From a virus, in IMG/VR virus record IMGVR_UViG_3300042305_000404, positions 1 to 34,081 of that record: a DNA stretch of 34,081 nt, one strand, 5' to 3'. A model generated the notes under the pieces. The model ran no database searches and was not told the DNA's origin. It worked only from the letters and a program-made list of their open reading frames with translations. Each line of letters opens with the position of its first letter. The first letter of the stretch is position 1. A program made the translations under genes and the position numbers. Positions 1-34,081 of the stretch are shown here, piece by piece.

Positions 1-427
1 AACGGACTTTTGCGTACTGCTCCCAAAGAACCCCCACATACCAATCACTCCGGTCATGGTCATGTGCCACACGGGAATACATATCGTTTGCGGTGTTGAG
101 TGCGCCCAGTTGCCTCTGATATTCGTCCTCGTTGTATTCATCATCTTCGCCTTCTATGTCCTCGGGCAGTGTTTCGCTGGGCTTTCTGAAATCCCGGTAA
201 AATCTTTGCTTACCGTTTCCGTGATACAGCCGAACCAAAATCCTGATTGCCCACCATTTAAGGAAGCCGTCTGCATGAATTTTACATATTTCTTCATCCG
301 ACTTTGAACAAATGACCACCCAGAACTCTTGGTAAAGGTCGTCGGCAAGGTCGCCCCCGATATTTTGGCAGGCTTCCCGTAACCAACTGGCTCGGGCGAG
401 GTCGTTAAGAATGTCATCCCTTGTCAA
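1..427 (-). CDS. Sigma-70-like protein, 5' part only (second strain copy)
   Basis: This is the left-end copy of the gene complete at 33480-34016; it runs off the window at base 1 after about 142 codons. It starts with TTG at 427-425, overlapping the last 14 nt of the HNH gene. Against the complete copy I see only three amino-acid changes (Ala13 for Ser, and Asp/Gly for Glu/Ser in the acidic linker) despite about 30 base changes. That shows purifying selection and proves the frame is coding. It is partial because of the contig edge, not because it is broken. Confidence 0.85.
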   Translation of the reverse strand, partial: MTRDDILNDLARASWLREACQNIGGDLADDLYQEFWVVICSKSDEEICKIHADGFLKWWAIRILVRLYHGNGKQRFYRDFRKPSETLPEDIEGEDDEYNEDEYQRQLGALNTANDMYSRVAHDHDRSDWYVGVLWEQYAKVR

Positions 428-492
428 GTTTTAATTGGTGTCGCTGTTGCAGGTATTCAAGCCATTGTTTGTTATCCCCGTACTTCGTATGA
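1..492. repeat. Left copy of 492-bp imperfect terminal repeat
   Basis: Bases 1-492 align without gaps to 33590-34081 (constant offset 33589). I count about 32 substitutions, nearly all between about 127 and 397; the first 126 and last 95 bases are identical. The repeat covers most of the sigma-like gene and the 3' end of the HNH gene. Most differences are synonymous, so this is strain variation at the ends of a circular or permuted genome assembled from a mixed population. A true direct terminal repeat would be identical. Confidence 0.93.
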
Positions 493-668
493 CAAATCCG
501 GCACAAAGCCATCAAATTTTCTATGCGGTCGGCAAACTTACTGCCACCCATTCCACGGGGTTTGATGTGGTGAATGTCTACGGCTTTACTTCCACAGCAC
601 TCGCAGGGGATAAAATCGGACTTGTCATACCCGAAATGTTTAAGATATATGGCCGTGTGCTTTTGCAC
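414..668 (-). CDS. HNH endonuclease, small phage type
   Basis: 84 residues. Zinc/HNH signature: Cys22-x2-Cys25, then Asp31-Ile-His33-His34, Asn51, and Cys56-x2-Cys59-His60; His33/34 and Asn51 are the expected catalytic positions. Such small HNH nucleases in tailed phages often work with the terminase in DNA packaging, and others are homing enzymes. It heads the leftward late gene set and is followed directly by the sigma-like gene (14-nt overlap), so a packaging or regulatory role is more likely than homing. The start is GTG at 668; an in-frame stop precedes it immediately. There is no intron or split host gene nearby. Confidence 0.85.
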   Translation of the reverse strand: MQKHTAIYLKHFGYDKSDFIPCECCGSKAVDIHHIKPRGMGGSKFADRIENLMALCRICHTKYGDNKQWLEYLQQRHQLKLDKG

Positions 669-721
669 TCACAAAGTTTTGTCGATTTTATCTAACTTTT
701 TTTAAAAAATTATTCAGAAAG

Positions 722-753
722 TTTGCACAATATAAAATTATACACTACATTTG
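722..753 (+). promoter_or_regulatory. Early promoter, Bacteroidota -33/-7 type
   Basis: TTTG at 722-725, a 20-nt spacer, then TACATTTG at 746-753, a perfect match to the Bacteroidota housekeeping consensus TTTG-N19/20-TAnnTTTG. The ATG of the first early gene is at 761, only 7 nt after the -7 box, so the mRNA should be leaderless or nearly so. It lies in the divergent gap between the leftward HNH gene and the rightward early genes. Confidence 0.8.
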
Positions 754-760
754 CAGCACT

Positions 761-952
761 ATGACACACGAAATGGAAGGACTTGAAGCCCAGCGTTTAT
801 TCTCGCAGGGCGAACATTCAGGGTTGAACCCTTACAATCAGGGCAGCAATGAGCATGACCAGTGGGAACAAGGCTGGCAATGGGCAATCGAAATGGAAGT
901 AAGGCGGCTCAACGAAGAATGGCAATATCAAACTGAAAACCCAAATAAATAA
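761..952 (+). CDS. Rmf/CrpP-like small protein
   Basis: 63 residues. The pattern EG-x2-A ... G ... NPY ... W-x2-GW-x2-A (Glu-Gly-Leu-Glu-Ala near residue 6, Asn-Pro-Tyr near 23, Trp-Glu-Gln-Gly-Trp near 34) matches the ribosome modulation factor/CrpP fold family found as small proteins in many phages. Family members include the ribosome-dimerising Rmf and the CrpP-type proteins; which activity applies here cannot be read. As the first gene behind the strongest-looking early promoter it may take part in host takeover (inference). Confidence 0.55.
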   Translation: MTHEMEGLEAQRLFSQGEHSGLNPYNQGSNEHDQWEQGWQWAIEMEVRRLNEEWQYQTENPNK

Positions 953-956
953 ATAT

Positions 957-1700
957 ATGTTTAATTCATCATCAAGAACCGCTGCACTCATGCAAGTTCA
1001 CACAACCAAGGATTATTCCTTATTCAAGTCAATCGACGGAAACCGCAATTTAAACCTGCTGCATTTGAACCGATTGCGAAAATCAATGTCTGAAAAGTAT
1101 TTGTACACCATTCTAATGGTCAATGACAAATACGAAATTATTGACGGGCAACACCGCTTTGAGGTAATCAAAGAACTTGGATTGCCATTGCATTACATCA
1201 TTTGTGAAAAGTACGGATTGCCGGAGGTACACATTTTAAATGCTACCCAAAAGACTTGGAATGCAGATGACTATCTTGAAGGGTATTGCAAACTTGGAAA
1301 CCCTGATTACATCAAGTACAAGATTTTCAAAAACAAGTATGATTTTCAACATAACATTTGCATGGCAATGTTAGGAGATTATTCTTCTGTTGCTGGGAGT
1401 AACAATATTTTTCAATTTCACAATGGTCAATTTAAAATTAAAAACTGGCAAAAGGCAATCGACATGGCAGACAAAATAATGCTTATTGAACCCTTTTATG
1501 ATGGTTTTAAAAGAAGAAGTTTTGTTTATGCCCTAATGACTTTGTTCAAAAAACCCCAGTTTGAGTTTACCGAGTTCATTCAAAAACTACGACTGCAACC
1601 TACGGCCTTAATAAATTGTGTTGATACTGACCAGTACATCACATTGATTGAGGAGATTTACAATTACCGCCGTAGGGATAAAATAAATTTGCGTTATTAA
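957..1700 (+). CDS. ParB/Srx-like nuclease-domain protein
   Basis: 247 residues. The clear motif is Asp63-Gly-Gln-His-Arg67 in a stretch of type IIDGQHRxxxxKELG, the signature of ParB N-terminal-like (Srx/DGQHR) domains. The C-terminal two thirds have no motif I recognise; they are rich in Lys, Phe and Tyr, and the gene is more AT-rich than its neighbours. It starts 4 nt after the preceding stop. Phage proteins of this type are CTP-binding ParB relatives, nucleases or DNA-binding regulators. No ParA partner is present, so plasmid-type partition is unlikely. It could be an early regulator or a host-directed nuclease. Confidence 0.65.
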   Translation: MFNSSSRTAALMQVHTTKDYSLFKSIDGNRNLNLLHLNRLRKSMSEKYLYTILMVNDKYEIIDGQHRFEVIKELGLPLHYIICEKYGLPEVHILNATQKTWNADDYLEGYCKLGNPDYIKYKIFKNKYDFQHNICMAMLGDYSSVAGSNNIFQFHNGQFKIKNWQKAIDMADKIMLIEPFYDGFKRRSFVYALMTLFKKPQFEFTEFIQKLRLQPTALINCVDTDQYITLIEEIYNYRRRDKINLRY

Positions 1701-1719
1701 AAAATTCATTGTATAATTG
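1688..1719 (+). promoter_or_regulatory. Probable promoter of the structured leader
   Basis: TTTG at 1688-1691, a 20-nt spacer, then TATAATTG at 1712-1719 (one mismatch to TAnnTTTG). It overlaps the end of the ParB-like gene. A start at about 1724 would put the transcript's 5' end exactly at the first strand of the hairpin described for 1724-1855. Confidence 0.5.
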
Positions 1720-1723
1720 CACA

Positions 1724-1855
1724 TCGGAACATCAGGACTGAACCCCCTGCCGAAATAAGGAACAAATGAAAACGATAAATCAAAACACCCACGCAAGTAA
1801 AGAGTCGGTAAAGTTCCTGCCGGGTTCAACTCTTGAAAGTGTGGGTGTTTTTTTT
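1724..1855 (+). ncRNA. Structured leader or small RNA with alternative pairings
   Basis: A 5' hairpin pairs TCGG (1724-1727) and CAGG (1733-1736) with CCTGCCGA (1746-1753). Its loop TGAACCC (1739-1745) is complementary to GGGTTCA (1822-1828) in the loop of a downstream terminator hairpin, and AGGAAC (1758-1763) is complementary to GTTCCT (1813-1818). CCTGCCG occurs twice (1746-1752, 1816-1822), so the 5' strand can pair with either copy. This layout suits an attenuator with loop-loop pairing, or a roughly 130-nt small RNA that ends in the T-run. I recognise no known riboswitch class. Confidence 0.5.
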
Positions 1856-2059
1856 ATGCAACAACTCAAACACATTCCCATTGACATCTGCGAAAGGTGT
1901 CTAAATGTACTCGCTGCCGAAATTGGGCGGCTCGAAGTACGGCAACAAATTAACCCTATGCCGAAAGAGGCATACAGAATGACACGGCTTTCATTAGATT
2001 TGAAAGTCATTTACTACAAACATTGTAGAAATTTAACCCTTAAACACCAATCACAATGA
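1766..2059 (+). CDS. Hypothetical protein, start uncertain (1766 or 1856)
   Basis: 97 residues from 1766 or 67 from 1856, same frame. The 1766 ATG has AAGGA 5 nt upstream, but its first 30 codons lie across the terminator hairpin at 1782-1855; the 1856 ATG follows the T-run directly. The C-terminal part looks like an ordinary small helical protein (Cys-Glu-Arg-Cys near residue 44, then a charged helix). If ribosomes start at 1766 they would melt the terminator, coupling translation to read-through; AAGGA can also be sequestered by 1813-1818. Function unknown. The end overlaps the next start by 4 nt. Confidence 0.6.
   Translation: MKTINQNTHASKESVKFLPGSTLESVGVFFMQQLKHIPIDICERCLNVLAAEIGRLEVRQQINPMPKEAYRMTRLSLDLKVIYYKHCRNLTLKHQSQ
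1782..1855 (+). terminator. Intrinsic terminator inside or upstream of the 1766/1856 gene
   Basis: AACACCCAC (1784-1792) pairs perfectly with GTGGGTGTT (1841-1849), extendable by flanking A/T to 11 bp. An inner AAGAGT (1800-1805)/ACTCTT (1829-1834) adds 6 bp. Eight T residues follow at 1848-1855 and an ATG starts at 1856. Confidence 0.65.
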
Positions 2060-2271
2060 ACAAATTACATTTTTACCACGATGGTAATTACGAAAACCAA
2101 ACCCAGTTAATTATATGCCCAAAGAATAATGGCATCCAAATTACTATTCAAAAACCAATGGATAATCGATATGCATCAATCACATTAGATATTGAGACAA
2201 GTCAAGATTTTATTAATGAGATGCAAGAATGGTTGGAGGCAATAAAAAAATATCATAATGGCAACCGATAA
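2056..2271 (+). CDS. Hypothetical protein
   Basis: 71 residues, not recognised. Beta-rich N-terminal half followed by an acidic, Trp-containing helix (residues about 50-66). ATGA-type overlaps with both neighbours place it firmly in the replication operon. No cysteine motif or membrane segment. Confidence 0.7.
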   Translation: MNKLHFYHDGNYENQTQLIICPKNNGIQITIQKPMDNRYASITLDIETSQDFINEMQEWLEAIKKYHNGNR

Positions 2272-2866
2272 AAAATCATTCGTGCTATACTGCGACCAGC
2301 AGAATATTTTTAAACTGCTGCCGGACGATGTGGCAGGGAAGTTAATCAAACACATCTTCGCCTATGTCAATGACGAGAACCCGGAATGTTCCGACCTTGT
2401 TTTACAGCTGGCATTTGAACCAATCAAACTACAACTGAAAAGAGATTTGAAACATTGGGAAGGTGTGCGCGAAAAACGGGCAGAAAGCGGCAAGTTAGGT
2501 GGCAGACCTAAAAAGCAAACGGAAGCAAAAAAAGCAAATGGTTTTTTTGAAAAGCAAACGAAAGCAAAAAAAGCTGTTAATGTAAATGTTAATGTTACTG
2601 ATAATGTAAATGTAAATGGTATTGTAATAAATAAAGAAATATCTTATTATAGGCAATTTGATCATTTGAAAATAACACAGCCGGAATTTGATAAACTCGT
2701 GGCAGAAGGTTGGTTACCTGAGCAGGTAGACAATATTTTGAGCAGAATAGAAAACTATGCGCAGAATAAAACATACAAGTCGCTGTACTTAACTGCCCGT
2801 AACTGGCTGCAAAAAGAACCCAAGACCGGACTTATTCCCGAACATAGGCGTAGATTAGTAATGTAA
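2258..2866 (+). CDS. DUF6291-like replication protein with low-complexity linker
   Basis: 202 residues. The N-terminal 85 residues (KKSFVLYCDQ..., LLPDDVAGKLIKHIFAYVNDENP) resemble the DUF6291 proteins that precede replicative helicases in Bacteroidota phages. A linker follows (about 84-125) with the repeat KQTEAKKA/KQTKAKKA and a run of Val-Asn dipeptides, then a C-terminal helical domain resembling replisome-organiser C-termini. By position, directly upstream of the primase-helicase (stop and start share one A at 2866), it is probably an initiator or helicase loader. The DNA of the linker is itself repetitive, as in lambda O, where the origin lies in the initiator gene (analogy, not proof). 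Confidence 0.7.
   Translation: MATDKKSFVLYCDQQNIFKLLPDDVAGKLIKHIFAYVNDENPECSDLVLQLAFEPIKLQLKRDLKHWEGVREKRAESGKLGGRPKKQTEAKKANGFFEKQTKAKKAVNVNVNVTDNVNVNGIVINKEISYYRQFDHLKITQPEFDKLVAEGWLPEQVDNILSRIENYAQNKTYKSLYLTARNWLQKEPKTGLIPEHRRRLVM
2511..2574 (+). repeat. Two 25-bp direct repeats in the initiator-like gene: candidate origin
   Basis: 2511-2535 and 2550-2574 match at 24 of 25 bases, with a 39-bp period. Each is built of AAGCAAA-type units spaced about one helical turn apart, so A-tracts are phased. An AT-rich stretch of TAAATG-like short repeats follows (about 2578-2660). Together this resembles iterons plus an unwinding element. The repeat is in frame, so it may simply encode the protein linker. 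Confidence 0.4.
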
Positions 2867-4488
2867 TGGCAGTATATTCATTTTACAATATCGACATACC
2901 ACCCGGCAAAACGGCAGGTGAAGTTCAAACACTTTGCCCTCAGTGCAGCCACACGCGAAAGAAGAAAACTGACCGCTGTCTTTCGGTGAACCTTGACAAA
3001 AAGGCTTGGATTTGTCATCATTGTAATTGGAAAGGTGGCATTATTGACCGCCCCGAGGTAGTCAAATATGAAGTGCCCGTTTGGCAAAACAACACAGCAC
3101 TAAGCGACAAGGTTTTAAAATGGTTTGAAGGCCGCAGAATTACTGCTGCCACACTGAACAAAATGCAAATCAGTGAGCAGTTGGAATTCATGCCACAACT
3201 AAACAAGGAAGTCAACTGCATCTGCTTTAATTACTTCGAGGCTGGGCAGTTGAAGAATGTGAAGTACCGAGACGGGGCAAAACATTTTAAGATGCACAAA
3301 GGGGCGGAGTTAATTCCGTACAACATCGACTGCCTTGCGACCGCTAACGAGGTTTGGATAGTTGAGGGTGAAATGGATGCACTGGCATTGATTGAAGCCG
3401 GAATTGAGAATGTAATCAGTGTGCCAAATGGGGCGCAACCGAACCTCACTTTTTTCGACCGCTTCATGCCCGGCTTTGACCACATCGAAAAAATACACAT
3501 AGCAGTTGACAACGATGCGCCCGGCATTGACCTACGCAATGCGATTGCAGACCGCTTCGGAAAGGACAAATGTAATTACATCGTATATCCCGAGTGCAAA
3601 GATGCTAACGAATACCTGCTGCTGAATGGTGCGATTGCACTGCGAGAAGCCAGCCACAATTTTACCGAGTTCCCCATGCTAGGAGTGTTCAAGGTTACGG
3701 ACTTTTTAACCGAGATCGAAAACCTTTACAACTTCGGCCTGCCTGCCGGGGCGAAAACCGGGGTTGACAAGTTTGATAAAATGCTGTCATTTCACAAAGG
3801 ATATTTGACAACCATTACGGGCGTACCCGGCCACGGGAAGTCTGACTTCTTGGATTTTGTGCTGATGAAGTTAATGATTAAACACGGGTGGAAAGGTGGC
3901 TTTTACAGCCCTGAAAACCGACCGACTGAACTGCATATCTCTAAACTGATGCGAAAGATTACTCAGCGGCCTTTTATGGGCAGAGATAGAATGAGTCAAG
4001 AGGAAGTATTTGACGCTGTTATTGAACTTGAAAAGCACATTTTCTTCATAAAGCCCGAAAAGGATAATACCTTGGACAGCATTTTTGCAAAGGTGGCCGA
4101 ACTCAAAAACCGCCACAACATTGATTGGTTTGTAATCGATGCTTGGAACAAACTTGAACACCAATACACGGAGTCGGAAACCAAATACATCGGGCAAAGC
4201 CTTGATAAGATTGTAAACTTTTGCGAAAAATATAATGTGCATTGTTTCCTTGTGGCGCACCCACGCAAAATCCAAAAAAATGAAGATAGCAGCTATCACA
4301 TACCGACACTTTACGACATCGCAGGGAGTGCAAACTTCTTCAACAAGACTGACAATGGGATAACCGTGTACCGAAATTTCAAAAATAACACGGTAGAAAT
4401 TCATGTGCAGAAGGTGAAGTTTAGCCATTGGGGTGAAGTCGGAATGTGCGAGTTTAATTATCACATACCAACCGGATTATACATATGA
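2866..4488 (+). CDS. Bifunctional DNA primase-helicase (T7 gp4-like)
   Basis: 540 residues, full length for the family. N-terminal zinc-binding domain: Cys24-x2-Cys27 and Cys50-x2-Cys53. TOPRIM domain: Val-Glu167-Gly-Glu-Met-Asp171 and Asp215-Asn-Asp217, the metal-binding acids of primer synthesis. RecA-like helicase domain: Walker A Gly319-Val-Pro-Gly-His-Gly-Lys325-Ser326, a FVIDAW Walker B strand, and a C-terminal H-motif region (CFLVAHPRK). It primes lagging-strand synthesis and unwinds the fork. No phage DNA polymerase is visible in the window, so the host polymerase is presumably used. Its end overlaps the DnaA-like gene by 4 nt. Confidence 0.95.
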   Translation: MAVYSFYNIDIPPGKTAGEVQTLCPQCSHTRKKKTDRCLSVNLDKKAWICHHCNWKGGIIDRPEVVKYEVPVWQNNTALSDKVLKWFEGRRITAATLNKMQISEQLEFMPQLNKEVNCICFNYFEAGQLKNVKYRDGAKHFKMHKGAELIPYNIDCLATANEVWIVEGEMDALALIEAGIENVISVPNGAQPNLTFFDRFMPGFDHIEKIHIAVDNDAPGIDLRNAIADRFGKDKCNYIVYPECKDANEYLLLNGAIALREASHNFTEFPMLGVFKVTDFLTEIENLYNFGLPAGAKTGVDKFDKMLSFHKGYLTTITGVPGHGKSDFLDFVLMKLMIKHGWKGGFYSPENRPTELHISKLMRKITQRPFMGRDRMSQEEVFDAVIELEKHIFFIKPEKDNTLDSIFAKVAELKNRHNIDWFVIDAWNKLEHQYTESETKYIGQSLDKIVNFCEKYNVHCFLVAHPRKIQKNEDSSYHIPTLYDIAGSANFFNKTDNGITVYRNFKNNTVEIHVQKVKFSHWGEVGMCEFNYHIPTGLYI

Positions 4489-4970
4489 ACACAATACCTG
4501 AAAACCAAACAGCCACGATTTACCGACTGAAAAAAGAGGTGAAGTATTGGCAAACAATGGCTGCCCGTTACAGCCGTAAAAACGAAGAAGTGGACGAATT
4601 GAAACTTTGCATTGAGGCAATGCACCGGGATATAGACTATCTCAAAACAATGCTGGGCGAAAACAACAAACAAGCCACAATGCAAGAGTTAATCGAAGAG
4701 GCAATCGGGGGCGTTTTCCCGTACTTTTTACCCACGATGGTAGCATCAAGGTCAAGAAAGGGCGAAGTTGTGAACCTGAGGCACATTTGGTTTAAGTTGA
4801 TGTATCAATACAGCGGCCTGAGTTTGGTTAAAATTGCCAACATAGCGCAGCGAGACCACAGCACCGTCATCCACGCCTGCCGAAAAGTTGACGACCTATG
4901 CCATGTGGAACGGGAATACTGCCGAAAATTTAACCAAATAAATGAGGCGTTGATAAACAAACTGAAATGA
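4485..4970 (+). CDS. Stand-alone DnaA domain IV (DnaA-box-binding) protein
   Basis: 161 residues. The C-terminal half carries the DnaA signature helix-turn-helix: ...IAxxAQRDHSTVIHACRKV... with Asp124-His-Ser-Thr-Val128, the motif that contacts DnaA boxes. The N-terminal third is a charged coiled coil. The AAA+ ATPase domains of DnaA are absent, and 161 residues is far below the usual ~450. It could recruit the helicase to an origin, hijack host DnaA boxes or block host initiation. The 4-nt overlap with the primase-helicase and the nearby initiator-like gene favour phage origin recognition. Confidence 0.85.
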   Translation: MNTIPENQTATIYRLKKEVKYWQTMAARYSRKNEEVDELKLCIEAMHRDIDYLKTMLGENNKQATMQELIEEAIGGVFPYFLPTMVASRSRKGEVVNLRHIWFKLMYQYSGLSLVKIANIAQRDHSTVIHACRKVDDLCHVEREYCRKFNQINEALINKLK

Positions 4971-5707
4971 ATGTGATAAATTTTAGCGGTGGCAGAACAT
5001 CCGCATACATGACAAAAAGATTGATTGACGAAGGGTTGCAGGATTACATTGTAACATTCCAAAACACTGGTAAAGAAATGCCGCAAACTTTGGATTTTAT
5101 AAATGAATGTGATGTGCGCTGGGGTTTAAATATGGTTTGGCTTGAATATCGCAAACCTGCAACATTTGTTGTGGTTAATTATGAAACCGCATCGCGCAAT
5201 GGACAGCCATTCCAAGAACTTTTGGAACAAAGACCAGCGTCAATTCCAAATATGCAGTTTAGATATTGCACAACGGAATTAAAAATAAACACTTTGAAAC
5301 GCTATTTAAAGAGCATTGGTATTGAAGATTACATCAGCTATAATGGCATCCGCTACGATGAGCCAAGAAGATGGTCAAAAGCGCAACCGGAAACTGAACT
5401 GCCGCTTGTGAAATGGAAAGTTAGCAAAAACGATGTGGCCGAATTTTGGAAACAGCAGGATTTTGACTTGATGGTAAATGAACCATACGGAAATTGCGAT
5501 TGCTGCTTTTTGAAAGGCAAAGGTAAATTGGCTATAATGGCGAAAGAAAAACCCGAATTATTTGATTGGTGGATTGATATTGAAAAACAAAGCGGACACC
5601 AATGGAAAAAAGAAATCAGTTACGAAGCGTTGCGAGCGCGTTCACAAAATCAGATAGGTATTTGGGATGGCGATAAAAGTTTTGAATGTTTTTGCAACAT
5701 TGATTGA
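4967..5707 (+). CDS. PAPS-reductase-like PP-loop ATPase family protein
   Basis: 246 residues. Starts directly with the PP-loop Ser7-Gly-Gly-Arg-Thr-Ser12 of adenine-nucleotide alpha-hydrolases. A Cys-Thr-Thr-Glu-Leu-Lys segment near residue 103 matches PAPS reductase relatives. Further Cys residues (Cys-Asp-Cys-Cys near 178, Cys-x-Cys at the C-terminus) could bind metal or an Fe-S cluster. Phages often carry such genes; proposed roles include DNA or tRNA sulfur chemistry or sulfate assimilation during infection, none provable here. Overlaps the DnaA-like gene by 4 nt and ends 30 nt before the next start. Confidence 0.8.
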   Translation: MNVINFSGGRTSAYMTKRLIDEGLQDYIVTFQNTGKEMPQTLDFINECDVRWGLNMVWLEYRKPATFVVVNYETASRNGQPFQELLEQRPASIPNMQFRYCTTELKINTLKRYLKSIGIEDYISYNGIRYDEPRRWSKAQPETELPLVKWKVSKNDVAEFWKQQDFDLMVNEPYGNCDCCFLKGKGKLAIMAKEKPELFDWWIDIEKQSGHQWKKEISYEALRARSQNQIGIWDGDKSFECFCNID

Positions 5708-5733
5708 AATTAAAGTTTAATTTTCTATATTTG
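5703..5733 (+). promoter_or_regulatory. Early promoter before the SSB-like gene
   Basis: ATTG at 5703-5706, a 19-nt spacer, then TATATTTG at 5726-5733 (perfect -7 match). The ATG is at 5738, 4 nt after the box: a near-leaderless start. It overlaps the stop codon of the PAPS-reductase-like gene. Confidence 0.75.
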
Positions 5734-5737
5734 CACC

Positions 5738-6013
5738 ATGTTAATACTCGATATCTGTTTATCCGACCTGCCCAGCGAGGCAATCACCACCGCCAAAAAT
5801 GGCAAAAAGTACATCAAACTCATTTGTTCAGAACGCAAATCTGAGGGCAAATTTGGGGAAACCCACTACATCGCCCTGAGCCAAAGCAAAGAAGAACGAG
5901 AGGCGAAGAAGCCGACCGTCTATGTGGGCGGTGCGAAGGCTTACAAAAGTGTAACTAACAAAGAGGTAACAACTGAACCAGCTTACAAAGGGGGCGATGA
6001 CCTGCCATTCTGA
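5738..6013 (+). CDS. Small protein with SSB-like acidic tail (ssDNA-binding candidate)
   Basis: 91 residues. It ends in Gly-Gly-Asp-Asp-Leu-Pro-Phe, very like the SSB C-terminal tip (DDDIPF) that recruits replication and repair proteins. The first 65 residues are beta-rich with Lys and aromatic residues and could form a small OB-like core, though shorter than classical SSB (about 110 residues). It sits between replication and recombination genes behind its own promoter. Likely an ssDNA-binding or SSB-mimic protein; the core fold is inference. Confidence 0.6.
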   Translation: MLILDICLSDLPSEAITTAKNGKKYIKLICSERKSEGKFGETHYIALSQSKEEREAKKPTVYVGGAKAYKSVTNKEVTTEPAYKGGDDLPF

Positions 6014-6246
6014 TGTCTGATTTTGATTGGAAAGCCCCGACAAAGGACTTGGTTAACCCTGCCCACTACAAAGACACGCCCATTGAATGTATTGAGGCAA
6101 TCAAAGCCGCAATGACTGAGCAACAATTTCAAGGCTATCTCAGGGGTAATGTCATTAAGTACCTTTGGAGGTACGAAAACAAGGGCGGCAAAACCGATTT
6201 GGAAAAAGCAGAATGGTATTTGAAACGATTGATTGAAGAACTATGA
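6013..6246 (+). CDS. DUF3310-like protein
   Basis: 77 residues. The motif NPAHYK-x5-ECIEAI ... GYLRGNVIKYLWRYENKGG-x2-DLEKAEWYLKRLI is the DUF3310 (SaV-like) pattern found in many tailed phages, covering nearly the whole protein. The family is often found with nucleotide-metabolism genes but its biochemical role is not settled. The start shares one base with the previous stop. Confidence 0.85.
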   Translation: MSDFDWKAPTKDLVNPAHYKDTPIECIEAIKAAMTEQQFQGYLRGNVIKYLWRYENKGGKTDLEKAEWYLKRLIEEL

Positions 6247-6434
6247 CACCGAAAGATAAAGCAGAAGAATTAGTTGATAAATTCAGTTTTAGTTGTCGAG
6301 AATGCGATAATATAAAACAATGTGCATTGATTGCAGTTGATGAAATTTTAAACCATCATTATCAAGAACAAGGATTGTACAGAATTGACAAATATTATTG
6401 GCAACAAGTTAAAAAGGAGATTGAAGAACTATGA
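6243..6434 (+). CDS. Hypothetical protein of Bacteroidota-phage type
   Basis: 63 residues with the pattern KAEELVDKF ... CxECDNIKQCALIAVDEIL, seen in small proteins of Bacteroidota phages. Three cysteines lie within 12 residues. The C-terminal helix ends in EIEEL. 4-nt overlaps on both sides. Function unknown. Confidence 0.75.
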   Translation: MTPKDKAEELVDKFSFSCRECDNIKQCALIAVDEILNHHYQEQGLYRIDKYYWQQVKKEIEEL

Positions 6435-6622
6435 CCTACTCGCAAAAACAAAAACACTTCATAAAGCACCGGGCGAAGGGCGACACGGAGATGCTGGTAA
6501 AACAACTGGCTGGCAAGGTTAGCCGCAAGACGATATTCGATGCGCTGAAAAATGACAGCAAGTATCTCCCTGCAAAGCATCAGTTGGTAATTGACACGGC
6601 ATTTGAGATTGTTGCAGAATAA
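6431..6622 (+). CDS. Small basic hypothetical protein
   Basis: 63 residues, Lys-rich, with a possible helix-turn-helix (VKQLAGKVSRKTIFDALKND, residues about 23-42), so it may bind DNA. AAGGAG stands 11 nt before the ATG. The TAA stop (6620-6622) is part of the attC-like hairpin that begins at 6619. Confidence 0.65.
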   Translation: MTYSQKQKHFIKHRAKGDTEMLVKQLAGKVSRKTIFDALKNDSKYLPAKHQLVIDTAFEIVAE

Positions 6623-6684
6623 CAGCCGTGCAGCCGCAGTTTCTACAAATTAACACACCCTGAATTGCGGTTGCACTATGTTAT
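6619..6684 (+). repeat. attC-like hairpin, copy 1
   Basis: Outer arms ATAACA (6619-6624) and TGTTAT (6679-6684), an unpaired 3/2-nt spacer, then a 14-bp inner stem (6628-6641 with 6663-6676, two G-T pairs) and a 21-nt variable loop. The arms carry AAC and GTT cores, and the left arm supplies the upstream gene's stop codon, as in integron cassettes. The second copy at 8993-9057 has the same arms and stem and a different loop. It may equally be an RNA hairpin. Confidence 0.55.
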
Positions 6685-6845
6685 ACATCACCCTCGTATA
6701 TTGGAACGCTGCAAACAATGTCAACTATTATCCCGTACCGCCCGAAGAAGTGGAACGGACAATCAAACACTACCAGCGCAAAGGGTACAAGTGTGCGATT
6801 TACACCCCCGAACTCATTGAACAAATAAAAAATTCTCAAAAATAA
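6678..6845 (+). CDS. Small hypothetical protein (55 aa) starting inside the hairpin
   Basis: The frame runs from ATG at 6678 to TAA at 6843-6845 and fills an otherwise empty gap. It is rich in Tyr and Pro (Tyr-Tyr-Pro-Val-Pro-Pro near residue 17) and then helical and charged (EEVERTIKHYQRKGYKCAIYTPELIEQI), a normal protein-like composition. Its start codon lies in the right arm of the hairpin (6619-6684), so folding of the mRNA could mask the start. Not recognised. Confidence 0.55.
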   Translation: MLYITLVYWNAANNVNYYPVPPEEVERTIKHYQRKGYKCAIYTPELIEQIKNSQK

Positions 6846-6876
6846 TTTGCAAGTTTAGTTTTTTACACTATCTTTG
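6846..6876 (+). promoter_or_regulatory. Early promoter before the annealing-protein operon
   Basis: TTTG at 6846-6849, a 19-nt spacer, then TATCTTTG at 6869-6876, both perfect to consensus. ATG at 6884, 7 nt after the box. It starts one base after the stop of the 55-aa gene and drives the recombination module. Confidence 0.8.
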
Positions 6877-6883
6877 TACCATT

Positions 6884-7093
6884 ATGAATGACATTAAAAC
6901 AACAAAAAGCCGCAGCGTTAGCGTAAAATTCGAGCATGAAGACATCATCTACTTTGTTGATTGGGCTGATTATGACGACACTATTTACATCATAAATCAG
7001 TATGGCGAAGAAAGGGGGGTTTTGTCAATTCCATTTGAATTGCTGCCAACTTTACAACAAGTATTTAAAAGCATAATAGAAGAAAAACTATGA
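6884..7093 (+). CDS. Hypothetical protein
   Basis: 69 residues, beta-rich and acidic (EHEDIIYFVDWADYDDTIYIINQY), with an amphipathic C-terminal helix. Its stop overlaps the start of the Rad52-like gene by 4 nt. Not recognised; co-expression suggests an accessory of the annealing protein (inference). Confidence 0.65.
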   Translation: MNDIKTTKSRSVSVKFEHEDIIYFVDWADYDDTIYIINQYGEERGVLSIPFELLPTLQQVFKSIIEEKL

Positions 7094-7554
7094 ACGACAT
7101 ACTAAAAAAACCAATCACCGCCTCTGAAATCGAATGGCGTGTGCAGCAACAAACAAGCACGGGCAAACTCATTGTCGTGCCTTACATCACCAACAGATGC
7201 GTAATGGAACGATTTGACGAAGCCTTTGGGGCGAGTAACTGGACATCGGAGTTCCGTGAAATCGCCAATGGCTTTATTTGCCGCTTGACCGTTTATTTGG
7301 ATGGCCAAACAATCACTCGTGAAGATGGTGCATCAAAGACCAATATCGAACCTGAGAAGGGCGGCATATCCGATGCCATGAAACGGGCAGCCGTTCAATT
7401 TGGTTTAGGGCGTTGCCTATACGCTTACCCCCGTGTAATGATTGAAACGGACGGCAAGTTTATTCCTGATTGGGCGTATGCTAAACTTGACAAGTTAGTG
7501 GAGTGGGTGAACGCTGGGAATTATAAAGAAATAATAATAATACCAAACAAATAA
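7090..7554 (+). CDS. Rad52/Rad22-family single-strand annealing protein
   Basis: 154 residues. The central block (FDEAFGASNWTSEF ... EDGASKTNIEPEKGGISDAMKRAAVQFGLGRCLY) matches the phage Rad52/22 annealing family: an ssDNA-binding beta hairpin region followed by the conserved helix DAxKRAAxxFGxG. Such proteins anneal complementary strands in phage recombination. It is full length for the short phage type. The downstream gene (7557) is a common companion, but no exonuclease partner is evident. Confidence 0.88.
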   Translation: MNDILKKPITASEIEWRVQQQTSTGKLIVVPYITNRCVMERFDEAFGASNWTSEFREIANGFICRLTVYLDGQTITREDGASKTNIEPEKGGISDAMKRAAVQFGLGRCLYAYPRVMIETDGKFIPDWAYAKLDKLVEWVNAGNYKEIIIIPNK

Positions 7555-7556
7555 CT

Positions 7557-7961
7557 ATGATACAACCTGACATTACCGACATGATTTTCGCAGTTGAGGA
7601 AGGCAACGCCAACCCACTTGAAATCTATTGCGCCCTTCACAAATTAGAGGCGCAGGTCAAAGCAGCCAAAGAGCAAATCAAATCACTTGCCATTGATGAA
7701 GCCAGTAAGCACGGCAAGACATTCACCTTTATGGGTTTTGAAATTCAGCAGAAGGCACTGCCCGGACGCTGGACTTTTGACCACATTGACGATTGGAATG
7801 CTGCCAAGTTCAAGATGAAAAACATCGAAGACCTTGCAAAGTGGGCTTACAAGTCGCATGAAAAGGGAGTGCAACCCATTACCGATGACGGTGAAGTGAT
7901 TACCCCTGCCAACTATACGCCCGGTGGCGACACCATAGCACTGAGGGAGGTATCGGAATGA
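7557..7961 (+). CDS. Phage recombination-module companion protein
   Basis: 134 residues. N-terminal coiled-coil helix (LEIYCALHKLEAQVKAAKEQIKSLAIDEASKHG), then a beta segment with FTFMGFEIQQKALPGRWTFD, of a type often encoded next to annealing proteins in Bacteroidota phages. No catalytic motif is visible. It starts 2 nt after the Rad52-like stop and overlaps the next small gene by 4 nt. Function unknown. Confidence 0.7.
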   Translation: MIQPDITDMIFAVEEGNANPLEIYCALHKLEAQVKAAKEQIKSLAIDEASKHGKTFTFMGFEIQQKALPGRWTFDHIDDWNAAKFKMKNIEDLAKWAYKSHEKGVQPITDDGEVITPANYTPGGDTIALREVSE

Positions 7962-8098
7962 TATTTATTTTTGTATATGCATCATGTGTGATAATGGGTA
8001 TGTATTTGTTAAGTTTTAATCAATTTGAAGCCGCTATGGTTATATTTTGTTCGATAATTATTGGATTACTTGCAAGTAAAAAGGAGGCTTCTAAATGA
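7958..8098 (+). CDS. Small two-helix membrane protein (46 aa)
   Basis: Two hydrophobic stretches (residues about 2-19 and 25-39) joined by a short polar turn, ending in a Lys/Ser-rich tail: a two-pass inner-membrane protein by appearance. 4-nt overlaps with both neighbours support the frame. A strong AAGGAGG near its end serves the next gene. Confidence 0.6.
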   Translation: MIFIFVYASCVIMGMYLLSFNQFEAAMVIFCSIIIGLLASKKEASK

Positions 8099-8310
8099 CA
8101 CCCGTTCAATTAGTCATCCAAGACTTGCACAAAGCAGGGTGGCCAATATTAAGAGCCGAGGCGATTAAGTGGATGATGTATGAAGAAAGCCACATCAAAC
8201 AAGCCTATTATGCCGGGCGCGAAGACCTTGACTGCAAACGCAACGATATGGCCGAGGCTTACGACGATGCGGCAGATTATTATGTTCAAAATTACGGAGG
8301 TGCAAAATGA
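8095..8310 (+). CDS. Hypothetical protein
   Basis: 71 residues, helical and acidic, with paired tyrosines (QAYYAG, ADYYVQNYGG). It has an unusually clear Shine-Dalgarno (AAGGAGG, about 7 nt before the ATG), rare in Bacteroidota. Ends in Gly-Gly-Ala-Lys with the same GGTGCAAAATGA junction as the next gene, so these two gene ends may derive from one another. Not recognised. Confidence 0.7.
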   Translation: MTPVQLVIQDLHKAGWPILRAEAIKWMMYEESHIKQAYYAGREDLDCKRNDMAEAYDDAADYYVQNYGGAK

Positions 8311-8507
8311 AACAAACAGCAGTAGAGTGGTTATTCAGCCAATTACCTGACCATTTGCGGTTAAGTGAAGATGGTTTTGATACTTTGCAACAAGCCAAAA
8401 CAATGGAAGCCGAGCAAAAAAAAGAAGCCTACAACGAAGGAATGATACAAGGTATTAAATTTGCCGTTAACGAGGAATGGGGCGAAGAAGAAGGGGGTGC
8501 AAAATGA
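8307..8507 (+). CDS. QTAVEWL-family hypothetical protein, early paralogue
   Basis: 66 residues beginning MKQTAVEWLFSQL, with a second block QAKTMEAEQKKEAYNEG. The leftward gene at 30726-30956 starts MKRQTAVEWLVKEL and has QAKEMERQQ, so the genome carries two paralogues in opposite modules. The family is widespread in Bacteroidota phages; function unknown. GGAGGTG precedes the start and overlaps are 4 nt on both sides. Confidence 0.75.
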   Translation: MKQTAVEWLFSQLPDHLRLSEDGFDTLQQAKTMEAEQKKEAYNEGMIQGIKFAVNEEWGEEEGGAK

Positions 8508-8701
8508 TTATCATTGCCGGGGTGCTTACTTACCTGCTTTATTGGCTCGTTATCCCCACCAAAACGATTGACATACCCGAAGCCACACCTTACACTTTTG
8601 AACGCGACAAAGCGGTTGAAAATGCGAATGAAACCTTTAACGCTTGGGCAGAGTTGCGGAGGCAAATTGACATCGAAAAGAAGGAGGGGAGGTTAGGCTA
8701 A
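8504..8701 (+). CDS. Small single-pass membrane protein (65 aa)
   Basis: An N-terminal hydrophobic segment (residues about 2-18) is followed by a charged helical tail (KAVENANETFNAWAELRRQIDIEKKEG). The ATG at 8504 is chosen because it gives the operon's usual ATGA overlap; an in-frame start at 8477 would add nine Arg-rich residues within the previous gene. Likely anchored in the inner membrane with the tail in one compartment. Function unknown. Confidence 0.65.
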   Translation: MIIIAGVLTYLLYWLVIPTKTIDIPEATPYTFERDKAVENANETFNAWAELRRQIDIEKKEGRLG

Positions 8702-8708
8702 CGGTAAA

Positions 8709-8727
8709 CGGCTTTGCGAAGAAGCCG
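8709..8727 (+). other. Short hairpin in the 8702-8771 gap
   Basis: CGGCTT (8709-8714) pairs with AAGCCG (8722-8727) over a 7-nt loop, 8 nt after the stop of the membrane-protein gene. No T-run follows, so it is a weak or non-terminating hairpin; it could stabilise the 3' end of the upstream mRNA. Confidence 0.35.
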
Positions 8728-8771
8728 ATTTTGAAAACAAATGTTCAATTAACAACTAAAGTAAAATAAAA

Positions 8772-8996
8772 ATGAAAAGATTAAAATTAGCACTAAAGCG
8801 TCTTTTTTGCAAAACCGATGTTAGCGGTAGTTGTGAATCACCACAAGACAACGGAGATTTTGTTCAGCTTGTTTGGATGATTGAGGAACTACGAAGAAGA
8901 GAAGGTGGTTGCACAATGAATGAACTTGTTGCAGAAGCCAAGCGGAACTTTAAAGGTATTGAACAGATTAAACACCGTACAATCAATTACCGATAA
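8772..8996 (+). CDS. Small hypothetical protein
   Basis: 74 residues: basic N-terminus (MKRLKLALKRLF), a Cys/Ser linker, then helical (VQLVWMIEELRRREGG, MNELVAEAKRNFKG). Preceded by an A-rich leader (TAAAGTAAAATAAAA) typical of Bacteroidota translation starts. Its TAA stop (8994-8996) lies in the left arm of the second attC-like hairpin. An internal ATG at Met48 could give a shorter product. Not recognised. Confidence 0.55.
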   Translation: MKRLKLALKRLFCKTDVSGSCESPQDNGDFVQLVWMIEELRRREGGCTMNELVAEAKRNFKGIEQIKHRTINYR

Positions 8997-9057
8997 CAGC
9001 CGTGCAGCCGCAGTTGACACCTTGCATTCACGCCTAATTGCGGTTGCACATTGTTAG
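8993..9057 (+). repeat. attC-like hairpin, copy 2
   Basis: Outer arms ATAACA (8993-8998) and TGTTAG (9052-9057), and the same 14-bp inner stem as copy 1 (9002-9015 with 9036-9049), with a different 20-nt loop (9016-9035). The left 23 nt and the 14-nt right stem strand are identical to copy 1. Between the GTT cores of the two copies lies a 2.37-kb segment holding the annealing module. Confidence 0.55.
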
Positions 9058-9143
9058 CCTACAACCTGACGAAAGACTTTAAAAAGTCAACCTAAACACT
9101 AACGGATTTGTTCATCAATCTTGAACACCAATTTATTTTGAAC

Positions 9144-9171
9144 ATGGGGGCAATCGTCCCCATTTTTTTTT
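9144..9171 (+). terminator. Intrinsic terminator of the annealing-module operon
   Basis: ATGGGG (9144-9149) and CCCCAT (9158-9163) form a GC-rich stem over an 8-nt loop, followed by an unbroken T-run to 9171. It separates the operon ending at 8996 from the metallophosphoesterase gene. Confidence 0.85.
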
Positions 9172-9173
9172 AG

Positions 9174-9181
9174 GTACATTT
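9174..9181 (+). promoter_or_regulatory. GGTACATTT-type promoter element before the phosphoesterase
   Basis: TACATTTC at 9174-9181, preceded by GG, directly after the terminator T-run and 7 nt before the ATG at 9189. No -33 TTTG is visible. Sequence and spacing match the elements before the leftward structural genes. Confidence 0.5.
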
Positions 9182-9188
9182 CTAACAG

Positions 9189-10190
9189 ATGAACAAAACA
9201 CAACTTGTCGAAAGTTACATCCGCAAATACTGCGACAACAACAACCAATTAACCATCCCAAAACAAACCCTGAGCCGCCTTATTTACAACGAAAACCACG
9301 GGCTTTTTAGCGGAATTGATGCGGTGCGAAACATTGTGCGCTCATTAACCGGGTCAAACAAAACAAACACCAAGGCATTGCCCGGATTTTCTCAACCCAG
9401 CACAATCGAGGACGGCCTCCGAAAGTATAAGCTATTCACGAAACTTCCCGAACCAAAAGAAAAAATACTTAAACCCGGATGCTGGCTGGTTATGTCCGAT
9501 ATTCACTTTCCTGAGCATGACCCGACCGCGATTGCTGCCTCGTTAAACTTCGCCAAAAATGCAAGGGTTGACGGGATTGTTTTGAATGGCGACATAATCG
9601 ATATGTACGAGGTGAGCCGATTTATTAAAGAGGTCGGTCGGCCAAGTATCAAAACCGAACTTGAAATGACCCGGTCTTTTTTTCAGTTATTGCGTGATGA
9701 ATTTGGCGACATCGCGATAGTTTACAAATTTGGCAATCACGAAGAACGAATGCGGAACTACCTGCTCACAAACGCCCGTGCCATTGCTGAATTGGACGGC
9801 ATAGGACTTGAAGACCAGTTGCAACTCAAAAAGTTCGGTATTGATGTGGTTTACCGGGAAAGAATAAGAGCCGGGAAGTTAGATATTTTGCACGGCCATG
9901 AGTTGCAGAAGGGGATTTCTGCTCCGGTTAACCCAGCAAGAGGGGCGTTTTTAAGGGCGAAATCTTCACTCTTAATAGGACACCACCATCAAACTTCTAC
10001 ACACCACGAAAACAACCTTAAACGCGACCAGATTGTATGTTATTCCATAGGCTGCCATTGTACCCTTACCCCGGAATATAACCCTTTCGGCTATACCCGG
10101 CAAAATCACGGGGGCGCAATCGTGGAAATTCTCAAAGGTGGTAATTTCAAGGTCAATAACTATCGCATAATTGACGGCAAATGCTATTAA
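9189..10190 (+). CDS. Calcineurin-like metallophosphoesterase with N-terminal extension
   Basis: 333 residues. The five metallophosphoesterase motifs are present: Asp104-x-His106, Gly-Asp135, Gly-Asn183-His184-Glu, His235-Gly-His237 and Gly-His265-His. These form the two-metal site. The first about 100 residues are helical and partly helix-turn-helix-like (TIPKQTLSRLIYNENHGLFSG) and may bind nucleic acid. Phage members include phosphatases and nucleases of the Mre11/SbcD superfamily; the substrate is not readable. No SbcC-like partner is present. It has its own terminator-flanked promoter element. Confidence 0.85.
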   Translation: MNKTQLVESYIRKYCDNNNQLTIPKQTLSRLIYNENHGLFSGIDAVRNIVRSLTGSNKTNTKALPGFSQPSTIEDGLRKYKLFTKLPEPKEKILKPGCWLVMSDIHFPEHDPTAIAASLNFAKNARVDGIVLNGDIIDMYEVSRFIKEVGRPSIKTELEMTRSFFQLLRDEFGDIAIVYKFGNHEERMRNYLLTNARAIAELDGIGLEDQLQLKKFGIDVVYRERIRAGKLDILHGHELQKGISAPVNPARGAFLRAKSSLLIGHHHQTSTHHENNLKRDQIVCYSIGCHCTLTPEYNPFGYTRQNHGGAIVEILKGGNFKVNNYRIIDGKCY

Positions 10191-10444
10191 GACCACTAAT
10201 AATTGATGTGCTGGCAGCAGACGAAGAAGGTGAAGAACTCGAAGATTTGGGGCTGCAACCTAATTTATGGGATGCGCCCACATTTCAGATAGCCATTTGG
10301 AATGTTGAGTATGTTATGGAAGATATCCGCAGCACGAAATCAACTCCCTTAACAATGATTTGCACGGGCAGCGAAGAATGGCTAACTTTGATGACCACAA
10401 AACAAGTGAATGAAAAAATCATGCAATGCATGAAATTATATTAA
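10181..10444 (+). CDS. Hypothetical protein
   Basis: 87 residues, overlapping the phosphoesterase by 10 nt. Strongly acidic early segment (AADEEGEELEDLG), then a Trp/Met-rich region. Last rightward protein gene; its TAA is 2 nt before the tRNA-like sequence. Not recognised; possibly a small partner of the phosphoesterase. Confidence 0.65.
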   Translation: MLLRPLIIDVLAADEEGEELEDLGLQPNLWDAPTFQIAIWNVEYVMEDIRSTKSTPLTMICTGSEEWLTLMTTKQVNEKIMQCMKLY

Positions 10445-10446
10445 AT

Positions 10447-10560
10447 GCCCGGTTAGTGTAAAGGTAACATCACCCTTCCGGATAACTTGTCAGTAACCTG
10501 CGTGGCTCGTGGTGAAAAACAAAAAGAGGGTGGCTGTGAGTTCGAGTCTCACACCGGGAG
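10447..10560 (+). tRNA. tRNA-like element with greatly expanded anticodon arm
   Basis: Perfect T-arm (GTGAG-TTCGAGT-CTCAC, 10536-10552), acceptor stem CCCGGT (10448-10453)/ACCGGG (10553-10558) with a G1-A72 mismatch, and D-arm GTGT-AAAGGTA-ACAT (10456-10470). The anticodon stem ACCCT (10472-10476)/AGGGT (10527-10531) closes a 50-nt loop instead of 7. CCG or TCC in the first loop bases could be an anticodon (Arg or Gly), but the true loop is not defined. Too short for a group I intron. It fills the gap between converging genes exactly. Either an intron-bearing tRNA or a non-decoding tRNA mimic. Confidence 0.6.
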
Positions 10561-11184
10561 CTAAACTTCAAACAGCGTATAATCTATGCGCTGCCCGTTG
10601 GTGAAAAGTTTGCAAACTTCAAACCACATTGCATCATTAACCACATGACACCCGGCAGACCAGCCGTTAATTGTGGCAGCAACGCCACCGCGATGCAGGT
10701 TTATTCCAAACAACCCAAATTGCTTTATGTGGCTATCAATTAAGCGGTTTTTATTGCCGTCCCGGTAGATTGTAATGGGCAGCACCTGCATAAAATATGG
10801 CGCATTCAGCCAAAGGAACTTCCAATTAGCAGCCGTTACGAATTGATGCGCCCCAATTATTTGCTGCTCACAAGCGATTGCAGTCCCGGTTACGCCACCA
10901 ACGGTCAACGGATTGAATACATAGTAATCCCCAGCAGTTGTTGAGCAAGGTAAAGCCATAACGGGCAGCCCTGATTTGTAAACTGCAACAAAATCGTCAA
11001 AGGTATTTGTGAGGTTCTTGTCGGTTCTTATCCATAACAACCCGTCTTTTGGCATTAACCATTTCCTTTTTTCGATGTTAGCCTTTACATACTGATGCAG
11101 TGCGGTCAATGTGCGCTGCCCAACGATGCCGTCAACAACTAATTGCGCCCCGTTGGCGTTCAAAATCTCTTGTAACTTTCTCAT
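10561..11184 (-). CDS. Endolysin: peptidoglycan-binding plus L,D-transpeptidase-like domain
   Basis: 207 residues. The N-terminal about 35 residues (LQEILNANGAQLVVDGIVGQRTLTAL) are a peptidoglycan-binding type 1 repeat. The C-terminus has the YkuD-like pattern His164-Arg-Gly-Gly ... Ser176-Ala-Gly-Cys179-His-Val, with Cys179 the probable nucleophile. Such enzymes form the lysis endolysin in Bacteroidota phages, though L,D-transpeptidase folds usually make rather than cut cross-links, so the reaction is inference. No signal peptide, so it needs a holin. It is the last late gene; its stop abuts the tRNA-like element and its start overlaps the spanin-like gene. Confidence 0.75.
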   Translation of the reverse strand: MRKLQEILNANGAQLVVDGIVGQRTLTALHQYVKANIEKRKWLMPKDGLLWIRTDKNLTNTFDDFVAVYKSGLPVMALPCSTTAGDYYVFNPLTVGGVTGTAIACEQQIIGAHQFVTAANWKFLWLNAPYFMQVLPITIYRDGNKNRLIDSHIKQFGLFGINLHRGGVAATINGWSAGCHVVNDAMWFEVCKLFTNGQRIDYTLFEV

Positions 11185-11720
11185 TTTACGATAACCCCTA
11201 TTAACACCCCAGCCAAAAATGACCAGTTTCGTTGTGTTTTAACCTTAGAATTAACCTTTTTTATGGCTGCATTTTCATTCACTAAGCCGTTTAAAACCTT
11301 TTGTGTACGATTTATCACGCTATCTTTCGCACTTATCGCCAATTTTTGCGACAATATAGTGCGGTCTTGCTTTTCAATTATTTCACAATCCAATTCCACT
11401 ATCCGAAATAGGCTGTCATTTTCTTGCAGCAGGTAGGTAATCTTTGCAGTATCTTCAAGAGTACCCCAAAAAGTATCATTTAAACGCCTTTCACGCCACT
11501 TTGTAACTTCGACTATACTCACAGACCTTTTTTGTTTTAAAGTGTCGCAAATCGCTTGTAATGAGTCCGCAAGTTTTAACGCCCTGCCAGCCACCTGCGC
11601 AAAGCTGTCGATTTTCCTATCCGCCAAAACGCCCTGCCCGTACATTTCGACCTTCGTGAAAATACGGCTCACTGCCCATGTGAGTATAAGTAGCCCAGCA
11701 ACAATTACAAACAACCTCAT
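11181..11720 (-). CDS. Membrane-anchored coiled-coil protein, spanin candidate
   Basis: 179 residues: an N-terminal membrane segment (residues about 3-20), a long charged coiled-coil region (about 25-155), and a C-terminal hydrophobic helix (about 163-178). Lying between holin and endolysin with 4-nt overlaps, it suits an inner-membrane spanin (Rz-like) that bridges to the outer membrane; the second hydrophobic end could make it a single-protein spanin. No lipobox is seen. Assignment is by position and architecture only. Confidence 0.55.
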   Translation of the reverse strand: MRLFVIVAGLLILTWAVSRIFTKVEMYGQGVLADRKIDSFAQVAGRALKLADSLQAICDTLKQKRSVSIVEVTKWRERRLNDTFWGTLEDTAKITYLLQENDSLFRIVELDCEIIEKQDRTILSQKLAISAKDSVINRTQKVLNGLVNENAAIKKVNSKVKTQRNWSFLAGVLIGVIVK

Positions 11721-11896
11721 TCTTCTGCAAAAAAGTTAGTTATGAATTTACCGACCGCCCCACATATTCCCGATGCCAACATCAATTTAGGATTGTCGAT
11801 GTTTAGTCCGGCAATGAATAACGACATAGCCGCAATGCTGTCGCCCAGCACCCTAAACCTTTTGGGAGTTGGTTCAAAATAGTTTTTTAATTTCAT
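11717..11896 (-). CDS. Holin candidate (59 aa)
   Basis: Basic N-terminus (MKLKNYFEPTPKRFRVLGDS) and two hydrophobic segments (about 20-32 and 37-54), a common Bacteroidota-phage holin pattern. The ATG at 11896 is chosen over a possible start at 11929 because it forms an ATGA overlap with the stop of the 39-aa gene. It would form the inner-membrane holes that release the endolysin. Confidence 0.65.
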   Translation of the reverse strand: MKLKNYFEPTPKRFRVLGDSIAAMSLFIAGLNIDNPKLMLASGICGAVGKFITNFFAEE

Positions 11897-12012
11897 CTTC
11901 CCTGCCCTCTGTATTTTTTGGTTCTGCAATGTTTATTCTCGGATTTGGTGTGCCGACCTAATTTGCGTTTCGGTTTCGGCTGCCACTTGACTATCTCTTT
12001 ACTTTTTGCCAT
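11893..12012 (-). CDS. Small basic protein (39 aa)
   Basis: Extremely basic (MAKSKEIVKWQPKPKRKLGR... ending KKYRGQGR). The frame fits exactly between the overlapping neighbours, with ATG at 12012 inside the end of the 2-TM gene and TGA overlapping the holin ATG. Similar short basic proteins occur near lysis genes of Bacteroidota phages. Possibly a nucleic-acid binder or holin regulator; unproven. Confidence 0.6.
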   Translation of the reverse strand: MAKSKEIVKWQPKPKRKLGRHTKSENKHCRTKKYRGQGR

Positions 12013-12160
12013 TTTTCAATTTTTGATATATGCCTATGCAAGATAAAATAAATGCTGCCGTAAATGATAGATATTGCATCAATGGCAGAAGTTTTGAGGC
12101 AAACCCAGCAAGCCACAATAGCCAACTGCCTATAATGCTGTTATCCAACTGGTCTTTCAT
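11999..12160 (-). CDS. Small two-pass membrane protein (53 aa)
   Basis: Starting at the ATG at 12160 (Met-Lys-Asp-Gln-Leu), it has two hydrophobic helices (about 9-22 and 26-44) and a basic tail KLKNGKK. Two-TM proteins beside a holin are often a second holin or antiholin. The longer frame to 12211 lies inside the preceding gene and is less likely. Confidence 0.6.
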   Translation of the reverse strand: MKDQLDNSIIGSWLLWLAGFASKLLPLMQYLSFTAAFILSCIGIYQKLKNGKK

Positions 12161-12380
12161 ATATTTCAAATTCAAATGCTTCACCCAATATTGGCAATAA
12201 ACTCTCATCAAATCTAATATACCAAAATTGCGGTGTATTTAATTCAGCAAATTGATATTCAACCCAATTCTGTGTAACATCGTCAGGTCTTACTGGAATG
12301 CCATAAAAAGCATCACATTTTTCACGGGCTTCAATAGCCGTGTTTTCATAATAAAATTGATACCCTTTAATAAATGCCAT
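12141..12380 (-). CDS. Hypothetical tail-associated protein
   Basis: 79 residues rich in Tyr, Phe and Glu, with no membrane segment. It overlaps the receptor-binding candidate by 14 nt and the 2-TM gene by 20 nt. By position it may be a fibre chaperone or assembly protein, but nothing in the sequence proves this. Confidence 0.65.
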   Translation of the reverse strand: MAFIKGYQFYYENTAIEAREKCDAFYGIPVRPDDVTQNWVEYQFAELNTPQFWYIRFDESLLPILGEAFEFEIYERPVG

Positions 12381-13224
12381 AGTGTGTATTTATATTATTT
12401 TCAATCTCTGTTCTATTACTCAATTGATTACTTCCATAAATAACAACCTCAGATGTATTACCGTCCCAAAATAGGCTGGCACTGCCACGAACAGCGCCTA
12501 ATCGAAACCCATTAAAAGCATTTGTTCCCCAATTTGCATTGGTATAAAATTGCGTTGTTGAATTTCTATAAGCATTACTTGTTGAACCATTATGCAATAT
12601 TGAATATAAAACAAAATTAGTATTTATAGATTGTGTAGAGGCTACAAAGTTGCCAAAGCCAAGGGTTATTTTGTCATCCGGTGCCTTGTATAGTAGTGCT
12701 TGATTTGTTGTAACGCTATCAAATAAAACCTTTTCGAAGCCTCCCAAATAATTGTTTTTGTTGCAAATAAATATAGATTTTGGGTTGCCAGTTGTTATAT
12801 CTGCATTTTCTAAATGGTCATTTAAACCATCAAATTTTAAAGTTGGTTTTAAATTTTGTGTCAATATTTCACCCGAACTAACAATTTGAGGCTGGTTGGC
12901 TGCTGTGCTTTGTGTTAAATTACGGCTATTGCCTGATTGGTCATACCAAGTTGTAATAAATCCATTGCCAACTCCGCAAAAAGTAGTAAGTGAATTTTCA
13001 TCCAAAGTGCCACCATTTATAAATCCAATATCTTGTTCTGTATTATCACTGCTGCGTCTTACCTTAATTGCAAATCCAGTATAAGCATTACGCAATAAAC
13101 GCAAGGAATATGCAGCAGCAGCATTTTGGTACAAATCTAAAAGATAAGAAGTTGCGCCAAATCCTTCCGAATATGACCTAATTAAACCAGTTCGACTTCT
13201 TAACCCAAACCTGCTATTTGCCAT
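12367..13224 (-). CDS. Arabinofuranosidase/LamG-like tail protein, receptor-binding candidate
   Basis: 285 residues. The first 150 residues match the ABF-B/LamG-like pattern of phage fibres: LLDLYQNAAAAYSLRLLRNAYTG, RRSSDNTEQDIGF, FITTWYDQSGN, AANQPQIV. The rest is a concanavalin-like beta fold typical of carbohydrate binding (FNGFRLGAVRGSA, FWDGNTSEVVIYG). It is probably the distal adhesin recognising a host surface glycan. Last of the tail-fibre genes; stop/start junctions overlap on both sides. Confidence 0.75.
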   Translation of the reverse strand: MANSRFGLRSRTGLIRSYSEGFGATSYLLDLYQNAAAAYSLRLLRNAYTGFAIKVRRSSDNTEQDIGFINGGTLDENSLTTFCGVGNGFITTWYDQSGNSRNLTQSTAANQPQIVSSGEILTQNLKPTLKFDGLNDHLENADITTGNPKSIFICNKNNYLGGFEKVLFDSVTTNQALLYKAPDDKITLGFGNFVASTQSINTNFVLYSILHNGSTSNAYRNSTTQFYTNANWGTNAFNGFRLGAVRGSASLFWDGNTSEVVIYGSNQLSNRTEIENNINTHYGIY

Positions 13225-13586
13225 TATGAAATGCGGTTAATATATCCAATCAAATTAACGACATTGGAAGTGCCAGCAAATGCCCTTATAGTTCGCCCAG
13301 TTGAACCATCACCACTTAAAACACAACCGGGCAAAACAAGGCTTAGTCCTGATTTGGAAGGTATGCCAACAATTATCTGGTCATCCGGTGATGTTGTCCC
13401 ACCCATTTCAATAGTCAAAGTAACTAATGTTGCACTCGTATTTATTGCATATAGCCATACTTCGTCAATAACTCCGCTACTTGCCTGAGTGGTGTGAATA
13501 GTTGTGCCGGGTGTTCCCGATGCAGCCACTTTAATAGGGCGACCGCCCGTGCTGCCTGATAGTAATATTTTGGTAAAAGTTGCCAT
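13224..13586 (-). CDS. Beta-rich tail/virion accessory protein
   Basis: 120 residues, almost all beta strand: KILLSGSTGGRPIKVAASGTPG ... DEVWLYAINTSATLVTLTIEMGGTTSPDD ... RAFAGTSNVVNLIGYINRI. This family occurs next to tail fibres in Bacteroidota phages. TAATG junctions on both sides show tight coupling with the fibre and adhesin. Likely a fibre-network or decoration protein. Confidence 0.65.
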   Translation of the reverse strand: MATFTKILLSGSTGGRPIKVAASGTPGTTIHTTQASSGVIDEVWLYAINTSATLVTLTIEMGGTTSPDDQIIVGIPSKSGLSLVLPGCVLSGDGSTGRTIRAFAGTSNVVNLIGYINRIS

Positions 13587-14347
13587 TATGAGAATACTTG
13601 AATTTCTAATATGTCCGCACCTGCTGAAATGGTCAAATCGCCACTTCCAACAACGCTGTTGCCGTTAATTGTCTTGATGTTTGTTCCTGATTGCAGCGTG
13701 TCTTGTTTCGCATCCACAGCCGTTTTAACAGCCTTTTGCGAGGGATAGAATGTGTCGCTATTATCGGCCAACGATGTCTTCTTATTTGCGCTGTTTTCGG
13801 GCGTATAACCCAAAGCCGTGATGACATTGGTAATATATCCCTGCGAGGTTACATAAGCCTGAGTTGCATAGCCGCTTAATGCAGTTGTTATTTGACTTGC
13901 CACCGCTGCGGTTGTGGTGAATGTCGCCACCGCCCAATCATAAACCGCTTTAACGCTTGGGTACTTTGTGTTTGAAGCTAAATCCGTTGTAACGCTTGTG
14001 GACTTATTCGCCACATTTTCGGGAGTAAACCCGAGTGCTGTCGTTACATCGCCACTGCTTATGGTCAAGGTGTAAAATTCCAATCCACTTGCATCGGCTT
14101 TTACCCGTACAAGTTTGCCGCCTTGCCCGGTGTAACTTTGCGGCACATCGGTAAGGTCAGTGAACAATGTCGCACCACCACCGCTACCGCCCCAGTATTG
14201 CAGCGAGTTCCACGCCCCTACTCCGTTACCGATTTTAAATTTTCGGGTGTCGGTTTCAGCACCAAATTCACCTTCGGCCAATACCGGGTTTTGTGCTGTC
14301 CATTGTGCAGCAGTGCCGCGTCTTAATTTTATAGTGATGTAACTCAC
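13586..14347 (-). CDS. Tail fibre with Mtd-like N-terminal domain
   Basis: 253 residues, GTG start at 14347. Residues 5-55 (KLRRGTAAQWTAQNPVLAEGEFGAETDTRKFKIGNGVGAWNSL) are the module that attaches phage fibres to the tail (major tropism determinant N-terminal type). Two degenerate repeats follow (TTALGFTPEN / TALGYTPEN, each continuing YPS-x-KAV), then a C-terminal INGNSVVGSGDLTI strand. Probably a trimeric fibre holding the adhesin encoded downstream. There is no reverse transcriptase or template repeat, so it is not a DGR target. Confidence 0.75.
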   Translation of the reverse strand: MSYITIKLRRGTAAQWTAQNPVLAEGEFGAETDTRKFKIGNGVGAWNSLQYWGGSGGGATLFTDLTDVPQSYTGQGGKLVRVKADASGLEFYTLTISSGDVTTALGFTPENVANKSTSVTTDLASNTKYPSVKAVYDWAVATFTTTAAVASQITTALSGYATQAYVTSQGYITNVITALGYTPENSANKKTSLADNSDTFYPSQKAVKTAVDAKQDTLQSGTNIKTINGNSVVGSGDLTISAGADILEIQVFS

Positions 14348-14883
14348 GCTATGCCTCCGTTAATTATGTTTGAAAAAGAACTATTGTAATACCCCCCGTC
14401 AATGACCTGCAATCCCGACAAATCCAATCCCGGAAAGTCGTAATCATTTGAAGGTACATCGCAAAAATCACGGGTGTTTGATGCTGTGAATGTAAACACA
14501 CTTGCAACCCCTGCCACGATGTCGGTTTTGTCGTCGTAAAAAGGTGTTGCGCTATCTTCGAGTTTCCACATTCCCGAACTATCGTTCCGGTATATGTAGC
14601 GAAGTGTCGCGTAAATGTCCAAAAGAACTTGGTGCATATCGCTTATCCGTTCAACGGCATCCGTGAAATCTTCGCGGTGTCTATCCATTACGGCCAGCGC
14701 AAAACGATAAACAACCCTATCCCCGTCAATTTGGCTGCCGTCAGGAAATATCCGCATCAATGGGTACAATGTGTCGCCCGTTGTGGCTACATTGTAATCA
14801 AGGTTGGTAACGACCGCCTTAATTTGCCTGTGATTTTCCCCTGCTGTTGTAAGGGCGTTTAGCAGTTGGTTTATCGTTACCAT
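14344..14883 (-). CDS. Minor tail or tail-completion protein
   Basis: 179 residues, mixed alpha/beta, with a block resembling tail-terminator-like proteins of Bacteroidota phages (TLYPLMRIFPDGSQIDGDRVVYRFALAVMDRHREDF ... VLLDIYATLRYI). It sits between the connector-like gene and the fibre, as expected for a head-tail joining protein. GTGA-type overlap with the fibre start. Confidence 0.6.
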   Translation of the reverse strand: MVTINQLLNALTTAGENHRQIKAVVTNLDYNVATTGDTLYPLMRIFPDGSQIDGDRVVYRFALAVMDRHREDFTDAVERISDMHQVLLDIYATLRYIYRNDSSGMWKLEDSATPFYDDKTDIVAGVASVFTFTASNTRDFCDVPSNDYDFPGLDLSGLQVIDGGYYNSSFSNIINGGIA

Positions 14884-14938
14884 GTTTTTGAAAATATATT
14901 AAGGCTTTTTGTTCGTTTTTCTCGCGTACTTTACTCAT
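14819..14938 (-). CDS. Possible small basic protein (39 aa) overlapping two genes
   Basis: ATG at 14938 forms the ATGA junction typical of this phage with the stop of the connector gene; the frame runs to TAA at 14819, overlapping the next gene by 65 nt. It is Lys/Asn/Gln-rich (MSKVREKNEQKALIYFQKHG). It explains the otherwise empty 14884-14934 gap, but the long overlap is unusual, so I am not sure. Confidence 0.4.
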   Translation of the reverse strand: MSKVREKNEQKALIYFQKHGNDKPTAKRPYNSRGKSQAN

Positions 14939-15489
14939 TTGGGAAAATCGTAATTAAGAAAGCAATCGTCTTCACCATATCCGAGGAAGAAACCGCCCAG
15001 CATATCCTGAGAATGTGGGTTAATTACATCGATGCCGTCGCCCGGATTTAGGTATAATGGGAATTTAGTGTCGTTTTCCAGCAGGTAATCGCGCAACCTT
15101 TGGGCGTAGTATTCCGCTTTGTGCTGATATTCCCGTTCAATTCGTGTCAACTGGTCTAAATCCACGCTGTTTGAATTGTCGCTGCCCCTTGTCATGACGC
15201 TTTTATTCATCATTTTAAAGGTCATTGGCAGCATACTTTCAGTTACAATGTAGTGGTATAGGCAAGGCGCAATGTATTTGTTTACAAGTGTCAAATAATC
15301 ACCTGCCAAACCAGCCCCGTTAATGTCGTCGCAAATCTTATCGTAAAGCCCCGAGCCTATTATATCCCTGATGTAAATATCCTGAGCCGTACGCATAGCG
15401 GTTTGCAGGATTTTGCTGTCCACATTTTCGTCTATCGGGGTGTTTTTCTTAACATCCTGCTCACTTACAAAAAAAGCAAAATTAGCCAT
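14935..15489 (-). CDS. Head-tail connector/adaptor protein (DUF6712-like)
   Basis: 184 residues. The helical pattern (ILQTAMRTAQDIYIRDIIGSGLYDKI ... YLTLVNKYIAPCLYHYIV ... EYYAQRLRDYLLEND) fits the adaptor proteins that follow portals in Bacteroidota siphophages. It lies directly downstream of the portal (8-nt overlap) and has a clear AAGGAGG 7 nt before its ATG, uncommon in this group. It should bind the portal ring and open the path to the tail. Confidence 0.7.
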   Translation of the reverse strand: MANFAFFVSEQDVKKNTPIDENVDSKILQTAMRTAQDIYIRDIIGSGLYDKICDDINGAGLAGDYLTLVNKYIAPCLYHYIVTESMLPMTFKMMNKSVMTRGSDNSNSVDLDQLTRIEREYQHKAEYYAQRLRDYLLENDTKFPLYLNPGDGIDVINPHSQDMLGGFFLGYGEDDCFLNYDFPK

Positions 15490-17386
15490 TGTTGCGCCTC
15501 CTTACATATACCTGCTTCCACTCATGCCTACAATGTGGCAAGTGTATTGCTGGTTCGCTATCGGGCACGGTGTACCAACCGCCCCTGCGTCTCCATACAT
15601 CATAACCCAAAATCGCAGTCATTTGGTCAATGTCTGCCCTTGTATAAAGTCGGTTCATCTTTTCCATTTCAATGCAGAACGGGCGTGATTGTGTTTTTAG
15701 TGGTTTTGCCTCGGGACTCACATTATATTTATACCTCAGTTCAATTCGTGGTGTGCCTCCGCTGTCGCTGATGTCGTTAATGCCGATGTCGGTAATTTTT
15801 ATGGCGGTGTTTGTCCACTCAATTTTACCAGCGTCTTGCAACACTCTTAAAATCTTAATCACTTCATCTTCGGCTATTCGTGAGGCGGTCGAAATCTCTT
15901 TGATACTTGCCTTTGGGTTATCATTAACCGCCCCCATGATTGCAAGTTCTTTTTCACTCAGTTCAGCAAAGTTGAACTTCACCATTTCAAACTGACTTTC
16001 AGGCTGTCCAAATTGCGCGAACACTTTTAAATCGTCATCGTGCCACTTTTCAAAGTCATTGAATTTGAACGCTGCATCGGCTGGTGGTGCTGCCTGTAAC
16101 ACATCACCACCTGCTATTGGTGCAAGACCTGCCAACGCCCTTTTTTCGTTTATGGTCATGTTTGACAGCACATTGTTTGCCACAAGTGGCGAAAGGCTGT
16201 TAATGCTTTCAATTATACGCTGTGCGCTGTCAACTACTTTCTGCTCAGCTTCGCCCAAACCAAGTGCAACCCTCGCTTCATCTACTGAAATAACCCCGGT
16301 GTTTGCCAGTGCCACATAATCAAGGCCGATAAACTCGCTGTCTTGTGTGCTTATCTGTACGCCCGGATATATGAAATCGCAAACATATTCAAGTGAACTG
16401 TCAAGTCTTGCTTGTCGTTGGTTTACATAGCTTTTATGAAACATCTCGTACGCCTCAATCAATTCATTTCTCGCGCCCAGTTGCCCGTCTGATTTTTGAC
16501 CCATTAAGATAGGTGGAAAGTTATGAGCCGTGAATATCTCGCTGTTTACGGTTTCATTCAGTTGCAGAAATTGTTTGTCAATGTCGCTGGGCTGTATGTG
16601 GTTAACCTCTGCCGGGCGTTCGTTGCCGTCATTGAACTGAATGATTAAGCCACCAGCGTTATCCGTCCCGGTGGTTCTATCCTTAAATTTCCGTTCAAAC
16701 TTACGCGCTTGTTCCGGTGTCGGTTCGCCCTTAAACAACTGAACCAGCGTCCCATTTGAAAACCCATTGCGGATGTTGTTATTGTGAAAGTTGGCTATCT
16801 CAACATCAATTTCGATGTATTGCAGCCCGTGAATGTACGGGGGTAATGGGTAAACTCCCAGCCCTGCATCATATTCCCGGTAATAGTACAACTGAACGCT
16901 GAACGGCTCTGCTGTGTCCGGGTTAAATCGGTCATAAGTCCTTACCTCATCCGCCTTGTATTTCTGCCAGTCTTGCAGATAAAGGTAAGTCCGGTGGTCA
17001 TTTGTGCGGATTTTTGAAAAATCTACATGGTAAAACTTTGCAATTTGCCCTAACTTGTTGTAATGCACCTCAAAACAATAGCCATTGAATATCTCGTAAT
17101 CGAGTGCCAACTTTGCTTTGAAATCATGCAGCCCTTCGTATGGGTTAACAAAGTCAATCAACTTCAAAGCCGCCTGATTGCCCTCAATTACACACTCACT
17201 CCCAGCGGTGAACCTTGCCTTTTGCTTTACAATCGCCCCGTGTTTTGGGCTGCGCTTGTAGAATTCGAGTAATGTATCAGGAAAATCGTTCTTTTCCCCG
17301 TATGTAACGAAGCCTTTTTGCTTTTGTTCTTTGAACTTTGGCAGCTTAGACTCCGCAAATGTTATCTTTAATAGTTCAAAACTCAT
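15482..17386 (-). CDS. Portal protein with C-terminal winged-helix-like extension
   Basis: 634 residues. Portal features: N-terminal KHGAIVKQKARFTAGSE, a central wing/stem region, and the typical clip segment FTAHNFPPILMGQKSDGQLGARNELIEAYEMFHKSYV. About residues 475-534 form a winged-helix-like unit (EKELAIMGAVNDNPKASIKEISTASRIAEDEVIKILRVL followed by a beta wing), not part of a standard portal. It forms the dodecameric DNA gate of the capsid. It lies about 11 kb from the large terminase, which is unusual. ATGA overlap with the preceding gene. Confidence 0.85.
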   Translation of the reverse strand: MSFELLKITFAESKLPKFKEQKQKGFVTYGEKNDFPDTLLEFYKRSPKHGAIVKQKARFTAGSECVIEGNQAALKLIDFVNPYEGLHDFKAKLALDYEIFNGYCFEVHYNKLGQIAKFYHVDFSKIRTNDHRTYLYLQDWQKYKADEVRTYDRFNPDTAEPFSVQLYYYREYDAGLGVYPLPPYIHGLQYIEIDVEIANFHNNNIRNGFSNGTLVQLFKGEPTPEQARKFERKFKDRTTGTDNAGGLIIQFNDGNERPAEVNHIQPSDIDKQFLQLNETVNSEIFTAHNFPPILMGQKSDGQLGARNELIEAYEMFHKSYVNQRQARLDSSLEYVCDFIYPGVQISTQDSEFIGLDYVALANTGVISVDEARVALGLGEAEQKVVDSAQRIIESINSLSPLVANNVLSNMTINEKRALAGLAPIAGGDVLQAAPPADAAFKFNDFEKWHDDDLKVFAQFGQPESQFEMVKFNFAELSEKELAIMGAVNDNPKASIKEISTASRIAEDEVIKILRVLQDAGKIEWTNTAIKITDIGINDISDSGGTPRIELRYKYNVSPEAKPLKTQSRPFCIEMEKMNRLYTRADIDQMTAILGYDVWRRRGGWYTVPDSEPAIHLPHCRHEWKQVYVRRRNNG

Positions 17387-17760
17387 CCGATGTGGTGCTG
17401 TTTTATAGTGGTGTTGACCTCATGGTCATTAAAATTCGTGTGTGATGTATTTACTTCGGCTATACCCCGGTCTATTTCTTCGTTTGCCAAGTCAGGGTCT
17501 AAATTGGTGGGGCTGGTTTGTGCAAATAACCTCCAATAATGTGTTCCAATCGGCAGGGTTTTAGCCGCTGTGCTGCCCTCGGTAAATGTGAACTCTTGAA
17601 ACCTTGCCGGGTGTGTGCTGCTGTCGGCCACAATAAATGCCTTTTGGTCATAGCTCACTTGGCTGTCAAAAACCAACAAATAAACGGGCGAGGTAATTGT
17701 AACCTTTTCCCGGCCAGTTATGATTACTGAATTGCTTTGACCCTTAGTAATGTAGAGCAT
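17383..17760 (-). CDS. Structural-module hypothetical protein
   Basis: 125 residues, beta-rich (KVTITSPVYLLVFDS ... FTFTEGSTAAKTLPIGTHYWRLFA), with a His/Asn-rich tail. Similar proteins of about 120 residues lie near portals in Bacteroidota phages. Start is the ATG at 17760; a TTG immediately upstream is in frame. First gene behind the GGTACATTTA element and terminator, so it opens the portal transcript. Role unknown. Confidence 0.65.
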   Translation of the reverse strand: MLYITKGQSNSVIITGREKVTITSPVYLLVFDSQVSYDQKAFIVADSSTHPARFQEFTFTEGSTAAKTLPIGTHYWRLFAQTSPTNLDPDLANEEIDRGIAEVNTSHTNFNDHEVNTTIKQHHIG

Positions 17761-17766
17761 CAACCC

Positions 17767-17774
17767 TAAATGTA
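17767..17774 (-). promoter_or_regulatory. Late promoter element before the portal operon
   Basis: On the minus strand GG precedes TACATTTA (17774 to 17767), 6 nt before the ATG at 17760. It lies just past the terminator at 17793-17820. A TTTG 17 nt upstream is formed only by the terminator's T-run. Confidence 0.55.
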
Positions 17775-17792
17775 CCCATTTTCAAAGTGTGC

Positions 17793-17820
17793 AAAAAAAA
17801 GGGGCAGCCGTAGCCACCCC
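17793..17820 (-). terminator. Intrinsic terminator after the tail-tube candidate
   Basis: On the minus strand a GGGG/CCCC stem (17817-17820 with 17801-17804) with an inner GGC/GCT extension around TACG is followed by eight T residues (17800-17793). It ends the transcript of the 17844-18356 gene. Confidence 0.85.
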
Positions 17821-17843
17821 CTTGCAAATACTATGAACAAATA

Positions 17844-18356
17844 CTATGAAAGACCCAGCGAAGTTACAACAGCCGACTGAACTTTCAAAGGCAGGTCTGT
17901 TTCTTTGTGCAAAAAGTTAAGAACATGACCTTTGAAGTCTCCAAACGCCTGACCGAAATTGCTTTCTGATTGCTGCAACTGAACGCCATAATCAGCACCC
18001 AGCAGCCAGTAGTTACCTTCTGCATCAAGTACAATTAACAGCATACGGTTTTGAGCCAGCAGTTTGATTTCGTTTCTTTGGGCGGTGGTTACTTTGTGCA
18101 ACCTTGCATTTACTTCGGCTTCATAGAACACCGTGCCATTTTCAGTTGACGGAATGGTGCGCCAAGTCATTGCAGTGGTTTCCTTTTCAAGTTCGTACTT
18201 GAAATAAACTTTGGGGCTGGTCAGGGTGTGGGCAGAAACCTCACCTGATGATTTTGTCAAAGTGGCTTTTGCGCCAAATTCAACAAGGTAAATTGATTTT
18301 ATTCCGGCCGACTGCGTTTTGCAATCAAGAGTAAATCCGGTAGTTAATATACACAT
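17844..18356 (-). CDS. Major tail (tube) protein candidate
   Basis: 170 residues, mostly beta strand (YLVEFGAKATLTKSSGEVSAHTL ... YFKYELEKETTAMTWRTIPSTENGTVFYEAEVNARLHKV), ending with YWLLGADYGVQLQQSE and a Gly/Leu tail. Composition and size suit a tail-tube subunit, and flanking terminators allow independent, strong expression. It could instead be another head-neck protein. Confidence 0.5.
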   Translation of the reverse strand: MCILTTGFTLDCKTQSAGIKSIYLVEFGAKATLTKSSGEVSAHTLTSPKVYFKYELEKETTAMTWRTIPSTENGTVFYEAEVNARLHKVTTAQRNEIKLLAQNRMLLIVLDAEGNYWLLGADYGVQLQQSESNFGQAFGDFKGHVLNFLHKETDLPLKVQSAVVTSLGLS

Positions 18357-18370
18357 CTGTTTTTTAAATT

Positions 18371-18399
18371 AAAAGGGGGTAGGGTTGTTCCCCACCCCC
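18371..18399 (-). terminator. Intrinsic terminator after the capsid gene
   Basis: On the minus strand a very GC-rich 10-bp stem (18399-18390 with 18384-18375, one G-T) closes a 5-nt loop and is followed by TTTT then an AT-rich tract. The short T-run suggests partial termination, giving less of the downstream gene than of capsid. Confidence 0.7.
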
Positions 18400-18424
18400 C
18401 GGGTTTAAATTTCTATTTCGTTAA

Positions 18425-19390
18425 TTATGGAAGTTTGAAATACACTACTTCTTCGGGGTACGCGATTTGCGTTCCATACTTCATTGAAGCGCGGAAGCGA
18501 ACTTCGTCGTTGTCCTGAGAATACCACATTTTCCAATCTTCTTCTTCATTCATCATGTCAGTACCGATAAAGAAGTTTGACCAGCGTCCGGCAACAATTT
18601 TGTTAGTGCCATTCATTCCATGCAGACCGTAGATTTTGATGCCGCTGATAGGGTCAACGATTTCCATTGCAGTTGCTTCAACAGCGTCGTAGTGGAACAA
18701 GTTGGCAGATACTAACCAAGCGCGGTAAGTGCGGTAGGTATCTGTGCCCATTGCGATAAACACATCTTCTTTGCCAAGAACTCCGGCAGGAATAAGGCTG
18801 TAAATCTTTGCAATGGCTTCGTCAATGTTTGAAGAAGTAAGCGAAGTCAACTGAGTGTAACCACCGCCAGTTGTGGGGTTGCCTTCGATAGGGTCGCCAG
18901 CACCTCCAAATCCGAGGTCGCCAAGGATAGTGAGGAAGCCGTCAAAGAAACCGCTGTTGCCTGAGCCTCCGGTTGAGTCGCCCTGCCAAATTGCAGTTTC
19001 AAGAGCCTCAGCTACTTTTGAAGCCTTTTCGTTTCCGATTTGCTCTTGGAATACGCCAAGGTCAACGGGTGCGCCAGCAGCCAAACCAATCTGAGTGTAT
19101 TTGGTTTCCAAAGTCTTAGGACACAAAGTTTCTTCAATTTTGATTTTACCAACGGTCAGGGTTCTTTTGCTGATTGTGGTGCTACCTGATGCAGTGTAAC
19201 CGCATCCGTCAGTTTGAAAAAACACATCAGAATAAAGCAAAGGCAGAATTTCTGCACTCTTAATTCCGGGAACAACTTGTCCAGCACCCTGCAACAAAGA
19301 TGCAGTTTTACCACTGAACATTGATTTTACGAGTAGGTCGGTTTTTACCTCTTTGGTGTAGTCGGTAAGACCTGAAACAACAAATGCCAT
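18425..19390 (-). CDS. Major capsid protein
   Basis: 321 residues, the usual size for an HK97-fold capsid protein. The pattern is typical of Bacteroidota siphophages: LLVKSMFSGKTASLLQGAGQVVPGIKS, a helix with EETLCPKTLETKYTQIGLAAG, a Gly-rich loop (residues about 150-180), DEAIAKIYSLIPAGVLGKEDVFIAMGTDTYRTYRAWL, and a C-terminal VRFRASMKYGTQIAYPEEVVYFKLP. It follows the protease and scaffold genes in the expected order, and terminator and spacing allow high expression. Confidence 0.88.
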   Translation of the reverse strand: MAFVVSGLTDYTKEVKTDLLVKSMFSGKTASLLQGAGQVVPGIKSAEILPLLYSDVFFQTDGCGYTASGSTTISKRTLTVGKIKIEETLCPKTLETKYTQIGLAAGAPVDLGVFQEQIGNEKASKVAEALETAIWQGDSTGGSGNSGFFDGFLTILGDLGFGGAGDPIEGNPTTGGGYTQLTSLTSSNIDEAIAKIYSLIPAGVLGKEDVFIAMGTDTYRTYRAWLVSANLFHYDAVEATAMEIVDPISGIKIYGLHGMNGTNKIVAGRWSNFFIGTDMMNEEEDWKMWYSQDNDEVRFRASMKYGTQIAYPEEVVYFKLP

Positions 19391-19396
19391 TTTATT

Positions 19397-19960
19397 TTAT
19401 TTTTTAAGGTTTTTGAATGAGGATGCGAAAGCGCTAAGTGCGCTGTCTTTTTCTACTTTTTTGTGGCCGAACTGGGGTGCAGCAGGCTCGGGGGTTTGGT
19501 TTGCGAACTTTTCGAACACGCTGAAAGTTTCTTCAACCTTGCCCAGCATAGCAATCAGGTTCTTTTCGATGCTGCTCAGGCGGTCTTCAACACTTGTGCG
19601 GTAGGCTTCGAATACTTCAAGGCTGGCAAATTGTGCTGCTGCCTCTTCTTCGACTTCCATTTCTTTGGTTTCGATTTCGGTAATGATACCACCCTCAGTT
19701 GAAATCAACTGCCCGTCGGTAGTTTCGTGAGTTCCGTCAGGTGCAGGTACTTCGCCCTCGGGGCTGATAACCATAAGTGCGCCACCCACTGCGGGTGCAT
19801 CGCCTTCGAATGCTACGATTGTGCCGTCAACCAAAGTGGCTTCGCCAAACTTTTTTGGTTCTGCCGCTGGTTCTGCCTCAGCAGTAAAGCGCATTTTTAA
19901 TTCTTCGGTTAATGCCGAAAAGCTGGTTTTCAATTCGGCCAGTTCTTTTGTGAAGTTCAT
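19397..19960 (-). CDS. Capsid scaffolding protein candidate
   Basis: 187 residues, acidic with low-complexity Ala/Glu/Pro stretches, an early helix (ELAELKTSFSALTEELKMRF), a central Gly-rich part and a C-terminal coiled coil (EVFEAYRTSVEDRLSSIEKNLIAML), ending with basic residues KSFKNLKK-like that can contact capsid. Its position between protease and capsid protein is diagnostic. Expected to guide prohead assembly and be removed by the protease. Confidence 0.75.
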   Translation of the reverse strand: MNFTKELAELKTSFSALTEELKMRFTAEAEPAAEPKKFGEATLVDGTIVAFEGDAPAVGGALMVISPEGEVPAPDGTHETTDGQLISTEGGIITEIETKEMEVEEEAAAQFASLEVFEAYRTSVEDRLSSIEKNLIAMLGKVEETFSVFEKFANQTPEPAAPQFGHKKVEKDSALSAFASSFKNLKK

Positions 19961-19965
19961 TTTCT

Positions 19966-20580
19966 TTAAATATTATTGTTTGTAAATTGGTGCAAAATTT
20001 TACTTAGTTCAGATGCCATTGCCCTGAGTTCGGCAGCGACACTACCCTCATATTCGACATTGAAAAGCCCCTCAACTGAAAAGCCTTTCCATTCCCCTGC
20101 CTTTACTTTTTCCCATACTTCTTCATTGTCCACTAAATAGGTAACGAACATTGAGCCGTCCTCGGCATCTTCAAAACCAACGGGCGGCATTATACCCCTT
20201 GCCCGGTCTATGAAGTACATCTCAATCATATACACTCCTTCGTTTACGGGTGTGGCGTGGTCTGTGTTGACTGCGTTGTACATGGCTTTGCGTGCCATTT
20301 TCTTTGCGATAGTCCAAATGGTGTCCGCATCGAATACGACATAATACTCACCCCTTGCATCGTCAAAACGATAAATGGGTTTGTTTGCCAGCATTGCCGG
20401 GCCAGTGATTATGCGCTTTTCTTCTGATTGAATAGAAAACTTGCGCTGCTCATTGAATAGCAGAAAATCTTTTTTTATAGCAGGTTTGTCAACTAACGAA
20501 ACGAATTCTACGCCCGTGTCGTCATCTTCATTCACTACTATTTTGTACAATGGTAACTCCATGCCCTTAAATGTACCCAT
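19966..20580 (-). CDS. XkdF-like prohead protease
   Basis: 204 residues (or 198 from the ATG at 20562). XkdF-family pattern: LPLYKIVVNEDDDTGVEFVSLVDKPAIKKDF, EKRIITGPAMLANKPIYR, then ADTIWTIAKKMARK ... NTDHATPVNEGVYMIEMYFID ... DNEEVWEKVKAGEWKGFSVEGLF. The His in NTDH and the conserved Ser in FSVEG are likely catalytic (family knowledge). It cuts scaffold and capsid during maturation. The upstream ATG at 20580 makes a TAATG junction with the tape measure gene; the inner ATG fits the promoter element at 20568-20575. Confidence 0.85.
   Translation of the reverse strand: MGTFKGMELPLYKIVVNEDDDTGVEFVSLVDKPAIKKDFLLFNEQRKFSIQSEEKRIITGPAMLANKPIYRFDDARGEYYVVFDADTIWTIAKKMARKAMYNAVNTDHATPVNEGVYMIEMYFIDRARGIMPPVGFEDAEDGSMFVTYLVDNEEVWEKVKAGEWKGFSVEGLFNVEYEGSVAAELRAMASELSKILHQFTNNNI
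20568..20575 (-). promoter_or_regulatory. Late promoter element before the protease-scaffold-capsid genes
   Basis: GG-TACATTTA (20575 to 20568 on the minus strand), 5 nt before the ATG at 20562. If active it lets head genes be transcribed independently of the tape measure gene. It also encodes the first residues of the longer protease form, so it could be chance. Confidence 0.45.
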
Positions 20581-22826
20581 TAAACAACCGATACATTTCG
20601 CACCCTGCGAACCCTTGTTTGTGTTTTGGTGATGTCGCCTTCCAAGACATAAACACGCCCCATTCCGGCAAAACCACCGGGCTGTTCCATATCCGGCAAC
20701 AAGCCCCCGGTTACGGGTGTAGTGTTTGGTGCAGAAGGATTTTTGCCACCTTTTCCGTCTGTTCCTTTGTCAACTCCTTTTGCTTCAAATGGTGTCTGTT
20801 CAATTTTTCGTACTCTTGCAACACCAGCTGCAAGTGCCAAAGATGCTGCAATAGCACCCCTTACAATCGAAGTAGGGTCGCCCGGTATAATTTGTGATGC
20901 GTATGCCGACTGAGCCGCTGCAATGGTTTCCACTATTGCCTGAGCCATTGCGGCTTTTTTCTTTATTTCAAAGGCCTTTTTCTGCTGCTCTTCGGATTTA
21001 CCTGCAAACGCATCTGCAAGGTCGGCTATTTGCCCAAAACCCTGCGCTGTCCAAGCCAGTTGCTGCTGTAAATTCTCTTGCTGCTTTCTTTTCTTTTCGT
21101 CATCACTTTTAATTTCTTCAGCATCTGCATCCTTTTTTTGTTGAACTTGTTTGTCTAAATATTCCTTTTGTGTTGCAGTAGAGTCTTTGCCATAGTCCTT
21201 TGCCTCTTGCATTAACCTTGCATTTTTATCCGCTTCAATTTTAGCAATGGCCGCATCATATTCTTCAGCGTTTATTTTGCCGTTCAAAAAGTCCTGAGCC
21301 GCTGCCGACTCGCGGTCTGAATAAAGTTTGTTTATTGCCTCAACATTTGTTTCATATTCAGTTTGAGCCGACTTTTCAAACTCTTGTTTTAGTTTTTCGT
21401 TGTGGTCTTGTTGCCTTTTTAGCGCATCTTCTTTTATTTTTTTATCGAGGTTGGTTTGTTCAATTTCATCTATTTTATTTAACCTGCGAAGCATCGCTTG
21501 GTAAAATTTGTATAAATGTAGTTCTTCTTCACTTTTATTTTCAATTTGGCCTAAGTCATAGGCAGCATTTTGAATTTTAAATCGCCTATCTTGTTGAGCA
21601 TAAACTAATCTTATTTGTTCCCTTTCTTCTTCTGTTTTAGCCTCCAACAATTCTAAATCACGGCCAAACTTAACATAATCATTTGACGCTTCTTCTTGCT
21701 GCTTTCTGATTATATCTTGTCTACTTTCAAGAACGCCCTTGTAATCTTCATTGAATTTTTTACCAGCATCTAAATTTAATTTGTGGCCTTTGGTGATTAT
21801 TTGCAATTCACCTGCCACTTGTTTTGCCGCTGCTATTGCTGCTTGTGAATTTTCTGATGCCCTCGCCTTGGTTATCCTTTGCTCTCTTTGCATAAGATAT
21901 TTGTCATAGGCCGTTGCATATTTATCGCGGTTAAAGTCAATTTCTAACTGCTGCGCATCCATTCGGGCTTTTGCCTCTATTTCTGCCGCTTGTGTTAAGA
22001 GTGCATCAATTTGTTTTCTTTTCGCTGCCGCTTCAACATAGGCATCCGCATTTTGAATGAAGACTTTTTCTGCTGAGTTCAAATCCGTTTGAGTTCCAAG
22101 AACTCCACCTAACTGCTCATTGTATATTGCAAGTGCTTGTTCTTTTGAAATGACACCACGCTTTGCGTTATCAAAAGCCATTGCCACCGTCATGGTTTGC
22201 TGAATAGCATCCTTTGCCCCGTCTGAATAGGCTGTCAAAGATTTGTTTAATTGGTCTTGCACCTTATTAGTGCCTGAAATCATTTCTTTCAGTTTATCCC
22301 AATTTGCAACAAGTTCCGTAATGGCTATACCCAAACCAACAACCAACAAACCGATGCCAGTTCTGCCGAGTCCTTTGGCTATGTTGTTTAATGCTTGTAC
22401 TGCAACGCTTCCAAGTGCTTTAAATTGATTTGTTAAAACAATAACCCCCTGCACCCCTTCTGCCAATGCCATTGCGCCTTGCACCTTTAAAAGGGCTTTT
22501 TGTGCATCTTCACTTTCAGTTCCAAACAAAGCCATTGCGCCTTGTGCTGCTTGAATACCTCTTGCGACACCTTGGGTTAAAGTTGCAATCGCTTGGAATT
22601 TATCAGGATTTAAAGCGGCAACCCTTTCCTGAAAGTCCCCCATTTGGTCTTTAAGTTCAGCTACCTTTGCAGCGGCTGCCGTTGCTTGTGGACTGAACTC
22701 ACCAAACTTTTGCGATAACTTAATCGCTTCCTGAGTTGCCTCGCGTATTTGGGTTTTTAATGATTTGACGCTTTCCGTCCCTTTGGTTTGCGCCTGCAAG
22801 TCTATTGCTACCGTTGTTTTTGCCAT
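20580..22826 (-). CDS. Tail tape measure protein
   Basis: 748 residues. Long helical protein with coiled-coil stretches (residues about 20-75 and 370-560), a conserved early Ala-rich region (GVARGIQAAQGAMALFG), one hydrophobic segment near 155-175 (GIGLLVVGLGIAITELV) and a repetitive Glu/Lys/Gln-rich second half. At about 1.5 Angstrom per residue a tail near 110 nm is expected (family rule). Its stop overlaps the protease start. Unusually it lies upstream of the head genes. Confidence 0.9.
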   Translation of the reverse strand: MAKTTVAIDLQAQTKGTESVKSLKTQIREATQEAIKLSQKFGEFSPQATAAAAKVAELKDQMGDFQERVAALNPDKFQAIATLTQGVARGIQAAQGAMALFGTESEDAQKALLKVQGAMALAEGVQGVIVLTNQFKALGSVAVQALNNIAKGLGRTGIGLLVVGLGIAITELVANWDKLKEMISGTNKVQDQLNKSLTAYSDGAKDAIQQTMTVAMAFDNAKRGVISKEQALAIYNEQLGGVLGTQTDLNSAEKVFIQNADAYVEAAAKRKQIDALLTQAAEIEAKARMDAQQLEIDFNRDKYATAYDKYLMQREQRITKARASENSQAAIAAAKQVAGELQIITKGHKLNLDAGKKFNEDYKGVLESRQDIIRKQQEEASNDYVKFGRDLELLEAKTEEEREQIRLVYAQQDRRFKIQNAAYDLGQIENKSEEELHLYKFYQAMLRRLNKIDEIEQTNLDKKIKEDALKRQQDHNEKLKQEFEKSAQTEYETNVEAINKLYSDRESAAAQDFLNGKINAEEYDAAIAKIEADKNARLMQEAKDYGKDSTATQKEYLDKQVQQKKDADAEEIKSDDEKKRKQQENLQQQLAWTAQGFGQIADLADAFAGKSEEQQKKAFEIKKKAAMAQAIVETIAAAQSAYASQIIPGDPTSIVRGAIAASLALAAGVARVRKIEQTPFEAKGVDKGTDGKGGKNPSAPNTTPVTGGLLPDMEQPGGFAGMGRVYVLEGDITKTQTRVRRVRNVSVV

Positions 22827-22827
22827 T

Positions 22828-25590
22828 TTATTTGTTTGTTAATGCGTACCATTCTGTGCCATCACACACCAAACAAGCCGTTCCGTAATGTGTATTGATT
22901 GTGTAATTAGCCTCCCCGTCGATCAACTGGTCTGCGTATGCGTCAATGGTGAGTGTTCCCTGCGCACCTTTTTTTACAATCCAATATAATTTGTTGGATG
23001 CGGTTGATGCGTCAGGTAATGTCAATGTGTGGTTTCCCGTTCCCAGCGAAATTATAATGTCATCGTGCAATGCCAGTGTGTAATTGTTAGGTGGGAAAGC
23101 AAATCGATTGCTATTAAAATTGTTTGGGGTTATCTCCTGCCCTTGTACCCACACCTCATTACATCCCACTGGTTCGGCTGGGGCTTCGCCAATCACTATG
23201 CTATCATCACATAGAAAAGTAACTCCGCTTGTGGCAAATGCCGCATTCCGCAGTCCTAAATTCGTTATCGCATTGCCTACGCCTATGCCGTCCCCTACGC
23301 TATTATACTCCCCTATGCTTACGCCCTTTTGTTCAATGACCTTGCCGTTGGTTCTGCCGCCACCGGGATTGTATTCCGTTTCTTCACCAGTGCCTTGTTC
23401 ACCGCCACCGCCTACGCTGCCAGTCGTTGCCGTGAATGTTTGTCCGGTTTTTAAGAACAAAAACTCGCAAATGTTTACCGAGGGGTTTATCGGGTCGTAG
23501 TCCTCTACCTTGTTGAGCCGGAAATAGTTGCCGTCAAAGAAATACAAGTCCCGGAATGACAGCTTTTCCATGTCTGCCGGGGTTAGGTGAAAATGACCAC
23601 GGACTATTTTACTATCCTTATCCGTGATTTCTTGAATATACTTACTCCAATACTTATTGTAAAGATTGTTATTAGTTACAGCCGTACCCGGTTTTAACCC
23701 AATCATACGAGGCATTCCAAAATTGATGTCCACCGTTGAAGAATTGGGGTCGTCCAAATGCGACATAAACGGGTAGGTTTGTTTTACATTTATCGTTGGC
23801 GTTCCACTTGCAGCAGGGGAGCCGTTAATAACCCGGTAAACATTACACGAAATTGCATCGTACTGCAATATCCTTAACTTGCCACCCTTTTGCTCTTGGC
23901 TGTTAGTTTCAATCGAAGGCAAGTATTTATCCGTTTCAATTTCAGGTTTAATTATTTGAGTTGGCGCAAACCCGATTTCAATTCTTTTTTCGTCTTTTAC
24001 AAAGTCATTTTCTACAATCACATTGCGGTCGCCATAAGTACGCCCGTAATCTTCGCGATAGTATTTGTTTTGTTCGTCATCTCCTTCTGCATAGCTGAAC
24101 ACATAACGCCCTGCATCGAGGTCGCCCATAGGTATAATCTCCATAGGCTGCAACAAATCGCGCTTCATTGTCCAATCGCGCACCGTGCTTGTGTAAAAAT
24201 CCTCACGGGGTAACACAACAACTGAATATGCCTTTGCTGGGTCAGGTTCGCAATACAAATTGAACATCGTAAAAACCCACCGCATAAACTCACGCTGCTT
24301 GGTTTCAGTTCCCGTAAAAAATCCGGTGAAGTCCATTTGGTCGCCATACCCATAATTCCCCTCTACAATGACATTGTAAAAACTTGTTGTGCTGTTTAGG
24401 GTTATACTCGCACCGGTCAAAGTTGCGCCCGGTGAAATGCCACCCGAACCCGACATGATTTTGTCAAATTCAACTTCTACATAGTCATTCAAAAACAATC
24501 GGAAGTTTTCAAGTTTTATCACTTGGTCAAGAGTTGCCACACCCAGCCCGTTTGATTTTAGCAATATGCTGCGCCTAAACCTTCGCCCGTTGACATTGAA
24601 CATCAGGAACAAATAATCTTCTGAATTTGCATTAAGCCCCTGAGCCGTGCCTTTTAAATCCACATAGAAATCATACACCTGATTTTGGAAGGCGTTTGTA
24701 AATCGTGAATTTGTGGTGTTGTATTGGTTTGAAGGGTCGGTTAATTCATTGCCAAAATTGATGCGAGGCGGTGAAGTGTTTATGTTATAAGTTGCCGAAC
24801 TGCTCGGGCTGGCTTCAAACTGCCTGAGTGTAACCTGCGCCTCTGATAAAATCGGGTTCTTTGTCGGGCAGGGTACAACTAATCTCTTAAATAAATCGCT
24901 ATTGAAAAATGAGCCGCTGCTGTATGTGTAACCTGCGCCACTGAATATCTTGTCAACAACCTGCTTTGCGTACACATACGGGGTCATGTTATCCGTGTAT
25001 AGATTGTCATAATTGGCGTATGTGCCATTATCTATCCACCCATAGACATAACCCTCACCAATCGGTTTACCACCGCTAAAATTGACATATCCGCTGCTGC
25101 CGTTTTTTACAATCGAAGTGTCCCACGAATTGAAAATATTGGTGCTGTTTATAGTGTGGTTATACTCACTAAAATCCAGTTCGGACATTCTCTTGTCCGC
25201 AATCTTTGCAAACAAGTCGGCCAACTGCCCGTGCAATGTACACTCGTATTGTATTTCGTGTCGGTCGGTTACATTGATATTCAGCAGCCGTATAAAGCCC
25301 TCTATTTGCGTAACCTCGTCCACATATAGCGATGCACTGGCTTTCAGGTTTGGGTTGAAATCCGGGTTGAAATTCGTTGCTGTGGTGTTTCGGATTGACA
25401 AGTTCAAGTCAAACAAATGACTGAACAGCTTATTATTCCGCTTTGTACCTGGAAGGGTAAATGTTTTACTCCAATCCGACGACCTGCTTTCGGGTTCGCG
25501 TATATCGGCAATGCTTTTATTTATCAATATCCCGAAGTCGGTCGGCAAGTCAACTATCTGATTGCCGCAAACCAGCCTTACATTGTTCAT
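22828..25590 (-). CDS. Large tail-tip/baseplate protein
   Basis: 920 residues, the largest gene. The N-terminus (VRLVCGNQIVDLPTDFGILINKSIADIREPESRSSDWSKTF) is of a type seen in large tail proteins of Bacteroidota phages encoded upstream of the tape measure gene. The central part is long and mixed, with a Gly-rich linker near 730-760. The last about 100 residues form a fibre-like beta domain (NYTLALHDDIIISLGTGNHTLTLPDAST ... GTEWYALTNK), common at the end of virion proteins. Probably the tail-tip hub or host-contact protein. Ends one base before the tape measure start. Confidence 0.7.
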   Translation of the reverse strand: MNNVRLVCGNQIVDLPTDFGILINKSIADIREPESRSSDWSKTFTLPGTKRNNKLFSHLFDLNLSIRNTTATNFNPDFNPNLKASASLYVDEVTQIEGFIRLLNINVTDRHEIQYECTLHGQLADLFAKIADKRMSELDFSEYNHTINSTNIFNSWDTSIVKNGSSGYVNFSGGKPIGEGYVYGWIDNGTYANYDNLYTDNMTPYVYAKQVVDKIFSGAGYTYSSGSFFNSDLFKRLVVPCPTKNPILSEAQVTLRQFEASPSSSATYNINTSPPRINFGNELTDPSNQYNTTNSRFTNAFQNQVYDFYVDLKGTAQGLNANSEDYLFLMFNVNGRRFRRSILLKSNGLGVATLDQVIKLENFRLFLNDYVEVEFDKIMSGSGGISPGATLTGASITLNSTTSFYNVIVEGNYGYGDQMDFTGFFTGTETKQREFMRWVFTMFNLYCEPDPAKAYSVVVLPREDFYTSTVRDWTMKRDLLQPMEIIPMGDLDAGRYVFSYAEGDDEQNKYYREDYGRTYGDRNVIVENDFVKDEKRIEIGFAPTQIIKPEIETDKYLPSIETNSQEQKGGKLRILQYDAISCNVYRVINGSPAASGTPTINVKQTYPFMSHLDDPNSSTVDINFGMPRMIGLKPGTAVTNNNLYNKYWSKYIQEITDKDSKIVRGHFHLTPADMEKLSFRDLYFFDGNYFRLNKVEDYDPINPSVNICEFLFLKTGQTFTATTGSVGGGGEQGTGEETEYNPGGGRTNGKVIEQKGVSIGEYNSVGDGIGVGNAITNLGLRNAAFATSGVTFLCDDSIVIGEAPAEPVGCNEVWVQGQEITPNNFNSNRFAFPPNNYTLALHDDIIISLGTGNHTLTLPDASTASNKLYWIVKKGAQGTLTIDAYADQLIDGEANYTINTHYGTACLVCDGTEWYALTNK

Positions 25591-26780
25591 ATATTCTGCA
25601 GAATTTCGGGTTCGGTATACTCAACTTCAATTCGCAACTGCTGTGGCCCGTCGTTAAGGTCAAACACTTCCATTGAGGTATTCGTTATGTTCACGGGTAT
25701 AGTGCCGTCCAAATAGACAATAGGACTGCTGAGTAGATCGTCCACCCATTGCCACTCCGTTGCGTTCAGGAAGTCCGTGTTCAAAATTACTTTGCGCGTT
25801 TTGGTGGTGGAATAACTTGCGATGCCGTGGGCTGCGGTGTCGCGTCCGTATTGCGTCCCGGTAAACTCATAAGTATTGCGTTTTAATTGTTTGCGTTGCA
25901 CTTCGTAGGTGTCGCGGTTCAGCATTCCACACCGCAGTGTTTCAAAGCCACCAAGGCGATTGAGGAAATACAATACACGGGGCGTGTACTTACTGCACTC
26001 CTCAATCACATCAAACCGATAGGCCTCACTGCACGGGTCATTCCCGATACTTTGTTTAAGCTGTATTGTATAATAGACAGTACCCACCGGAACAACCGAA
26101 CCTGCCGTGCCACTGATTAAAGATGCTGCGGATATTTGGTTCAGGTTTACAACCCCTGCCGCCATACGAAGTAAGTATTCGTCTTTTGCCGTGGTGTTAA
26201 ATGTCTGGTCAATTACCGATGTCGTGGCGTTACCTGCCGCATCGTAGGCTTTCACTTCCACTTCATCTACACCCGTGGCAGCACCCCTCAAAAAATAAAG
26301 GTAATCGTACTGCGCCCGTGTAACCCTGCGGCTGCGAACCGTGGTTAAAAACTTGCGACTGCTGGGGATTGCTATCTCGTAATCACTCACCGCTTCACTT
26401 TCCCATTTGGAAAACAACCCGTTCCAAGTGTATTTACCCGTGTCGCTGGTTAAGTTCAGATATTCCGTGCCTCCGTACTCTTCACCAAACTCAACTGAGT
26501 AGGCAAGAAATGAGTTGCTGCATTTGGCCGGGATTGTCGTTGCCTGATTGAAATCAAAGGTTACATAGTTTTGCAATATACGGGAAAGGTTAAACACCCC
26601 GTAACTGGTGCCAGTGTAAACCGGGGCTTTAAGTTTTGCCAGGATAGTGCCAGCCGCATTTTTAACTACGGCAACGAATTTGAAATTTGTCTGCCCTGAG
26701 TTGGTGCTGCTCAGTGTGTAGGTTATGTCGGAATAAACGGGGGTGATGTCGCCCGGTTCGTTTTCAATGGTAATCGCCAC
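25587..26780 (-). CDS. Tail protein (distal tail or tip)
   Basis: 397 residues, GTG start at 26780. Beta-rich with Ig-like feel at the N-terminus (PVYSDITYTLSSTNSGQTNFKFVAVV), then repeating short strands, a cysteine-containing region (DPCSEAYRFDVIEECSKYTPRVLYFLNRLGGFE) and a LNRDTYEVQRKQLKRN segment. It precedes the 920-residue tail protein with ATGA overlap and is probably its partner at the tail tip. A GGTACATTTT element stands 5 nt before the start. Confidence 0.65.
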   Translation of the reverse strand: MAITIENEPGDITPVYSDITYTLSSTNSGQTNFKFVAVVKNAAGTILAKLKAPVYTGTSYGVFNLSRILQNYVTFDFNQATTIPAKCSNSFLAYSVEFGEEYGGTEYLNLTSDTGKYTWNGLFSKWESEAVSDYEIAIPSSRKFLTTVRSRRVTRAQYDYLYFLRGAATGVDEVEVKAYDAAGNATTSVIDQTFNTTAKDEYLLRMAAGVVNLNQISAASLISGTAGSVVPVGTVYYTIQLKQSIGNDPCSEAYRFDVIEECSKYTPRVLYFLNRLGGFETLRCGMLNRDTYEVQRKQLKRNTYEFTGTQYGRDTAAHGIASYSTTKTRKVILNTDFLNATEWQWVDDLLSSPIVYLDGTIPVNITNTSMEVFDLNDGPQQLRIEVEYTEPEILQNI

Positions 26781-26785
26781 GCCTT

Positions 26786-26793
26786 AAAATGTA
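26786..26793 (-). promoter_or_regulatory. Late promoter element before the tail-tip genes
   Basis: GG-TACATTTT (26793 to 26786 on the minus strand), 5 nt before the GTG at 26780. No -33 TTTG. It lies in the 36-nt gap after the gp10-like gene. Confidence 0.55.
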
Positions 26794-26816
26794 CCCGGTG
26801 GCTTTTCGGTGTAAGG

Positions 26817-27413
26817 TTAAGCAGGTTTGCGTTCTTCTAATTTTACCGAAATCAAAATGCGCTGCCCGAATGCGTCTGAAAGATGCTGGGCGATTGCATC
26901 AATGTTTTGGGGGGATAATACCTCTTGCACAAAATTTGCACCCTTATACCCGAACCTTTTAATTGTACCCTTTTCTTTAATTTTGGCAGCAATAGCAACC
27001 GCAAAAGAAGTTACGGCCTCTTGCATAGATTGACCGGGTCGCGGCCTTACTGATTTTTTAACACTTGCTTTGCGATTTATCCATTCTTCAAGTGATTTGA
27101 CTTCTACAATAGTGCCGGGTTTTTGGCCTTTGTCAACATTTTCCCAATAGTCTGCCATTTTGATATTCACTGCGACACCATTGGCAATCTGAAAAACCTC
27201 ACTTGCATCTATGCTGCTGCGAAGATTTTGGGTGGCAACAAGTTCTTTTTCGGTTAATTTATTGCGTAGTTCTTCAGTGAGCCTTTCAGCACATCCAATC
27301 AATAACTGGTCAAGCAGACTGCCACTCTTTAAATCAGGGTCGTTTGCGTTCTTGCCGATGTTGGCCAACGCCCCCCGGTTGATTGCGTCTAATTGCGCCT
27401 TTGATATGCTCAC
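26817..27413 (-). CDS. HK97 gp10-like tail-completion protein
   Basis: 198 residues, GTG start at 27413. Helical N-terminus (KAQLDAINRGALANIG), basic centre (RKASVKKSVRPRPGQSMQEAV) and the C-terminal pattern IKRFGYKGANFVQEVLSPQNIDAIAQHLSDAFG, which resembles gp10-type neck/tail-completion proteins. First gene after the tRNA terminator, with its own GGTACATTTA element. Confidence 0.65.
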   Translation of the reverse strand: MSISKAQLDAINRGALANIGKNANDPDLKSGSLLDQLLIGCAERLTEELRNKLTEKELVATQNLRSSIDASEVFQIANGVAVNIKMADYWENVDKGQKPGTIVEVKSLEEWINRKASVKKSVRPRPGQSMQEAVTSFAVAIAAKIKEKGTIKRFGYKGANFVQEVLSPQNIDAIAQHLSDAFGQRILISVKLEERKPA

Positions 27414-27418
27414 GCTAA

Positions 27419-27426
27419 TAAATGTA
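27419..27426 (-). promoter_or_regulatory. Late promoter element before the gp10-like gene
   Basis: GG-TACATTTA (27426 to 27419 on the minus strand), 5 nt before the GTG at 27413. It follows directly after the T-rich end of the terminator at 27429-27461, which supports a fresh transcription start. Confidence 0.6.
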
Positions 27427-27428
27427 CC

Positions 27429-27461
27429 AAAGAGAAACCCGGCTCATTGCTGAAACCGGGT
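27429..27461 (-). terminator. Intrinsic terminator after the second tRNA-like element
   Basis: On the minus strand ACCCGG (27461-27456) pairs with CCGGGT (27442-27437), extendable inward by TTC/GAG, followed by the T-rich tract TTTCTCTTT. Confidence 0.75.
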
Positions 27462-27464
27462 CGG

Positions 27465-27485
27465 CCTGCCGATGCTATCGACAGG
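27465..27485 (-). other. Hairpin directly 3' of the tRNA-like element
   Basis: In the minus-strand RNA a 9-bp stem (27485-27477 with 27473-27465, one G-U) has a 3-nt loop. It starts 5 nt after the tRNA-like 3' end and could guide RNase processing of the trailer. Confidence 0.5.
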
Positions 27486-27490
27486 GAGGG

Positions 27491-27598
27491 TAGTCAGGAC
27501 AGGAGTCGAACCTGTTATTGAATATAGAGGTTGTAGTTTTCGTACTGGTTATACAACATGATACTCCATTTAAGCGTCTACCATTCCGCCACCTGACT
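27491..27598 (-). tRNA. Leu-type tRNA-like element with expanded central arm
   Basis: Acceptor AGTCAGG/CCTGACT (perfect 7 bp, A73), a D-arm of Leu type (GGCGGAATGGTAGACGC) and a perfect T-arm (ACAGG-TTCGACT-CCTGT). Between D-stem and T-stem lie 58 nt with no 5-7-5 anticodon arm. They fold instead as one long hairpin: ATGGAG/CTCTAT, then GTTGTA/TACAAC after a 6-nt bulge, around a 16-nt loop. No anticodon can be assigned. It has a matched promoter starting at its 5' end and a terminator after it, so it is expressed on its own. Decoding tRNA with an insertion, or tRNA mimic. Confidence 0.6.
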
Positions 27599-27603
27599 AT
27601 TTA

Positions 27604-27633
27604 CAAATGTACTAATCTAAAAGTTCTTGCAAA
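27604..27633 (-). promoter_or_regulatory. Promoter of the second tRNA-like element
   Basis: On the minus strand TTTG (27633-27630), an 18-nt spacer and a perfect TACATTTG (27611-27604). The tRNA-like 5' end (27598) is 6 nt downstream of the box, so transcription should begin at or next to the first acceptor base. Confidence 0.7.
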
Positions 27634-27935
27634 AGTGCCACCACATAAACATTGATGTCCTTTGCCCTTTTCGCGTCGCTGCTCGCTTGGTTAAGTCGTT
27701 CACCCCTTGCCCTGCCCCTTTCGTGTTCAAAGCTGCAAGAGTTTAGAAACTCAATGATGCCCATTTTTAGGAAGTAGTCATACTTCGCTCGGTCGCCCCG
27801 TGCCAACTTGTCAACGGTCTTTAACCATATTAAACCTGCTCGGTCTTGTCTTCGAGTGTCGCCTTCATCGTCTCCGCCTCCGCCTTTAAATAGTGAAGGA
27901 TAGCGTCTTGTAATTCCGGCCAGCAAGTCGAAAAA
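27612..27935 (-). CDS. Frameshift extension of the tail assembly chaperone (GT-like)
   Basis: This frame is open through the end of the chaperone gene but has no ATG or GTG start in the overlap (only TTG at 27926). It lies in the -1 frame relative to that gene and is entered at the T9 run 27939-27931. The product continues FFDLLAGITRRYPSLFKGGGGD, then helical and basic (IWLKTVDKLARGDRAKYDYFLKMGIIEFLNSCSFEHERGRARG). A -1 shift gives a fusion of about 266 residues, like gpG-T of lambda, in which the extra part binds the tape measure and tube proteins. Confidence 0.7.
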   Translation of the reverse strand, partial: FFDLLAGITRRYPSLFKGGGGDDEGDTRRQDRAGLIWLKTVDKLARGDRAKYDYFLKMGIIEFLNSCSFEHERGRARGERLNQASSDAKRAKDINVYVVALLQELLD

Positions 27936-28411
27936 AAAAGCGTGTAAGCGTATGCCAACGAGATAGGCATTTTGTTTTTAAAGAGTTCTGCAACCCGTTC
28001 AAAGTCCTGTGCTTTCAGTTCGCACCGCTTTGGCCACATAACGCGATACGGAACGCAAAGGGCTGCCATAATCTTATGCAGGTTATCAATCCAATTCCCG
28101 GACTGAATTAAATCCTGAATAGTTATGAATTGCCCAGCCGTTAACTGATGCTGGTTTGCTGCGAATTTATAGACATAATTTCCGCACCAAAATCCGGTGA
28201 TGTGTTTCGGCTTGGGTAAATCAGACATAAACGCCAGTTTTGCGACTTGGTCGGCCACCTTGTACACGGGCAAGTCTTCAATTTGCTCTTGGGTGTAATT
28301 GCTCAAAACGGCCAGCGTCTTGATTTGGTTATCAAAGGTCGGCTCAGTCAACTTTTGCAGCTGCTGAAATTGACCGATTGTGATTTGTTCCCAGTTCTTA
28401 GGTAGTTTCAT
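27830..28411 (-). CDS. Tail assembly chaperone (gpG-like)
   Basis: 193 residues, helical (MKLPKNWEQITIGQFQQLQKL ... QIKTLAVLSNYTQEQIEDLPVYKVADQVAKLAF), the pattern of tape-measure chaperones in Bacteroidota siphophages. It ends KAEAETMKATLEDKTEQV if no frameshift occurs. ATGA overlap with the large terminase. Its job is to keep the tape measure soluble during tail assembly. It lies five kilobases from the tape measure gene instead of adjacent. Confidence 0.65.
   Translation of the reverse strand: MKLPKNWEQITIGQFQQLQKLTEPTFDNQIKTLAVLSNYTQEQIEDLPVYKVADQVAKLAFMSDLPKPKHITGFWCGNYVYKFAANQHQLTAGQFITIQDLIQSGNWIDNLHKIMAALCVPYRVMWPKRCELKAQDFERVAELFKNKMPISLAYAYTLFFSTCWPELQDAILHYLKAEAETMKATLEDKTEQV
27931..27939 (-). 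other. Slippery T9 run for -1 frameshift
   Basis: Nine T residues on the minus strand. In the zero frame they read CTT TTT TTT TCG, giving the slippery heptamer T-TTT-TTT. A -1 shift here enters the extension frame immediately. RNA-polymerase slippage on the run would have a similar effect. Confidence 0.65.
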
Positions 28412-29595
28412 ATTACGAAAAATACTCCTTTCTTATTTTTTTGGCAGCAATGCCGGGCAAGTGCCAAGGCGCACACCGCGTCATCATGCAACCCAGCCGG
28501 GGCAGAATACCGCATCCCTGTGGCTGTGTGTTCAAATTCAAAGTTCCGCATTTCATCTGCGATTACTCCCTCAGGAAAACCTATTGCAGCAGCGTGAACA
28601 TCCGCGGTTAATTGTTCCATCATTTGCTGTTTGCTTTGTGATGTGAACTTCACCCCGATAACCCGAGGGCAGCGTTTTTGTATCTTCTCTACAATCGGGT
28701 CGCCTACGCCCGTGCTGTCAATCGCGCAGGGGGTTGTGCCTATCAACTCAATTATATGCTGCTCAGTCTGCGCCCAATCCTTTTGGAACCTCTCAAAGTG
28801 GCAGACATTGTAATCCTTGTCCAAACCAATAATCACCGTCCAGTCGGTATATTTTGCAAGGTCGATGCCATACCATTCAGCAGGTGCGGTCGATTGCGCT
28901 TTGATGCAGCGGTCGATGTAACTCAGCCCGAATGGGTTGCTGCCGTCCTCGGTCGGCTCTGCCAAATACAACTCACTGAATATATGCTGTGGCAAATCCC
29001 TTTTGGCTTGCTCAATTTCGGCAGCGTCCAATATCCCAGCGTCCACCCCGTCATAAGCGGTTATCTTGTAGAACTGATACCCCGGTTCACCAGCCTTTGC
29101 CCGTTCGGATAACTTGTAACCCCAATTCTTTTTGCCCTTTACATTCCCGATCAACTTACATTTCCCCTGAGTTTTGGTTAATGTGGAACGGAGTGCGAAC
29201 CACGCCTCTTCTCGCGCCCTTGTGAACTCATCAAACACGGCTGCGAACACATCGTCCCCATATAGGTTGTCGGGCTTTTCTGCGGACTTGAATTGAATTA
29301 TCCCTCCCGTTGGTGTGGTCAATCGCAACTTGCTTTCATTGACCTTAAAAAAGCCCTTGTCGGTTACCTGAGTTCGCATACGATTGAAGGCGATTTCAGC
29401 CTGCTGATACACAGGGGCTACCCACCAAACTGATTGATTTTCTTTTAGCGTCAACGCCTGTTCAAATAGCCAAATAATATGACTGGCTGTCTTGCCTACT
29501 TTGGTGGCGGCAGCGGTTACGGTGTACCTTGAAGGGCTGTCTAATATAGCCCGTTGGTAATCGGTTACGAATGGGCGTGTGTACCTGATATGCAC
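28408..29595 (-). CDS. Terminase large subunit
   Basis: 395 residues, GTG start at 29595. ATPase: Walker A variant AAATKVGKTAS (Lys35-Thr36), VWWVAPVYQQAE, Walker B AAVFDEF (about residue 120) and a coupling segment KLIGNVKGKKNWGY. Nuclease: Gly-Ile-Asp-Leu-Ala-Lys-Tyr with acid near 240, a second acid in AIDSTGVGD, and the C-terminal GLHDDAVCALALA. It cuts and pumps DNA into proheads with the small subunit at 30956. It overlaps the glycosyltransferase upstream by 31 nt, so that gene is fused into the packaging operon. Confidence 0.92.
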   Translation of the reverse strand: MHIRYTRPFVTDYQRAILDSPSRYTVTAAATKVGKTASHIIWLFEQALTLKENQSVWWVAPVYQQAEIAFNRMRTQVTDKGFFKVNESKLRLTTPTGGIIQFKSAEKPDNLYGDDVFAAVFDEFTRAREEAWFALRSTLTKTQGKCKLIGNVKGKKNWGYKLSERAKAGEPGYQFYKITAYDGVDAGILDAAEIEQAKRDLPQHIFSELYLAEPTEDGSNPFGLSYIDRCIKAQSTAPAEWYGIDLAKYTDWTVIIGLDKDYNVCHFERFQKDWAQTEQHIIELIGTTPCAIDSTGVGDPIVEKIQKRCPRVIGVKFTSQSKQQMMEQLTADVHAAAIGFPEGVIADEMRNFEFEHTATGMRYSAPAGLHDDAVCALALARHCCQKNKKGVFFVI

Positions 29596-30614
29596 TGCTT
29601 GTAAAACTCTAATCGGTTCAGGTTTATGGCCTCAAAGTTATGGTGGGTGTTGCAGTAAATCCGGTTGGCTTCACCCCTTGCCTCTTTGAGTGTGTCCATT
29701 GATTTGGTCATTGCCTTCACCCAGCTTTCGGTTGTGTTTCCTGCATACATTATCCCGGGGTTGGCTTCCATTGTGCTGTAAGGTTTGACATAACTGGCAA
29801 CGACTGGCAAGGCATACGCCCCGGCTTCAATGACTTTTAACTCGGACTTGCAATTATTCCACTTGATATCTTCGAGGGGTGCAAGTGCCACATCAAACAA
29901 TCGGTAGAACAAGCCGTATTCATTCACCTGCTGCGCACCGCTTACCTTCACCTGCTCCCGTACCTTGTCCGCACTTCCATTGAACCGATACAAAATAGAC
30001 TGCCAAAGGTGATGCGGTTGATATCCGCATAGGTAGAACTCCACCTGGTCCGGGTAAGTGTCGCACATATAAGCTATCGCATCGCTTATGATCTGAATAT
30101 CGTTGGCATGAGTAAGCCCACCAACCCAGCCGAACCTGATTTTATCCGATTGCGTTTTTTCGCCCAGCCATTGTTCGTCAGTGAGGTTCAAAGCATTTGG
30201 CAGCACACACACATTTGAGTTGATTTGCCGCACTTCATTTGCCAGTGTGTCGGTGGTTACAGTAACCCCGGCAGCGTAATGTATAGCGTCTTGAACTGCC
30301 CCTTTGAGGTCGTTTGTTTTTGCCCAGCGGTAAGCATGGTGAAACTTAGGCAGCCGCCAATAATCGTCCACATCAATGACATAGGGGATATTGTGTTTGG
30401 CAAGGTGAACCAACACATCATAGTGCCGTTTCCCGATATAGCGGTTGAAGACCACCAAATCGTATTGCGTAAGGTTGGGTGTGCCTTTCTCGTTTATATC
30501 CGTGCAAATATCCACTTCCAATTCGGGGTGGGTAATTTGCAGGTATTTTAGGGGTGAGTAAAGGCGGTGATATTCCACACCCCCCATGCCTTCCCAAAGT
30601 GCTAAGATTTTCAT
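29565..30614 (-). CDS. GT-B glycosyltransferase (GT4-like)
   Basis: 349 residues. GT-B features: N-terminal MKILALWEGMGGVEYHRL, DLVVFNRYIGKRHYDVL, DVDDYWRLP, a hinge VLPNALNL, and the C-terminal donor-binding helix SELKVIEAGAYALPVVAS with the E-x7-P-type pattern. It would transfer a sugar to a virion protein, phage DNA or host glycan; the acceptor is unknown. It lies between the two terminase genes, an odd place, overlapping both neighbours. Confidence 0.85.
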   Translation of the reverse strand: MKILALWEGMGGVEYHRLYSPLKYLQITHPELEVDICTDINEKGTPNLTQYDLVVFNRYIGKRHYDVLVHLAKHNIPYVIDVDDYWRLPKFHHAYRWAKTNDLKGAVQDAIHYAAGVTVTTDTLANEVRQINSNVCVLPNALNLTDEQWLGEKTQSDKIRFGWVGGLTHANDIQIISDAIAYMCDTYPDQVEFYLCGYQPHHLWQSILYRFNGSADKVREQVKVSGAQQVNEYGLFYRLFDVALAPLEDIKWNNCKSELKVIEAGAYALPVVASYVKPYSTMEANPGIMYAGNTTESWVKAMTKSMDTLKEARGEANRIYCNTHHNFEAINLNRLEFYKQCISGTHAHS

Positions 30615-30748
30615 TTTTTGATATTCTTAATGTCGGCCATAATCATGCGAATAAGGGGGCTAACTATTTGCACATATTGAAACCTGAGTTTTAGTTGCAC
30701 ATTTGCCCGATGTCGTTTAAGGTGTCTATGCTGCGCCCGTACTTTCAT
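30611..30748 (-). CDS. Small very basic protein (45 aa)
   Basis: Runs from ATG at 30748, inside the end of the previous gene, to a TGA that overlaps the glycosyltransferase ATG (ATGA junction), filling a 111-nt gap. Very basic and His-rich (MKVRAQHRHLKRHRANVQLK), then a hydrophobic stretch (YVQIVSPLIRMIM). The tiling supports it; no family recognised. Might bind nucleic acid or membrane. Confidence 0.5.
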   Translation of the reverse strand: MKVRAQHRHLKRHRANVQLKLRFQYVQIVSPLIRMIMADIKNIKK

Positions 30749-30956
30749 GTGTTTGTTTGTAGTATATTTCAGCCCAAAGAGTCATATCTTGATGCGGTGG
30801 TGAAGCATCGCACCAAGCGTCTATAATTTGTTGCCGTTCCATTTCTTTGGCTTGTTGAACTATGTATCTAATAGTAGCCCATTTATCAATCGGAATATAA
30901 TCGATTTTTTCGTTTAGTTCCTTAACCAACCATTCAACTGCTGTCTGCCTTTTCAT
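30726..30956 (-). CDS. QTAVEWL-family hypothetical protein, late paralogue
   Basis: 76 residues, MKRQTAVEWLVKEL ... QQAKEMERQQIIDAW, paralogue of the rightward gene at 8307-8507. The shared N-terminus and QAK-x-ME block suggest one binding function used in two modules; the C-terminal halves differ. The start shares a base with the small-terminase stop. Confidence 0.7.
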   Translation of the reverse strand: MKRQTAVEWLVKELNEKIDYIPIDKWATIRYIVQQAKEMERQQIIDAWCDASPPHQDMTLWAEIYYKQTHESTGAA

Positions 30957-31312
30957 TATCCTAAGTCTAATGTTATTTTAATTTCGCCCTGCACCGTTTG
31001 ATTAACATCTGCCGTTTCCTTTGGCTTCCCGTACACCCTGCTCAATAATGTTTCAATCGAATAAAGGCTGCCCTTCTCCAATGACTTGCGCATAGCGTTG
31101 GCGATCGTCTTTTCCAATATCGTTGCTTTCGGGTTTTGCCACACCTCTTTCAGTTCGTCCAAGTCCATTGACAGCATCGCTTGAATGGTGTCGTTTATTT
31201 CGGCTAACTTGTACCCCTGCTCTTTCAAGAGAGTTACATACTTTTTTGGTCTGCCGTTGGGGTTTCTAACCTCTCCTTTTTGGGCTGGTATTAAGTTATG
31301 ATCGTTTGCCAT
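30956..31312 (-). CDS. Terminase small subunit candidate (DUF5681-like N-terminus)
   Basis: 118 residues from ATG at 31312; a longer frame to 31399 runs back into the ParB-like gene and is less likely. N-terminal pattern KGEVRNPNGRPKKYVTLLKEQGY, as in DUF5681-type DNA-binding proteins near terminases, then helices (DTIQAMLSMDLDELKEVW, TILEKTIANAMRKSLEKGSLYSIETLLSRVYGKPKE). It should recognise the packaging site and load the large subunit, whose gene is about 1.4 kb downstream. Confidence 0.7.
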   Translation of the reverse strand: MANDHNLIPAQKGEVRNPNGRPKKYVTLLKEQGYKLAEINDTIQAMLSMDLDELKEVWQNPKATILEKTIANAMRKSLEKGSLYSIETLLSRVYGKPKETADVNQTVQGEIKITLDLG

Positions 31313-31329
31313 TTCTCTAATTTCTCTCT

Positions 31330-31743
31330 TTATTTTCCACAAGTAGGGCAGAAATCTTTTTCGGTCTCTTCGGGTTCGCTGGGAATGTCCAAACCCCATG
31401 CCGAAAGTTTATCCGCATCCCATTCGTTTGCAAGGCTATCCCAGTTCCATTCCCCTGCATTTATGTTGTCGGCAATCAGGAAGCGGTTGCGTTGTTCTTC
31501 ATTCCATTCGTCTGCCAAAATAACCGGGACTTCTTCAATGCCGATTTCTTGCATGGCTCGAAGTCGTTGGTTGCCCCCTAAGACAACAAAGTGGTTTTTG
31601 TGGGTATATGCAATCAAAGGGCGTTTTACAAGCATTTCGGGAAACTCGATTATTGATTGCTTCAACTTCTCGAATTTTCTATCCCTAATTGCCCGTGGGT
31701 TTTTAGGGTGCGGCCTCAGTTTGCTTATTTCAATCCACTCCAT
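31330..31743 (-). CDS. ParB-like nuclease-domain protein with C-terminal CxxC
   Basis: 137 residues. N-terminal ParB/Srx pattern: ISKLRPHPKNPRAIRDRKFEKLKQSI ... PLIAYTHKNHFVVLGGNQRLRAMQEIGI, with Gly-Gly-Asn-Gln-Arg in place of the GxRR motif. The end is EKDFCPTCGK, half of a zinc ribbon. In many phages this domain sits next to terminase and may act in packaging or as an adaptor to methyltransferases. It is distinct from the early ParB-like protein at 957. It ends 17 nt before the small-terminase start. Confidence 0.8.
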   Translation of the reverse strand: MEWIEISKLRPHPKNPRAIRDRKFEKLKQSIIEFPEMLVKRPLIAYTHKNHFVVLGGNQRLRAMQEIGIEEVPVILADEWNEEQRNRFLIADNINAGEWNWDSLANEWDADKLSAWGLDIPSEPEETEKDFCPTCGK

Positions 31744-32342
31744 TACTTTTCGTATATGCGTACATTTTGGTTTATGTGTTTGCCTACTTTGAACCCTGCC
31801 AACTGCATGAAGTGGTCAAGCCCTGCATGACTCCATATTGTACAATGACCAACCTTCGGGTCGATGTAAGCATCGTCCTTCGTTAGCCAATCTGCAAATG
31901 AAGTTTCAATCATTACTTTGCCACCCTCTTTCAATAGTAAATGTACCCCAGATAACTCCGGGAACGGGTATGACAAATGTTCAACGACTTCAATCATTGT
32001 AACGCAATCGTATTTCACATTATACAGGAAGTTGAACTCGGGGTTGTACGGGTCATATCCGTTTGACTTAACACCTTTCTGCCTGAGATAGGACAAAAAT
32101 TGTCCACGACCGCAGCCGTAATCTAAAACATACCGATTGCTCGGGGTGATTGCTTTGATGCGTTCAAGCCGGGTAGCGTTCAGTTCTTCGCTGTTGCGTT
32201 CTTCTTGTTTTTCACCGCCAACCATATCGGTCTGGTCGATTGACTTGCTGTGTAGTGTGCCGAATTGGTCTTTATGATACTTTACTCCCCCTTTAGTAAA
32301 ATATAACTCGGTCGGCCAGTCTTTTAAAAATTGTTTAGCCAT
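31743..32342 (-). CDS. SAM-dependent methyltransferase (class I)
   Basis: 199 residues. SAM-binding motif I Asp74-Tyr-Gly-Cys-Gly-Arg-Gly80, motif II SNGYDPYNPEF, and motif IV/post region CVTMIEVVEHLSYP with acid. This is the small-molecule/sugar type (as in glycan biosynthesis), not the DNA type: no DPPY-like or Cys motif. The two glycosyltransferases nearby suggest that it methylates a sugar in a glycan decoration (inference). TAATG-like overlap with the ParB-like gene. Confidence 0.8.
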   Translation of the reverse strand: MAKQFLKDWPTELYFTKGGVKYHKDQFGTLHSKSIDQTDMVGGEKQEERNSEELNATRLERIKAITPSNRYVLDYGCGRGQFLSYLRQKGVKSNGYDPYNPEFNFLYNVKYDCVTMIEVVEHLSYPFPELSGVHLLLKEGGKVMIETSFADWLTKDDAYIDPKVGHCTIWSHAGLDHFMQLAGFKVGKHINQNVRIYEK

Positions 32343-33078
32343 ATTTGTATTTCATTATTTGAATGAGGTTAACCAATGTAAACGCCCCATATCCGTTCGC
32401 CCCGGTCGGGATTACATTATTGGCGTACGGGCAGACTTCAACTATCCGTGGGTGCTTTATGATTTCGGCAATCGCATAGGCCATTGACTGGTTGCCAACA
32501 AACAACTCACTGCCCTTAATTACTGCGGCCAACTCTGCGAAGTCCTGCACCTCGGTATAAGTCATGCCGGGAAGTTTGGCCGACAATACCCTAAATTCTT
32601 CGGGCAGCCCTACGAATGTCATCTTATCCGCATAGGGTTTCAAAACCATATAATCAAAGGTCGGGTTGTGATACCGGGCTGTCCGGTTAATTACAATAGG
32701 CCGGGTTGTTTTTGGTTTGACCGCAATGTCAATCGGCTGGGATAGGTCGCAAGTTAACCGGGGGTATGTGTGGAAGTACCATTGCGATATATGCCCGGTG
32801 TAATTGTGGAACTTTCGGAATGTGTCGAAGTCATAATCAACCTGCCCGGGTTGCTCAGTGATCTGAATTGACTTAATAAACCCGGTTGCGAATAACAATG
32901 GCCGGAGCATATCGCACATTTTGTAGGTCAACTGCACCCCGTTGTTTGGGTGGTTTGACACGGCTTGAAGCGGAACATTTGGCACAAGCACCAGTTCAAT
33001 GTCATCTCCTATTTGTCGCATAGCAGGCAGCGAATAAATCAGGTCGCCTGCGTTTCCGCTGTGTTTTACTCTCTGCAT
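32335..33078 (-). CDS. Glycosyltransferase, heptosyltransferase-like (GT9 type)
   Basis: 247 residues. N-terminal Rossmann pattern HSGNAGDLIYSLPAMRQI (the G-D-x(2)-(Y/F)-xxPA motif of GT9 proteins) and C-terminal EVQDFAELAAVIKGSELFVGNQSMAYAIAEIIKHPR, the nucleotide-sugar site of the family. Shorter than cellular heptosyltransferases (about 320), as usual in phages. Likely builds or modifies a surface glycan. 8-nt overlap with the methyltransferase. Confidence 0.75.
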   Translation of the reverse strand: MQRVKHSGNAGDLIYSLPAMRQIGDDIELVLVPNVPLQAVSNHPNNGVQLTYKMCDMLRPLLFATGFIKSIQITEQPGQVDYDFDTFRKFHNYTGHISQWYFHTYPRLTCDLSQPIDIAVKPKTTRPIVINRTARYHNPTFDYMVLKPYADKMTFVGLPEEFRVLSAKLPGMTYTEVQDFAELAAVIKGSELFVGNQSMAYAIAEIIKHPRIVEVCPYANNVIPTGANGYGAFTLVNLIQIMKYKYG

Positions 33079-33245
33079 ATCTCCTTAATAAAATCGGTTA
33101 AACAAGTTGTACAAGGTGGCAACCTGCGCCCCTTTCGCTTTTCATATTCCCGAGCAACCGCATCTGCAAGGTCGGGAGGTAGCTGCATAGTTCCTGTGCG
33201 GTGCAACTGCTGCAAATGTGGAAATAGTTGCTCTTTCAGTGTCAT
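33066..33245 (-). CDS. Small CxxC protein (59 aa)
   Basis: ATG at 33245 (ATGA with the membrane-protein stop), TAA at 33066, 13-nt overlap with the glycosyltransferase start. N-terminal helix (LKEQLFPHLQQLHRTG), then DLADAVAREYEKRKGRRLPPCTTCLTDFI with a Cys-x2-Cys knuckle. Small proteins of this kind recur in Bacteroidota phages beside the membrane protein upstream. Function unknown; may bind a metal. Confidence 0.65.
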   Translation of the reverse strand: MTLKEQLFPHLQQLHRTGTMQLPPDLADAVAREYEKRKGRRLPPCTTCLTDFIKEICRE

Positions 33246-33499
33246 AGCTTTTTATCAATTATGGCTGCCACAATAGCGGCCAACGATGCTGCAGCCACGC
33301 CCCACATTTCGCCCATGTAAGAATGATAAGACACCGACAGCCAAAACGCCAAACAAAATGCACATTCAAAGGGCTTTACACTTTTGCGGAAGTATGAGTT
33401 CTTCCCGGTCAAAAATGATATAATTGGGGGAAAGAAGTAGCGGCTGGCCAACACTGCCAACGATGCCAGCAGAATTGATTTACTTATTATGTCTGTCAT
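33242..33499 (-). CDS. Small membrane protein with FECAFCLAFW motif
   Basis: 85 residues, three hydrophobic segments (about 8-30, 46-60 and 64-82) and a Phe-Glu-Cys-Ala-Phe-Cys motif at the start of the second. This resembles short phage membrane proteins with PFxCxxC. Its neighbours (CxxC gene and sigma-like gene) overlap by 4 and 20 nt. Possibly a superinfection or envelope protein; not proven. Confidence 0.65.
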   Translation of the reverse strand: MTDIISKSILLASLAVLASRYFFPPIISFLTGKNSYFRKSVKPFECAFCLAFWLSVSYHSYMGEMWGVAAASLAAIVAAIIDKKL

Positions 33500-34016
33500 A
33501 TTGCCTCCTGATTTCGTCTTTCATTGCCTGTATTATTTTTTGTATTTCTCTAAAATTGATTTTGCTATCACGGGCGACCTGCTTAATTGAACGGACTTTT
33601 GCGTACTGCTCCCAAAGAACCCCCACATACCAATCACTCCGGTCATGGTCATGTGCCACACGGGAATACATATCGTTTGCGGTGTTGAGTGCGCCCAGTT
33701 GCCTCTGATATTCGTCTTCGTTGTACTCGTCATCTTCGCTTTCTATTTCCTCGGGCAGGGTTTCTGAGGGCTTACGAAAGTCCCGGTAAAATCTTTGCTT
33801 TCCGTTGCCGTGATACAGCCGAACCAAAATGCGGATAGCCCACCATTTAAGAAACCCGTCTGCATGAATTTTGCAGATTTCTTCATCCGACTTGGAACAA
33901 ATGACCACCCAAAATTCCTGATAAAGGTCGTCGGCAAGGTCGCCACCGATGTTTTGGCAGGCTTCCCGTAACCAACTGGACCGGGCAAGGTCGTTAAGAA
34001 TGTCATCCCTTGTCAA
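33480..34016 (-). CDS. Sigma-70-like transcription factor
   Basis: 178 residues, TTG start at 34016 (an in-frame stop lies two codons upstream). The region DLADDLYQEFWVVICSKSDEEICKIHADGFLKWWAIRILVRLY (about 26-70) matches sigma region 2 (DxAEDLxQExF ... FxxWLxxIA). An acidic linker follows (PEEIESEDDEYNEDE), then a C-terminal helix-turn-helix (SIKQVARDSKINFREIQKIIQAMKDEI) like region 4. It lies early in the leftward late set and could direct host RNA polymerase to the GGTACATTT-type promoters (inference). The sigma homology is weak; a sigma-like DNA-packaging regulator is the alternative. Confidence 0.6.
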   Translation of the reverse strand: MTRDDILNDLARSSWLREACQNIGGDLADDLYQEFWVVICSKSDEEICKIHADGFLKWWAIRILVRLYHGNGKQRFYRDFRKPSETLPEEIESEDDEYNEDEYQRQLGALNTANDMYSRVAHDHDRSDWYVGVLWEQYAKVRSIKQVARDSKINFREIQKIIQAMKDEIRRQYDRHNK

Positions 34017-34081
34017 GTTTTAATTGGTGTCGCTGTTGCAGGTATTCAAGCCATTGTTTGTTATCCCCGTACTTCGTATGA
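33590..34081. repeat. Right copy of 492-bp imperfect terminal repeat
   Basis: Same sequence as 1-492 with about 32 substitutions and no indels. Here it carries the complete sigma-like gene's 5' part and the last 26 codons of the HNH gene. The genome closes if one copy is removed, giving 33,589 bp. Confidence 0.93.
34003..34081 (-). CDS. HNH endonuclease, 3' fragment (contig edge)
   Basis: The C-terminal about 26 codons of the HNH gene, identical to 414-492. The fragment is cut by the window end, not degraded. Confidence 0.85.
   Translation of the reverse strand, partial: HTKYGDNKQWLEYLQQRHQLKLDKG

Follow-up and report, generated by a model that had tools for sequence, protein, structure and literature searches.

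Two hairpins that resemble the attC sites of integrons flank a gene for an annealing protein in a tailed-phage genome, and they raise the question of whether DNA at this locus has been captured and, if so, which DNA and by what machinery. The window analyzed here is the whole stretch of an IMG/VR virus record (34,081 nucleotides, 34 kb), and its gene content is that of a Bacteroidota tailed phage, with a primase/helicase, a Rad52/Erf-type annealing protein (7090–7554, + strand; PF04098, E 7.5e-18; phrog_1097, E 1.4e-44) and a metallophosphoesterase. The initial annotation had proposed that the 2.37 kb between the hairpins might be a large cassette captured by a phage. Our results support capture of a smaller unit at a different position. 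We consider it probable (roughly 0.8) that the hairpins are landing sites for exchangeable cassettes, which a host enzyme would insert at the TAAC lying 5′ of each hairpin.

Results

Both hairpins lie on the + strand, hp1 at 6620–6683 and hp2 at 8994–9056, with a spacing of 2374. The 5′ arm, TAACAGCCGTGCAGCCGCAGTT, is identical at 6620 and 8994, the 3′ arm, AATTGCGGTTGCAC, is identical at 6663 and 9036, and the loops differ. A 22-mer search allowing up to three mismatches found these two places only in the window and nothing in 100 shuffles (0/100). A covariance model of the hairpins (R2, whose input includes hp1 itself) scores hp1 at 80.6 bits and hp2 at 70 bits. The predicted + strand fold of hp1 beats every shuffle (z −3.8), and that of hp2 is weaker (z −1.9). 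In an alignment of 64 columns from 21 relatives, 18 of them distinct, 99.1% of pairs are kept across the distinct relatives, G-U is nearly fixed at two positions, and compensatory changes occur at four pairs (18 cells, compared with 5.2 in shuffles). The conserved structure of the hairpins, in which an inner stem with a variable loop is set off by an unpaired spacer from the AAC/GTT boxes, is thus that of attC sites; the exact arms, the absence of chance copies and the covariation in 18 relatives show that the hairpins are real and bear out their initial description as attC-like. It was also correct that each begins with the stop codon of the preceding gene: the TAA of each TAAC ends an ORF, at 6431–6622 (+) for hp1 and at 8772–8996 for hp2. 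The first of these is a backbone ORF, and this upstream flank of hp1 is conserved in relatives. A second conserved backbone ORF (6678–6845, +; 55 aa) has its start codon within the 3′ arm of hp1 and is retained in a relative, L015, that is missing hp1.

The metallophosphoesterase gene, a backbone gene 3′ of hp2 (9189–10190, +; phrog_221, E 2.2e-34), served as the anchor for collecting relatives. The relatives compared are metagenome contigs, denoted by L-numbers; the reference phages included no close relative of the hairpin region and no full copy of either hairpin. Among relatives, the sequence 3′ of each hairpin stays the same, and it is the sequence 5′ of it that varies. At the hp1 site, the flank GCAGAATAAC is joined directly to hp1 in the window, L006, L009 and L013, so that the site is empty, and it is filled between TAAC and hp1 by one unit in L003 and by a different one in L005 and L008. 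The hp2 site is empty in L010 and L015, and the window and L005 hold different units there. In a second phage clade, each of the pairs L095/L096, L025/L032 and L024/L025 has a common flank and different cassettes. Some sites in the lineage of the window phage carry no hairpin, namely the hp2 position in L016, L089 and L017 and the hp1 position in L015. In L015 and the window, the sequence that follows hp2 is a mirror of the flank upstream. Both observations sit less easily with the landing-site reading.

The inserted units consist of an attC and one gene, placed exactly at the TAAC 5′ of hp1 or hp2, in the layout TAA|C-[attC]-GTTA-gene-TAA|C-[hairpin]. Their ends are related: the sequence following GTTA reverse-complements the one leading up to the closing TAAC at 91/108 positions in 18 cassettes, compared with a mean of 44 and a maximum of 68 in 20,000 shuffles. 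Such paired ends are what a circle closed at a single site requires.

The window itself carries one such unit, occupying the 5′ side of hp2. Its attC (8699–8823, +) is longer than hp1 and hp2, and it was absent from the initial annotation. It is matched at 8692–8831 (+; 93.2 bits, E 4.2e-20) by a covariance model, R1, built from 30 bacterial sites only, and, judged by this match, it is a member of the attC family of the Bacteroidota arrays described below. The cassette, attC plus gene, spans about 8702–8996 (+), 295 bp if cut at TAA|C. L015 lacks it, and both flanks align up to the TAAC. The cassette ends pair at five of six bases, with the mismatch at the first base. The cassette ORF (8772–8996, +; 74 aa) has its start codon within the attC loop and its stop codon in the hp2 TAAC, and its product matches no Pfam family. 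The usual arrangement in which the gene reads towards its attC (gene-TAAC-attC), a typical but not absolute feature of cassettes, is not found here.

These observations leave little of the large-cassette proposal, in which the whole 2.37-kb Rad52 module between the GTT cores would be a single integron cassette. Two near-identical hairpins in the same orientation do flank the module, and a stop codon precedes each. However, the module persists in relatives that lack one or both hairpins (L015, without hp1; L016, without hp2; L017, with neither), so that the Rad52/Erf gene is phage backbone rather than cassette cargo. In addition, the variation lies upstream of each hairpin and not between the hairpins, and the ends of the module (GTTATACATC, that is GTTA-TACATC, against the reverse complement TCGGTA) fail the pairing rule. 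The module also has many genes and, as the initial annotation had noted, a promoter-like site of its own, a Bacteroidota-type TTTG-N19-TATCTTTG read by eye at 6846–6876 (+). We therefore regard this proposal as hardly tenable. Capture by a phage stands, with a 295-bp unit as the actual cassette, and the supposed exchange between GTT cores gives way to insertion at the 5′ TAAC of each hairpin. The expectation that relatives would show altered or missing cargo next to a hairpin is borne out; the Rad52 module itself stays.

A second alternative is that the cassettes are relics, captured once by an integrase in a bacterial genome and now shuffled among phages only by homologous recombination through Rad52-type annealing, with the hairpins serving as conserved linkers rather than active sites. 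The phages do encode an annealing protein, and the window has no detected tyrosine recombinase (no PF00589 match anywhere in the 34 kb) and thus, with no integrase gene in the same element, is not a complete integron. Moreover, hp1 and hp2 are unmatched by R1 (no score; E above 10). Against this, differing cassettes have only TAAC in common with the hairpin at the joint, which is too short for homologous exchange, yet all joints lie exactly there. The ends of each cassette still pair, and the hairpin stems covary, for which a mere linker has no need. We consider relics unlikely, and landing sites the better account.

The phage-site pattern has at least 117 matching stretches in bacterial and archaeal genomes, and among the matches listed, those proving to carry such sites are nearly all from Bacteroidota. 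A CCGC-form hairpin pattern, which did not cover the GGCGC form, had no match in bacterial genomes. The bacterial sites are about 126 bp long and stand in arrays in which the cassette ends agree at 5/5 bases in most neighbouring pairs. On 11 contigs the array adjoins an integron-like tyrosine recombinase gene that is co-directional with the cassettes. The last cassette often borders directly on a conserved TAACTWGTATATA; where this is clearest, the integrase gene is about 110 bp away. The motif is probably attI. We dropped a version in which array polarity was reversed with attI at the 3′ end, as the ORF directions in bacterial arrays show that the opposite strand is canonical.

The array integrase is best matched by model NF040815, at 208–220 bits (cut-off 220). 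Against the integron-integrase model TIGR02249 it scores 194–209 bits (cut-off 265), exceeding the cut-off in none of 28 genomes, and its match to that model is confined to about 2–178 and 238–315. An additional domain is the defining feature of IntI (PMC9668308). The array integrase lacks this IntI-specific insert near patch III, having 21 residues where IntI4 has 63.

For R1, each bacterial locus contributed one site, and the pattern used to pick it required GAAG in the 5′ arm. Conservation in that arm is therefore partly a product of selection; the end-pairing and orientation counts are free of this effect. R1 detects sites in most of the relatives that have cassettes. It also weakly matches the hairpins of L020 (23.2 bits) and L025 (21.5 bits), on the same strand. 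Reciprocally, the best matches of R2 at bacterial loci, also weak, include array attCs, again on the same strand (L231, 27.6 and 25.5 bits; L240, 22.0 bits). From these sequence matches we take the hairpins to be short, divergent attC sites retained by the phage.

The match between R2 and array attCs also bears on whether the hairpins are RNA elements of the phage operon, acting in termination, processing or translation control, with cassettes inserting beside them by chance. This reading draws on the better structure of the + strand, which is the transcript, with its conserved G-U pairs, and on the position of the hairpins: a start codon lies within hp1, and downstream of hp2 the operon is closed by a terminator-like hairpin (9144–9171, +; ATGGGG..CCCCAT followed by a T run, read by eye). 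However, no Rfam family comes near its gathering score for the hairpins, and the same hairpin type is found in differing contexts. As in attC, the TAACA/TGTTA arms that close the hairpin do not vary, and the insertions fall exactly at that TAAC. Together with the array matches, these features make a purely RNA-level role highly unlikely.

The phage and bacterial cassettes differ in the direction of their genes. In bacterial arrays the gene is opposite to the attC + strand in 46/47 cassettes, whereas at the phage hairpins it is on the same strand in 17/18 (17/18 compared with 1/47, p 1.7e-13). Other phages with sites of this attC family mostly show the same reversed orientation. An ATG in the attC loop whose reading frame continues without a stop across the 3′ arm and the joint and into the gene is present in 19/33 phage sites but only 16/126 bacterial sites (p 3e-7). 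The reversed gene and loop ATG therefore suggest a phage cassette arranged for expression as part of the phage operon, in which the attC serves as the 5′ leader. The cargo includes an MT-A70 methylase (L003), N6/N4 methylases (L005, L080), Mom (L094), YopX (L096) and many small proteins of no known family. Cargo of known family is thus mostly DNA modification, plausibly acting against host restriction and so of benefit to the phage.

Discussion

In this phage lineage, sites are found both empty and occupied with exact boundaries, cassette ends pair, the inserted attC belongs to a bacterial integron-type family, polarity is fixed and the hairpins covary. These features are consistent with a model in which hp1 and hp2 are short recombination sites of attC type, which a Bacteroidota phage lineage keeps at fixed positions within its early operon. 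The cassette, a circle of one gene and its own attC, would insert at the TAAC 5′ of the hairpin to give flank-TAA|C-[attC-GTTA-gene-TAA]|C-hairpin, and could later be swapped or lost. The + strand would fold and be cut at TAA|C, presumably by a host integron integrase, and the reversed gene would then be expressed along with the early operon of the phage, in many cases from a start in the attC loop. In both the hairpins and the attCs, G-T pairs of the + strand correspond to A-C mismatches on the other, and for this reason the + strand is probably the recombining one, cut at TAA|C; such a cut agrees with the position of every observed insertion. By inference, the classical counterpart of this strand would be the attC bottom strand.

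The system shares several features with classical integrons (IntI, attI, attC), including a structure-specific hairpin with AAC/GTT boxes, an unpaired spacer and a variable loop, the pairing of cassette ends, and joints compatible with G|TT / AA|C. Unlike classical attC sites, however, these sites show no bulged extrahelical bases, with G-T/A-C positions instead, and have no purine bias in the NNN that follows GTTA; the bacterial integrase found with the arrays differs from classical IntI in its missing insert. The chromosomal arrays of Bacteroidota, such as those of Cecembia rubra (L289) and Pedobacter glucosidilyticus (L290), share with the phage the R1 attC family, the rule GTTANNN..N′N′N′TAAC and single cassettes with their own attC. 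They differ in that their genes lie on the strand opposite to the attC, in that they adjoin an integrase and an attI-like site, and in that a landing hairpin of the hp type is not clearly seen in them.

It is already known that phages carry attC sites, and that these can be accompanied by methyltransferases (PMC9892861). Clusters of attC without an integrase (CALINs) occur in virulent phages, for example Polaribacter phage P12002L (Qi et al. 2023, PMC9892861), and phage attCs recombine with IntI1 (PMC9892861). P12002L resembles the phage studied here in being a lytic Bacteroidota phage with attC, no integrase and DNA methyltransferase cargo. R1 finds sites in it at 24 and 14.6 bits, and the methylase gene after the 14.6-bit site reads in the phage-type direction. 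In contrast to the CALINs of P12002L, the lineage studied here combines short, dedicated landing hairpins, each at a set position in the backbone, with sites seen both empty and occupied and with genes that are systematically reversed relative to attC. A literature search limited largely to open-access journals returned for Bacteroidota arrays of this kind or phage landing sites only general integron papers and PMC9892861. The novelty lies in landing hairpins at fixed places with demonstrated turnover, in cassettes that are reversed and have a start codon in the loop, and in the connection to arrays of Bacteroidota with an integrase missing the IntI domain.

The arrays point to a common integron-like platform in Bacteroidota, in which sites about 126 bp long are combined with an attI-like boundary and an integrase that has no IntI domain. 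Such a platform would escape any search that requires that domain; a survey reported only one complete integron in Bacteroidetes proper (PMC9024848). We suggest, tentatively and at somewhat less than even odds, that Bacteroidota phages maintain a separate cassette economy of reversed genes, loop start codons and landing hairpins, driven by a widespread class of host integrons without the IntI domain, in which the strands are distinguished by G-T/A-C pairs rather than by extrahelical bases. The sequences described here are now available for testing cassette docking. If the model is correct, lytic phages would keep standing docking sites in their genomes and trade anti-restriction genes by way of the gene-capture machinery of their hosts.

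Attachment sites (attC) of about 126 bp are widespread as arrays in Bacteroidota genomes, including those of Cecembia, Pedobacter, Algoriphagus and Flavobacterium (L287-L297, L157, L235 and other genome loci). These arrays are accompanied by a conserved attI-like site (TAACTWGTATATA) and by a co-directional integrase without the IntI insert, the additional domain near patch III of integron integrases. Bacteroidota-type sites also occur in bins named for other phyla, Deltaproteobacteria (L170) and Sphingomonadales (L178), which could reflect either contamination or transfer. At ~4118 of L149, assigned to Bacteroidetes MAG 338R, the loop and start codon of an attC-family site are almost identical to those of the site in phage L025; this contig is probably a phage contig binned with a bacterial genome.

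The ends of the window form a 493-bp direct repeat (1-492 and 33590-34081), and an ORF within it therefore occurs twice. The two copies are only 93.7% identical, and the repeat may be an assembly wrap-around between strain variants.

In the phage relative L014, the position of the landing hairpin hp2 (8994-9056 in the window) holds neither an attC nor a hairpin (6190-6390). A short gene flanked by GCTAA and GCCTACAACC lies there, perhaps a fixed former cassette. In two other phages, L139 and L142, cassettes of the same attC family adjoin a different acceptor sequence (TAACTCTCTAATATATGCACC, TAACTCGCTGCTACCCGCT), and landing sites may therefore vary from one phage lineage to another.
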